A stretch of DNA of 51,095 nucleotides from Synechococcus sp. AG-683-C23 (GTDB lineage: Bacteria; Cyanobacteriota; Cyanobacteriia; PCC-6307; Cyanobiaceae): assembly GCA_003208835.1 (NCBI GenBank), contig QCVD01000015.1, positions 1-51,095 on the forward strand, read 5' to 3'. Below are positions 1 through 51,095 of the stretch, piece after piece. The stretch's first letter is position 1. Every line of letters begins with the position of its first letter. The notes under the pieces are model-generated. The model saw only the letters and a program-made list of their open reading frames with translations, did not search any database and was not told where the DNA came from. The position numbers and the translations under genes were made by a program.

Positions 1-412
1 CGGGTTGCAAGGATTGAATCCAGGTTTGCAGCGATAGAACGGGATTTGGCAACCAGTGCAGGGCAAAGCTGGAGCTCAGCAATTGAGGCTGTTTGGGCCA
101 TAGCGGCAACCCCCGGCTGAGGTCCCACTGCAGAGTTGTGGCACTGGGTGGTTGTTGTTGCAGCATCGCTGCACTGCCATCCACGCGCACAACGGACTGT
201 CCCGGATGGGTGGCCTCTAGGGCGTCGGCCAGTCGTCCCGTTCCACTCCCCAAATCCACCCACAATCCCCTGGGAATCAATAAATGGCGGCAATGGCCAG
301 CGAGTCGCCAGGCCATCCCCTCTTGCAGGCGTGCTGCGCTGTTGTATCGATCGGCAGCGCCACTGAATTGCTTCAGGACGTCGTCTGGCGCGATCACAGG
401 CTTTCGATCCAT
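1..412 (-). CDS. bioC: BioC-type malonyl-ACP O-methyltransferase (partial, C-terminus beyond window)
   Basis: A reading frame starts at 412 on the minus strand and stays open to the window edge, giving about 137 N-terminal residues. SAM-dependent methyltransferase motif I is visible (VDLGSGTGRLADAL), followed by the acidic end of strand 2 (VRVDGS) and a later SSFALHWLPN segment typical of BioC. BioC methylates malonyl-ACP so that the fatty-acid machinery can build the pimeloyl chain of biotin. The start overlaps the 3' end of the upstream hydrolase gene by 19 bases, and bioF lies before that, so the three appear to be one biotin operon. The methyltransferase fold is clear; the BioC name rests mainly on context. 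Confidence 0.85.
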   Translation of the reverse strand, partial: MDRKPVIAPDDVLKQFSGAADRYNSAARLQEGMAWRLAGHCRHLLIPRGLWVDLGSGTGRLADALEATHPGQSVVRVDGSAAMLQQQPPSATTLQWDLSRGLPLWPKQPQLLSSSFALHWLPNPVLSLQTWIQSLQP

Positions 413-1083
413 CTCTCCACCACCGTCAATACCTCAGTGGTGATCAAGGCATGTCCCCAATCGGGACCTCGATGGATGCGCTCCACTTGGCTGCCAAGCT
501 GGTCGAGCAGTTGCTGGTGGCAGCTGGGTTGCACGACCGCATCTTGCTCGCCCTGAATCACCAGAACGCGGGCCTTGGAAGGCCATCCCCGAGGGAGGGT
601 TCGACATGTTTCCAGCAAGATCAGGTCGTCATCGAGTCGTTGCCGTCCTTCAGCAGAGATGGCCTTCAGCAGCGGCGAAGGAGGGCAAGCGCTCAGCGGG
701 AGTGGCTGAGTGGCCCGTTGAAAGAAACGCTCCAACATGGGCCCCTCCCCCTCCGTGCCAAGGGCTGAACGCATGCGTTTCAGGCCAGTTTGCGTCGAGC
801 GACCCTTGCGTCCTTCGGGTACGAAAGCCGAGAAACACCCCAGCAAAACCACAGCTGTTGCGTCTTGGAGGAGAGGCGATGGCAGGAGATGCAGCCCGAG
901 GGAATGGGCAATCACAACGCGGGGACCGGCTTGATCGGTCCAACTCGGCTGTAGCGATGCGCTGTTTCCATAGCCCCGTTCAACGACCTGCATCGGCCAC
1001 TGCCGTTGCTCCATCAGGTGCTGCCAGTACGTCCATTGTTTGGCATGCCCTGCCCATCCATGCACTGCGAGGATCTGTGTCAT
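394..1083 (-). CDS. BioH-like alpha/beta hydrolase
   Basis: A 229-residue alpha/beta hydrolase. It has the N-terminal VHGWAG oxyanion-type loop, a nucleophile elbow (IAHSLGLHLL, Ser about residue 61), an acid in the VIQGEQDAVV segment and a late His (DWGHAL). It lies between bioF and bioC: its start overlaps the bioF stop by four bases (ATGA) and its end overlaps bioC. Family knowledge suggests it removes the methyl ester from pimeloyl-ACP methyl ester, the BioH role. The elbow is S-L-G rather than the more common S-M-G or S-W-G, so a BioG- or BioK-like analogue is also possible. Function is inferred from neighbourhood. Confidence 0.8.
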   Translation of the reverse strand: MTQILAVHGWAGHAKQWTYWQHLMEQRQWPMQVVERGYGNSASLQPSWTDQAGPRVVIAHSLGLHLLPSPLLQDATAVVLLGCFSAFVPEGRKGRSTQTGLKRMRSALGTEGEGPMLERFFQRATQPLPLSACPPSPLLKAISAEGRQRLDDDLILLETCRTLPRGWPSKARVLVIQGEQDAVVQPSCHQQLLDQLGSQVERIHRGPDWGHALITTEVLTVVERWIESL

Positions 1084-2225
1084 CCGGCAGCCAGGGCCCT
1101 GAGCAGCAGCTCCAAGCTGTCATCCGGTAGGTCGTTGCGAAGCACCAGGCGAAGCCGGGAGGTGCCTTCCGGAACGGTGGGTGGTCGAATCGCGATGCTG
1201 AGCAGTCCGTGTTGCTCGAGTTGTTGCTGGTAATCGAGGGCCGCCTGATCACTGTTCAGCAGCAGGGGCAAGACGGGCCCGACACCGGCCGGACGCTGCC
1301 ATCCAGCCAATGCGAGGGCGGTTCGCCAGGCGTCGGACCGTTGGATCAATGTTGGTCCCCACTGAGGGTTCGCTTTTATCAGATCGAGGGCGGCCTGGGC
1401 ACCAGCCACTAAGGGTGGAGCCAAGGCCGTGGTGTAGCGAAATGCACCGCTGGTTTGCAGCAACCGTTCTCCCATGGCGGCATCACCCGCCAGAAATGCA
1501 CCGCCGCTGCCGAAGGCTTTGCCGAATGTGCCGCTGATCAGATGAACCGGATTATCGACCTCCCAACACAGCCCACGGCCCCCTGGGCCCAATACACCAA
1601 GACCATGGGCCTCATCCACCAACAGTTGAGCGCCATGCCGTACGCATAGCGCTGCCATGGCCTTCAGATCAGGACTGGTCCCTTCCATGCTGAACAAGCT
1701 TTCGCTGATCACCACTGGCGCCGTGTTGTTTTGAGTCAGCCGTTGAAGCCGACGCTCGAGATCCTCAAGATCGTTGTGGGCGAAGCGCTGCAGCCGTGCA
1801 CCGCTGGCGCTGATGCCCACGAGCAATGAATAGTGAATCAGCCGATCAGCCAACACCGTGGTGTGGCGTTCTGCGAGGGCTGCGACCGCAGCGATGTTGG
1901 CTTGAAAGCCACTGGGAAACAGAAACACGTGGTCGCGTCCGAGCCATTCGCCGAGTTCCGACTCCAAACGGGTGTGCCGTGGACGCGTCCCTGTAACTAA
2001 GCGCGATCCGCCTGCTCCAACACCGTCGACATCAAGGGCGATGGCCGCGGCTTCAATCACGGCTGGATGACGAGCTAGGCCGAGATAATCATTGCTAGCC
2101 AGATCCCTGAGCACCTGTTGACCCCTGGTGCTGCCCTTGAGTTCCCATGGCTGATCCCCCGGCTGCCAGCTGCGCAAAGACCGGCGTCGGTTGGGTTCAA
2201 CGGAGCTGATTGGCTCGCTGGTCAT
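1080..2225 (-). CDS. bioF: 8-amino-7-oxononanoate synthase
   Basis: A 381-residue fold-type I PLP enzyme of the alpha-oxoamine synthase family. It condenses pimeloyl-ACP (or CoA) with alanine in biotin synthesis. Visible motifs are NDYLGLARHP near the N-terminus, GAGGSRLVTG, DEAHGLGVLG (PLP-binding Asp and His) and GTFGKAFGSGGAF with the Schiff-base lysine. Length matches the family. It is the first gene of a minus-strand run with the BioH-like gene and bioC. The start at 2225 is 42 bases from the start of the divergent transporter gene, so the two promoters must share that gap or reach into the coding regions. Confidence 0.93.
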   Translation of the reverse strand: MTSEPISSVEPNRRRSLRSWQPGDQPWELKGSTRGQQVLRDLASNDYLGLARHPAVIEAAAIALDVDGVGAGGSRLVTGTRPRHTRLESELGEWLGRDHVFLFPSGFQANIAAVAALAERHTTVLADRLIHYSLLVGISASGARLQRFAHNDLEDLERRLQRLTQNNTAPVVISESLFSMEGTSPDLKAMAALCVRHGAQLLVDEAHGLGVLGPGGRGLCWEVDNPVHLISGTFGKAFGSGGAFLAGDAAMGERLLQTSGAFRYTTALAPPLVAGAQAALDLIKANPQWGPTLIQRSDAWRTALALAGWQRPAGVGPVLPLLLNSDQAALDYQQQLEQHGLLSIAIRPPTVPEGTSRLRLVLRNDLPDDSLELLLRALAAG

Positions 2226-2267
2226 TCCATCAGTCTGAATAAGGATGGTTCAAGGTTTGGTTCAGCG

Positions 2268-3203
2268 ATGAAGTCCGAGCGTTTCACCCTTCTCTTTCCT
2301 CTCTGGACGCTGATGGGGGCGTTGTTAGCCCTCCTTTATCCACAACTGTTTACGTGGTTTAAGGGCGACCTCATCACCTTGGGCCTTGGGGTGATCATGT
2401 TGGGGATGGGGCTCGGACTCACTCCTCAAGACTTTGTACGGGTTGGACAGCGTCCCCGTCCCGTTGTGATCGGGGTTGTGGCGCAGTTCATCGTGATGCC
2501 TTCGATTGCGGCCCTTTTGGCCTTTGCTTTGCATCTCTCGCCGCCCTTGGCGGTGGGCTTGATTTTGGTGGGGTGTTGTCCGGGTGGGACGGCAAGCAAT
2601 GTTGTGGCATTGATTGGTCGCGCCGATGTGGCCTTGTCCGTGGTGATGACCACGGTGAGCACCCTGGTGGCGGTGGTACTCACACCCCAACTCACATCGT
2701 TATTGGCCAGTCAGTACGTGCCCATTGATGGGGGCTTGTTGCTGATCAAAGTGCTGCAAGTGGTGCTGTTCCCTGTTGCCTTGGGTGTTCTGCTGAAACA
2801 GGGTCTGCCGCGAGTGGCGAGTCGGGTGGAGCCGGTGATGGCACCGTTGGCCGTGGTTGCCATCGTGATGATTGTGGCGAGCATTGTTGGGAGCCAAGCC
2901 ACGGTTTTGCAACAACAGGGGCCAAGGTTGTTTCTGGCCTGTGTTTTGTTGCATGGCGCTGGCTTTCTACTGGGTTGGCTGGCGCCCCGTTTGGCGGGTG
3001 AAGGGGTCCTTGTTCAACGCACCATCAGCATTGAAGTGGGTATGCAGAATTCGGGGCTAGCAGTGGTGCTAGCCCGTAGCGGTGGATTTTCCAGTCCAAT
3101 CACCGCGCTGCCAGGGGCCATTTCCGCGGTGATTCATTGCCTGATTGGCAGTGCTTTGGCCGCTCTCTGGCGACAGCAAAACCGTCGCGAAGCCAAGACC
3201 TAA
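2268..3203 (+). CDS. BASS/SBF-type sodium-dependent transporter
   Basis: A 311-residue, very hydrophobic protein of the bile acid:sodium symporter (BASS/SBF) family. About nine to ten membrane segments can be traced. The family signature is seen in GVIMLGMGLGLTPQDF, in VGCCPGGTASNV (the crossover region) and in EVGMQNSGLAVVLA. The methionine at 2268 is chosen because the protein then begins just before the first membrane helix and clears the divergent bioF; a longer frame back to 2118 would overlap bioF by over 100 bases. The substrate is unknown; relatives move pyruvate, glycolate, pantoate or sulfur-containing anions with sodium. Confidence 0.9.
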   Translation: MKSERFTLLFPLWTLMGALLALLYPQLFTWFKGDLITLGLGVIMLGMGLGLTPQDFVRVGQRPRPVVIGVVAQFIVMPSIAALLAFALHLSPPLAVGLILVGCCPGGTASNVVALIGRADVALSVVMTTVSTLVAVVLTPQLTSLLASQYVPIDGGLLLIKVLQVVLFPVALGVLLKQGLPRVASRVEPVMAPLAVVAIVMIVASIVGSQATVLQQQGPRLFLACVLLHGAGFLLGWLAPRLAGEGVLVQRTISIEVGMQNSGLAVVLARSGGFSSPITALPGAISAVIHCLIGSALAALWRQQNRREAKT

Positions 3204-3463
3204 GTGCTGGGTTGACGTTGGCAATGCAGTTGTGTCAGCAATCGCGCTGCAAGTCCCCGTGAAATACGTCGCGCCACGAGCAGGTCGCAAATCCACTCAA
3301 ATAAGGGTGGTGCCTCGTTCACCCCTCTGAGCCGTTGCTCGAGAGCCTCCAATTCCTCCGCATGCCGACAACCGCGTAGGGCATCGATCAAGGTGTCCTC
3401 TGAAGGAAGGGTCTGTAAAAGCTGACTGGTGGCCACAGCGTTGCGCCGGAATGTCTCAGTCAT
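3200..3463 (-). CDS. Small conserved hypothetical protein
   Basis: An 87-residue, largely helical, charged protein with no signal peptide or membrane segment. It has a leucine-rich N-terminal helix, a central Glu-rich helix (AEELEALEQRLRG) and an Arg-rich end (ARRISRGLAARLL). It is convergent with the transporter and shares four bases with that gene's stop region. Amino-acid composition and coding style look genuine. I do not recognise a characterised family and assign no function. Confidence 0.6.
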   Translation of the reverse strand: MTETFRRNAVATSQLLQTLPSEDTLIDALRGCRHAEELEALEQRLRGVNEAPPLFEWICDLLVARRISRGLAARLLTQLHCQRQPST

Positions 3464-3542
3464 GGCACCGATGCGGAGCTCCTGTCATCACCCTCATCAC
3501 AAAACCAATTGTTTTTGCTATGAAGCTTGAGGCTTTCTCATC

Positions 3543-3569
3543 CAACCCAAGCTGTCTCAGCCTGGGTTG
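3543..3569. promoter_or_regulatory. Inverted repeat in a divergent intergenic region
   Basis: Perfect 7-base arms CAACCCA (3543-3549) and TGGGTTG (3563-3569) are separated by 13 bases. The element lies in the roughly 210-base gap between the minus-strand small gene starting at 3463 and the helicase starting at 3673. No T-tract follows on either strand, so it does not look like a terminator. An operator, a 5'-leader hairpin or a small RNA are possible. Confidence 0.3.
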
Positions 3570-3672
3570 TTGTGGTCCAGTTGGGGTCGTGGATTTTGAG
3601 TTCTTCAGCGAACCGTCGGGATTAAGGCGCGATGTCACGAGGCTCGGTGGCGATGCTCCCTAAGATCTGAAG

Positions 3673-6453
3673 ATGTCAAAAGCTCAGTCGGAACCTTCAA
3701 CTCAGGCGTCCGATGCTGCAGCTTCAAGGTCGGGGCTTGATCCAACCCAATGCTTCGCGTTCCCACTGGATGACTTTCAGTTAGAGGCCATCGATGCGTT
3801 GAACCAAGGGCACTCAGTTGTGGTGAGTGCCCCCACCGGATCGGGCAAAACCTTGGTGGGTGAATACGCGATTTATCGGGCCCTTGCCCATGGTCAAAAA
3901 GTTTTTTATACGACGCCTCTTAAGGCACTTTCTAATCAGAAACTTCGTGATTTTCGTGAGGAGTTTGGCGACGAGAACGTTGGTTTGTTGACCGGTGATT
4001 TGAGTGTGAATCGGGATGCATCAATCGTGGTGATGACCACGGAAATCTTCCGGAACATGCTCTATGCCGAGGCCGATAAGCATGACGATCCACTCGCTGA
4101 TGTGGAAGCGGTGGTGCTGGATGAATGTCACTATATGAATGATTCCCAGCGAGGCACCGTTTGGGAGGAATCAATCATTCATTGCCCGCCTCCCATTCAA
4201 CTCGTTGCCTTGTCGGCCACCGTGGCCAATGCGGGCCAACTAACCGATTGGATTGAAAAAGTGCATGGGCCCACAACGCTGATCGTCAGCGATCACCGGC
4301 CCGTGCCGCTGCAGTTCAGCTTCTGTAGCGCCAAAGGATTGCATCCCCTGCTGAATGAGGCGGGCACCGGTTTGCATCCCAATTGCAAAGTTTGGCGGGC
4401 TCCGAAGGGACAAAAGCGAAAGGGGCGCAGTAATAAGCCACCTCAGCCAGAAGCTCCACCGATCAGTTTCGTTGTGGCGCAGATGGCGCAACGCGACATG
4501 TTGCCGGCGATCTATTTCATCTTTAGCCGCCGAAATTGCGACAAATCGGTTCGGGATTTGGGTGCTCAATGCCTTGTTTCCCAAGACGAACAGGCACGCA
4601 TCCATACTCGGCTTGCGGCCTACAGCGCAGCCAACCCAGAGGCGGTGCGCGATGGCATCCATGCCGATGCCCTGATGCGAGGGATTGCGGCACACCATGC
4701 GGGGGTGTTGCCCGCTTGGAAGGAGCTGATTGAGGAACTGTTTCAGCAGGGGTTAGTCAAGGTGGTGTTCGCCACTGAAACCCTTGCTGCGGGGATCAAT
4801 ATGCCGGCTCGGAGCACCGTGATTGCGTCGTTGTCGAAGCGAACGGAACGGGGCCATCGTCCGCTGATGGGGAGTGAGTTTTTGCAGATGGCCGGCCGCG
4901 CCGGTCGCCGTGGCTTGGATTCCCAGGGATATGTCGTTACGGTTCAAAGCCGGTTTGAGGGGGTTAGGGAAGCAGGGCAGTTGGCCACCAGTCCGGCCGA
5001 CCCGTTGGTGAGTCAGTTCACCCCCAGTTACGGAATGGTGCTCAATCTCCTGCAGCGGCACAGCCTTGATAAGGCCAGGGAGTTAGTGCAACGCAGCTTT
5101 GGTCGTTATCTCGCAGGTTTAGACCTGGTTGATGACGAAGAGGTGCTCTCCCAGTTGCGGCTACAGCTCAGCCAGCTGGATGGGGTTGCCGGTGATGTTC
5201 CTTGGGAAGATTTTGAAGACTATGAAAAAGACCGCGGACGTCTGCGAGAAGAGCGCCGTTTGCTGAGGATTCTTCAGCAACAAGCGGAGGAGACCCTCGC
5301 CAACGAGCTCACTCAGGCGTTGCAATTCGCCAGCAACGGGGCCTTGGTGAGTTTGAAGTCACCCCAGCTTCGCGGACGGGTCACCCCGGCAGTGATTGTT
5401 GAAAAGGTGAATGGCCCAGGCCAATTCCCGCGATTGCTCTGTCTCACGGATGACAACGTTTGGGTGTTGTTGCCTTGTCAGGGCGTCGTCAGTCTTCATG
5501 CCGAACTGAGCTGCCTACTGGTGGATGGCGTGGATCCTCCGGTGTTGCAGCGGTCGGGTGAGATCCGCCATGGGGATCAAGCCAGTGGACAGCTCGCTTT
5601 GGCTGTGGCTCATATGGCCCAACGCCATGACATGACAACCCCTCAATACGACCTGGAGGGCGAGGTGCTTACCCAAGCCCGTGTGGTGCAGCAGCTGGAG
5701 TCACAGTTAGAGCAGCATCCCGCCCACCGATGGGGTGACCGCAAGCAACTCAAAAAACACCGTCGTCGCATGGAGGAGTTGGAGCACGAAATCGCTGATG
5801 GGCAGCGGCTACTTCATCACCGTTCCAATCGTCATTGGGACATGTTTTTGGCGTTGAAGGAAATCCTTCAACAATTTGGCTGTCTGGATGATCTCTATCC
5901 CACGGAAGTTGGACGCACCGTGGCGGCCTTGCGTGGTGACAACGAGCTATGGCTTGGCCTTGCTCTGATGAGTGGACATTTGGATGAGCTTGATCCGCCC
6001 AACCTGGCTGCCGTGTTTGAGGCGATCAGCACCGAGGTGAATCGACCGGATCTCTGGAGTGGCTTCCCACCCTCTGGTCCCGCGGAAGAGGCGTTGCAGG
6101 ATTTATCCGGGTTGCGTCGAGAGTTGCTCCGCGCGCAAGAGCGGGCCAGTGTTGTGGTCCCGGCATGGTGGGAGCCCGATTTGATGGGCCTTGTGGAGGC
6201 CTGGGCGAAGGGAACATCCTGGAGTGATTTGATCGCCAACACCTCCTTAGATGAAGGGGATGTGGTGCGGATTATGCGGAGAACGGTTGATCTTCTCGCC
6301 CAGGTGCCCTATTGCGAAGCGATTAGTGAGCAGTTGCGGAGCCATGCCAAGCAAGCGCTGAAGGCGATTAATCGTTTCCCCGTGGCTGAGCTCGAGGCGC
6401 CCCTCGCGGGAGTGGCTGGAGAACTTAACCCGGCGACAGAGCGAGCATCCTGA
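3673..6453 (+). CDS. Ski2/Mtr4-type superfamily II RNA helicase
   Basis: A 926-residue DExH-box helicase. Motif I is APTGSGKTLVGEY, motif Ia/Ib TTPLKALSNQKL, motif II LDECHYMND, motif III ALSATVANA and motif VI QMAGRAGRRGLD. The C-terminal half has the arch-like and DSHCT-type helical region of the Ski2/Mtr4/ISE2 group, with a helical end rich in Leu and Glu. Such enzymes unwind RNA for exosome- or PNPase-type decay; the chloroplast relative ISE2 acts in RNA processing. Cyanobacteria usually carry one such gene of about this length. It is convergent with fumC, with only two bases between the stop codons. The exact RNA substrate is unknown. Confidence 0.92.
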   Translation: MSKAQSEPSTQASDAAASRSGLDPTQCFAFPLDDFQLEAIDALNQGHSVVVSAPTGSGKTLVGEYAIYRALAHGQKVFYTTPLKALSNQKLRDFREEFGDENVGLLTGDLSVNRDASIVVMTTEIFRNMLYAEADKHDDPLADVEAVVLDECHYMNDSQRGTVWEESIIHCPPPIQLVALSATVANAGQLTDWIEKVHGPTTLIVSDHRPVPLQFSFCSAKGLHPLLNEAGTGLHPNCKVWRAPKGQKRKGRSNKPPQPEAPPISFVVAQMAQRDMLPAIYFIFSRRNCDKSVRDLGAQCLVSQDEQARIHTRLAAYSAANPEAVRDGIHADALMRGIAAHHAGVLPAWKELIEELFQQGLVKVVFATETLAAGINMPARSTVIASLSKRTERGHRPLMGSEFLQMAGRAGRRGLDSQGYVVTVQSRFEGVREAGQLATSPADPLVSQFTPSYGMVLNLLQRHSLDKARELVQRSFGRYLAGLDLVDDEEVLSQLRLQLSQLDGVAGDVPWEDFEDYEKDRGRLREERRLLRILQQQAEETLANELTQALQFASNGALVSLKSPQLRGRVTPAVIVEKVNGPGQFPRLLCLTDDNVWVLLPCQGVVSLHAELSCLLVDGVDPPVLQRSGEIRHGDQASGQLALAVAHMAQRHDMTTPQYDLEGEVLTQARVVQQLESQLEQHPAHRWGDRKQLKKHRRRMEELEHEIADGQRLLHHRSNRHWDMFLALKEILQQFGCLDDLYPTEVGRTVAALRGDNELWLGLALMSGHLDELDPPNLAAVFEAISTEVNRPDLWSGFPPSGPAEEALQDLSGLRRELLRAQERASVVVPAWWEPDLMGLVEAWAKGTSWSDLIANTSLDEGDVVRIMRRTVDLLAQVPYCEAISEQLRSHAKQALKAINRFPVAELEAPLAGVAGELNPATERAS

Positions 6454-6455
6454 CG

Positions 6456-7853
6456 TTATTGGTGAGGCGTGGACATCTTGATGGGGTCTACCAATTGATC
6501 GAAATCAGAGGTGCTGATGTGCCCCAGGTCCAAGGCTGCTTCTTTCAATGTCAATCCCTGCTCGTGGGCATGTTGTGCGATGGCGCTGGCTTTTTCGTAC
6601 CCGATACGAGGCGTTAGAGCCGTCACGAGCATGAGTGATCGGTCAACAAACGCTTGGATTTGCTGCCGGTTGGGTTCAAGCCCGTCCACCAAATTCTGGC
6701 GAAAGCTGTTGATTGCATCGCTGAGCAGGCGAATGGATTGGAGGATGTTGAATCCAATCAGTGGTTTGAACACATTCATCTGCAAGTGACCCCCAGCTCC
6801 AGCGGCAGCAACCGCCGCATCCATTCCGATGACTTGAGTGCACACCATGGCCATGGCCTCGCATTGTGTGGGGTTGATTTTTCCCGGCATGATCGAACTT
6901 CCTGGTTCGTTAGCAGGCAATTGCAATTCCCCGAGTCCTGCCCGTGGTCCGCACCCCAGCAGTCGAATGTCATTGGAGATGCGCAACATTGCTACCGCCA
7001 ATCCACGCAGTTGCCCCATGGCATGAACCAGGGAGTCGTGGCCTGCCATGACGGCAAACAGATTGTCCGCGGGTCGAAATGCTAAACCGGTGGCGCTACA
7101 AAGCTCCTTCGCCACATCAGTGCTGAAGCCTTTGGGAGCATTCAATCCTGTCCCTACTGCTGTCCCCCCCAAAGGCAGTGATGCCAATGGGGTGAGACTG
7201 TCTTCAATCCACGAACGGCAGAGCTTGAGCTGATCGCGCCAGGCTGAAACTTCATCTCCAAGGCGCAGGGGCACCGCATCTTGAAGGTGCGTTCGGCCAA
7301 TCTTGATGATCGGAAACCAAGCCTCGGCCTTGATATCCAAGGCTTCAATCAGAGCTTGAACAGCTGGGAGAAGAGAACTGGTGAGCTGCTGCGTCGCTGC
7401 TATGTGGATCGCTGCAGGAAAAACATCGTTGGTGGATTGTGAACGATTCACATGATCATTGGGATGAACCGGCTGATGGCTACCAAGGGGTGTCCCTTCG
7501 CGAAGGGACACCAGGTTGCTGATCACCTCGTTCACGTTCATGTTCGTTTGGGTGCCACTCCCTGTTTGCCAGACCTTGAGGGGAAATTGATCGTCATGTT
7601 GTCCCCTAGCAATGGCATTTGCCGCGGAGATGATCTTGTCGGCGAGCTCTTGGTTGAGCACCCCATGACGAGCATTCACGGCTGCACAGCCCTGTTTAAT
7701 CAATGCCAACGCATGGATCAGTTCAACGGGAATGCGCTCATTACTGATCGCAAAATTGCGGATTGCTCGTTCCGTCTGAGCACCCCAAAGGGCTTCGTCA
7801 CTGACCTCTACAGGACCAAGGCTGTCATGCTCGGTTCGGAACGATCGGGTCAT
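6456..7853 (-). CDS. fumC: Fumarate hydratase, class II
   Basis: A 465-residue member of the fumarase/aspartase superfamily that interconverts fumarate and malate in the TCA pathway. The diagnostic loop GSSIMPGKINPTQCEA carries the catalytic serine. Also visible are TGSGTQTNMNVNEV, the Asn/His substrate region (VHPNDHVNRSQSTND) and GRTHLQDA. Length and N-terminus (RTEHDSLGPVEV) fit class II fumarase and not the iron-sulfur class I enzymes. It is transcribed away from the DUF1997 gene, with about 80 bases between them. Confidence 0.95.
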   Translation of the reverse strand: MTRSFRTEHDSLGPVEVSDEALWGAQTERAIRNFAISNERIPVELIHALALIKQGCAAVNARHGVLNQELADKIISAANAIARGQHDDQFPLKVWQTGSGTQTNMNVNEVISNLVSLREGTPLGSHQPVHPNDHVNRSQSTNDVFPAAIHIAATQQLTSSLLPAVQALIEALDIKAEAWFPIIKIGRTHLQDAVPLRLGDEVSAWRDQLKLCRSWIEDSLTPLASLPLGGTAVGTGLNAPKGFSTDVAKELCSATGLAFRPADNLFAVMAGHDSLVHAMGQLRGLAVAMLRISNDIRLLGCGPRAGLGELQLPANEPGSSIMPGKINPTQCEAMAMVCTQVIGMDAAVAAAGAGGHLQMNVFKPLIGFNILQSIRLLSDAINSFRQNLVDGLEPNRQQIQAFVDRSLMLVTALTPRIGYEKASAIAQHAHEQGLTLKEAALDLGHISTSDFDQLVDPIKMSTPHQ

Positions 7854-7890
7854 TAGGGCTTCCCGGGCTGTTCATGGAGATCCTGATCAT

Positions 7891-7918
7891 CCATGATTAC
7901 GCCATGGAGTGATCATGG
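7891..7918. promoter_or_regulatory. Inverted repeat between fumC and the DUF1997 gene
   Basis: CCATGAT (7891-7897) and ATCATGG (7912-7918) form 7-base arms around a 14-base centre, in the 80-base divergent promoter region of fumC and the DUF1997 gene. It is a candidate operator; no known binding site is recognised. Confidence 0.2.
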
Positions 7919-7933
7919 TCTTCAATCGCTTCA

Positions 7934-8473
7934 TTGATTCCCTTCTGCTTCTGGCTGTTGAAGGTTCACCGCTGTCATCGCCTTGATCTTGATCTTCCCG
8001 GAGGAACGGTGTGTCAACTCGAGGCGTATCTCTCTGACCCAGCTCGCCCCCTCAAAGCACTCCTCAATCGCAAGAAAGTTAACCAGTTAGCCGGTGGTCG
8101 TTTTCATTACGTTTCAAGGCCATATTCCTTGCTGATGTTTCGACTTCAACCGGAAGTGGTGTTTCGAGCAGGTTGGACTGAATCTACGTTGAAGATCGAA
8201 TTTGAGGATTGCACTATTCGAGGACTAGGTAAACTGGATTCATTGGTGTTGTTTTGCTGCAGTGCCAGGATTTCTGCCAAGGATAATCATTTAGTTGCGG
8301 AGGCTGATATGAGTCTTGAGTTGAAATCAGAATCTTCAATGATCTTGATGCCAAGTAGCTTCTCGATAGCCATGGGAGAGAAAGCCTTAGGATTGATATC
8401 CGAACGTCTCGAAAGACGCTGTCGTGCAGGTTTAGTGAGGAGTGCAGAAAAATGGGTGCTTGACACTCGATGA
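7934..8473 (+). CDS. DUF1997 family protein
   Basis: A protein of up to 179 residues similar to the cyanobacterial and plastid DUF1997 family: a mostly beta domain with an early 'YLSDPARPLKALL' segment and an 'EFEDCTIRGLG' segment. There is no signal peptide or catalytic motif. The first ten or so residues (MIPFCFWLLK) look unlike family starts, so a later alternative initiation codon is plausible. It precedes the capsule export genes but shows no sign of belonging to them. Function unknown. Confidence 0.75.
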   Translation: MIPFCFWLLKVHRCHRLDLDLPGGTVCQLEAYLSDPARPLKALLNRKKVNQLAGGRFHYVSRPYSLLMFRLQPEVVFRAGWTESTLKIEFEDCTIRGLGKLDSLVLFCCSARISAKDNHLVAEADMSLELKSESSMILMPSSFSIAMGEKALGLISERLERRCRAGLVRSAEKWVLDTR

Positions 8474-8559
8474 AATTAATCGGGAATTGAAATCCATATC
8501 AACTATAAATCATGCTCAAGTGCTGATACAATAGAAAAATGTTCCTTTAAAACGCTTTC

Positions 8560-9369
8560 ATGTTGACTTCGTCAAGGTCAGCTGAGCCGAGATTGACATT
8601 CGATCGATTGATCTTACGTTGCGATAAATCTGATAGCGATGTTGTAAATTTATTTCCTTGGGATTGGTCAATATGTATGGGGGAAAGGTTGTCCATTATG
8701 TCATCAAATTCTTTTTTGAAATATCAGTTGATGGCTATCCTTTCTGGATTTGTACATCCTATCTCTGGAGATTTTGAGGCTTTTGGTTCATTGAGCTGGC
8801 CTCTTGGCGGAGAGGGTGGGTTGGATAGTAAGTTGACGATCGGTCAAGGATTTGATTTTGTATCCAGTATTTACAGCGATTGTCTTGAAGCTTCATTGAT
8901 CTCGGTTGATGACTTTTTTGATATGCTTCATACACGTTCTATTGATTCAAGTACGCGCCTCAAGGATTTGGTCAAAGAGCAAAAAGATTTTTTTTATATG
9001 ATGTTGTCAATTCTATTTTCATTTGATATTTATCTTGTTCCTAGTGATCGGTCTAAGTATTTGATGGCAAGAGAGGCAAGGCCGTTGCGCAATCTTTTGA
9101 ATAAACAGCTATCTAACTCTAACTCTTCATCTAAATCTATGGTCACGATTTCAATCAATAATCGTTTTAAGCGTGAATTTTGCAATCGGGGAATGGTGCT
9201 TGGGCCCCGTGGAGAGATACTCTTCCATGGCGACTTAGAGGAAGCAATTGCCTACGAGAGCGAAACTGTTAAAATTGCATCAGAAACCGAATCTGATGAG
9301 ATTCAGTTCGATATAGCTGGCCATTTAACAAATTCAGACTCAAGCTCTGATCAAAATGACGTTTTTTGA
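8560..9369 (+). CDS. KpsT/Wzt-like ABC subunit with degenerate ATPase motifs
   Basis: A 269-residue protein that aligns by eye along its length with polysaccharide-export ATPases (KpsT/Wzt). Family landmarks remain: SGFVHPISGDFEAFGSLSWP (residues 62-81), then LTIGQGFDFVSSIY, and at the end FCNRGMVLGPRGEI followed by DLEEAIAYE. The catalytic motifs are gone. The P-loop GxNGAGKST is SSNSFLKYQ (48-56), keeping only Asn and Lys. The signature SSGMRARL is replaced around 137-144 (LVKEQKDF). Walker B YLIDE reads YLVPSD (158-163). The switch His is lost (TISIN, about 196-200). The frame is intact and overlaps the permease gene by 14 bases, so this is a maintained gene rather than debris. Infer a pseudo-ATPase, perhaps pairing with an active KpsT encoded elsewhere. 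The region is AT-rich relative to flanking genes. Confidence 0.8.
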   Translation: MLTSSRSAEPRLTFDRLILRCDKSDSDVVNLFPWDWSICMGERLSIMSSNSFLKYQLMAILSGFVHPISGDFEAFGSLSWPLGGEGGLDSKLTIGQGFDFVSSIYSDCLEASLISVDDFFDMLHTRSIDSSTRLKDLVKEQKDFFYMMLSILFSFDIYLVPSDRSKYLMAREARPLRNLLNKQLSNSNSSSKSMVTISINNRFKREFCNRGMVLGPRGEILFHGDLEEAIAYESETVKIASETESDEIQFDIAGHLTNSDSSSDQNDVF

Positions 9370-10219
9370 CTTGCGATTCATTCTCATGATGTTTATTAAT
9401 CGAATCATTAAAGGCCTGCGCCGCCAATGGATGATTATCGTTGCTATTTCTGATTACGATAGAAATCGGCAGGCCGCTGGCAGTTCATTGGGGAGCTGGG
9501 AAAGTTTGATAAACCCAATGCAGATGATGCTTTTTTTCATTGGTGTGCGGGTGACTTTAAGCTTATTAAGGGGTGCCAATAAATTTGCAGCAGGCGGATC
9601 GACTGATATATATTTCAATATAGTTGCATTTATGCTGACAGGTTTTTGTATCGTATTTCTTTTTAGAAATGTCGCAATAAAATCTCTTTCCGGCCTTAAG
9701 CTTAAAGCTCCTCTTTATTATTCAAGGATTAAGCCTTTGGATATCTTATTGGCATTATCCTTGAATGACATGCGAGCTTTGGCAACCCTTTCGCTTGCCA
9801 TATTGGGCGTTGTGTATTATTTTACTTGGAGCTTCCAGTTAGATAGTCCAGGCTTGGCAATTAGCGTGTATTTGTTGACGGTGATGATGGCTATTGGATT
9901 TGGCCTGTCGGTTGTTTTTCTGGGCCGGTTAAATAAATGGTTGGTCAAAATTATAAAAAGACTTATGCAAAGAGTCATTATATTTACCTCAGGTATTTTC
10001 TTTGCTACTTTCGAGATTCCTGCACATCTTAGGCCCTTCATTACCTGGAATCCAATCCTTCATGGAGTAGAGCTGTTTCGCTATTCTATCAACAATGAAT
10101 ATCCGATACCTGATATTTCATTGTCATATCTCATTCTCTGTTCTATACTAATGTTGAGTTTTTCACTGATCCTATACAGGACTAACGAGTCTCTTCTTTT
10201 GGTGGCTAATGATGATTGA
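9356..10219 (+). CDS. KpsM-like ABC-2 polysaccharide export permease
   Basis: A 287-residue integral membrane protein with about six predicted membrane segments in the ABC-2/KpsM arrangement. The C-terminal family block is clear: FEIPAHLRPFITWNPILHGV followed by ELFRYSI. It would form the inner-membrane channel through which a lipid-linked capsular or O-antigen-like polysaccharide is exported. It starts inside the end of the KpsT-like gene and is followed by the KpsE-like gene, so the three probably form one export operon. Base composition is AT-rich, as in its neighbours. Confidence 0.88.
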   Translation: MTFFDLRFILMMFINRIIKGLRRQWMIIVAISDYDRNRQAAGSSLGSWESLINPMQMMLFFIGVRVTLSLLRGANKFAAGGSTDIYFNIVAFMLTGFCIVFLFRNVAIKSLSGLKLKAPLYYSRIKPLDILLALSLNDMRALATLSLAILGVVYYFTWSFQLDSPGLAISVYLLTVMMAIGFGLSVVFLGRLNKWLVKIIKRLMQRVIIFTSGIFFATFEIPAHLRPFITWNPILHGVELFRYSINNEYPIPDISLSYLILCSILMLSFSLILYRTNESLLLVANDD

Positions 10220-10272
10220 TTTTCATTGATCGCTATGCATTTTCTTTGAGATGCTTCAACTCCTAATTTGTT

Positions 10273-11487
10273 ATGGCTGATCGCGAAATTATTCCCCAAA
10301 AAAGTTCTTCGATGCCATTCCAAAATTTTGATGGCAAAGCTGATTCTGTATCTGATTTGAATAGTCCTGGTATACTTCCCCCTGTCTGGACAGAAAGACT
10401 TGCTGTTTTAAAAAAACCAAGGGTTTTAATCTCATTATTTTTAGCTTCATCCGCATTCTACTGCTTCGTTATTGGACGCGATCGTTATACCTCTGTTTCT
10501 GAATTTGTTATCCAGCAAGCGGTTCCTCTAAATACGTCATCATCATCGGTATTGGCTGGTGCGGCTGCAGCCCCTCAGGTCTTGACTTCATTGGTGGATG
10601 GTCAATACTTACAAGTTTATCTGGCTTCATCAGAAGTCAAAAATCGTTTGTTTCCAAAACCAATATCCTTAGAAAAAAAATATCCCAAGTCAATCCCTGA
10701 TCTCTTAACAGGAATAAATAAAGCAAGTAGCGCTCCAGTGCAACTTGCTTTTTATAGGAACCTTCTTCAAGTTTCACCACAACCCTTGAGTGGTTCAGTC
10801 ATCGTAAAGACTGTTGGGTTTGATCCCGATCAAGCGTTCGATTTCAATAAATCTCTCCTTCTTCAATCAAGGCGGTTTGTTAATGAAGTTAATCAGTCAA
10901 TCAATGCCGATCAAAATCTCTTTGCTCAAAAAGAAGTTGCTTTGGCTGAGAAGAATTTGAAAAAAGCTTTTCAAGAATTAGAAGTTTTTCAAGAAAAATT
11001 TGGTCAGTTGAGTGTTCAGTCTGAGCAAGCAGCTACCAGTTCTTTTATATCTGGCCTTGAATCAAGGGTTGTGAATCTTAAGGTTGAAGAGGCATCTTTG
11101 AGGCGGCAGTATCGAGACCCCAATGCACCTGAAGTCTCTTTTATTGCAGACCAAGTTAGAGAGTTAGAAAAACAAATTCGAAAGGAAAGACAAAAATCTG
11201 TTAGTGAAACTGGTCGTGATCTTAATAGTCTTGCAATGCGAGAATCTTCTTTGCGTGCGAATGTAGAATTTTCAACCGAGTCTTTGCAATCGGCCCGCTT
11301 AGCAGCAGATAATAGCCGTCGTGAAAGTACTCGGCAATTAAAATTCTTGGTCATGCTGAGTCAACCACAGCGACCAGTTTCTCCTGATCAAAATTGGCGC
11401 TGGCAAGCCTTTCTTGGTTCGATTGGAATCATTGTGGTCGCATGGGGTGTCGGTGGCTTCATAGCGGCAGCCATGAAAAAAGCCTAG
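10273..11487 (+). CDS. KpsE-like capsule export / polysaccharide co-polymerase protein
   Basis: A 404-residue protein with the two-helix layout of KpsE and related co-polymerases: a cytoplasmic N-terminus, a membrane helix at about residues 52-70, a long periplasmic region with coiled coil (about 200-350, Glu/Lys/Gln-rich), and a second helix near the C-terminus (about 380-400). The proline-rich block QPQRPVSPDQNWRW just before the second helix is typical. In known systems this protein links the ABC exporter to the outer-membrane channel. It follows the KpsM-like gene by about 50 bases. No outer-membrane KpsD/Wza gene lies in the window. Confidence 0.85.
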   Translation: MADREIIPQKSSSMPFQNFDGKADSVSDLNSPGILPPVWTERLAVLKKPRVLISLFLASSAFYCFVIGRDRYTSVSEFVIQQAVPLNTSSSSVLAGAAAAPQVLTSLVDGQYLQVYLASSEVKNRLFPKPISLEKKYPKSIPDLLTGINKASSAPVQLAFYRNLLQVSPQPLSGSVIVKTVGFDPDQAFDFNKSLLLQSRRFVNEVNQSINADQNLFAQKEVALAEKNLKKAFQELEVFQEKFGQLSVQSEQAATSSFISGLESRVVNLKVEEASLRRQYRDPNAPEVSFIADQVRELEKQIRKERQKSVSETGRDLNSLAMRESSLRANVEFSTESLQSARLAADNSRRESTRQLKFLVMLSQPQRPVSPDQNWRWQAFLGSIGIIVVAWGVGGFIAAAMKKA

Positions 11488-11511
11488 TACTTTTCTTTGT
11501 CTAGACTTAAT

Positions 11512-14500
11512 TTAAGGTCGAATGCATCCAATTCCTTTTCCTGCAAAGTAGTAACCACAGGCTCTAGCAAAATGAAGCTTTCTACGGGCAATCAGTTGAT
11601 CTTCTGCGATCTCTGGATATAGTTCCTGTGCTTTTTTGTCATTAATGCAGCCTGTTTCAATCATTGACCTTACCTCTTTCTTTGTCGAGGGGAGATGCTC
11701 CCCAAGGTGTTGTTGATAAAAATGCCACTCTATATTTGCTCTTATGAGTGTTTCACGAAAATTATATTCATGTGAATGTCTTACGATGGCTGTAGGTGCG
11801 TAAGCTTTTTTAAATCCATGGCGCAATATGGCCATGGCCCAAAGTTGATCTTCTCCATAAATAACCTCTGGCATTTGTACTTGTTCCCAGGCTGTTTTTC
11901 GTAAGCATGAGTTGTTATCAGAATAAAAACGTTCATGATTACTGATTGGAGCATCAGGCTTTTTACGACTTTTGTCTAATTCAATTGGTTTTCGATGACT
12001 TCGGAAAATCCACCGGTTGAAATGCTGGTCTAAGTCGTACGACGTTAATGGGTTATGGCCTTCATGGGCGATGTGGCATCCAAAAACACCAGCCACCTCT
12101 CGATCATCTTGGAGTGGTGCGATGAGGTTCATTAACCACATTTTGTTTGCCGGCATGGCATCTTGTGTGAGGAATGCGATGAATTCTCCACGAGCTAGGC
12201 TCACACCAAGATTGCGAGTTCGTCCATGGCCGAATTCGCTCTTTGCAATTCGATGAATTCGGATTCGATCGTCTTCTGGTAGATCATCGAGGCAGCCATC
12301 TGTTGAGGAACTATCAATAATTAGAATTTCTAATTCAGCATCGAGATCTTGTTGAAGACAAGTCTCTACAACGCGGCTTAGTAGATCACCTCCGTTGTAA
12401 ACAGGGATCACGATAGTGACGATTAGATTGGAATTAAGTAAGTTTTGATGGTGATTTGGTGCTGACGCAGCTTCAAATTGTTTACGGATAAAGTTCTCAA
12501 CGATGCTGTTGGATTGATCCCAGGTTAAATTTTTTGTTGCAAATAGTCCTGCTGTTGTCACTTGTTCGCGTAGGGAATCATTATTGAGGAGTTGGCTCAA
12601 TGCTGCTGCCAATGCTCCTGGGTTGGGTTGGGCAAGCACAGCTGTGTTTGGTTTATAAGAGATTCGTGTATGGATAGCATCAATATCAACAACTGGTAAA
12701 CCACAAGCCATCATTTCATTGGGAACGAGAGAGTAATTGGTACCTGATAAAACAAGACCAACTGTGCATATTTGATACAGCTTCGATAATGACTCAGCAT
12801 TCAGAATTCCCGCATGTGTAACTTTTACTGGGATCCCTAGGTCAGGTAAGTCGTCCTCTCCAAAGGTAACGATCTCAAAACTATCTCCTAAGTCAAAGAG
12901 TGAGCGTAACGCCAACAGACCAAGCTGATATAAGCGACGTGGTGTGCTGCGGCGAACATAAAAAGCGATGGTATTTTCAGACCTTTTATTAATTTTGGAT
13001 TGATAATAAGTATTAGAATCAACAGCCAATGGAAATGAAATAGCAGGATTTCCCTGCTCGATCATCATGTTTTTGAGCCAAGGGCTTGCGCAAATACAAG
13101 CAAATTCATGGTTAGACGCGTAGGTTTGTTCCGTTAAGATCGTTGATGTCCCTTTTGCGAAGAAAAAGGGTTCATAGTCCTGAACAAAATAAAAGCGCTT
13201 GCTAAACTTTCTCATGCCAAGTACTGGATAGGCACTCATTCGATCGGTAGCAATAACAACATCGCCGCTGACTCTTTCTAGATCTTCATTGGTGTTGCCA
13301 AGCATATATACCTGATCAGTTTTTAGCTTGATAAAATATTGATCTATAATTCTTTTATGAAGAGAACTTAGTCTGCTTGGTTTCTCCCCTTTTATTTCAG
13401 AGTGAACCCATATTATGCAATCATGACCACATCTTTCCAGAAAATTGATCATTCTGAAGATTGTCATATGGCCTCCTAGGCCAGGGGTGAAGTTTGGAAT
13501 CACCCAATGAATTTGAAGTTTATTTGAGGAGGCATTTGGTCGGTTCTTCCAGTTCCTGTCCAGGGACTTCTCTTTAAATTGGATAACTTTCTCAAATCCA
13601 TTGATTTGTAATTTATTTCGTCCTTCAATGATTTGCTTGTCAGATTGATATTGCTTGGAACCTTTATACCCACAGTAGCTTGTGATAATTCCTTTGTGTG
13701 AATAGTCTGTGCAGCACAGACCAATTAATCGTTCAATGCTGTGGGCCAATGTTCCATCAATTTGTCCTACTTCGTTGCCAAAATCTTCGAATGTGAGGTC
13801 CCAATCTAGAATTGGTTTTAAGACAGTTGGTTTGCACCAGAACATATTGCCGGTCGGGAATATAAATTCACTGTTGCGGTCTATCTGGTGAAGGCCTAGC
13901 TTGTTAAGTAGTGGCTTCGCTTTGTCGTAGTTCCCGTCTTCATGCCCCCAGCAAGAATCGTGCTTAATTCCCAGGCTAAGTGCATAGTTTTCGACTGGAT
14001 AAATAATAGCCACATCATCTTTGCTTAGCTCCTGCATGTTTGTGTAGAACACATCGATGTTGCCGATTAGATTGTCTAGGCAGTGCTCAAACCACCCGCT
14101 TAAAGCATTGCTATGAGGACTTTTCTTGGAATGGAGCTTGAGGACAAAGTCATATTGAGTAATCTCTTCTTTGAAACCAACAATAAATGGTGCAACATCT
14201 CTGCCAATGTTTGGAAAGGATTTGATATGCACCTTATTTGAATTATCTAGGCCATCAAAAATCTCTTTAAGTCTAATGACTGAGTCTTGGTTTGTGGATA
14301 TATAGATGTCAATATTTGTGGGAATCCTTCCAATGTAGTCTGCGATTGTTGGGGCAAGTTCTGGATAAAATATGTGCAAAAATATCCCTATTTTTTTCTC
14401 TTTGATGCTTGAATCTAGCTTGTGCACGTCAATGGCAGAAGCCTTCTTGATATGTGCAGTCTTTCTCATGAAATGGATATCATCCATCGAATGTCGACCT

Positions 14501-14997
14501 TCTCGAATGCCAAATTTAAAGAAGTGAACCATTGGATTGATTTCACTTTCTTTGATGTCTGGATATTTGCTGAAGTAATTATTGGTTTCGAATAAATTGC
14601 TGGGATCGATCCCCAATTTCCACCCTGACGTGCAGTAATGCTGAAGACAACTCCCTAGGTTGTTAATCTTTTCTGATTCTTCTCTTGTTAGCTGATTCTT
14701 GTAAAAGTCGATGTCAAATGCATATGCATAATGCGCTAATTCTTGTATGTCGCGACGCTCAGTCTTCCTGACTTGATTTTCGTCAATTCCTTGAATATAA
14801 GCTTGGAGTTCAGGAGAAATTTTTTGACGTCGATTGTCTGGTATTTGTGAGTCTTGATTCGATGTGCGTTTTAGTCGTTGACGAATAAACCCCGGGATGA
14901 TCTTTTGTTTACTCAAACGGCGTGCCGTCGAGCGTAGAAGTTGGCGCCCTGAGGCGATTGATGGCTTGAATTGATTTTTTTTGGATGCCTTGGCCAT
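11512..14997 (-). CDS. Multidomain RgpF-GT4-GT2 glycosyltransferase
   Basis: A 1161-residue protein with three sugar-polymer domains in order. After a basic N-terminus and a short repeat region (about 90-175, with 'EGR' motifs seen in cyanobacterial glycosyltransferases) comes an RgpF-type rhamnan-synthesis domain (about 202-470, KIGIFLHIFYPELA and PNIGRDVAPFIVGF). A GT4-like domain follows (about 495-845, WVIPNFTPGLGGHMTIFRMI, later LVPNEMMACGLPVVDIDA). A GT2 domain ends the protein (about 858-1110, VIPVYNGGDLLSRV and LIIDSSSTDG). It is the last gene of the minus-strand rhamnose cluster and is AT-rich. It likely adds several sugars to a rhamnose-containing surface polysaccharide; linkage specificity cannot be read from sequence. 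Confidence 0.88.
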   Translation of the reverse strand: MAKASKKNQFKPSIASGRQLLRSTARRLSKQKIIPGFIRQRLKRTSNQDSQIPDNRRQKISPELQAYIQGIDENQVRKTERRDIQELAHYAYAFDIDFYKNQLTREESEKINNLGSCLQHYCTSGWKLGIDPSNLFETNNYFSKYPDIKESEINPMVHFFKFGIREGRHSMDDIHFMRKTAHIKKASAIDVHKLDSSIKEKKIGIFLHIFYPELAPTIADYIGRIPTNIDIYISTNQDSVIRLKEIFDGLDNSNKVHIKSFPNIGRDVAPFIVGFKEEITQYDFVLKLHSKKSPHSNALSGWFEHCLDNLIGNIDVFYTNMQELSKDDVAIIYPVENYALSLGIKHDSCWGHEDGNYDKAKPLLNKLGLHQIDRNSEFIFPTGNMFWCKPTVLKPILDWDLTFEDFGNEVGQIDGTLAHSIERLIGLCCTDYSHKGIITSYCGYKGSKQYQSDKQIIEGRNKLQINGFEKVIQFKEKSLDRNWKNRPNASSNKLQIHWVIPNFTPGLGGHMTIFRMINFLERCGHDCIIWVHSEIKGEKPSRLSSLHKRIIDQYFIKLKTDQVYMLGNTNEDLERVSGDVVIATDRMSAYPVLGMRKFSKRFYFVQDYEPFFFAKGTSTILTEQTYASNHEFACICASPWLKNMMIEQGNPAISFPLAVDSNTYYQSKINKRSENTIAFYVRRSTPRRLYQLGLLALRSLFDLGDSFEIVTFGEDDLPDLGIPVKVTHAGILNAESLSKLYQICTVGLVLSGTNYSLVPNEMMACGLPVVDIDAIHTRISYKPNTAVLAQPNPGALAAALSQLLNNDSLREQVTTAGLFATKNLTWDQSNSIVENFIRKQFEAASAPNHHQNLLNSNLIVTIVIPVYNGGDLLSRVVETCLQQDLDAELEILIIDSSSTDGCLDDLPEDDRIRIHRIAKSEFGHGRTRNLGVSLARGEFIAFLTQDAMPANKMWLMNLIAPLQDDREVAGVFGCHIAHEGHNPLTSYDLDQHFNRWIFRSHRKPIELDKSRKKPDAPISNHERFYSDNNSCLRKTAWEQVQMPEVIYGEDQLWAMAILRHGFKKAYAPTAIVRHSHEYNFRETLIRANIEWHFYQQHLGEHLPSTKKEVRSMIETGCINDKKAQELYPEIAEDQLIARRKLHFARACGYYFAGKGIGCIRP

Positions 14998-15012
14998 AGT
15001 TTTTAAATCAAA

Positions 15013-16140
15013 TCAATTCTTCTTCGTTTGATTGATGCCAAGTCGTCCACCGTCATAATCAGCATTTTCACGGACTATTTGGCACCAATCGTCATGCGAT
15101 AAGTACCAGGCGACTGTTTGAGCCAAGCCTTCCTCGACGTTATGGCGTGGTTCCCATCCCAGTTCGGTGCTGATTCTTGAAGGGTTAATGGCATAGCGAC
15201 GATCGTGTCCAGGACGATCGGTGACGCGTTGAATCAGGTTGATGTGTGGCGCCGCATCTGGCCGTTCCTGATCCAGTTGATAACAGATGGCATTCACCAC
15301 CTCTTGATTGGTTTTTTCACCATGGCCACCAACGCAATAGCTACGTCCAGGTGTTCCTAGACAGGCTGCTAATAGCAATGCGTCCACATGATCTTCAACA
15401 TAGAGCCAGTCACGGATGTTTAATCCATCTCCATAAAGGGGAATGGACTCTCTCGCGGCTGCTTTAAGCGTGACCACAGGAATTAACTTTTCTGGGAATT
15501 GCCACGGTCCATAATTATTTGAGCAGTTTGTTAGAACGACTGGGAGTCCGAAGGTGTGGTGCCACGCTTGCACTAAATGGTCGCTGGCTGCTTTGCTGGC
15601 GGAATAGGGACTGCGAGGGTCGTAAGGCGTTGTCTCTGAGAAGCGACCTTCAGAACCTAGGGAGCCAAAGACTTCATCTGTGCTGATGTGATGCAATCTA
15701 AATTGCTCGCGCCGCTGTGGTGAAAGCTGTTCAAAATGTGATCGCACGGCTTGAAGAAGATTGTATGTGCCGGTCACATTGCTTTCAATAAAAACACCAG
15801 GTCCAGAAATGGAGCGGTCCACATGGCTTTCTGCCGCTAAGTGCATGACAAGGTCTGGATCAGCGTCCTTGACGGCTTGTTGAACGGCTTTCTCGTCGCA
15901 GAGATTAATCGCTTGTAATTGATGACGATTTTGATGCTTAACCCCAAGCTCTTGGATCACCTCGTTGATTGATGTGAGGTCGCTGGCATACCCCATCTTG
16001 TCGAGGTTGAAAACAATGGCGTTGCTTTCTCTCAAGAGCCGCCGAATGACTGCACCGCCGATGAAGCCTGCACCGCCGGTGACCAAGATGCGTTGGCGCT
16101 TTTCGAGCAGTTCTGCGGTGGTCGGCATGGACTTGGCCAT
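15013..16140 (-). CDS. rfbB: dTDP-glucose 4,6-dehydratase
   Basis: A 375-residue extended short-chain dehydrogenase; second step of dTDP-L-rhamnose synthesis. The NAD-binding motif GGAGFIGGAV starts near residue 21. The catalytic acid pair lies in ISTDEVFGSLG, and the Tyr-Lys pair in SPYSASKAASDHL. RDWLYVEDHVDA and GHDRRYA are family-typical. The protein starts with a short extra N-terminus before the Rossmann fold. It lies between rfbD and the 1161-residue glycosyltransferase in the same direction; together with rfbA, rfbC and rfbD it completes the pathway. Confidence 0.95.
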   Translation of the reverse strand: MAKSMPTTAELLEKRQRILVTGGAGFIGGAVIRRLLRESNAIVFNLDKMGYASDLTSINEVIQELGVKHQNRHQLQAINLCDEKAVQQAVKDADPDLVMHLAAESHVDRSISGPGVFIESNVTGTYNLLQAVRSHFEQLSPQRREQFRLHHISTDEVFGSLGSEGRFSETTPYDPRSPYSASKAASDHLVQAWHHTFGLPVVLTNCSNNYGPWQFPEKLIPVVTLKAAARESIPLYGDGLNIRDWLYVEDHVDALLLAACLGTPGRSYCVGGHGEKTNQEVVNAICYQLDQERPDAAPHINLIQRVTDRPGHDRRYAINPSRISTELGWEPRHNVEEGLAQTVAWYLSHDDWCQIVRENADYDGGRLGINQTKKN

Positions 16141-16192
16141 TGAATCAGGATTGAATCAGCGGTTAAAAAAGATTGACGGGTCTCAATCTGCT

Positions 16193-17080
16193 TCAGTCAG
16201 CTTGGATCCGAAGCAGAAGCTGTTTTAAGGCTTCTTGCCAATGTTCTCCATCAAGCTGCAATGCCGATCGTGTGGTGGTGCAATCCAGGAGTGAATAGTT
16301 CGGACGCGTGGCCGGCGTCGGATAGTCTGCGGTCGTGATCGGATTCACCTTGGCCGGTGCGTCCACCAAGCCAAGGGAGTGGCCGAGTTCCCCGATGGCC
16401 ACAGCCACGTCGTACCAGCTTCCGGCTCCTGCATCACTCCAATGCAGAATCGGTGGCAGGGTTGTTTGCGACCCCTGAGTGATCGTTTTCCAACATGCAG
16501 TGGCCAAATTCAAGGTGCTGCTAGGGCATCCCACTTGATCAGCAACCACACCCAGTTGGTCACGTTCGCGGTGAAGACGCAGCATCGTGAGGGCAAAATT
16601 GTGACCGACTGGCCCCATGACCCAGCTCGTACGAAGGATGATTCCTTTAGGGTTCTTGTATCCAAAGATCTTTTGGATGGCTAGTTCTCCGGCGGCCTTG
16701 CTTCCGCCGTACACACCAAGAGGTGTGGTGGGTTGATCGACTCGGTAAGGAAAACCCTGTAGACCATTAAAGACAAAATCTGTGCTCACTTGTAGAAGTC
16801 GCCCCCCCTGGCGATCGAGCTCTTGCGCAAAGGCTTCCGGCGCTCCGGCATTGATGGCGTTGGCCAACTCTGGTTCGGACTCCGCTTGATCGACAGCTGT
16901 GTAAGCGCCGGCGTTGAGAACCCAATCAGGTTGGTACTTCTGAACAGCGATGCGGCAGGCTTCGCTATCGGAGAGATCAAGCTCCTGACGGGTTGTGGCG
17001 ATGAGTTCAACGGTGTCAGGCGTTGCATCCAGTAACGCCTGGCCCAGCTGCCCTCCGGCTCCAGTGAGTAAAACCTTCAT
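16193..17080 (-). CDS. rfbD: dTDP-4-dehydrorhamnose reductase
   Basis: A 295-residue short-chain reductase that makes dTDP-L-rhamnose from dTDP-4-dehydro-L-rhamnose. Visible are the N-terminal GAGGQLGQAL nucleotide-binding loop, NAGAYTAVDQAE, the STDFVFNG strand and the catalytic Tyr-Lys pair in YGGSKAAGE. Its start overlaps the rfbC stop by four bases (ATGA), indicating translational coupling. Confidence 0.95.
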   Translation of the reverse strand: MKVLLTGAGGQLGQALLDATPDTVELIATTRQELDLSDSEACRIAVQKYQPDWVLNAGAYTAVDQAESEPELANAINAGAPEAFAQELDRQGGRLLQVSTDFVFNGLQGFPYRVDQPTTPLGVYGGSKAAGELAIQKIFGYKNPKGIILRTSWVMGPVGHNFALTMLRLHRERDQLGVVADQVGCPSSTLNLATACWKTITQGSQTTLPPILHWSDAGAGSWYDVAVAIGELGHSLGLVDAPAKVNPITTADYPTPATRPNYSLLDCTTTRSALQLDGEHWQEALKQLLLRIQAD

Positions 17081-17667
17081 GGGAAAAGATCTCCTGATGC
17101 CTTGGCCGAAAGGAGGTCAGAGGCTTCAGCGTCTTTGTCAGACAGGCTGATGCTATTTCCTTCCAATTCGGCTTGTGGCCAATCAATGGCCAAGCTTGGG
17201 TCGTCCCATCGAATGGCACGTTCACGCGCTTTATTCCAAAAACCACGGGCTTTGTACTGCACTTCTGCGACGGCACTCAAGGTGAGGAAACCATGGGCAA
17301 ATCCCTCTGGGACCCATAACTGTGACCTGTTTTCAGCGCTTAAGACGGCACCAACCCATTGACCAAACGTGGGCGACGTTTGTCGAATATCGATCGCTAC
17401 ATCAAAAATAGATCCCACGCTGGACCGCACAAGTTTGGCTTGAGGTTCTGGTGCTAATTGATAGTGCAAACCTCTTAAAACCCCTTGAATCGATCGTGAG
17501 TGGTTGTCTTGGGAGAATTCCACTGTTTGTCCCACGGCGTCGTTGAAGCGGGTTTGGTTCCAGCTTTCAAAAAACCAGCCACGGTCGTCGCCAAAGGCCC
17601 GGGGTGTGATGAGAAGCGGGCCATCAATGGTGGTTCCTCGCACTGTTTGTAGGGCTTCAACATTCAT
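17077..17667 (-). CDS. rfbC: dTDP-4-dehydrorhamnose 3,5-epimerase
   Basis: A 196-residue cupin-fold epimerase. The catalytic His lies in GVLRGLHYQ, and other typical segments are [14 protein letters not shown] and the Tyr/Lys-containing VQYKARGFW. Length matches RmlC. It overlaps rfbA and rfbD by four bases each, so the three are tightly coupled. The product feeds directly into RfbD. Confidence 0.95.
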
Positions 17668-18596
17668 GCGCTCACCTCCAGGCTGGTTTGCAGAGCAGCA
17701 TGGTCGCTTACATTTTCTTCGAGCATTTGTAGGAGATAAGTTCCGTAGCCGCTTTTTTGTAGCGGTTGTGCGAGCCGATTGAGCTGCTCGTTGTCAATCC
17801 ACCCCTGTCTCCAGGCCACTTCTTCAGGACAGCCCACTTTTAACCCTTGTCGATGTTCAAGGGTGCGGATGTAGCTGGCCGCATCATTGAGCGAGTCGCA
17901 TGTTCCTGTGTCGAGCCAGGCCATGCCTCGTCCCATAAGTTCAACCCGAAGTTGTCCTTCTTCCAGGTACATCGCGTTGAGATCAGTGATCTCGAGCTCT
18001 CCGCGGGGGGAGGGCTCGACTTGCCGGGCACGCTCCACCACTGTTTCGTCGTAAAAGTAGAGCCCTGTAACGGCATAACGACTTTTTGGATATTTGGGCT
18101 TTTCCTCCAGGCTTAAAACCTTCCCCTGGGCATCAAATTCAGCCACTCCATAACGCTCGGGATCGCGAACGGGGTAGGCAAACACCGTGGCTCCCTTCTG
18201 TTGTTCAGTGCTGTTCATCAGCTGGGGGATGAGGTCGTGCCCATGGAAAAGGTTGTCTCCTAAGACAAGAGCGGCGGGTGCGCCATCGAGGAAGCCGGCT
18301 CCGATCAGAAAGGCCTGAGCGAGCCCGTCTGGACTGGCTTGAGTGGCGTATTGGATTTTCATGCCCCATGCAGAGCCATCACCAAGCAATCGCTCGAACG
18401 CATCGCGATCATGGGGTGTCGTGATAATCAGAACATCCCTGATTCCCGCCAGCATCAGGGTGCTGAGGGGGTAATAAATCATTGGTTTGTCGTAGACGGG
18501 CAGGAGTTGTTTGCTCACTGCTTGGGTGATGGGATGGAGACGCGTGCCGCTGCCACCGGCCAGGATGATTCCCTTGCGTTTTGGTGCCGTTCCCAT
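17664..18596 (-). CDS. rfbA: Glucose-1-phosphate thymidylyltransferase
   Basis: A 310-residue nucleotidyltransferase that starts dTDP-L-rhamnose synthesis from glucose-1-phosphate and dTTP. The signature [20 protein letters not shown] is near the N-terminus, followed by [21 protein letters not shown] and [10 protein letters not shown]. It is the first of the four rml/rfb genes and follows the 984-residue glycosyltransferase on the same strand with about 100 bases between them. Confidence 0.95.
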
Positions 18597-18694
18597 CCCG
18601 TTGTCGCTAGTCCCAGTCTCAGTTCATTACAGCATGAGCGATCGTTTGATCCCTTAAAAAGAGCGCTGGAGTCGGCGGTCTCGTCGTATCCCGT

Positions 18695-21649
18695 TCAGGT
18701 CTTGGGTCTCTGAAGTTGTGATCTGATTTGAGCGGCCAAGATGGGATTCCGCTCAGAGATCACATGCGCCCAAGGACCAATGTCTTGATGTGTAGGATTG
18801 TCGCGTAAAAGTGAAACTTTCAAAAAAGGAAAGTTTTTTGTTTCAATCAACTCTCGCCAGGCTGTATGCAAAATATTTCCGTTGGCATGTTTTGTGTAAA
18901 GGCTCTCGGTTTTAAATCCGGATTTTTGCAGGAGGACTGACAAGCCAACCTCATATTTCTTGATCAGATCACGTTTTTTAGGCCATGACTCCAGTTGATT
19001 CCAAAAGTTTTTAAAGGCTGTATTTTGAATGACTGGTTTTTGAAAAGCGAGAAAAGCAGATTGAAGATGTGGTGAGTACATCTGATCGTCGGTGAGTCCG
19101 ATGATGTCAGAATCACTTGATTTTATCTGTTCAAATAAATCATCGAGGGGAGAGATTGGTCCCCAAAAGCTGTCGTTTGTGAGAATAAGTTGATTGATAT
19201 GTTTTAGATCCTTTTCAAGCCAATGTAGGGCCGCCATCCAGCTGCCAAAGTCATACCCTTCGTTGCGGCGAATCAAAATGGCGCGGCAGCATCGTTTGAG
19301 CTTTCCCATGGTTTTCCAATGCCATCGAAGGCCTGGCGAAGCTGAGACCAAGACAACATCTCCGAATTGATCGTAGCTCTCCAAAAGGTTGAAAAGATCT
19401 GGACGTAAGCGGTTGGATGGATCAAAATGAGCCACAATAATTAAGGGCCTGTTGTTATTCGCTTGCCAGCCCTGTTGTTTCCATTGGCTGATCCGCTGAG
19501 GCTTGACGGGACCCAATGAATGTGGTGCAGGATCTTTTGGTTGGAAGCGGTTGCTATGGGGATGGAGGCGCTGGCTAAAGAGTGGATCGCCTGTTTCGAA
19601 GAGTCCTGCGTGTTTATGCCTCAAATAACCCGACTCGCGTTGATGTCGGGCCAGTGCTTCTCCTGATTGGTCTTTGCCGCGACTCACCGATTCATGGTGA
19701 ATGATGTCAACAAAGGGTGTGACAACAATAGAGCCTTCTAATTGACGTAATCGCAGGCATAGATCTACATCGTTGAAGACAACGGCGAGTTGTTCATCGA
19801 ATCCACCAACTTGATCAAAATCAGCGGTTCGCAGCATCAAACATGCAGCAGTGGCTGCAATCCACTCTTCCTGTACTCCCAAGGGAGTAAAAAGTTCGAT
19901 AACACTTGCTTCGGTTAGGTGTTTGCCGGGTTCCAAGACACAGCGTCGTTCTCCCTTGATGAGCACAACCCCATGATGTTGGATGCTGTTGCTGGGGTAA
20001 CGCAAGCGTGCACCTACGGCCATTGTGTGGCGAATGGCGAATGGATCGAGGAGCTTTTGAAGAACATCATCAGAGCGGACTTCGATGTCATTGTTGAGAA
20101 GTAAGAGGTGCGTTCCTTGGCAGTAAGGGCGTGCAAAATTATGAATTTGCGCGTAATTAAAGTCACAATCTATATGTACTACCGTTACATCATTTTTAAC
20201 CCGCTGCTCATCGAGCCAAGCCAAGGTTTCTGAATTTGTACTTCCGTTATCAATCAAGATCAGTTCATAGGGAACGTCTCCAGCACAACGTTGAATTGAT
20301 TCCACGCAAACTTTGGTGAGTGATGCACTATCTCGAAAGGGAATCAGAATCGAAACAAGTGTGTTCTTTGGGGGGGTCCAATGCACTTGATGGCATCCAG
20401 GCCAGCTTGGATGAGCGCTAATCCCCCCTCCGGTTGTTAGAAAATAGGCCCCGCGCTCTCGACAGATACTGAGGGCTTCCTGGGATTGCGATGCGCTGAA
20501 AATCCGTCGATCTCTGGGGGACGCCACATCTGGAATGGCGGGATTCGTTGTGATATTTCGACTGAGTAGATCTTGTATTAAGTGCTCACACTTCTGGCTT
20601 TGCGTACTGACTTGCAGGCTGAGATCAAGAACCAGATTGTGAACACACAACCGTTGCTTAGGGAGTTCTAATTGGCGCAATCGGCTCAGTCGAATGGTCA
20701 CCAGACCACCGATGCATCCTCGGGTGAGCAAACGCCAAGGCACGACCGCTACACGGTTTTGGCGGTTGCCAGGGCGCTGTGCTGGCTCGGAGCTCCACTG
20801 CAACGTTTCATCAGAGCTGAACAACGCAGCAGTGGGTGAAGCTTCGGCGGCTCTACTCAGTAGTTGTGGCGCTTGCGGTGCCAAGCGGTCGTCGCTGTGG
20901 CAAAAACTCACGAGAGCCTCGTTGGCTGAAGGCAGTGCCGACCACACCGAATCGAGATCCCCCAGGAGGCCGTGGATGATCTGGTTCCAGCCAAGGGTGT
21001 TCTCGCGAACAGTGTTCCCGCCAAGGGGCGACGCTGCGTTCTCGGCTGGATGAGGCTCCGTTTGTAAAACCACCAAAATCAGTGGCAATGGATTGTGTGG
21101 TGGGGTGACGGTTTGAAGGACGGCCTGAACGGTCTCATCCGGTTCCGGTTGGTAGCGGTCGAGGTCTTTCCCGAGTGCACGTCCCTGGCGGAACCGTTTC
21201 CAGCCGAACGTGGCCAAGTGTTCCAGTGCGGAAGAGTGCTGGCGGTGAAGCTCTTTTTTGGCGCCTGGACGGAGACCGTCGAGATAGGCCTCCAAGTGAA
21301 TGGGGGGTAGATCCGTATAGAGCGGTGCTTCCCCACGGATGATCTGGGTGAGTCGCCCAGAGCTCACAAGAGCTTTCGCTGTGACTAGCTCTGGATGGGC
21401 TCGCCCCAGTGCCTCTTCATCGATTCCGCTATCTCGTGGTGTCCATCTCTTGGGAGTTACCAGAAGAGGAATGGGGATGAGACGAGGATCGAGGAATGCC
21501 ACTGGCAAGCCTGGATTTCGCTCCGCCAACTTGGGCTGCAAGCTTTCCAAGCCAAAGCCCAGCTCAACAACCTGTCGAAGAGCTTGGGTGAGCGACCGAT
21601 CGGAACGACGTTGGCTGGGCACCATGGGCCTGGGACTTCCCCTAGTCAA
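18695..21649 (-). CDS. Two-module GT2/RgpF glycosyltransferase
   Basis: A 984-residue protein. Residues about 185-360 look like an eroded GT2-type module (LVSFCHSDDRLAPQAPQLL and LFSSDE remain). Residues about 430-650 form a full GT2 domain: VSILIPFRDSASLTKVC, ILIDNGSTNSETLAWLD, LLLLNNDIEV (acidic metal-binding motif) and VFNDVDLCLRLR. Residues about 735-960 form an RgpF-type rhamnan synthesis domain (PLIIVAHFDPSNRLRPDLFN, NEGYDFGSWMAAL, LILTNDSFWGP). It appears to be the first gene of the minus-strand cluster, followed by rfbACDB. It likely transfers rhamnose and other sugars onto a surface polysaccharide; specificity is not readable. Confidence 0.88.
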   Translation of the reverse strand: MTRGSPRPMVPSQRRSDRSLTQALRQVVELGFGLESLQPKLAERNPGLPVAFLDPRLIPIPLLVTPKRWTPRDSGIDEEALGRAHPELVTAKALVSSGRLTQIIRGEAPLYTDLPPIHLEAYLDGLRPGAKKELHRQHSSALEHLATFGWKRFRQGRALGKDLDRYQPEPDETVQAVLQTVTPPHNPLPLILVVLQTEPHPAENAASPLGGNTVRENTLGWNQIIHGLLGDLDSVWSALPSANEALVSFCHSDDRLAPQAPQLLSRAAEASPTAALFSSDETLQWSSEPAQRPGNRQNRVAVVPWRLLTRGCIGGLVTIRLSRLRQLELPKQRLCVHNLVLDLSLQVSTQSQKCEHLIQDLLSRNITTNPAIPDVASPRDRRIFSASQSQEALSICRERGAYFLTTGGGISAHPSWPGCHQVHWTPPKNTLVSILIPFRDSASLTKVCVESIQRCAGDVPYELILIDNGSTNSETLAWLDEQRVKNDVTVVHIDCDFNYAQIHNFARPYCQGTHLLLLNNDIEVRSDDVLQKLLDPFAIRHTMAVGARLRYPSNSIQHHGVVLIKGERRCVLEPGKHLTEASVIELFTPLGVQEEWIAATAACLMLRTADFDQVGGFDEQLAVVFNDVDLCLRLRQLEGSIVVTPFVDIIHHESVSRGKDQSGEALARHQRESGYLRHKHAGLFETGDPLFSQRLHPHSNRFQPKDPAPHSLGPVKPQRISQWKQQGWQANNNRPLIIVAHFDPSNRLRPDLFNLLESYDQFGDVVLVSASPGLRWHWKTMGKLKRCCRAILIRRNEGYDFGSWMAALHWLEKDLKHINQLILTNDSFWGPISPLDDLFEQIKSSDSDIIGLTDDQMYSPHLQSAFLAFQKPVIQNTAFKNFWNQLESWPKKRDLIKKYEVGLSVLLQKSGFKTESLYTKHANGNILHTAWRELIETKNFPFLKVSLLRDNPTHQDIGPWAHVISERNPILAAQIRSQLQRPKT

Positions 21650-21976
21650 ACCGACTTACAAACAGGTAGGGAACGTTCTTTGATTTATCGAATGAACTTA
21701 AAAGTCAACAGTACTGAATAGTGGGGCGTAGCAATCGGTTGATGGGGCGATTGATTCTCTTAGGCAAGATCATGATCGAGTTCTGAATTCGCAAGTGCTG
21801 TGTACAAAGAGTCATCAGATCGTGAAACCAATCCTCGATATCCGATCGAAACACCTATGTGTTGGACGCGTTTAGACAGATGATTGCCCTGCTTCATTAG
21901 CGCTTGTTGTGTCTTTGATTGGCTTCTGTTTGTTGTTGCTCGACGTCGGTCTGAGCTTGATGCTGCGGTTGTGAGT
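21650..21976. other. Intergenic region with no recognised gene
   Basis: A gap of 327 bases between the starts and ends of two minus-strand genes. It should contain the promoter of the polysaccharide cluster, which reads leftwards from 21649. I see no tRNA, no strong terminator hairpin and no convincing small frame. A ten-base palindrome GATCATGATC lies at 21768-21777. Confidence 0.4.
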
Positions 21977-23029
21977 TCAAAGTGATCTGACTTGGCTTAA
22001 ATCGTCTATAGCGTTGTCAATTAGCCGGTAGGCATCCTCTGGAGTCGGTGCGCGCATTAAGGCATGACGGAGTTGTGATGCGCCCGGGAAACCGGTGCAT
22101 GTCCAGCTCATGTGCTTTCGAGCAATCAGGAGGCCGTGGGATCCCCTGGATGTCACTAAATCATGCAGTTGTTCTTTGGCTAAGTGAAGTTTGGCGCCAC
22201 TATCTGGTGTTTCAGGAATTGGACGATCCATGAATGCGGCCTCGATCTGTCCCACAAGCCAGGGTGCACCCATCGTTCCGCGACCCACCATCACGCCATC
22301 GGCCTTCGTGACGTCTAAGCAATGGAGCGCATCTGTCGGGTTGTTGATATCACCATTGGCAATAACTGGAATATTTAAGGCTTGTTTGACCTCCGCGATG
22401 GCGTTCCAATTCGCGCGGCCTTTGAAACCCTGTTCGCGGGTTCGCCCATGCAGTGTCAACATTTGGGCACCTGCATTTTGAAGTTGTTGGCACCAAGTGA
22501 TTGGGTCTGAACTGGCTCCACACCAACCCAAGCGGGTTTTGACGGTGACGGGAATCGACACCGCTTCAACGACAGCTTCCACGATCTGAGTGGCGAGATC
22601 CGGGGCACGGATCAGTCCTGAGCCACCGCCTTTCTTCGCGATCTTTCGGACAGGACATCCCATGTTGATGTCGATTAAAAAAGCCCCGGCCTGTTCTGCG
22701 CGCCGTGCTGCATCGGCCATCGCCTGAGGTCGGTGATCGAAGATTTGTACGGCGATGGGGCCATGCTCGGCCTTGAGGTCGTCCATCTTTCCGTAGCCGT
22801 GGCCGAGCTCCAGGCTTGTGGCGTTCACCATTTCAGTGAACAGAAGGGAATCCCGCGACCATCGCCGCACTAACCCACGAAAAATCTTGTCGGTAACACC
22901 AGCTAGTGGTGATTGCAGAACTCTTGAATGAAGCTGACGGCAGGTGCCATTGCCGGGAAGATGAATGGGGGTTTGCAGGGGAGTTTGTCGTTGAGTTTGC
23001 AGGCCGTGGTTCAGAGCTTTCAGCATCAT
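21977..23029 (-). CDS. dus: tRNA-dihydrouridine synthase (DusB-like)
   Basis: A 350-residue flavoenzyme that reduces uridine to dihydrouridine in tRNA D-loops. The TIM-barrel motifs are present: LQSPLAGVTDKIFR, then INMGCPVRKIAKKGGGSGLI with the catalytic cysteine, VTVKTRLGW, LTLHGRTREQGFKG, VIANGDI and GVMVGRGTMGAPWL. The C-terminal helical tRNA-binding domain contains the RKHMSWTCTGFPGA block. The first 35 or so residues are a variable extension, and initiation a little further in is possible. The subfamily assignment is by general similarity only. Confidence 0.92.
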   Translation of the reverse strand: MMLKALNHGLQTQRQTPLQTPIHLPGNGTCRQLHSRVLQSPLAGVTDKIFRGLVRRWSRDSLLFTEMVNATSLELGHGYGKMDDLKAEHGPIAVQIFDHRPQAMADAARRAEQAGAFLIDINMGCPVRKIAKKGGGSGLIRAPDLATQIVEAVVEAVSIPVTVKTRLGWCGASSDPITWCQQLQNAGAQMLTLHGRTREQGFKGRANWNAIAEVKQALNIPVIANGDINNPTDALHCLDVTKADGVMVGRGTMGAPWLVGQIEAAFMDRPIPETPDSGAKLHLAKEQLHDLVTSRGSHGLLIARKHMSWTCTGFPGASQLRHALMRAPTPEDAYRLIDNAIDDLSQVRSL

Positions 23030-23101
23030 TGAAGCTTGGTTAGGTGTGCCCTTTTCAGGGCTTGGGGATGATGAACAACACTTCGCTCAGTTTCGTCCGC
23101 A

Positions 23102-23554
23102 ATGGGTGATCTCTGGCCTGTTAGTCGTGCCCTACTGCAGCAGATTCTTGAGGACCGTTGCACCGATCGCTTCGTCTGCGAATGCATCTGGGCGCGGCTG
23201 GGATATGTCCCCAAGGGTGATCAATGGCATGCCGGTCCCACCACATCGAAAGATTGGTCTGATGCGTTCCCGTTTGGCCCTGAGTTGATTGCTCAGCGTC
23301 CAGCCTCTGTGCGTTTAACCCGCTCGATTCCCAAGCCTCTCAAACAGCTTTTAAAAGAACAGCTGGGTTTCGCTGGATACAAAATCGGTGGGTTGTACCC
23401 CCGTCGCACCCGTCGTGCCACCGCGGTGAGTTGGTTGTTGGCATGGCTGGCCCAGCGGGGTGAGCCTCTGCCAGATCATGGCCCTCTGGCCCCCGAGATG
23501 CCGATTCCCACTGATCCGGTGAGGGGTCATCCGGGAGATCTCCCGATTTCATGA
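23102..23554 (+). CDS. DUF1823 family protein
   Basis: A 150-residue soluble protein of the cyanobacterial DUF1823 family. Typical segments are the helix LLQQILEDRCTDRFVCECIW and the basic RLTRSIPKPLKQLLKEQLGF followed by YPRRTRRATAVSWLL. The C-terminal 25 residues are Pro-rich. No catalytic motif is apparent and the function is unknown. It is divergent from the dus gene and precedes der by 69 bases, so it may be cotranscribed with der. Confidence 0.8.
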   Translation: MGDLWPVSRALLQQILEDRCTDRFVCECIWARLGYVPKGDQWHAGPTTSKDWSDAFPFGPELIAQRPASVRLTRSIPKPLKQLLKEQLGFAGYKIGGLYPRRTRRATAVSWLLAWLAQRGEPLPDHGPLAPEMPIPTDPVRGHPGDLPIS

Positions 23555-23623
23555 GATCAAAACCGCTACAGAACAACGATTCGATGGGTCTGTAGGGTCG
23601 AAGATTGATTCGAATCAAGCTCC

Positions 23624-24991
23624 TTGGCGCGTCCTGTCGTCGCAATTATTGGACGCCCCAACGTTGGCAAGTCCACCCTGGTGAACAGGCTCTGCCGAAG
23701 TCGTGAAGCCATTGTGCACGACCAGCCTGGGGTAACAAGGGATCGCACGTATCAGGACGGTTACTGGGGGGACCGTGAGTTCAAGGTGGTGGACACCGGT
23801 GGGTTGGTGTTTGACGACGACAGCGAATTCCTGCCTGAGATTCGTGAGCAAGCTGCATTGGCCTTGGATGAGGCCAGCGTCGCCTTGGTGATTGTTGACG
23901 GAAAGCAAGGACTCACTGCGGCCGATGAATCCATTGCGGAATTTTTGCGACAGCAGCGCTGTCCCACATTGCTGGCCGTCAATAAGTGTGAGTCGGTCGA
24001 ACAGGGCTTGGCCATGGCCGCTGAGTTTTGGTCGCTTGGGCTAGGAGAGCCTTTTCCCATTTCAGCAATTCATGGGGCAGGCACCGCTGAGATCTTGGAT
24101 CAAGTCCTCACATTTTTGCCGCCCAAGGATCAGGAAGGTGACGAAGAAGAGCCGATTCAGATGTCGATTATTGGGCGTCCGAACGTTGGTAAATCCAGCC
24201 TTCTGAATGCCATTTGTGGAGAGCAGCGCGCCATCGTGAGCCCGATCCGAGGCACAACTCGCGACACAATCGATACCAACATCGTTCGAGAAAATCGCCC
24301 GTGGCGACTTGTTGATACTGCGGGAATCCGCCGCCGCCGCAGTGTGAATTATGGACCTGAATATTTTGGAATCAATCGTAGCTTTAAGGCGATTGAACGC
24401 AGTGATGTGTGTGTGTTGGTGATTGATGCCCTTGATGGGGTAACAGAACAAGATCAACGTTTGGCCGGACGGATTGAAGAGGACGGTCGGGCTTGTGTTG
24501 TTGTGGTCAATAAGTGGGATGCGGTGGAAAAAGACAGCCACACCATGTCGGCGACGGAAAAAGAGTTGAGGGCCAAGCTTTATTTTCTCGATTGGGCTCC
24601 GATGCTCTTCACCTCTGCTCTTACTGGACAACGGGTGGAGAGCATCTTTGCGCTTGCTGCCTTAGCGGTGGAGCAGCATCGCCGCCGCGTCACCACCTCT
24701 GTGGTGAATGAGGTGCTGAAAGAAGCCTTGAGTTGGCGCTCACCACCCACAACTCGCGGGGGCAGGCAAGGAAAGCTGTACTACGGCACCCAGGTGGCCA
24801 GTCGGCCTCCCAGCTTCACTTTGTTCGTGAACGATCCAAAACTATTCGGGGACACTTACCGCCGTTATGTGGAACGGCACATTCGCGAAGGTCTTGGCTT
24901 TGACGGAACACCGGTGAAATTGTTTTGGCGAGGGAAACAGCAACGCGACGCCGAAAAAGAGTTGGCTCGTCAACAAAACCGCAGGGGGTGA
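23624..24991 (+). CDS. der: Ribosome-assembly GTPase Der (EngA)
   Basis: A 455-residue protein with the tandem GTPase domains that define Der. Domain 1 has [14 protein letters not shown] at about residue 10 with the G3 Asp in DTGGL and G4 NKCE. Domain 2 has [14 protein letters not shown] at about residue 185, DTAGIRRR and NKWD. A C-terminal KH-like domain follows ([10 protein letters not shown] end region). Der is required for maturation of the 50S ribosomal subunit. The next gene begins three bases after its stop, so the two probably form an operon. Confidence 0.96.
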
Positions 24992-24994
24992 GCG

Positions 24995-25903
24995 ATGGAC
25001 TGGTTGCGTCAGATCCCCATGGGGCAGTACGTCGATGGCTCTGAGGGTTGGCTTCGGCGTCTCGACCCCCGTCTGAAGCTGGCCTGGTCCCTGATGTTTC
25101 TGCTAACTCCGGTCCTGGCCGGTCCTTTGTGGCGCGTCGGATTGGTGCTCAGTTTGCTTGTGCTGACAGCCCTCAGCGGCTTGCCGCGCAAGCTCTGGTG
25201 GCGATCACTGCTGGTGCTGGTGCTTCTGGCCGTTGCGGTTGGTTTGCTGTCCATGCTGCTCCCCGCGGTGGATCCCCCAGCGGCCTTCTCCCTGCGCAAC
25301 CCTGCAGAACTTCCCAATGCCGCGACAGACGGGCCATCTTGGGATTTGATCAGGCTTGGGCCGCTTCAATGGGGCAGCTTCAGTCTTGGTCCGCTTGTGG
25401 TGGATCGCGCCTCAGCTCTGCTGGGTTTGCGCACGTCGACCTTGATTTTCACAGTGATCCAGAGCGTCAACCTTGTGCTCACCACCACCACCCCAGAAGA
25501 TCTTGTGTGGGGTTTGAGCTGGTATCTATCGCCGTTTGCAGTCTTCGGACTCCCCGTTGAGAGGTTGGGATTTCAGTTGTTGTTAGCGCTGCGCTTTTTG
25601 CCTCTCGTTCAGGAGGAGTTTCAAAACCTGCTTCGCTCCACGGCAAGCCGAGCTGTGAATTTGCGTACTTTGGGATTCAAGGCTGGCTTTGGGATTGTGC
25701 TGGCTGTGGGCGAACGCCTGCTCGCCAATATTTTGTTGCGTGCGGAGCAGGGTGCTGATGCTTTGGTGGCCAGAGGTGGGCGGATTTTGGCTCCATCGCG
25801 GTTTCGCTTGCCTGCAGAGCGGCCTTCGCCCCTGCTCAATGCCCTCGCCCTTCTGGGCTTGATGTTGGTCGTGGGTCTGCGTGGTCAGTACGGTGCTCTT
25901 TGA
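24995..25903 (+). CDS. EcfT-type transmembrane component of an ECF transporter (CbiQ family)
   Basis: A 302-residue membrane protein with the EcfT/CbiQ layout: an N-terminal amphipathic start (RRLDPRLKLAWSL), four to six membrane helices, and the cytoplasmic coupling region with the Ala-Arg-Gly motif (EQGADALVARGG). In ECF transporters this subunit couples an ATPase pair to a vitamin- or metal-binding S component. Neither ATPases nor an S component are adjacent here, so the substrate cannot be inferred. It lies directly between der and pipX. Confidence 0.88.
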   Translation: MDWLRQIPMGQYVDGSEGWLRRLDPRLKLAWSLMFLLTPVLAGPLWRVGLVLSLLVLTALSGLPRKLWWRSLLVLVLLAVAVGLLSMLLPAVDPPAAFSLRNPAELPNAATDGPSWDLIRLGPLQWGSFSLGPLVVDRASALLGLRTSTLIFTVIQSVNLVLTTTTPEDLVWGLSWYLSPFAVFGLPVERLGFQLLLALRFLPLVQEEFQNLLRSTASRAVNLRTLGFKAGFGIVLAVGERLLANILLRAEQGADALVARGGRILAPSRFRLPAERPSPLLNALALLGLMLVVGLRGQYGAL

Positions 25904-25918
25904 ATTGGGTCTGTAGCG

Positions 25919-26185
25919 ATGGCTTCCGAGCGCTACCTCAACCATCCCACCTTTGGGATGCTTTATCGGGTCGCTCCGGCGGGAGAAGGGCGTGATGTCT
26001 ATGCCACGTTGTACGCCCAGCGCATGTTTTTTCTAGTCACGCTGCAAGCGCGTGGAGCGCAGTTCGAAGTGATCCCTTACGGGGATGCCCGTCATCACGC
26101 CGAGGTGAATATCAGCCGATGTCGGCGTGATGGCTCGGACGATTTGGCGAGTTGGCGCCAACTCTTTGATCAAACCTTCATCTGA
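25919..26185 (+). CDS. pipX: PII- and NtcA-interacting protein PipX
   Basis: An 88-residue protein matching the cyanobacterial PipX family in length and sequence: it begins MASERYLNHPTFGMLYRV, has the TLYAQRMFFLVTLQ strand block of the Tudor-like fold, and ends in a helical tail (LFDQTFI). In cyanobacteria PipX co-activates the nitrogen regulator NtcA when 2-oxoglutarate is high and is held by PII when it is low. The following gene, pipY, is its usual partner. Confidence 0.92.
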   Translation: MASERYLNHPTFGMLYRVAPAGEGRDVYATLYAQRMFFLVTLQARGAQFEVIPYGDARHHAEVNISRCRRDGSDDLASWRQLFDQTFI

Positions 26186-26189
26186 TCCA

Positions 26190-26852
26190 TTGACCGATTC
26201 CCTAGCTGAACGCTGGACGACTTTGACGGGGAAGCTGCCCGCCAGGGGCCGTTTGCTGGCGGTGAGTAAAGGCCACCCTGCAGCGTCGATTCGTGCCGTT
26301 GCCTCGTTAGGGCAAGAAGCCTTTGGCGAAAGCCGGTTGCAGGAAGCTGTCGAAAAGCAGGCGTTGCTGTCGGACTTATCCCTGCAGTGGCATTTCATTG
26401 GCCGATTGCAACGCAACAAGGTGCGTGGTGTCGTGAAGGCGTTTTCTGTGATCCATTCGGTGGACTCCTTCGCGCTGGCGGAGCGGGTGTCGCGTATTGC
26501 TGGAGAAGAGCGCTGCTGTCCTGAAGTGTTGCTCCAGGTGAGGTTCCGTGAGGATCCAACCAAGGGTGGAATGGAACCGGCCGACATCCTTTCGACTTGG
26601 CCCCAGCTCTCTGCATTGCCGTCGTTGCGGATCACGGGGTTGATGACCATGGCTCCGCTCGGCTTGGAGGGAGACGATCGTCAAACCTTGTTTGTGGAGT
26701 GCCGATCTCTAGCAGATCAATTGGGATTACCGGAGTGCTCTATGGGAATGTCGGGGGATTGGACGGAGGCCGTTGCGGCCGGTAGTACCTGGTTGCGTGT
26801 CGGATCTGCTGTGTTTGGCCAACGGGATGTGCCAAAACATGGTGCGGGCTGA
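26190..26852 (+). CDS. pipY: PLP homeostasis protein PipY (YggS/COG0325 family)
   Basis: A protein of about 220 residues with the YggS-type single-domain TIM barrel. The PLP lysine is in LLAVSKGHPAASI; other marks are FGESRLQEA, LQWHFIGRLQRNKVR, LRITGLMTMAPLG and SMGMSGDWTEAVAAGSTWLR followed by VGSAVFG. The family keeps the PLP pool balanced. The frame is open back to an ATG at 26127, which would overlap pipX by 59 bases. I prefer the TTG at 26190, four bases after the pipX stop, because it gives the usual N-terminus (TDSLAERW); the choice is uncertain. Confidence 0.9.
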   Translation: MTDSLAERWTTLTGKLPARGRLLAVSKGHPAASIRAVASLGQEAFGESRLQEAVEKQALLSDLSLQWHFIGRLQRNKVRGVVKAFSVIHSVDSFALAERVSRIAGEERCCPEVLLQVRFREDPTKGGMEPADILSTWPQLSALPSLRITGLMTMAPLGLEGDDRQTLFVECRSLADQLGLPECSMGMSGDWTEAVAAGSTWLRVGSAVFGQRDVPKHGAG

Positions 26853-26928
26853 CTTGCCCGGTAGCGGCTGAAACGGTATCCAGGGACATGGTTGTTCAAC
26901 CACATTTCAGCTTGAGAGGATTTTTAAG

Positions 26929-27495
26929 GTGTCGCTGATCTCCCGCTTACGTGCCGTTGTCGCCGGTGACGACTATCTCGATGGTGAACTCGATGATTTC
27001 GCCTACGAAGATGAGCAACAGGATCAGGATCAACGTGCCACTCAGGCCGACGGCGGTGTGTTAGCCACCCTTGGCGGCGGCAACCCATTTGACTTTGGTG
27101 GAGACCTGCCAGGGTCCAACGTGATCGGCATGCCGGGTATCAGTATCGCAGCCGCGGAAGTAAACGTGATGGAGCCCCGCAGTTTCGATGAGATGCCGCG
27201 GGCGATTCAAGCGTTACGGGAGCGTAAAACAGTGATCCTGAATCTCACGATGATGGAGCCGGATCAAGCCCAGCGGGCCGTTGATTTCGTGGCTGGTGGC
27301 ACATTCGCCATCGATGGCCATCAAGAACGGGTTGGTGAGAGCATTTTTCTCTTTGCACCGAGCTGCGTCACGGTGACCAATGCCAGCCAGGACGAAACGT
27401 CATCTCCCACTGTGGTGAGTCGTGAGATTGATGTGGCAGCGCCGCCGGAGTCCGCTTCGGCTCCCTCCCCTGCCTGGGGCACCGCAGCTCTCTGA
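26929..27495 (+). CDS. sepF: Cell division protein SepF
   Basis: A 188-residue protein with the SepF layout: an N-terminal amphipathic membrane-binding segment ([14 protein letters not shown]), an acidic linker, and the compact C-terminal domain (about 80-165) with [39 protein letters not shown] and [20 protein letters not shown]. SepF tethers FtsZ to the membrane at midcell. It starts with GTG, eight bases after a good ribosome-binding site (GAGAGGA). It lies between pipY and proC, a cluster seen in many bacteria. Confidence 0.94.
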
Positions 27496-27503
27496 GTTCT
27501 CTC

Positions 27504-28331
27504 GTGTCGACCACTAACATTCAGCCTGAGATTGGGGTGATCGGTCTGGGTCGCATGGCCCAAGCTCTCGTCGCTCCGCTTCTGGCCAAGGGGCATGTAG
27601 ATCCTCAGCAGCTCTTGGCTGTAGTGGGGTCAGAAGCATCGGCAGCCCTGCGTCGGGCTGAGCTGCCCCAAGGCGTTCATGTCGTTGCTGCAGCGGATTC
27701 ACTCGCTATAAACGTCTGGAGGGCACCGTTGCAGCTGCTGGCTGTAAAGCCCCAGCAGCTCGATGCTGTGGCGCAAACCAGTGCACCGGTTCAGGGTCGG
27801 CCCCTCTTGATTTCAGTTTTGGCAGGCGTACCTCTCGAGCGTCTGCAACGTTTGTTCCCAGGGCATTGCTGTGTGCGTGCTGTGCCCAACACGCCAGCCT
27901 TGGTGGGAGCTGGCTTGACGGCTCTGGCTTGGGGAGACGCGGTGAATGCGGAGCAGCGGCTCCGGGTGAATGAATTGTTTGGCGATGTGGGGGAAGTTCT
28001 TGAACTTCCAGAGCCCAAGCTCGATGCTTTTCTTGCACTCACTTCATCCGGACCGGCATTCATTGCCTTGGTGGCAGAAGCGATGGCCGATGGTGCTGTT
28101 TTGGCGGGTTTGCCGAGGGATTTGGCCCATCGCCTAGCCCATCGCACTCTGGCGGGAACAGCGGCGCTGCTGGATCAACGGGCGTTGCATCCGGGCGAGC
28201 TCAAAGACATGGTGACGTCCCCCGGTGGCACCACCATTGCTGGCATTCGCAAGTTGGAGCAAGCGGGGTTGCGCTCCGCGTTGATTGAGGCGGTGATGGC
28301 GGCAGCGGAGCGCAGCCGTCAATTGGCCTGA
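27504..28331 (+). CDS. proC: Pyrroline-5-carboxylate reductase
   Basis: A 275-residue NADPH-dependent reductase catalysing the last step of proline synthesis. Visible are the N-terminal IGVIGLGRMAQAL nucleotide-binding loop, LAVKPQQLD, VRAVPNTPALVGAG, SSGPAFI and the C-terminal signature MVTSPGGTTIAGI. The start codon is GTG at 27504, eight bases after the sepF stop, consistent with cotranscription. It is convergent with cobI, with four bases between the stop codons. Confidence 0.95.
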   Translation: MSTTNIQPEIGVIGLGRMAQALVAPLLAKGHVDPQQLLAVVGSEASAALRRAELPQGVHVVAAADSLAINVWRAPLQLLAVKPQQLDAVAQTSAPVQGRPLLISVLAGVPLERLQRLFPGHCCVRAVPNTPALVGAGLTALAWGDAVNAEQRLRVNELFGDVGEVLELPEPKLDAFLALTSSGPAFIALVAEAMADGAVLAGLPRDLAHRLAHRTLAGTAALLDQRALHPGELKDMVTSPGGTTIAGIRKLEQAGLRSALIEAVMAAAERSRQLA

Positions 28332-28335
28332 TGGC

Positions 28336-29130
28336 TTAGGGGAGAACATCAGGCCAAGCCTGACGAATCAACAGCAGGGAAAAGTAGGGGCGCTGGCTGG
28401 CAGCGACGGTGTCGGCAGATTGGATCTTTTGGTCCGGCCATCCCACTTTTTCGGCGAACAAAGCTTTCGCAAGCAAATTGCGTTCCTCCAGCAACGGTTG
28501 GACCCACTCCCAGCGATGGCCCAATTTGAGTAAGGCCAAGACACGCCCCCTGTCCTGCGCCTCATCCAGCTCCCGCTTTAATTCGGCGGGACTCTCCGGA
28601 CAAGGGCGCAGCAGCAGTTGGTCCTGCTGTAGCGCCAGTGGCCAAAGCCCAGCGGCTGCCGCGGCTGAAACCGACGAGATGCCAGGGATCACATCGCAGG
28701 GACAGTTAGGCCATTTGTCTTGCAAGGCCATCAGCATGTAGCTGCATGTGGCAAAGAGGGAGGCATCTCCCTCGCATAGCAAAGCAACTCGTTTGCCTTC
28801 AGCAACAACGTTCTGCAGGGTGTCGGCCGCGGCGTGCCATGCGGCCCGCCTAGGTTTAGCCCCATCCACCATCGGGAAGAGAAGGGGCAGACAGGTGTGG
28901 TCGTCGCGGATCCACTGGCTGGCAATACGGGCTGCCATGCTTTCAGCCTCTGTACGAGCCACGGGGTAAGCGATCACCTCGCTGGTTTCGATGGCATGCA
29001 CTGCAGCGAGCGTCAACAGGGACGGATTGCCGGGGCCAACCCCCACAAGCGTCAGCTTCCCTGGGGACTTGGGATCGATGATGGTCAGCAGTGGAACGCC
29101 CGGGAGCCAGGCGATGAGTCGTCTCAGCAT
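28336..29130 (-). CDS. cobI: Precorrin-2 C20-methyltransferase
   Basis: A 264-residue SAM-dependent tetrapyrrole methylase. Family marks are GKLTLVGVGPGNPSLLTLAA, VIAYPV, the glycine-rich LCEGDASLFATCSYM and VIPGISSVSAAAA. It adds the C20 methyl group in cobalamin synthesis. An N-terminal extension of about 25 residues precedes the usual start; an in-frame start further in is possible. Its 5' end overlaps the divergent dioxygenase gene by 17 bases if both proposed starts are right. Confidence 0.92.
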   Translation of the reverse strand: MLRRLIAWLPGVPLLTIIDPKSPGKLTLVGVGPGNPSLLTLAAVHAIETSEVIAYPVARTEAESMAARIASQWIRDDHTCLPLLFPMVDGAKPRRAAWHAAADTLQNVVAEGKRVALLCEGDASLFATCSYMLMALQDKWPNCPCDVIPGISSVSAAAAAGLWPLALQQDQLLLRPCPESPAELKRELDEAQDRGRVLALLKLGHRWEWVQPLLEERNLLAKALFAEKVGWPDQKIQSADTVAASQRPYFSLLLIRQAWPDVLP

Positions 29131-29674
29131 CTTTTCAGACGGTTGGACGTCGATGGACCAGAGCTCGCCAACGCCGCTGCTGGTGTCTGAAACTCCTGTG
29201 GAGATTCAGACCGAACTCGCCCGGCGTGGGATCTGTTTCGAGCAGTGGCCTGCGGTAGAGGAGTTGCCGTCTGAAGCAGATCAGGCGTGGATTCTGAAGG
29301 CCTATGCCAACGACATTGCCCGTGTGAAGAGCGACGGGGACTACGCCACGGTCGATGCGATTCGGATGACCCCGGACCATCCCGAGCGGGGTGCCCTACG
29401 CAGCAAATTCCTCGCGGAACACATCCATGCAGAAGATGAGGTGCGATTTTTTGTGGAGGGTCGTGGATTGTTCTGCCTGCATATCGGTGCAGAGGTGCTG
29501 CTCACCCTGTGTGAACGAGGGGATTTGATCCGGGTTCCGGCTGGAACAAAACATTGGTTTGACATGGGAAGCGAACCAGCGTTCTGTGCTGTGCGCTGGT
29601 TCAACAACACCGTTGGTTGGGTGGCAACATTTACGGGGAATAAAATCTCTGAGCGCTTCCCAAAACTGGATTGA
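29114..29674 (+). CDS. mtnD: Acireductone dioxygenase
   Basis: A 186-residue cupin of the methionine salvage pathway. The metal-binding set is complete: HIHAEDEVRFFVEGRGLFCL (His-x-His-x4-Glu) and the later His in VPAGTKHWFDMG. The start at 29114 (MSRLSIFSDG) is preferred over longer frames because acireductone dioxygenases begin with a similar Met-Ser-x-Leu-x-Ile strand. That start lies inside the 5' end of the divergent cobI. Depending on the metal (Fe or Ni) the enzyme gives the methionine precursor ketomethylthiobutyrate or an off-pathway product. Confidence 0.9.
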   Translation: MSRLSIFSDGWTSMDQSSPTPLLVSETPVEIQTELARRGICFEQWPAVEELPSEADQAWILKAYANDIARVKSDGDYATVDAIRMTPDHPERGALRSKFLAEHIHAEDEVRFFVEGRGLFCLHIGAEVLLTLCERGDLIRVPAGTKHWFDMGSEPAFCAVRWFNNTVGWVATFTGNKISERFPKLD

Positions 29675-30092
29675 TGCAGAAGGGTTTCAAGATTTTGAAC
29701 CTCCGTTCTGCCATGCCGTTGGGCCTGTTGGCTGCTGGCCTGATCACTGGTTTTGGTGTGGTTGTTATGCCTGGCCGTGCGGATCAAGAAGCCTTTTCCC
29801 CCGTTGTGCAGCGTCGCGTCGCCTTGGTGATCTTGGCGCAACGAATCGGTGCGTATGCCGCGATGGCGCAAGCCCACAGCCTTTGCCTGGTACGCCAGGG
29901 AACGTTGAGTTCGTGGCAGCCTATTCAGGCTCTCAACATCACTCTGCAGGATTTGGGGATTGATCCGGGCGTTTTGAGAACCCATTGGTGGAAAAGGTGA
30001 GTCCTCGCTTCCAGGGGCTGCTCGGGGCTGATTGCAGCCTGGATCCGAAGCACGAACAAGCGGCGCAAACATTGCTCCGCGATGAGCTTTAA
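29674..30092 (+). pseudogene. Conserved exported hypothetical protein, apparent frameshift near 29971
   Basis: The frame starts at the ATG at 29674, overlapping the mtnD stop by one base, and ends early at 30000. It encodes a basic N-terminus, a hydrophobic signal-like segment (PLGLLAAGLITGFGVVV) and a short mature region. After a TTTT run (about 29971-29974) the +1 frame continues as ENPLVEKVSPRFQGLLGADC and ends QAAQTLLRDEL at a TAA at 30090-30092. One extra T would join the two into a 140-residue protein. Either the gene is broken here, or the base is a sequence error, or a shorter protein is made. Function unknown. Confidence 0.55.
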
Positions 30093-30161
30093 ATCAAGCC
30101 CAGGTTGTCTTGATCGTTTGGGAGATGGCCGTAATCTCCGCTCAGGGGTGGACGCGTTCCA

Positions 30162-30689
30162 ATGTTTTCCGGCTGGGGTTTGAGTTGGGCAGGTTGGTTT
30201 GACAATCGCCGTGGGGAATGGTGGCTGGTTGCGCAGTTGCTGTTGATTGCCGCTCATCTTTTGCCGATTTGGCCGGCTCCAGCGTTTTGGGGCCTCGTGA
30301 GCTGGCCGCGCCTGTTATTTGCACTTGGTTTGCTGCTTTTGGCTTTGGGGCTGATTCGGGCGGTTCAGTCCTTGTTGTCGCTTGGGGCGAGTCTCTCGCC
30401 CTTACCGGTGCCGAAGCTGCACAATCAGCTGATTCGCACGGGGATGTACAGCCACTGCCGTCATCCGATGTACCAGGCGGTCTTGCTGTGTTCTCTAGGG
30501 GTGGTTATGGCCACTGGCAGCCTGGTCCATCTCGGCTTGTTCGTGGCGTTGGTGGTGGTGTTGCGGGGTAAGGCGCGGTTTGAAGAGTTGGCTTTGCGCC
30601 AGCTGCATCCTGACTACGTCGCCTATGCCGCCTCCACCCCAGCGATTGCTAACCATTGGCCGGGGTTGGACTGGCGCAGCCTCGAATAA
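30162..30689 (+). CDS. Isoprenylcysteine carboxyl methyltransferase-like membrane protein
   Basis: A 175-residue membrane protein with about four hydrophobic segments and the ICMT/PEMT core: LIRTGMYSHCRHPMY, a long hydrophobic helix, then GKARFEELALRQLHPDYVAY. The RHPMY box is the SAM-binding signature of these phospholipid and isoprenylcysteine methyltransferases. Bacterial substrates are mostly unknown. It is convergent with the GT4 gene; their ends abut. Confidence 0.85.
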   Translation: MFSGWGLSWAGWFDNRRGEWWLVAQLLLIAAHLLPIWPAPAFWGLVSWPRLLFALGLLLLALGLIRAVQSLLSLGASLSPLPVPKLHNQLIRTGMYSHCRHPMYQAVLLCSLGVVMATGSLVHLGLFVALVVVLRGKARFEELALRQLHPDYVAYAASTPAIANHWPGLDWRSLE

Positions 30690-31865
30690 CTAGGCGGCGA
30701 CCCTGAAGTCGTTGAGTAAGTCGCGATACAACTTTTCAATGGCGTCGATGTTGCAACCGATGGTGTAGTGCTGCAAGGCCCGTTCGCGGGCTCGACGCCC
30801 CAGTTCTGCGGTAAGGACGGGCTGATCTCGCAGCACTGGCAGCAAGGTGCGTAATTGGGTGGTCACCCCCTGTGTACTCATCACAATTCCTGCCCCCCCG
30901 GCTAAGACCTCTCCATCGGCTCCAGCATCGGTGGCGACGCATGCTGTTCCCGTGGCCATCGCCTCGAGTAGGGCAAGTGATAAACCTTCGACGAGGCTTG
31001 GCAATAAAAAAACCTCAGCGCATTGCAGCAGTGCGACCCGCGTTTCCAGATCGGGTTCGTAACCCCACCAGAGGATCTTTGGATCACTGAATTGGTTCTG
31101 CAAACTGCTGGTGAGGGGACCATCACCCACCACCACCAAGCGACAGCCCGCAGGTGAGACCAAGCGCCACGCCCTCAGCAAGGCTTCGACGTTTTTCTCG
31201 GTGACAAGTCGCCCCATGTAGAGAAAAATTCGCTCGTTCCCCAGCCGTTGACGCACATTTTTTTGCAAGAGTGAAGCCGTGCTCGGACTGGCTGGACACC
31301 AGCGCCCGGTGTCGACGCCATTCGGAATCACGGCGAGTGTTTTGGCTGGGACCCCAAGCTTGATCAGCAGATCGGCCTGAAGTTCCGAGAACACGATCAC
31401 CCTGTCGTAGCGAGCTAAGAAGGGTGCATAGAGCTGGTAAGACAGCTGTTGGGTGCCGGCGGAAAAGTTGCGTAGCCCTGCATCGGCATCAAAGGCGGGA
31501 TGGAAGGTTGCCACCAGCGGAACCCCTAGCTGCTGACAAAGCTCTGGAAGCCGAAAGTCAAGGGGGGACAGCGTGAGACTGGCGTGGACTAGATCGGGTT
31601 TGATCCGTTCCAGGGAATCACGCAGCTCCCGTTGTGCTCCCAGTGAAGGGATTGTGTACACCTGGGATTTCACCAGGTAAGGGAGGCTTACATCTGGATC
31701 ATGTCCCAACAGGGATGTAGCACCCCGCTCAGGACTGAGGGGGGTGTCGAAATGAATGAAATGAGTTTGATGGCCGCGTTGGCGGAGCGCCTCAGTGGTG
31801 CTCAGCCCGTAGGAGACATTCCCGCAAAAGGGCGACTTCTTTCCAAGCCATGCAACTTGCACCAA
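30690..31865 (-). CDS. GT4 family glycosyltransferase
   Basis: A 391-residue two-domain GT-B enzyme. Seen are the N-terminal GLSTTEALRQRGH, VATFHPAFDADAG, the interdomain VIPNGVDTGRW, FLYMGRLVTEKNVEALLRAW, LVVVGDGPL and the C-terminal acidic motif in LLPSLVEGLSLALLEAMATG (E-x7-E). It should use a nucleotide sugar to glycosylate a lipid or glycan; the acceptor is unknown. It lies downstream of the MFS gene on the same strand, 32 bases apart, and away from the main polysaccharide cluster. Confidence 0.9.
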   Translation of the reverse strand: MVQVAWLGKKSPFCGNVSYGLSTTEALRQRGHQTHFIHFDTPLSPERGATSLLGHDPDVSLPYLVKSQVYTIPSLGAQRELRDSLERIKPDLVHASLTLSPLDFRLPELCQQLGVPLVATFHPAFDADAGLRNFSAGTQQLSYQLYAPFLARYDRVIVFSELQADLLIKLGVPAKTLAVIPNGVDTGRWCPASPSTASLLQKNVRQRLGNERIFLYMGRLVTEKNVEALLRAWRLVSPAGCRLVVVGDGPLTSSLQNQFSDPKILWWGYEPDLETRVALLQCAEVFLLPSLVEGLSLALLEAMATGTACVATDAGADGEVLAGGAGIVMSTQGVTTQLRTLLPVLRDQPVLTAELGRRARERALQHYTIGCNIDAIEKLYRDLLNDFRVAA

Positions 31866-31897
31866 CCGGGTTGGTCCTCCTTAGGCGACAGCAAAAG

Positions 31898-33280
31898 TTA
31901 GCAGCGTTGCCATGGCTTCTCCAGTAACGCCGCAATTAGGGCGAGCCCGGCAAGAATAAAAAGTACTGGTTTTAGGCCAAGACTGCTCACGAGGGTGCCC
32001 GCCAGCACCAAGGGAAGACTCAAGGCGATGTTGATCAAATTGTTCTGTAACCCAAAAACGCGGCCGCGTTCTGCCTCTGGGGTTTCCTCTTGAATGGTGG
32101 TTTGGGCGGGGATGGCCACCATGGCTGCACCAATGCCCAAGATCCCGCAGAGGGTCAAGGTAAACACCAGGGATCCGCGCAGCTGGCTCAACAGCACGAG
32201 CGTCCAGGTGATCGTGCCAAGGCCTGAGGCGGTGAGGCGGCGTCGGCTGAACAGATGTCCCATTTGTGCAATCACGATGGCACCGATCGCCATGCCCACA
32301 CCGCTCATGGCGAGGAGCGCACCGAACCCGGAAGGTCCGAGGCTGGTGATTAGGGCGGCGAGCTGAAGCGCCAGCACATAGAGGGCGGCGAGCAGGCTGT
32401 AGAGGAGCACCAAGTGCAGCATCGCTCCTCGAACGGAGGGCACCTGACGCAACACCTGTAGACCCTCACCAATCTCGGCCCAAACCGATGCGGTTGGCGG
32501 TGGCTTTGGTGCCTCTCGCAAGGACAACCTCGCCAGGCTCAATGCTGCGAAGCCGTAGCAAAGCGGAAGCAGAACAAATTCACCACCATCGATCCCCGCG
32601 AAGGCGAACAGATGATGCAGTGCGCGGAGGATGGGTTCCCCCAGGGCGAATCCCAGGATCGTTGCCCCCATGCTGGTGGCTTGATAAAGAGAATTGGCCG
32701 CCAGCAGGTGTTCTTTTGGCACCAGGACTGGAATCGCCGCTTGCTCAGAGGGAGCAAAGAACTGGGTGAGGATTGATTCGAGAAATGTCATCCCCACCAA
32801 ACCCCAGTAACCCCATGGCAACCCGAGCCACAGAGGGCCAGGCAGAAGAAACAGGGGAGCGAACACCACCAGGAGGGCTCGCAGCGCATTTGACGCCACC
32901 ATCACCCGTCGTTTTGGCCAACGGTCGGCCCAAACGCCCGCCAGGGTTCCAAGAACCATGGCGGGAATGGTGTTGGCGACAAAAATGCCGGTCGCCAACA
33001 GGGTGATCACTTTGGTACGGGTGCTGATATCAAGCCCGTAATCGGAGGCCATGTTCGCCAGGACTCCCGAGCCTCCACCACCCATCACGAGCAGGTGTTG
33101 ATCGATCAAAAAGACCATCAACACGATGTAGAACTTGTCGGCTAACTGGGAAAAGATTTGCCCCAGCCAAAGTTTGCGAAAATCCCCCAGTGCCATCACG
33201 GCCTGGATCCCCCGGTTTCCCTCTGGGTTGCCGCCTGTAGGCAGGGCGGGTTCTGGAGTGGACAGGCTTGGGCAGCTCAA
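31898..33280 (-). CDS. MFS transporter
   Basis: A 460-residue polytopic membrane protein, about 12 hydrophobic segments, with MFS marks such as the loop 2-3 motif GVWADRWPKRRVMVASN. The cytoplasmic central loop and the second half (GVGMAIGAIVIAQMGHLFSR) fit the DHA3-like bacterial exporter group. The substrate is unknown. It lies in a minus-strand series after recO and before the GT4 gene and may be cotranscribed with both. Confidence 0.88.
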   Translation of the reverse strand: MSCPSLSTPEPALPTGGNPEGNRGIQAVMALGDFRKLWLGQIFSQLADKFYIVLMVFLIDQHLLVMGGGGSGVLANMASDYGLDISTRTKVITLLATGIFVANTIPAMVLGTLAGVWADRWPKRRVMVASNALRALLVVFAPLFLLPGPLWLGLPWGYWGLVGMTFLESILTQFFAPSEQAAIPVLVPKEHLLAANSLYQATSMGATILGFALGEPILRALHHLFAFAGIDGGEFVLLPLCYGFAALSLARLSLREAPKPPPTASVWAEIGEGLQVLRQVPSVRGAMLHLVLLYSLLAALYVLALQLAALITSLGPSGFGALLAMSGVGMAIGAIVIAQMGHLFSRRRLTASGLGTITWTLVLLSQLRGSLVFTLTLCGILGIGAAMVAIPAQTTIQEETPEAERGRVFGLQNNLINIALSLPLVLAGTLVSSLGLKPVLFILAGLALIAALLEKPWQRC

Positions 33281-33308
33281 GGAGTCAGTGCGTCGCGGCC
33301 ATGATGGC

Positions 33309-34082
33309 TTATGTCGGTCTGATCAGTGTTTCGCGGAGCATGGCGAGGGCCCGACTGCGGTGCGCTAGGTGGGTGCGCACCCAAAGTTCAACGACCCGTA
33401 GTAACCGCAGCCAAACCCGCTGGGGCCCCATCAGGTCCCCGTCCTGCCGGCGTGGCAAATCGGCTCGCACGAGTCGCTGCAGGAGGGCCAATTCCGATGG
33501 GTTGAGCTCGATGGCGGAGCCGGGTTGCGAATTTATGGCGAAACCGTCTTCTGGCAACAGGCTGCAGCGCCAGTCCCATTGGCCCAGGGGAGCATCCAGC
33601 GGTGCACCGCTTAAGCAGCAACTTTGCATGGGTAGGCCGTAGCCACCGAGTGTGAGCAGGTGTATGGAGGCTTGAACGGTGCCTGCCAAGACGAGATCAG
33701 CATCGTCGGCATGCTCTTCCAACCGTTCCAAATGCAGCAGCACGGTGCTCAGTAGCCCATGCACTGGATCGTCAGCGGCCAACTGCAGGCAGAGGTCGCA
33801 AAGGGCTTGGGCGGCAGACAGCGTTTCCAAACGTTTCCCCAGCCTGGAAAAGCTACGCAGCACTCGCAATTGGCGCACGCGGCCCAGACCGCTGCGACCC
33901 CCCACCTGGAGTTCCAGCAGAGTGAGTGGGGCGGCCGCTGCCAAGCTGCTTTTGGGGCGTCGAGCGCCAGGTACGGCAAATCGGGTCAGCCCCTCTGCAT
34001 CGCTCAGCAGGCTGAGGAGACGATCGTTTTCCCCGAGTGGTCCCACCTTCAGGGCTAGGCCCTCCAATCGCCGGTCCGCCAC
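33309..34082 (-). CDS. recO: DNA repair protein RecO
   Basis: A 257-residue protein with the N-terminal OB-fold start typical of RecO (LEGLALKVGPLGENDRLLSL and PGARRPKSSLAAA) and a helical C-terminal half. RecO loads RecA with RecR in gap repair. The C-terminal zinc-binding cysteines of some RecO proteins are only partly present (CCLSG and WRCSLL). It starts directly after the deoC-like stop on the same strand. Confidence 0.9.
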   Translation of the reverse strand: MADRRLEGLALKVGPLGENDRLLSLLSDAEGLTRFAVPGARRPKSSLAAAAPLTLLELQVGGRSGLGRVRQLRVLRSFSRLGKRLETLSAAQALCDLCLQLAADDPVHGLLSTVLLHLERLEEHADDADLVLAGTVQASIHLLTLGGYGLPMQSCCLSGAPLDAPLGQWDWRCSLLPEDGFAINSQPGSAIELNPSELALLQRLVRADLPRRQDGDLMGPQRVWLRLLRVVELWVRTHLAHRSRALAMLRETLIRPT

Positions 34083-34766
34083 TTAGCCCATCGGTTGGCG
34101 AAGGGATCGAAGCAATTGGGGCGCACTGCTAGTGCCCAGCAGGTCGGCACCGGCTTCGACCAGCTCCGTAACGCGATCGATGCTGTGAATGCCACCGGCC
34201 GCTTTGATGGCGCAGCGTTTGCGGCAGAGCCCCGTCAGCTGTTGCACCTGCTCCGGGTGACAGGTAGGGCCGAAGCCATTGCCGGTTTGAACGCCCGTAG
34301 CGCCAACATCAATGGCTGCTTCCACCGCGAGGGCCAGTTGATCCTGCGTTAAGCGGGCCATGTCGAGAATCACCCTTAGCGGTAATCCCAGGCCACAGAG
34401 CGCGCCTAGCTCATCGGCAAAGGTGGTGATTGATCCATTGGCCAGTGCTCGAAAATCAGGCACAACATCCAGCTCCTCAGCGCCCTGGGATGCAGCCCAT
34501 TCCGCTTCCGCCTGTTTGAGTTCAGAGGGAAGGGCGCCAAATGGAAATCCGATCGCTGCGATCAGTTTCGGCCCGCCTTCTGATGCTCCCAACCGCTGAC
34601 GCAGCAGGGGTAACTGCTGCAGGCTGGTGCAGATGGCGCGAACGTTTTCCTGGCGACTGGCATCGCACAACTCATGGAGTTGTTCGTCGTTCAGTAATGG
34701 ATCGAGGATGGCCTGATCCAGAAGCGGTGGCAGGTCTGGAAGGTCCTTGGGGATTGTGGCCATCAC
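34083..34766 (-). CDS. deoC: DeoC-like aldolase lacking the Schiff-base lysine
   Basis: A 227-residue TIM-barrel protein of the deoxyribose-phosphate aldolase family. Family positions can be followed: AIGFPFGALPSELKQAEAE, EELDVVPDFRAL with the conserved Asp (100), the C-terminal IKAAGGIHSID (Lys188) and LLGTSSAPQLL. The segment that should read KTSTGF, carrying the Schiff-base lysine, reads QTGNGF with Gln160 (codon CAA, 34287-34289 on the minus strand). The usual ET after strand 5 is DM and the early DHTLL is DPLL. Canonical cleavage of deoxyribose-5-phosphate is therefore doubtful. It sits between hpf and recO on the same strand. The symbol reflects family, not proven activity. Confidence 0.85.
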   Translation of the reverse strand: MMATIPKDLPDLPPLLDQAILDPLLNDEQLHELCDASRQENVRAICTSLQQLPLLRQRLGASEGGPKLIAAIGFPFGALPSELKQAEAEWAASQGAEELDVVPDFRALANGSITTFADELGALCGLGLPLRVILDMARLTQDQLALAVEAAIDVGATGVQTGNGFGPTCHPEQVQQLTGLCRKRCAIKAAGGIHSIDRVTELVEAGADLLGTSSAPQLLRSLRQPMG

Positions 34767-34824
34767 AGGGCTTAGTTGGGAGTGCTCAATTGGAGGTGCT
34801 CAGTGTTTATTCGCGCGAACCTCG

Positions 34825-35412
34825 TTAATCGCGAGCTTGGATCACGCCATAACCGCCGTGATTTCGGCGATAAATCACCTGCAGCTCATTCGTTTCGCTG
34901 TCCCTGAAGAGATAAAAATCATGGTCGATCACGTCCAGTTGATGCCGAGCGTCATCGAGCGTCATGGGTGGCATCGAAAAATATTTGCGTCGTACGCCTG
35001 GATCGGGGAGCTGTGCCTCCTTCCCATCCACGAGTGAGCCCTCAACGGCGCTGTCATCGCTCACCTCTTTCGTGCTGGGCGTCAGGCTGGCGCTGTGCCC
35101 GTGGCCGTGGTGGTGATCAGTATGACGCTCTTTCCATTTGCGGAGCTGTCGCGCCAGCTTGCCCACCACCAGATCAATGCTGGCGTAGAGGTTTTCGCTG
35201 CGTTCTTGGGCACGAATCACCGTGCCATTGGCAAACACAGTCACCTCTGCTGTTTGCTGGGGCACCCTTGGGTTCCTGGCCACAGACAAGTGAACATCGG
35301 CCTCGCGAATGGCATCACCGAAATGGGACGTGACCCGTTCCAATTTTGTGTTGGTGTACTCCCGCAGCGCAGGAGTGATCTCGAGGTTGCGACCATGGAT
35401 CAACACCTTCAT
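34825..35412 (-). CDS. hpf: Long-form ribosome hibernation factor (LrtA/HPF)
   Basis: A 195-residue protein. The N-terminal domain (1-100; [20 protein letters not shown], later [20 protein letters not shown]) binds the 30S subunit, and after a His-rich linker ([10 protein letters not shown]) the C-terminal dimerisation domain appears (about 145-190; [38 protein letters not shown]). The long form makes 100S ribosome dimers in stress or darkness; in cyanobacteria it is the light-repressed lrtA. The internal ATG at 35412 is preferred to a frame reaching 35499, because MKVLIHG is the conserved N-terminus. Confidence 0.92.
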
Positions 35413-35423
35413 CCTTTGCCCTT

Positions 35424-36119
35424 GTGCCGGTGGATATCGGCAAGTTAGGAACGCGTTGCTCTTCGGAACACCCCGCAGAGGCATTTCTTTTTGAGCCATC
35501 CGCGCTCATCCCGTTTGAGCGGGCTTGGCGGGATCAGCAGCTTTGGCAGCAACGCCTTCTTGAGGATCCTTCCAGCCCCGCAGCGGTGTGGCTCCTGCAG
35601 CATCCCGCCTGTTACACCCTTGGGCGGGGTGCCAGTGCCGAGCACTTGCATTTCGACCCCAACGAACCGCCGGCCCCGTTGCATCGCATTGATCGGGGAG
35701 GAGACGTGACCCACCATTTGCCGGGCCAGTTGGTGGCGTATCCCGTTTTGGATTTGCAGCGGCACACTCCAGATCTCCACTGGTACATGCGGCAGTTGGA
35801 GCATGTGGTGCTGGATGTTTTGCGTGATTTAGGCCTTCAGGGCGAATCCATACCAGGCCTCACGGGGGTGTGGATGGAGGGATGCAAGGTGGCCGCCATT
35901 GGTGTGGGCTGTCGCCGCTGGATTACGCAACATGGATTGGCGCTGAATGTGGATTGCGAATTACAGGGATTTGCCGAAATCACACCCTGTGGATTGGTCG
36001 GGCATCCGGTCGGACGACTTTGCGATCGGTTGCCCGGGCTGACGGTGAGCGATGTGCAGCCTTTGCTTCGCCAGTCCCTTGCCGCACGTTTCCACCTGGC
36101 GTGGACCCCGCAGGCGTGA
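35424..36119 (+). CDS. lipB: Octanoyltransferase LipB
   Basis: An enzyme of up to 231 residues that moves octanoyl from ACP to the lipoyl domains. Family marks: [35 protein letters not shown], the lysine in CKVAAIGV and the catalytic cysteine in [11 protein letters not shown]. The frame begins with GTG at 35424; family members often start closer to [15 protein letters not shown], so a later start is possible. With the proposed starts only 11 bases separate it from the divergent hpf. Its substrates include the E2 lipoyl domain encoded at 43223. Confidence 0.9.
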
Positions 36120-36150
36120 TACGCCTGTGCTGATCGATGCAACGTCTCGG

Positions 36151-38076
36151 ATGACGGCCAGCTGGACACCGACCGCTAGGGAAACGACGTCGCTGCAACG
36201 TCATGGCCACACCCAAAGCTTCTCCCGGGTGGATGCCATGTGGGCATGGTTAGCGGATCGGTATGGAACGATCACCGCCCTTGATGCCCCCCACGCCACC
36301 CATCCGGAACAGTTCAGTTTTGGTGAATTGGCCCAACGCATTGCGACGGCCGCTGCAGCTTTCGAAGCCAAGGGTGTCCGGGAGAACGATGTTGTGGCGT
36401 TGTTCTCTGAAAACAGTCCCCGCTGGTTGGTGGCGGATCAAGCTCTCATGCGTTGTGGTGCCGCTGATGCGGTTCGCGGTGCGTCTGCTCCCGTTGAGGA
36501 GCTCCGATACATCCTTGATGATTCAAAAGCCATAGCTCTTGTGGTGCAGAACGCTGATCTGTGGCGCCGCTTGGCGTTGACACCGGAGCAGCGAACGCGC
36601 TTGAAGGTGGTGGTGCAGCTGGAGGGTGATCCGGTGGATGAACTCACCGGTTGGGACGCGTTGCTGGCATCGGCGGTGGGCCTGGCTCCGCTTCAGCGCA
36701 GCCAAGACCTTGCTGGAGCTGCGTCTCCGGTGGCCACGATTTTGTACACCTCAGGGACCACCGGTCAGCCCAAGGGGGTGCCGCTCACGCACGCCAATCT
36801 GTTGCATCAAATTCGCTCGTTGGCCTGTGTGGCTCATCCCAAGCCAGGGGATCCGGTGTTGAGTGTTTTGCCGATTTGGCATGCCTACGAGCGCAGTGCT
36901 AGCTACTACTTCCTGTCGTGTGCCTGCACGCAGACCTACACCACGATTAAGCAGCTCAAAAAGGATCTGCCCCGGGTGCAACCGATTGCCATGGCCACTG
37001 TTCCACGGTTGTGGGAGTCGGTGCAGGCCGGCTTCGAGGAGGTGGTGAAAACGTTTCCGCCCTCCCGTCAACGCTTGCTTCGTGCTGCGCTCAGCAACAG
37101 TTCTGCCCAGCGACAAGCTCTGCGTCGGGCCAACGATTTGATGTTGGAGCCTGTGTCTTGGGCGGGACGGTTCCAAGCCGCTGGGCTGGCATGTCTCCGC
37201 TGGCCTTTGCATGCCTTGGCATCGGCCTTGTTGTGGCCGAAGGTGCGACGTCAGCTGAGCGGAGGGCAGCTTGCCTATCCGATTAGTGGAGGTGGAGCGA
37301 TTGCCCCCCACATCGATGCGTTTTTTGAAGCGGTGGGGATCGAACTGCTGGTGGGCTACGGCCTCACCGAAACCAGTCCTGTGATCAGTTGTCGGCGCCC
37401 CTGGCACAACATTCGCGGCAGTTCCGGTCTGCCGTTGCCGGGCACCGAATTCCGCGTTGTGGATCCTGAATCAGGCGTCCCCCTGGGTTTTCGTCAGAGG
37501 GGGAGGGTTTTGGTGTGCGGACCGCAGGTGATGGGGGGCTACTGGGGTAAACCCGAAGCCACTGCAAAAGTTCTGGACGCTGATGGTTGGTTTGATACGG
37601 GTGATCTGGGGATGTTGTTAGCGGATGGCTCGGTGGCCATAACCGGCCGCGCCAAGGACACGATTGTTTTAAGCAGTGGCGAGAACATTGAGCCCGGTCC
37701 GTTGGAGGACGTCTTGGTGGCGAGTCCATTGATCGAGCAGGTGATGTTGGTGGGCCAGGACGAGCGCCAATTGGCGGCGTTAATCGTGCCTAGGGCTGAA
37801 TCGATTGTTGATTGGGCTCGTCAGCAAGGACTCAACCTTGCTGACGACTTAGGCGGAAAGCCAGGCGATCAAGCGCTGCTCCGATTGCTGATGCAGGAAT
37901 GCAATCGACTGTTGAAGCAACGCGTTGGGGCCCGAGGGGATGAGCGGCTGGCGGGCGTGGTCTTGGTCGATCCCTTCACCATCGACAACGGATTACTCAC
38001 GCAAACCCTGAAGCAACGTCGCGACCGAATCACCGCTCGAGATCACGCACGAATCCGAGGGATGTACAGCCGCTAA
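36151..38076 (+). CDS. AMP-dependent long-chain acyl-CoA / acyl-ACP synthetase
   Basis: A 641-residue adenylate-forming enzyme. Motifs: ILYTSGTTGQPKGVPLTHAN (P-loop), VLPIWHAYERSA, GYGLTETSPV, GWFDTGDLGML and TIVLSSGENIEPGPLED. Single cyanobacterial enzymes of this type act as acyl-ACP synthetase (Aas) and recycle free fatty acids. The ATG at 36151 is chosen because it follows the lipB stop by about 30 bases; a longer frame to 36052 would overlap lipB. Adjacent to lipB, so probably one fatty-acid related unit. Confidence 0.92.
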   Translation: MTASWTPTARETTSLQRHGHTQSFSRVDAMWAWLADRYGTITALDAPHATHPEQFSFGELAQRIATAAAAFEAKGVRENDVVALFSENSPRWLVADQALMRCGAADAVRGASAPVEELRYILDDSKAIALVVQNADLWRRLALTPEQRTRLKVVVQLEGDPVDELTGWDALLASAVGLAPLQRSQDLAGAASPVATILYTSGTTGQPKGVPLTHANLLHQIRSLACVAHPKPGDPVLSVLPIWHAYERSASYYFLSCACTQTYTTIKQLKKDLPRVQPIAMATVPRLWESVQAGFEEVVKTFPPSRQRLLRAALSNSSAQRQALRRANDLMLEPVSWAGRFQAAGLACLRWPLHALASALLWPKVRRQLSGGQLAYPISGGGAIAPHIDAFFEAVGIELLVGYGLTETSPVISCRRPWHNIRGSSGLPLPGTEFRVVDPESGVPLGFRQRGRVLVCGPQVMGGYWGKPEATAKVLDADGWFDTGDLGMLLADGSVAITGRAKDTIVLSSGENIEPGPLEDVLVASPLIEQVMLVGQDERQLAALIVPRAESIVDWARQQGLNLADDLGGKPGDQALLRLLMQECNRLLKQRVGARGDERLAGVVLVDPFTIDNGLLTQTLKQRRDRITARDHARIRGMYSR

Positions 38077-38172
38077 ATGTTAAGGAAGCCACTCGAAAGG
38101 GATCGGTGCGGTTCTCCGGTGATTGACCGAACCCCGAGTGGCTGTGACGCTGAATTCACTTTTTATAAATTC

Positions 38173-38616
38173 ATGTCTGACGGCACGTTCCTGAACATCA
38201 AGCGTCCGATCACGGTGCGTGCCGTGGTGACACCGACCTGGAAAGAAGAAGCTGAGCGTGAGCTCAGTAATGGCATTGCTTCGGTTGATCAACAGCTGGC
38301 CCAGCTGGAACAAGAGGGTCAGCAGGTGGTGGATGAGGTTCGTCGTCAGAGTGCCAACCCCCTCGACCCAAGGGTCCAGGAGCAAGTGGGACAGATCCAG
38401 CAACAGGTGGGAGCCAAGCGCGCTGAGCTCGAAGAGCAAAAGCGCAATCTGTTGCAGCAGCAAGCTCAGGTCCGTGAACTGGAGATGGATCAGATCGTCG
38501 AACAGGGTCAGTTGGAGAGCACTTGTGAGCTCAAGGTGGGTGACAACCTCGTCCAAAAAATGCAGGTTGCCATCGTTGTTCGTGATGGTGTTGTGCAGTC
38601 GATTGAAGAGGGTTGA
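38173..38616 (+). CDS. YlqD-like coiled-coil protein
   Basis: A 147-residue soluble protein with a beta-type start (FLNIKRPITVRAVVTPTWKE), a long Gln/Glu-rich coiled coil (about 30-110) and a short C-terminal beta section (LESTCELKVGDNLVQKMQ). This fits the YlqD-like family of cyanobacteria; no function is known. The ATG at 38173 is preferred over one at 38077 since the upstream part lacks family likeness. It is the last core gene before the integrase island. Confidence 0.85.
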   Translation: MSDGTFLNIKRPITVRAVVTPTWKEEAERELSNGIASVDQQLAQLEQEGQQVVDEVRRQSANPLDPRVQEQVGQIQQQVGAKRAELEEQKRNLLQQQAQVRELEMDQIVEQGQLESTCELKVGDNLVQKMQVAIVVRDGVVQSIEEG

Positions 38617-38618
38617 TC

Positions 38619-38633
38619 TCAGCCTTTGGCTGA
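38619..38633 (+). terminator. Short hairpin after the YlqD-like gene
   Basis: TCAGCC (38619-38624) and GGCTGA (38628-38633) form a perfect six-base stem with a TTT loop, two bases after the YlqD-like stop codon. No strong T-tract follows, so intrinsic termination is uncertain. Confidence 0.35.
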
Positions 38634-38639
38634 CCCCTC

Positions 38640-38656
38640 AACTGATCTGATCAGTT
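38640..38656. repeat. Inverted repeat 1 at the left island border
   Basis: AACTGATC (38640-38647) and GATCAGTT (38649-38656) are perfect eight-base arms around a single T. This is the first of three perfect inverted repeats between the YlqD-like gene and the integrase. Confidence 0.5.
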
Positions 38657-38679
38657 CTCGGGATTTGGTTTTGCGATCT

Positions 38680-38705
38680 GCAGCATTGTCTAAGCTCAAT
38701 GCTGC
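38680..38705. repeat. Inverted repeat 2, recombination-core-like
   Basis: GCAGCATTG (38680-38688) and CAATGCTGC (38697-38705) are perfect nine-base arms separated by eight bases (TCTAAGCT). Tyrosine-recombinase core sites commonly have this layout of two inverted binding elements around a six- to eight-base overlap. No second copy was seen at the right border, so the role is speculative. Confidence 0.45.
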
Positions 38706-38719
38706 CAGTTGGTTTGCTG

Positions 38720-38738
38720 CTTGGACAAGACTTAGACA
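38720..38738. repeat. Doubled CTTRGACA motif, left border
   Basis: CTTGGACA (38720-38727) and CTTAGACA (38731-38738) are direct copies 11 bases apart, start to start. A similar pair lies at 43172-43191, at the other end of the island. Confidence 0.4.
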
Positions 38739-38763
38739 GTGTGACTAGCGTGCTTGAAGGTTG

Positions 38764-38794
38764 AAGTCTCTGTTCCTGCTGTGGGCAGAGACTT
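38764..38794. promoter_or_regulatory. Inverted repeat 3, just upstream of the integrase gene
   Basis: AAGTCTCTG (38764-38772) and CAGAGACTT (38786-38794) are perfect nine-base arms with a 13-base centre, ending 15 bases before the integrase start. Position suggests an operator or leader hairpin controlling integrase expression. Confidence 0.45.
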
Positions 38795-38809
38795 GGAGAC
38801 GTCGCCCCG

Positions 38810-40273
38810 ATGCCCAAGATCCAGTTCAAGCAAGAAACCCTGAATGGACGGGCGCACATCATTGCGTATGCGGATCGGGAATATCTGACTCTTCGGATTC
38901 ACCGAGGTAACACTCAATACACCAATATTTCACTAGGTACAACAGATCTAAAAGTCGCCCACGACAAGGCATTGGATGTTTATGCGGCGACGATCAATCA
39001 TCCTCCAGTCTCTAGAAGTAAGAAGCATCGACTTGCCAATGGTTGTAAAGAGTTCCTCGCCTGGAAGCAAGAGCAGTGTGAAAGCGGAGCGATAAAAGAA
39101 AGTTCTGTGGATACCTATGCGCAGCGTATTTATCAGAGAATTATTCCCTATGCCAAGATGTCTGGTATTAATAATATAAGCGATATCGATAAAAGTAGTT
39201 TTGAAAATTATCCCACTTTTTATGGAATGATTGAAACCAAGGCTCAATGTAAAAAGGCTACTAAGGGGCTCTCTGCTTCTACGATCAATTCTGATATAAC
39301 AACGATCAATGAATTGATGAGTTGGATGGTGAAGAGGAACTATTTAGATGCTAATTCGTTCCCATTGATCACCAAGCTTCGTCAAGCGAAGGAGTGCAGT
39401 AATGATGCGAATCCACCATTTTTGCCCGAGGAGTGGGATGCGATGAAGTTGTGCATGAATCGATGGGTCGAGGATAATGATATGGAAGCTGATGATGCAT
39501 TGAAATCGTGGAGAAAACGTTGGCTTTATAATTGGATCTTTTTTATGTATCACTTTGGAGGTCGCCCCCATGAAGCGCGGGCCCTTCGCTTCGGTGATCT
39601 AGAAATCCAGACCATGCCTGATGGACGATTGAAGGGGATGGTGCGGGTTGCTCCCTCCACGAAAGGATCGAAGCGAACTGCGGTGATGAATGGTTACTGG
39701 ATTGATACGGTTCAATCTCATTTATTCAAGGGAGTGAAACTTCGCAATCAGCAAATCGAAGACCATAATCAATTGGTGGAAACTGGAGCAATTAAAAATT
39801 ACAGATGGAGGCACCAAGGTCGTATTCCTTTACTGCTAAAACCAGATAAGGACACACCGCTATTTCTGAATCCTCTGTTCCACATCATCAACAAGGAAGA
39901 CAAGCGTTCCATGAGGAAGTTTGAGGCAGACGAGCGACTCGATGAGGTTCGCTGGGAGATGGATGTTGTTTCGTTAGAGCAGATTCGTGCCAAGTATCAG
40001 GTGCTAGTGGAAGAAGCGATGACGTGCTTCTTCAAGGGAAAGGAGCGTGGCACTGAATCCAAGCGGTTCACTCTTTACTCACTGAGATCCACGCACATCA
40101 TTCATAATCTGCTGAATGGAGCCCCAATCAGGTTGATTGCCGACAACGTTGGCACTTCTGAATCAGACATTGAATCCAGGTACGACCGACTGAACAACCT
40201 GCTCAACATCAAAGAACTGGGTATGCATCGGCAGAAGATCGCTCCTCAGGATGAGCTTTTCGTGGATGCCTGA
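38810..40273 (+). CDS. Tyrosine recombinase / phage-type integrase
   Basis: A 487-residue protein with an N-terminal arm-type beta region (1-60), a core-binding helical domain (about 75-190) and the C-terminal catalytic domain. Catalytic positions: Arg252 in HFGGRPHEARALRF, Lys285 in STKGSKRT, Arg426 in TLYSLRSTHI and Tyr458 in SDIESRYDR. The usual HxxR and GH boxes read YSLR and VGTS, as in several integrase subfamilies. An insertion of roughly 100 residues lies between the lysine strand and box II. The gene opens an island of unrecognised genes and follows three inverted repeats. It probably integrates or excises the island; the attachment site is not established. Confidence 0.88.
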   Translation: MPKIQFKQETLNGRAHIIAYADREYLTLRIHRGNTQYTNISLGTTDLKVAHDKALDVYAATINHPPVSRSKKHRLANGCKEFLAWKQEQCESGAIKESSVDTYAQRIYQRIIPYAKMSGINNISDIDKSSFENYPTFYGMIETKAQCKKATKGLSASTINSDITTINELMSWMVKRNYLDANSFPLITKLRQAKECSNDANPPFLPEEWDAMKLCMNRWVEDNDMEADDALKSWRKRWLYNWIFFMYHFGGRPHEARALRFGDLEIQTMPDGRLKGMVRVAPSTKGSKRTAVMNGYWIDTVQSHLFKGVKLRNQQIEDHNQLVETGAIKNYRWRHQGRIPLLLKPDKDTPLFLNPLFHIINKEDKRSMRKFEADERLDEVRWEMDVVSLEQIRAKYQVLVEEAMTCFFKGKERGTESKRFTLYSLRSTHIIHNLLNGAPIRLIADNVGTSESDIESRYDRLNNLLNIKELGMHRQKIAPQDELFVDA

Positions 40274-40319
40274 TGTTTCTTGTGGTGTGATTGCACTCGA
40301 CAAAAGGTGAGCCGAGCAC

Positions 40320-40347
40320 AAAAAAAGGAAGGTCTCCCCAGACCTCC
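40320..40347 (-). terminator. Intrinsic terminator for a minus-strand small gene
   Basis: Read on the minus strand, GGAGGTCT, a GGGG loop and AGACCTTCC form a stem of eight pairs with one bulged base, followed directly by seven Ts. It lies about 125 bases downstream of the 57-residue gene at 40473-40646, supporting that gene and possibly the 26-residue frame between. Confidence 0.6.
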
Positions 40348-40382
40348 CCAAGTTCGACGCATCCCCTGCCGGGACCATCGAA

Positions 40383-40463
40383 TTATTGTTGATTGTCCGG
40401 AACGTTGTTGTAGGCACGGGCACTAAACCCTGGGGACGATCTCCAATCCACTGGTGCTGCCAT
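40383..40463 (-). CDS. Possible 26-residue small protein
   Basis: A short frame starting MAAPVDWRSSPGFSARAY and ending at TAA (40383-40385). It lies between the 57-residue gene, 10 bases upstream, and the minus-strand terminator at 40320-40347. Composition looks protein-like, but no clear ribosome-binding site is seen, so it may be chance. Confidence 0.3.
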   Translation of the reverse strand: MAAPVDWRSSPGFSARAYNNVPDNQQ

Positions 40464-40472
40464 TGCCACCGA

Positions 40473-40646
40473 TCAGTTCGACGACCAGTGGTCGTTCCAC
40501 TCTTGTTGCAACTCAGCAGGGGACAGTGAGTTGTAAAACCCTCGCCACTTCTTCTCCGAATTGGCATCAGATGACGTTAGCGACACCAGGAGGTCGATGG
40601 CCTGTTGCTCGCTAAAAACACGCCCGGAGAGAGTTTTGAATTCCAT
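40473..40646 (-). CDS. Small hypothetical protein (57 residues)
   Basis: Starts MEFKTLSGRVFSEQQAIDLL, ends EWNDHWSSN. The sequence has a natural soluble character: a helix with Leu/Val spacing, a KKWRGFYNSL segment and a Trp-rich acidic end. A perfect AGGAGG (40662-40667) lies upstream but is spaced 15 bases from this ATG. It is optimally spaced (five bases) from another ATG at 40656, which opens a 14-codon frame overlapping this gene's start. A minus-strand terminator follows. Function unknown; probably a cargo gene of the integrase island. Confidence 0.6.
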   Translation of the reverse strand: MEFKTLSGRVFSEQQAIDLLVSLTSSDANSEKKWRGFYNSLSPAELQQEWNDHWSSN

Positions 40647-40761
40647 ATGCATTCATCTTCGCCTCCTGATCCTTGGAGATGGCGATGTCGCAGGACAATC
40701 CAAGTAACAGACCGTTAACGGAAATCCACAAAATAGTTTTCTATGGCGGTCATGCACTTTT

Positions 40762-41007
40762 TTATTTTATTGAGTGACCACTTAAATAAGGTTCCATGAA
40801 CTCATGCATTTCATCATCCTCAACGGGCAATTCTTTTCTTAGCTCTGCAGCACTCAATTGATTGAGCATCGACTTATACTCATTTGAATCCATCTCCTTG
40901 TACATAATATCGAAGATATCCAGAAGAGCGGTGATGAGATGTTGTTTAGTGTAAGTAATATGTAATTGTGAGTTCGTAGAACGAGCCCAAGCGAAACTAG
41001 TCAGATC
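40762..41007 (-). pseudogene. Acidic small protein frame, possibly start-less remnant
   Basis: The minus-strand frame is open for 81 codons. Its last 47 codons begin at an ATG (40905), MYKEMDSNEYKSMLNQLSAA, and end with EDDEMHEFMEPYLSGHSIK. The upstream part (FAWARSTNSQLHITYTKQHL, then ITALLDIFDI) also reads like real protein but has no ATG, GTG or TTG. Either a 47-residue protein is made, or the gene has lost its start. No clear ribosome-binding site precedes the ATG. Confidence 0.4.
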
Positions 41008-41178
41008 TTAAACAATAAGCATGAAGACGTCTAACTCAATAGGGCACATAGAGCACATTTTAGGGTGACCATAGGTGTCGTCTTGAGTTCTTTAGACGTA
41101 CTCAGATTCGACACCATGAGAAATATACAAGCCTCATCGACATCTTTTGTCTGAGCATTGATTTTAGATCGCGTGGGC

Positions 41179-41310
41179 ATGATTCCCTTGGGTCTTTTTA
41201 ATGCTCAACAGGTTGCCAGGAATCAAGACAAGCATGTGGGTATGCGGAAGTCCGTAAAAAGAGATGATTTGCCAATGCCCTTGCACTACGATCTAAACAA
41301 TAATCAATAA
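41179..41310 (+). CDS. Possible 43-residue small protein
   Basis: A short basic frame, MIPLGLFNAQQVARNQDKHV to a TAA at 41308-41310. It lies just before the 220-residue gene. In-frame GTG and TTG codons exist slightly upstream. No ribosome-binding site is obvious, so support is weak. Confidence 0.25.
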   Translation: MIPLGLFNAQQVARNQDKHVGMRKSVKRDDLPMPLHYDLNNNQ

Positions 41311-41334
41311 AATAAAAGGTTTTAATAAAGTCAG

Positions 41335-41997
41335 ATGGGGTTTCTTCTTTCCAGCCGTGAAGGTCGTCTTTGTGTTGATGGCAAGAGAGTCATGACACCC
41401 TATTTCGAGGGCATGTTCCCAGATGATCAATTCACGAGTGGTGATCTTTCCTTGCCCGCAACTGACATTAATCTAAAGATGGTTTCTCAATGTTATCTAG
41501 ATCTTTTTATTAAACCCATGGGGATGGTCCTAGAGAAGAGGCCATCGGGCAAGAGGTGGTTGCATTCAACACTTGATATCGCGCAAAATTATTCAACTTC
41601 TGCTGCTATTCAAGCCGAAGATTTAACCATCAGAGGCAAAAAAGCTGATTCTGATAATTCAGCTCGGGGATGGTGCTTGTTCGCGGTGAGTACACTTCAT
41701 CGCTTTTTTTGGAAAGATTTCGATTGTTATAGAGGCACTTGCAAATATGACGAATCTCATGACTATCACTGGTGGTTGCAAAATAGTATTGGTGATGTGA
41801 TTGATCTGACGGAAGAACAGTACCGTATCTCGAAGATTGATCAGCTTAGAGAAGAAGGGAAGAAGCTTAAACCGCTTGGACTTCGTTATGCCGCCACATC
41901 TAGGGCTATGGCACACAAGATTACTGAGCTCTTGTCTGGGCAGCACTATGATCCAGATGTGATTGATCAGTATGCCAATGCATATATGAATCGTTGA
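41335..41997 (+). CDS. Hypothetical protein with a papain-like Cys-His-Asp pattern
   Basis: A 220-residue soluble protein. I recognise no named family. Three blocks stand out: RGWCLFAVSTLHRFFW with Cys114 at the start of a hydrophobic helix, SHDYHWWLQN with His145, and GDVIDLTEEQYRI with Asp157. This order and spacing resemble papain/transglutaminase-fold proteins, where a helix-capping Cys, a strand His and an Asp form the triad, and 'IDLT-x-x-Q' often follows the Asp. Three further cysteines exist (13, 53, 131) plus Cys136. No signal peptide. Upstream is AT-rich with no good ribosome-binding site. A peptidase, amidase or crosslinking role is a hypothesis only. Confidence 0.65.
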   Translation: MGFLLSSREGRLCVDGKRVMTPYFEGMFPDDQFTSGDLSLPATDINLKMVSQCYLDLFIKPMGMVLEKRPSGKRWLHSTLDIAQNYSTSAAIQAEDLTIRGKKADSDNSARGWCLFAVSTLHRFFWKDFDCYRGTCKYDESHDYHWWLQNSIGDVIDLTEEQYRISKIDQLREEGKKLKPLGLRYAATSRAMAHKITELLSGQHYDPDVIDQYANAYMNR

Positions 41998-42029
41998 AGT
42001 TCTCTGGTGTTTTGTGAGTCGGGCGATTG

Positions 42030-42104
42030 ATGAGAATAAGGCTTTCTAGGGTTCAGGGGATCATTGATGAAGCTGGAGATCCCATGGACCGGCTGATCCC
42101 ATAG
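42030..42104 (+). CDS. Possible 24-residue frame
   Basis: MRIRLSRVQGIIDEAGDPMD and four more residues, between two larger island genes. It may be a small peptide or the remnant end of a lost gene. Only composition supports it. Confidence 0.15.
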   Translation: MRIRLSRVQGIIDEAGDPMDRLIP

Positions 42105-42184
42105 ATCATTTTGATACGGTCGTATTTAAACGTTCTTGGTATGTTCCAAGGGAAAGCACTAAACCCGAAAGAGGAGTATTTCTG

Positions 42185-42439
42185 ATGGACAGCAATGAAA
42201 CGGAAGAAACAATCAGAACTCTATTTAATGCGTGTGAAAGCGATAAAGTTGAATCCCTCTTGGTTCAATGTGCCGACTGGGGGATCAATATCAGGATGTT
42301 TCTGAATGGACAGCTGCTTGAGCTTGATTTGATGAAAAACTACGAAGGGTATGAAGTCACTTTTGTGGAAGATAGAGACAAGGGACCTGTTCAAATTGAT
42401 GAATTGTCTGACTTGCTGGGCGTGACGGGAATGTCTTGA
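42185..42439 (+). CDS. Small acidic hypothetical protein (84 residues)
   Basis: An acidic protein beginning MDSNETEETIRTLFNACESD and ending DELSDLLGVTGMS, with a beta-like centre (GINIRMFLNGQLLELDLM). The start is supported by AGAGGAG about eight bases upstream. No membrane segment or known motif. It may be an island-specific regulator or phage-type small protein; no function can be assigned. Confidence 0.65.
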   Translation: MDSNETEETIRTLFNACESDKVESLLVQCADWGINIRMFLNGQLLELDLMKNYEGYEVTFVEDRDKGPVQIDELSDLLGVTGMS

Positions 42440-42521
42440 TCAAGGAGATGCTTCATGCAGTCTTTCCCGTTTAACTAAGTTCTGCATGTCGGAAGATCAA
42501 CTCCTCTTTTCGACTGCGACT

Positions 42522-42533
42522 TTGATGCATCAA
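42522..42533. repeat. 12-base perfect palindrome between convergent small genes
   Basis: TTGATGCATCAA lies between the stop of the 84-residue gene (42439) and the stop of the minus-strand 53-residue gene (42546). No T-tract follows. A protein-binding site is possible. Confidence 0.3.
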
Positions 42534-42545
42534 GGCAAGAGAAAC

Positions 42546-42707
42546 TCAATCTTTGTCATTCAGGATTTTTTGGAGAGCAACCAACTTCTCTTCCTCTTCT
42601 TGCCCGATCACGACATGAACCACTTCATTGGCATCTAAGTAGAAGTCCTCAGTGATCACCGCATCAGGGTGGACATCCATGCTGACTTTTTGTCCTTCTG
42701 AAAGCAT
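42546..42707 (-). CDS. Small acidic hypothetical protein (53 residues)
   Basis: MLSEGQKVSMDVHPDAVITE at the start, then DFYLDANEVVHVVIGQ and an acidic helix EEEEKLVALQKILNDKD. The frame is also open upstream to a TTG eighteen bases before the ATG. The beta-rich start and helical end look like a genuine folded small domain. It is divergent from the 82-residue gene starting at 42716, only eight bases away. Function unknown. Confidence 0.55.
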   Translation of the reverse strand: MLSEGQKVSMDVHPDAVITEDFYLDANEVVHVVIGQEEEEKLVALQKILNDKD

Positions 42708-42715
42708 GTAGACGT

Positions 42716-42964
42716 ATGGAGACAAGCTTTTTAGAGCAGTTGCTCCTCATCCTTGGAGTCCCTGCCGACAAGTGCACCATCACCTACAAACATCTTCATA
42801 GAGTGCTTAATCAGAGACATTGGCTTGGCCGTTCTGCTTTGCTAGCTCGGTCTCCCATGCATCCTGGATGGGTCGAGCTGGGTTCAGTCTCCGAAGAAAA
42901 ATGGATGGCCGCATTGTGCGATCACAGGACTAATTACCCTGGGCGCAGCTATGAATACATTTAG
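42716..42964 (+). CDS. Small hypothetical protein (82 residues)
   Basis: METSFLEQLLLILGVPADKC, then a His/Arg-rich middle (YKHLHRVLNQRHWLGRSALL) and an aromatic end (NYPGRSYEYI). There is no clear ribosome-binding site upstream, and the start is crowded by the divergent 53-residue gene. Protein-like composition suggests it is real, but this is the least certain of the longer island genes. Confidence 0.45.
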   Translation: METSFLEQLLLILGVPADKCTITYKHLHRVLNQRHWLGRSALLARSPMHPGWVELGSVSEEKWMAALCDHRTNYPGRSYEYI

Positions 42965-43102
42965 GACAAGACAATAAGCACACCGGTAAATGGTATTAAG
43001 CAAGTCAATATTGATTCGGTCCACTCCGAAAGGCTTGTCTCTCTGGGTGTCTTCGCCCCTCGCTGAACGGTTTGTGCGCGCCTATTTGGCAGTTGTTCTT
43101 GA

Positions 43103-43143
43103 AGTGGTGCCGATAGCGAAATAGGGCGGTTGCTGGCACCGCT
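43103..43143. promoter_or_regulatory. Imperfect inverted repeat upstream of the E2 gene
   Basis: AGTGGTGCC (43103-43111) and GGCACCGCT (43135-43143) match at eight of nine positions as inverted arms around 23 bases, followed by an AT-rich CTCTAAAATTAAAG. It lies 80 bases before the E2 start and may be a leader hairpin or operator. Confidence 0.3.
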
Positions 43144-43171
43144 CTAAAATTAAAGAACGAGTTGAACAAGT

Positions 43172-43191
43172 CTTGGACAAAGGCTTGGACA
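43172..43191. repeat. Doubled CTTGGACA motif, right border
   Basis: CTTGGACA occurs at 43172-43179 and 43184-43191, 12 bases apart start to start, ending 31 bases before the E2 start codon. It mirrors the pair at 38720-38738 at the left end of the island. Confidence 0.4.
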
Positions 43192-43222
43192 GCATCCCTA
43201 AACCCCCTGGCATTAGGACTCA

Positions 43223-44551
43223 ATGGCGACCCACGACATCTTCATGCCTGCCCTTAGCTCCACCATGACGGAGGGCAAGATCGTCGAGTGGCTGAAACAG
43301 CCTGGCGAGAAGGTCGCCCGTGGGGAATCTGTCTTGGTGGTGGAGTCGGATAAAGCCGACATGGATGTGGAGTCGTTTCAAGATGGCTTTCTGGCAGCTG
43401 TTTTGATGCCGGCTGGCAGCACGGCACCGGTGGGGGAAACCATCGGATTGATTGTGGAAACAGAAGCTGAGATCGCTGACGCCAAAGCCAACGCTCCAGC
43501 AGCCCCTGCCGCAGCAGCAGCTCCAGCAGCAGCTCCAGCAGCAGCTCCTCCAACTCCTCCAGTGGCGGCGGCTGCTCCGGTAGCTCCGGCTCCGGTGGCT
43601 GCTGCTCCAGTGGTGGCTTCTCCAGTCGTTAGTAATGGTCGGTTGGTGGCAAGTCCCCGTGCCAAGAAGTTGGCCTCCCAGATGGGAGTGGATTTGGCAA
43701 CGGTGCGGGGCAGTGGTCCTCACGGGCGCATCCAGGCCGAAGACGTGGAACAGGCCAGCGGTCAGCCCATTTCGGTGCCGCGGGTGGCGGAAGGAACGGC
43801 CCCAGCCGCTGGGGGATCTGCCAGCTCAACCGCAGCTCCGGCAGCAGCGGTACCTGCTGGTAACAGCTTTGGCCGTCCTGGTGAAACGGTGGCGTTCAAC
43901 ACCCTGCAAGGGGCTGTGAACCGCAACATGGAAGCCAGCCTGGCTGTGCCTTGCTTCCGCGTCGGATACACCATCACCACCGACAAATTGGATGCGTTTT
44001 ATAAACAGGTAAAGCCCAAGGGCGTCACGATGACGGCCCTATTGGCCAAGGCTGTGGCCGTCACCCTTGCCCGTCACCCTCAGGTGAATGCGGCCACCAC
44101 CGCAGCGGGTATGAGTTACCCCGCCGAGGTGAATGTGGCCGTCGCCGTCGCCATGGAAGACGGTGGCCTAATCACGCCTGTGTTGCGCCAAGCCGATCGC
44201 ACTGATCTCTATGAGATGTCTCGTCAATGGGCCGATTTGGTCAAGCGTTCGCGCAGCAAGCAGCTCTTGCCTGAGGAATACAGCATGGGAACGTTCACCC
44301 TGTCCAACTTGGGCATGTTTGGAGTGGATCGCTTCGATGCGATTCTTCCTCCCGGCACTGGGGCGATCTTGGCTGTTGCCGCCTCGCGACCCATGGTGGT
44401 GGCCGGAAAGGATGGCTCGATTGCGGTAAAACGTCAGATGCAGGTGAACCTCACCGCAGATCATCGGGTTGTGTACGGCGCTGATGGTGCGTCGTTCCTG
44501 AAAGATCTGGCTGATTTGATTGAAAACCGTCCGGAGAGCTTGGCGCTCTGA
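43223..44551 (+). CDS. pdhC: Dihydrolipoamide acetyltransferase (E2) of pyruvate dehydrogenase
   Basis: A 442-residue E2. The lipoyl domain (1-80) carries the modified lysine in [12 protein letters not shown]. An Ala/Pro linker follows (about 90-135). The peripheral subunit-binding domain is at about 142-180 ([20 protein letters not shown]). A second Ala-rich linker precedes the catalytic domain (about 215-442) with the active-site [20 protein letters not shown] (His and Asp). E2 transfers acetyl groups to CoA. It is the first core gene to the right of the integrase island and is followed closely by queA. Confidence 0.95.
43498..43560 (+). repeat. Tandem GCAGCAGCTCCA-type repeat encoding the E2 linker
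   Basis: Repeats of about 12 bases (GCAGCAGCTCCA and variants) encode the Ala/Pro hinge between the lipoyl and subunit-binding domains. Such flexible linkers are normal for E2, and repeat slippage would alter linker length. Confidence 0.6.
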
Positions 44552-44556
44552 TTCGG

Positions 44557-45654
44557 GTGTCGGAGTCTTTAGACCAACATCTAAGCAGTTACGCCTACTT
44601 ATTACCGCCTGAGCGAATCGCTCAGGCACCGGTGAACCCGCGCCATGAGGCGCGGCTGTTGATGGCACCTAACCACGCTGATGGTGTGGAGGCAGCGCGC
44701 CATCAAACCGTTTGGGATCTGCTGGAGGAACTGCGTCCCGGTGATTTGCTGGTGGTGAACGACACCAGGGTTCTCAAGGCGCGGCTCAAGGTGCGGCGAT
44801 CCGGAGGTGGGGTGTCTGAATTGCTGGTTCTGGAGCCCCGTGGTGATGGCCGATGGCTGTGTTTGGCTCGGCCGGCAAAGCGCATGCGTCCGGGGGATCA
44901 GCTCACGATTGATGGCACCGCAATGACGCTCAAGGTGCTGGCGGAAGACCCCGCCAGTGGGGGGCGGATTGTGCAGTTTCCGACCGATTGCATCGATGCG
45001 GAGTCGATCGAAGCGCTGCTCAATCAGTGCGGAGAAGTTCCATTGCCGCCTTATATCGATCGTCATGATCCTGCTGATGCCGAGCGTTACCAGACCCGTT
45101 ATGCGGATCGACCCGGTGCTGTTGCGGCACCCACGGCGGGGCTTCATTTCAGCGATGAACTGTTGGCTGGTTTGCAGAGCAAGGACGTCGAGCTGACGCG
45201 TATCACGCTGCATGTGGGGTTGGGTACCTTTCGCCCTGTGGAAACAGAAGATCTCACGCAGTTGGCATTGCACAGCGAATGGATTGAAGTGAATGCGTCA
45301 GTGGTGAAATCGATTCAGCAGTGCCGTGGCCGCGTGATCGCCGTTGGAACCACCAGTGTTCGTGCCCTTGAGGGGGCAGCACAAATGCATGGTGGCGTGT
45401 TGAAACCATTCACCGGACCGGTGAATCTGGTGATTCAACCGGGGTATCAATTTCGGGTTGTTCAAGGACTATTAACCAATTTTCACCTGCCAAAAAGCTC
45501 TCTTCTTTTGTTGGTGAGTGCATTGATTGGGCGCGAAAGGTTATTGGCTCTCTATGACGATGCTATTGAGCGTGAATATCGTTTCTTTTCCTATGGTGAT
45601 GCGATGTGGATTTCCCCTGAAGCTGTTCTGCCCGGAGTAACACCAAATTCATAA
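44557..45654 (+). CDS. queA: S-adenosylmethionine:tRNA ribosyltransferase-isomerase
   Basis: A 365-residue enzyme of queuosine synthesis that adds an epoxycyclopentane group from SAM to 7-aminomethyl-7-deazaguanine in tRNA. Marks: [68 protein letters not shown] and [19 protein letters not shown]. It starts with GTG at 44557, five bases after the E2 stop, so the genes may be cotranscribed. Confidence 0.95.
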
Positions 45655-45698
45655 ATGTTGGTGTTTTGATGTGGTTTCAGTGGTGGCACTTCGCCCAA

Positions 45699-45726
45699 TA
45701 AAAAAGCCCTGCACTGAGTGCAGGGC
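45699..45726 (-). terminator. Intrinsic terminator of cysK
   Basis: GCCCTGCAC (45706-45714), a TGA loop and GTGCAGGGC (45718-45726) form a perfect nine-pair stem. On the minus strand it is followed by TTTTTTAT, so it terminates cysK. It lies between the convergent queA and cysK and could weakly act on queA too. Confidence 0.85.
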
Positions 45727-45762
45727 GAACGAAGCCTTCCGATTGAGGCGCAGTGCTGGTTG

Positions 45763-46749
45763 TTAAACAGCGACGGGTTGTTCAATGATGCCGGTTGGCA
45801 CTTCAGCAAACATCACGGAGGAAAGGTAACGCTCAGCGAGGTCGGGTAGAACCACCACAATCGTTTTGCCTGCGTAGGCATCCTGTTCCGCGAGGCGAAT
45901 CGCCGCAGCTGCCGCAGCACCGCAAGAGATGCCAACCAACAGGCCTTCTTCTTCCGCTAACCGAAGCGCCATAGCGATGGATTCTTCGTTGGTCACCTGC
46001 TCCACTCTGTCGACAACGGAGAGATCGAGGTTCTTGGGGATAAAGCCAGCGCCGATGCCCTGAATCTTGTGGGGACCTGGCTTGACGGCCTCACCATTCA
46101 TGGTTTGGGTGATCACCGGGCTATTGGTTGGCTCCACCGCGACGGATTCAATCGCTTTACCGGCTTCATTTTTGATGTAGCGCGATACACCGGTGATCGT
46201 GCCGCCGGTGCCAACGCCAGCAACGAATACGTCGATGGCACCGTCGCAATCGTTCCAGATTTCAGGACCTGTGGTTTTGAAGTGAATCTCTGGATTGGCT
46301 GGGTTATCGAATTGCCCTGGCATGAAATATTTCGTGGGATTGCTATCGGCAATCTCCTTGGCTTTCGCAATCGCCCCTGGCATGCCTTTGGCCGCCTCGG
46401 TAAGCACGATTTCGGCCCCCATCACAGCCATCACACGACGCCGTTCGATCGACATCGACTCCGGCATGGTGAGCACCAATTTGTAGCCACGAGCTGCCGC
46501 GGTGAAGGCCAAGGCGATGCCTGTATTTCCTGATGTGGGCTCAACGATCACCTTGTCTTTGGTGAGTTTGCCGCTCTTTTCTGCGTCCCAGATCATGTTG
46601 GCGCCGATGCGGCACTTCACGCTGTAAGCGGGATTGCGCCCTTCGATCTTCGCCAGAACGGTGGCTTTGCAGTTTTTGGTGACGTGATTCAGTTTCACCA
46701 ATGGGGTGTTGCCGATGGCGAGGCTGTTGTCGTCGTAAATGCGAGACAT
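45763..46749 (-). CDS. cysK: Cysteine synthase A (O-acetylserine thiol-lyase)
   Basis: A 328-residue PLP enzyme. The Schiff-base lysine is in [20 protein letters not shown], the substrate loop in [12 protein letters not shown], and the phosphate-binding loop in [14 protein letters not shown]. The [16 protein letters not shown] block and the start [18 protein letters not shown] closely resemble enterobacterial CysK, rather than the SVKDRI type that dominates elsewhere. It makes cysteine from O-acetylserine and sulfide and neighbours two transsulfuration-type genes. Confidence 0.95.
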
Positions 46750-46829
46750 AACGCGTCTGTATTGGGATGGGCCCTACGTCGTCAACTTAGTGATTTAGCC
46801 CGTAAAAACTTCTGTTGTTAACGGCATTT

Positions 46830-48305
46830 TCAGACTTTGAGTGAAGCCGTTGCATTGTCCAAGGCTGTTTGGAAGCGGTTCCAGAGTTCTTCTGGCTCTT
46901 CGAGTCCAACCGAAACCCTGAGCAGATGGGCTGGAACACCGCAGGCTTCCGCCCAGTTCAGTTCGTTGTAGTGAGCCAATTGGGCGTAAGGACACACCAG
47001 GCTGAATGAGGTGCCCAGGCTGGGCCCTTTGCAAATTTGTAGGGCGTCGAACACCCTTTGGGCATTGAGTTCGCCTGCGTGCAGTTCGAAACTCAGCAGA
47101 CAACCATCTCCGGCTCCGGGTTTCTTGATGGACTGGAAGTTCTTGCAATCTTTGGGGTGCAGCACACGCTTTACAGCGGGATGCTTCTCCAGCTTTTGTG
47201 CCAGCGCAAGGCAATTGGCATCCAGGCGTGGCACTCGCTCACTTACGTCGCGGCTGTTCTGTTCCAGGGCGATCGCATCGGCGTCGCTCAGGCTCGCCCT
47301 TGGTGCGACGATCTCCAGCAGGGTGGACATCCACTGTGAATTGGGGCTGATCAGCAGGCAGCCCGCCATCACATTGCCGCGTCCCGCAAAGCTTTTGGTG
47401 AGCGAGGTGAAGATCAGATCGGCGTACGGCAGTGCCTCGAGGTTGATCCCAGTGCCGATGGTGTCGTCGGCTATGAGAGGAATCCCGCGGGCATGGGCTA
47501 GCTCTGCTACGGCCGGTAGATCCACACAGCGCAACAGCGGATTGCTGGGCAGCTCCACAATCACCGCTGAGGGCTCCAGCCGGTCCAATGCTGAGGAGAT
47601 GTCGCCCAGCTCCTTGCTGCTGACCAACTCACTGCCGTGGAACACTACCTGAGGTTGTTTTAGAACATCCACATAGGGGAAGCCGAGCTGCAAGGTGGGC
47701 CGGCCAGGCCGCAGGGTTTGAACGGCCTCTAATCCAGCGTGGAGTGCAGCCATGCCGGCAGGAACGAGGCTGATGTGCTCTTCAGCGCAATGGTGGATTG
47801 CTGTGAGCCGTTGCCGGACGATGCGACGAGCCTGCTCCCCCTGATCGGGAGATGGCGCTTGCTCGCGTCCAAGGGCGATGGCTGCTTGCCGCGAGGAGGC
47901 TCCGAGTCCGGTGTGCTGCCAGAAGGCTTTGGCATGGGGGCTGGCCGCGGCATCCGTGCATAAACAGCTGATCGTGTGGTGATCCACCAAGCGAAGCTTC
48001 GACTGTGGTGATGTCCTCTGGCAATGCAGTTGGGCTGCCTGGGCAGCGGCCTTGCTGGCGAAGGGCCAAACATTCATGCCCTCACTGTTCACTTGGCTTG
48101 CAAACTCCTGCAGGAATGGGTGCAGACCAAAGCGGGGATAAATCGTTTGCAGTGCCGAACGGCAGCTGGGCTCATGTTCTTCGTAGGCAATCACGTCACG
48201 CCAACGAGGCAGAGCCATCGACACGGCGTGGGGGTGATCAGGAAGAGGATGGCCGAGGTCTGATCCCTGCCAGCAAGGCTCCTTCAGCAGGTTGCGCTCA
48301 CTCAC
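46830..48305 (-). CDS. Cystathionine gamma-synthase-like enzyme with fungal-type N-terminus
   Basis: A 491-residue Cys/Met-metabolism PLP enzyme, about 100 residues longer than bacterial MetB. The PLP lysine is in FTSLTKSFAGRGNVMAG; other family parts are VELPSNPLLRCVDLP and IADDTIGTGIN. The N-terminal 150 residues (GHPLPDHPHAVSMALPRWRD, VIAYEE, YPRFGLHP) resemble the extension of fungal cystathionine gamma-synthases. The usual YxR-NPT box of bacterial MetB is absent. It overlaps the next gene's end by four bases. It probably makes cystathionine from an activated homoserine and cysteine; which ester it uses is unknown. Confidence 0.85.
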   Translation of the reverse strand: MSERNLLKEPCWQGSDLGHPLPDHPHAVSMALPRWRDVIAYEEHEPSCRSALQTIYPRFGLHPFLQEFASQVNSEGMNVWPFASKAAAQAAQLHCQRTSPQSKLRLVDHHTISCLCTDAAASPHAKAFWQHTGLGASSRQAAIALGREQAPSPDQGEQARRIVRQRLTAIHHCAEEHISLVPAGMAALHAGLEAVQTLRPGRPTLQLGFPYVDVLKQPQVVFHGSELVSSKELGDISSALDRLEPSAVIVELPSNPLLRCVDLPAVAELAHARGIPLIADDTIGTGINLEALPYADLIFTSLTKSFAGRGNVMAGCLLISPNSQWMSTLLEIVAPRASLSDADAIALEQNSRDVSERVPRLDANCLALAQKLEKHPAVKRVLHPKDCKNFQSIKKPGAGDGCLLSFELHAGELNAQRVFDALQICKGPSLGTSFSLVCPYAQLAHYNELNWAEACGVPAHLLRVSVGLEEPEELWNRFQTALDNATASLKV

Positions 48306-49519
48306 GCCAGCAGCTCCAGGGCCTGCGCCAGGTCGCCCTGTAAATCCACCAAATCTTCGCAGCCAACTGAGAAGCGCACCAAACCGTCATCGATGCCGAG
48401 TTTTGCCTTCACCTCTGCGGCCACGGCGGCGTGGGTCATGGTGGCGGGGTGGCAGATCAAGCTTTCGATGCCACCAAGACTTTCGGCCATCGTGAACCAG
48501 CGCAGTTGTTTGCACAGGGTGTAGGTCTGCTCCTGCGTGGCCTTGAAGCTCACGGTCACGATTGCACCTCCAGCTTTCATTTGCTGTTGGGCAACGTTGT
48601 ATTGGGGATGATCGGCCCGGTGGGGGTAACGCACCCAGTTCACGGAGGGGTGATCGGCCAGCTGATCGGCGAGGGCAGCTGCATTGGCCATTTGTTGACG
48701 CATGCGCAGCGGCAGGGTCTTGATGCCGCGGGTGATCAGCCAGCAGTCGAAGGGGGAGGGCTGTAATCCAAGAGCCTTTTGGGAAAACACCATCTTTTGA
48801 TGCCAGTCCGGATCATTGGTGCAGACGACACCGCCGAGGGCATCGGAGTGTCCGTTGATGTATTTGGTGGTGCTGGTGAGCGAAAGCGTTGCACCAAGTT
48901 CCAGCGGACGTTGAACCAGTGCTGTGGCAAAGGTGTTGTCCACTAAAACGGGAATGCCAAGCGGTTGGCTTACGGCGCAAACGGCTTGTAGGTCAATCAC
49001 CTTCAGCAGTGGGTTGGTGGGGCTTTCCAGCCAGACCATGGCCGGCTGACTGTTCCGAATGGAGTCGAGAGATTCGGGCTTGGTGAAGTCGACCCATTCG
49101 GTGCTCAGTCCGAATTTTGCGAACACCTCTTCGAACAACCGCACGGTGCAGCCGTAGAGGTTTTCTTCACAGAGCACCAGATCCCCCTGTTTCAGTTGCG
49201 ACACCACGGCAGTGATGGCACTCACACCGGAGCCGAACACAGTGGCGTGGTCGCAGCCTTCCACCGACGCCAGCACTGAATCAAGGATGCGGAAGTTGGG
49301 GTTGCCCGAACGGGTGTAATCGAACCCTCCGGGGTTGCCGTGGGCAAAGGTGGAGGTAGGGAAGATCGGCGGCATCACTGAGCCGGTCTCCCCTGCGAAG
49401 CTCTCACCGTGATGGATCACCCGGGTGTTCACTCCCACGGCGGGGGGCTTGGATCCAGGCTCGGACACCGGGTCAGTCACCTGGTCAGGCACCGGGTCAG
49501 TCACAGCGGCGTCAGTCAC
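48302..49519 (-). CDS. Trans-sulfuration PLP enzyme (MetB/MetC-type)
   Basis: A 405-residue classical gamma-family PLP enzyme. Marks: MPPIFPTSTFAHGNPGGFDY, TRSGNPNFRILD, FGSGVSAITAV, WLESPTNPLLKVIDL, the PLP lysine in TSTTKYINGHSDALGG and the C-terminal SLGGIESLICHPATMTH. Cystathionine gamma-synthase and beta-lyase (or gamma-lyase) cannot be told apart by eye. The N-terminal 25 residues are low-complexity (TDPVPDQVTDPVSEPG) and come from tandem DNA repeats; the GTG start at 49519 is one of several options. It precedes the 491-residue enzyme with a four-base overlap, so the pair is coupled. Confidence 0.9.
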   Translation of the reverse strand: MTDAAVTDPVPDQVTDPVSEPGSKPPAVGVNTRVIHHGESFAGETGSVMPPIFPTSTFAHGNPGGFDYTRSGNPNFRILDSVLASVEGCDHATVFGSGVSAITAVVSQLKQGDLVLCEENLYGCTVRLFEEVFAKFGLSTEWVDFTKPESLDSIRNSQPAMVWLESPTNPLLKVIDLQAVCAVSQPLGIPVLVDNTFATALVQRPLELGATLSLTSTTKYINGHSDALGGVVCTNDPDWHQKMVFSQKALGLQPSPFDCWLITRGIKTLPLRMRQQMANAAALADQLADHPSVNWVRYPHRADHPQYNVAQQQMKAGGAIVTVSFKATQEQTYTLCKQLRWFTMAESLGGIESLICHPATMTHAAVAAEVKAKLGIDDGLVRFSVGCEDLVDLQGDLAQALELLA

Positions 49520-49525
49520 AGCGGC
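49496..49525. repeat. Tandem 15-base repeat at the start of the MetB/MetC-type gene
   Basis: GTCAGTCACAGCGGC occurs twice back to back (49496-49510, 49511-49525). A related 14-mer ACCGGGTCAGTCAC occurs at 49467-49480 and 49491-49504. The copies span the proposed GTG start, so copy number would change the N-terminus or start choice. Confidence 0.7.
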
Positions 49526-49686
49526 CCACTCAGGCTACGAATCGGAGCCTCTCTGGCCGAAGAAATTGCAACGATTTACGATATTGATTCTATATGTATA
49601 CGAAATAGATGCTGAATGATCTCTATATCGTGCCGAAATGATTGCGCCTCGGTTGGCTGATCGGTTGGTTGACATCGAAATGACCA

Positions 49687-49716
49687 TAAAAAGCCCCCAC
49701 CAATTTGGTGAGGGCT
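49687..49716 (-). terminator. Intrinsic terminator of psbC
   Basis: On the minus strand AGCCC-T-CACCAA and TTGGTG-G-GGGCT form a long stem (49692-49716) with one wobble position, followed by TTTTTAT. It lies about 35 bases after the psbC stop and should end the psbDC transcript. Confidence 0.8.
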
Positions 49717-49749
49717 GGTTGTGAAGGATCGTTGGATTCGTCTGAATGA

Positions 49750-51095
49750 TCAGTCGAGATCCGGCATTCCCAGAACGGGTTCCGCTTTACGATCAATTCC
49801 TTTTTCAAAACCAGCTGCGGCGGCGCGGGCGCGGCCTGCATGCCAGAGGTGACCTACCAGGAAGAAGAAAGCGAGCACGAACTGTGCTGCTGCCAGCCAC
49901 TGACGCAAGTTCACGTAGTTCACCGAGTTGGGCTCGGTGATGATGCCGCCAACAGAGTTCAGTGAAGCGTTGGGGGCGTGTGTCATGTACTCAGCAGCAC
50001 GGCGCACTTGCCATGGCTGAATATCATTTTGCAGCTTGTCGAGGCTCAAACCGTTGGGGCCACGTAGGGGCTCCAACCAAGGACCACGGAAGTCCCAGAA
50101 ACGCATGGTTTCACCACCGAAGATGATTTCACCGGTTGGTGAGCGCATCAGGTATTTGCCAAGGCCGGTGGGACCCATGGCAGAACCGATGTTGGCTCCA
50201 AGGCGTTGGTCACGCACCAAGAAGGTGAAACTTTGAGCTTGGGATGCCTCAGCATTAGTAGGACCCCAGAACTCAGATGGATAGGCGGTGTTGTTGAACC
50301 AGATGTAGGCCGATGCGATGAAGCTCATGAAGCTCAACGCACCCAGGCTGTAGCTCAGGTAGGCCTCACCATTCCAGATGAAGGCACGACGCACCCAGCC
50401 AAAGGGCTTGGTGATCGCATGCCAAATGCCGCCAAAGATCAGCGTTAAGCCCAACCAAATGTGACCACCAATGATGTCTTCCATGGAGTTCACACCGATG
50501 ATCCAGCCTTCGCCACCAAAGGGAGCGCGGAACAGATAACCGAAGATCACACCTGGATTGAGGGTGGGGTTCGTGATCAGACGAACATCACCACCACCGG
50601 GGGCCCAGGTGTCGTAGACGCCGCCGAAGAACATGGCCTTAAAGACCAGAAGCAAGCAGCCGACACCGAGAAGAATCAGGTGATAACCAATAATGTTGGT
50701 CATCTGATTTTTGTCGCGCCAGTCCTGTGAGAAGAAGGAGGAGTAGTTCTCCAAAATCTCAGGACCACGCAGAGCGTGGTACAGACCACCCAAGCCAAGA
50801 ACGGCTGAGCTGATCAGGTGCAGAACACCAACCACAAAGAATGGGAAGAGATCAGTAACTTCTCCGCCGGGTCCTACGCCGTAACCAAGGGTGGCGACGT
50901 GGGGCATGCAGAGGAAGCCCTGCTCATACATGGGCTTATCGAAAGTGAAGTGACTCACTTCGAACAGCATCATTGCGCCAGCCCAGAACACCATCAAACC
51001 GGCATGGGCCACATGGGCGCCAAGCAAACGGCCTGAAAGGTTGATCAGGCGAGCATTTCCAGACCACCAGGCATAGCCAGTGGACTCGAGGTCTT
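49750..51095 (-). CDS. psbC: Photosystem II CP43 protein (partial, N-terminus beyond window)
   Basis: The frame runs from the stop at 49750 to the window edge, 448 codons. It encodes the chlorophyll-binding inner antenna CP43. The start of the visible part ([20 protein letters not shown]) corresponds to residue about 13 of CP43, so only a dozen residues are missing. Six membrane helices with paired histidines can be traced ([52 protein letters not shown]). The manganese-cluster ligand region of the large lumenal loop ([20 protein letters not shown]) is intact. In cyanobacteria psbC usually overlaps psbD upstream, which would lie just outside. Confidence 0.97.

Follow-up and report, generated by a model that had tools for sequence, protein, structure and literature searches.

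The window, a stretch of 51,095 nt from contig QCVD01000015.1 of Synechococcus sp. AG-683-C23, contains an intact open reading frame (8560-9369, forward strand) encoding a protein of 269 aa, designated KpsT* here. An earlier note, made from the sequence alone, had described the product as KpsT-like with an intact frame but all ATPase motifs lost, and had placed KpsM-like and KpsE-like genes downstream of it; the two neighbours were verified by Pfam and NCBIfam/TIGR01010 matches, and the frame is open. The features of the locus are as follows.

6456..7853, reverse strand: fumarase-like gene, by eye presumably fumC; a common flank in the synteny
7934..8473, forward strand: DUF1997 gene, a common upstream neighbour
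8560..9369, forward strand: kpsT*, KpsT fold without ATPase motifs; acidic C-terminal tail at residues 245-269, probably disordered
8701..8727, forward strand: former Walker A, SSNSFLKYQ, residues 48-56 (canonical GxNGAGKST)
8788..8814, forward strand: conserved SWP-G segment, residues 77-85
8968..8982, forward strand: former ABC signature, LVKEQ, residues 137-141 (canonical YSSGM)
9031..9051, forward strand: former Walker B, YLVPSDR, residues 158-164 (canonical YLIDE)
9145..9159, forward strand: former switch-His loop, TISIN, residues 196-200 (canonical MVDH(N/D))
9356..10219, forward strand: kpsM-like ABC-2 permease (Pfam ABC2_membrane), with the start probably at ~9386 by orthology
10273..11487, forward strand: kpsE-like polysaccharide co-polymerase (BexC/CtrB/KpsE; TIGR01010, E 8.7e-44)
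11512..14997, reverse strand: RgpF/GT1/GT2 multi-domain glycosyltransferase, adjoining the exporter genes
15013..18596, reverse strand: four sugar-nucleotide genes with Pfam domains that fit dTDP-rhamnose synthesis, which we take by eye to be rmlB, D, C and A

The permease scored 65.9 bits against the NCBIfam KpsM model (cut-off 300) and matched KpsM of Schlegelella thermodepolymerans (StKpsM; its KpsT is StKpsT) by profile at E 2.2e-19, and the KpsE-like protein scored 150.1 bits against TIGR01010 (cut-off 437.5), so that both lie under the cut-offs. The overlap of kpsT* and kpsM that had been claimed holds only if the ATG at 9356 is used; the orthologous KpsM start lies about 10 residues later, which leaves a gap of about 16 nt. 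Because RgpF-type glycosyltransferases and dTDP-rhamnose-like genes stand beside the exporter, its cargo may contain rhamnose. A second RgpF/GT2 glycosyltransferase of 984 aa is encoded at 18695-21649 of the window, downstream of the dTDP-rhamnose-type genes. An Rfam scan of 7800-11600 returned no match.

Fold and former ATPase motifs of KpsT*

The product of 8560-9369 had no match in Pfam at E values up to 1, and none of four KpsT* proteins matched PF00005 (ABC_tran). Residues 45-242 were aligned by phmmer with S. thermodepolymerans KpsT (8tsh; E 4.9e-10), which allowed the motif sites to be assigned. The AlphaFold (AF2) model of KpsT* had a pLDDT of 86.3 and a pTM of 0.81, with low confidence confined to residues 1-6 and the tail (245-269), and its best PDB match in Foldseek was 8tsl_A, the KpsT of the KpsMT-KpsE complex (TMt 0.79). 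A deep relative, KpsT* of G220, was modelled with similar confidence (pLDDT 87.7, pTM 0.80). The NBD fold of KpsT* is thus most like that of KpsT by both methods, in agreement with the likeness first proposed.

Motifs were placed by aligning KpsT* with 14 canonical KpsT proteins from the same bacterial family (alignment A3). This confirmed the four replacements reported by eye (SSNSFLKYQ, LVKEQ, YLVPSD and TISIN) as well as the persistence of the non-catalytic landmarks, the SWP segment and the C-terminal DLEEAIAYE segment. A P-loop at another place in the protein, the possibility that the earlier note had set against its own reading, was ruled out by the same alignments (phmmer with 8tsh; 14 canonical KpsT), which show none elsewhere. 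When ten catalytic positions were scored, all 14 canonical proteins carried 10 of 10, all 37 scored motif-less proteins carried 0-2 of 10, and none was intermediate. The Walker A pattern GxxGxGK[ST] was found in none of the 37; the first and third glycines are lost in every one and the middle glycine in 33, while the Walker A lysine position holds Lys in two (G000 and G008) and Arg in 13. The signature glycine is retained in 3 of 37 (the window has LVKEQ), the Walker B Asp, the catalytic Glu and the switch His in none, and the catalytic Glu position is occupied by K or R in 30. In most of them the A-loop has also lost its aromatic residue (F in 4/37, Y in 0/37). Two of the Walker A glycines survive in G264, a further lineage member beyond the 37, but the rest does not. 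The SWP segment, in contrast to these sites, has its Trp in 37/37 motif-less and 14/14 canonical proteins and its Pro in 34/37 and 14/14, respectively; from its position in the NBD, this segment would dock onto the permease.

Two charge differences accompany the motif loss. A tail with a net charge of -5 or lower was present in 29/37 motif-less proteins and 0/14 canonical ones, and the former ATP pocket had a median net charge of +2 in the lineage versus -2 to 0 in canonical proteins. The group charges are in the direction expected if tail and pocket interact, but within the lineage the two charges were not significantly correlated (rho -0.23, p 0.17); docking of the acidic tail in the former ATP pocket is speculation.

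Distribution, ancestry and selection

A search of 98 genomes, including the window's own, matched the protein in 28, of which 25 belong to the window's genus; a weak match in G027 was accepted as KpsT* on the basis of synteny and alignment. The P-loop is absent from all 25 proteins of the genus. A KpsM profile was also run against 400 genomes of the family and matched 58, including 24 in the window's genus. Loci were examined in 27 of the other 34, the remainder being seven of genus g5, and in G102 and G249, which were added through the KpsT profile. These 29 other-genus genomes comprised 14 with a canonical KpsT (Walker A pattern), 12 with a motif-less protein in the ORF set, two (G232 and G264) judged motif-less by direct translation, and one (G211) in which KpsM stands at a contig end with no KpsT visible. 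The motifs are therefore absent in 39/39 lineage proteins examined (25 from the genus and 14 from other genera), 37 of which were scored at the ten positions. Loss shared among orthologues, which the earlier note had proposed to look for, was accordingly found throughout, and its word "eroded" is misleading for a state common to the whole lineage. Six-frame KpsT matches with in-frame stops were seen in G433:C5 (1 TAA) and G392:C3 (1 TGA and 1 TAA).

Within the genus, the proteins were divided into groups A (15 genomes, including the window), A' (G021 and G024), C (G027) and B (7 genomes). At the former P-loop, all 15 members of group A have Ser at the middle-glycine position followed by Leu-x-Tyr, and all seven of group B have Met and Glu; such group-specific letters look like replacement of the motif and not drift. 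In groups A, A' and C the setting is a DEAD-helicase gene, usually the fumarase and DUF1997 genes, and then KpsT*, KpsM and KpsE, although one or another of these genes is absent from the map at a few loci. The group B gene for KpsT* is separated from KpsM by 16-19 kb (on the same stretch or contig in G007, G032, G016 and G025; loci L138, L139, L140/L141 and L142); G007 and G032, both complete, carry the two genes together in spite of a separation of about 16.5 kb. Genes of a family marked by an HxGxHKTAS motif, which to the eye resemble sulfotransferases, adjoin KpsT* in group B and lie near it in g60 and g75 (L143:1929-3005, L191:2633-3727, L191:5765-6829, L193:4613-5695 and L200:5038-6084); one member searched in Pfam and NCBIfam, and a PDB profile search, gave no match.

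The canonical KpsT gene follows KpsM in 14/14 loci, whereas KpsT* precedes it in the 11 motif-less cases of the other genera where both are on the same contig. Trees of KpsM (50 rows), whose columns contain no KpsT motif, and of KpsT (51 rows) both separate the canonical and motif-less groups by one branch with support of 100/100, and a quick KpsE tree (47 rows) concurs (SH-aLRT 92); the tree programme gave a long-branch warning, and the motif-less label of KpsM rows G211, G013 and G017 was a default. With canonical motifs in the KpsT/Wzt relatives seen outside the group, these trees, which are unrooted, are most simply explained by a single loss in an ancestor, and the data are consistent with the catalytic motifs having been lost once, long ago. 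Since genus g9 includes a canonical protein (G160) as well as a motif-less one (G269), some transfer between genera is likely. A 5341-base contig of another genus (L187, G366) carries a KpsT*-KpsM-KpsE set very near that of G027; it is a small contig of a fragmented genome, and either transfer or mis-binning could account for it.

Selection was estimated by the method of Nei and Gojobori (NG86) for KpsT* pairs with at least 50% identity (n=74). Among the closest 14 of these pairs, 13 of which were computed, dN/dS was 0.05-0.20, and the six of them with dS below 1 gave 0.11-0.20. The closest pairs listed for the partner proteins gave 0.02-0.09 (KpsM) and 0.05-0.11 (KpsE); KpsT* is constrained, though less than KpsM and KpsE. 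The check for purifying selection that had been suggested thus came out in favour of a maintained pseudo-ATPase. There is good evidence both that KpsT* is a pseudo-ATPase and that it is maintained, from the common loss in 39/39 members, from purifying selection and from co-occurrence with KpsM and KpsC/KpsS.

Partner proteins, pathway and search for a motor

Among the 19 genomes of the genus that are at least 90% complete, KpsT* and KpsM are both present in 15 and both absent from four (G001, G020, G031 and G033); a weak KpsM match in G033 (E 8.8e-6) is the permease adjoining a canonical Wzt. In incomplete genomes, KpsM was found without KpsT* in G013 and G017 and KpsT* without KpsM in G002, G011 and G030. 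PF05159 (KpsC/KpsS) was present in 35 of 39 genomes tested, and the four that lack it are the four KpsT*-less genomes of the genus; within the genus it was found in 16/16 KpsT* genomes tested (G000 included) and in 0/4 without KpsT*. The outer-membrane component OPX (PF02563) was detected in 42/51 genomes, with two copies in G000. It is present in 21/25 KpsT* genomes of the genus, including all 15 near-complete ones, and the four without it are each less than 90% complete; it also occurs in KpsT*-less G033 and so does not strictly track KpsT*. In G006 the KpsC gene, a KpsS-acyltransferase fusion and OPX share one locus, and in G160, which has a canonical KpsT, the KpsC, KpsS and OPX parts are contiguous with KpsM-KpsT-KpsE. 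The KpsS-like PF05159 protein of these two genomes bears an extra C-terminal acyltransferase domain, PF01553 (L291:8805-10937 and L294:6931-8958). No Walker A pattern was found in the ORFs of the KpsC/S/OPX loci of G006, G000 and G007. Judged against an ABC-dependent (group 2 type) capsule pathway, KpsC/KpsS and OPX are present, and by sequence an ATP-hydrolysing KpsT is missing.

One suggestion in the earlier note was a partnership of KpsT* with a second, normal KpsT from another locus. When three control genomes were searched with a profile built from the 14 canonical KpsT proteins, members of that family scored 404-427 bits. Among the matches listed for KpsT* genomes of the window's genus, none but KpsT* itself scored above about 76 bits. 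In KpsT* genomes of other genera, matches of 135-153 bits were long frames in G100, G188, G141 and G257 (4 of 14), classed as Wzt-like by score and frame length, and the other matches listed did not exceed about 87 bits, KpsT* aside. No normal KpsT partner was therefore found in KpsT* genomes among the matches listed. The next best family, ATPases of 252-256 aa, was listed for part of the KpsT* genomes (for example, not for G006 or G015) and does not look like an obligate partner. The KpsT*-less genomes G033, G001 and G020 have a long P-loop ATPase of Wzt type with open frames of 450-483 aa (L136:8101-10362, L137:8607-10022 and L148:5098-6510), the Wzt_C domain having been tested in G033 only.

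A phyletic comparison was made for one pair of complete genomes, G006 (with KpsT*) and G033 (without this KpsM/KpsT*), using ORFs chosen by P-loop pattern in PF00005 loci. Reciprocal-best partners in G033 were found for 33 of 34 ABC ATPase ORFs of G006, and the exception (L242) has an ABC_membrane domain of its own. No dedicated partner NBD emerged from this one pair, and with 33 of 34 ATPases orthologous in G033, a dedicated partner ATPase for KpsM appears unlikely from the gene content.

The permease was compared with StKpsM, in which R35, R89, R94 and W45 are reported as required for export, with Lys or Ala substitution of R35, R89 and R94 disrupting it (PMC11041684). Lineage KpsM proteins have R at R35 in 19/37 and K in 12/37, R at R89 in 25/37, K at R94 in 34/37 and K or R at R187 in 35/37, and W45 is retained in none of 37. 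Canonical sister KpsM proteins already deviate from StKpsM, with G or A at W45 in 13/13 and R at R89 in 0/13, and the canyon residues were accordingly rejected as a marker of motif loss. Because Lys cannot replace R35 or R94 in the system described in that report, the substrate or its handling by the lineage KpsM may have changed too.

Comparison with known systems and interpretation

KpsT* resembles the KpsT of KpsMT-KpsE (8tsh/8tsl) in its fold, its KpsM and KpsE neighbours, the SWP-G segment and the C-terminal end of the NBD, but differs in lacking all ATPase motifs and in its acidic C-terminal tail. The 14 canonical KpsT proteins of sister genera form its nearest sister group and share the KpsM/KpsE partners and KpsC/KpsS (10/10 genomes tested); unlike KpsT*, they have 10/10 catalytic positions, no acidic tail, and the order M-T-E instead of the T-M-E of the lineage. 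Wzt/TagH ATPases of O-antigen and teichoic acid exporters have a related NBD fold (Foldseek) but carry the ATPase motifs. Degenerate-site heterodimeric ABC exporters of the TAP1/2 and TM287/288 type have lost one of two composite sites and have kept nucleotide binding. As in those exporters, a transporter has kept an NBD whose ATP site is disabled; KpsT* differs in having lost all motifs, and no active partner was found among the matches listed or in the G006/G033 pair. The fold, partners and pathway are thus of known kinds. Among the open-access PMC papers listed by our searches, no title or abstract opening describes a motif-less KpsT, and an ATPase-less KpsT lineage was not found described there.

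The reading we favour, with a probability of roughly 0.57, is of KpsT* as a KpsT that lost its activity long ago and persists as a structural, non-hydrolytic part of a capsule exporter of KpsM-KpsE type. It is based on the retained fold and SWP segment, the lineage-wide loss of motifs, purifying selection, co-occurrence with KpsM and KpsC/KpsS, and the finding of no KpsT-type ATPase. Two KpsT* would cap the KpsM dimer within the KpsE cage, as in KpsMT-KpsE, and would form a cytosolic clamp or docking platform for enzymes of chain synthesis or modification, perhaps through the acidic tail. Passage of the glycan through KpsM would then be independent of ATP hydrolysis at the KpsT position, the driving force coming from polymerisation, which would push the chain, or from the KpsE/OPX conduit, which would capture it and pull. 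The mechanism of export by KpsM-KpsT*-KpsE is our inference. In StKpsT the Walker B change E151Q is reported to abolish secretion (PMC11041684), so that a non-hydrolysing exporter would be without precedent in that Kps system as it is described there. The wider proposal, that an entire lineage, probably of picocyanobacteria, has a complete Kps exporter (KpsC, KpsS, KpsM, KpsE and OPX) working without ATP hydrolysis at its NBDs and has put the tail and basic pocket to a new, non-motor job, is more tentative, and we regard it as somewhat less probable than not.

A motor could be borrowed instead, with one or two housekeeping ABC NBDs driving KpsM in an asymmetric exporter and KpsT* as the inactive half or adaptor. 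Sugar importers offer examples of one ATPase shared among several permeases (MsmX-type), PF00005 matches number 30, 37 and 41 in the three genomes searched, and mean column identity is higher in KpsM (63%) than in KpsT* (43%), all of which such sharing would accommodate. We nevertheless consider it unlikely, given that G033, a genome lacking this KpsM and KpsT*, has orthologues of 33 of the 34 P-loop ABC ORFs found in G006 (one pair, the L242 exception carrying ABC_membrane), that no canonical KpsT was among the matches listed in KpsT* genomes, and that long Wzt-like ATPases were listed in only 4 of 14 other-genus KpsT* genomes. Scarcely different in its prospects is the proposal that KpsM-KpsT*-KpsE has ceased to transport and serves at the membrane as a platform or regulator, organising glycosyl- or sulfotransferases, for instance, or setting chain length. 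The faster evolution of KpsT* than of KpsM (53% versus 86% identity between G000 and G006), the new lineage-specific conserved residues in the former P-loop, the gain of the acidic tail (net charge -5 or lower in 29/37 versus 0/14), the partial alteration of the canyon residues required in StKpsM, and the position of KpsT* beside the HxGxHKTAS family, sulfotransferase-like by eye, in several lineages could all be read in this way. Retention of KpsC/KpsS and mostly of OPX, together with positive charge at several KpsM canyon positions, fits export, and the HxGxHKTAS neighbours matched nothing in Pfam or the PDB.

Binding of ATP or another nucleotide at a non-canonical site, with cycling in the absence of hydrolysis, would be favoured by the net positive former pocket in most lineage members and by Lys (2/37; G000 and G008) or Arg (13/37) at the Walker A lysine position. 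This is improbable for a protein family in which no member of the 37 has the first or third Walker A glycine, the Walker B Asp, the catalytic Glu or the switch His, 33 lack the middle glycine, and the A-loop aromatic remains as F in 4 and as Y in none; even G264, with two Walker A glycines, has not kept the rest. A pseudogene, or recent erosion in a single strain, might finally be suggested by the low sequence identity of the orthologues and the absence of every motif, but the state common to 39/39 members, the open frames, the dN/dS of 0.05-0.20 and the conserved synteny rule this out for practical purposes.

Expression of a kps set has been reported for an oceanic Synechococcus, where kpsE, kpsM and kpsT are among differentially expressed genes (PMC12274634); identity of that kpsT with kpsT* is not implied. 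A phylum-wide survey of 2015 lists PF00005 as one of two Pfam domains for KpsT and also used tblastn (PMC4594306). As 4/4 KpsT* proteins have no ABC_tran match, a PF00005 search for KpsT would miss KpsT*, and counts of cyanobacterial export pathways are affected by its invisibility to such a search. A lineage that has the other Kps parts but not the ATPase motifs raises the question of what role KpsT has beyond hydrolysis, and of whether polymerisation or a trans-envelope conduit can move the chain.
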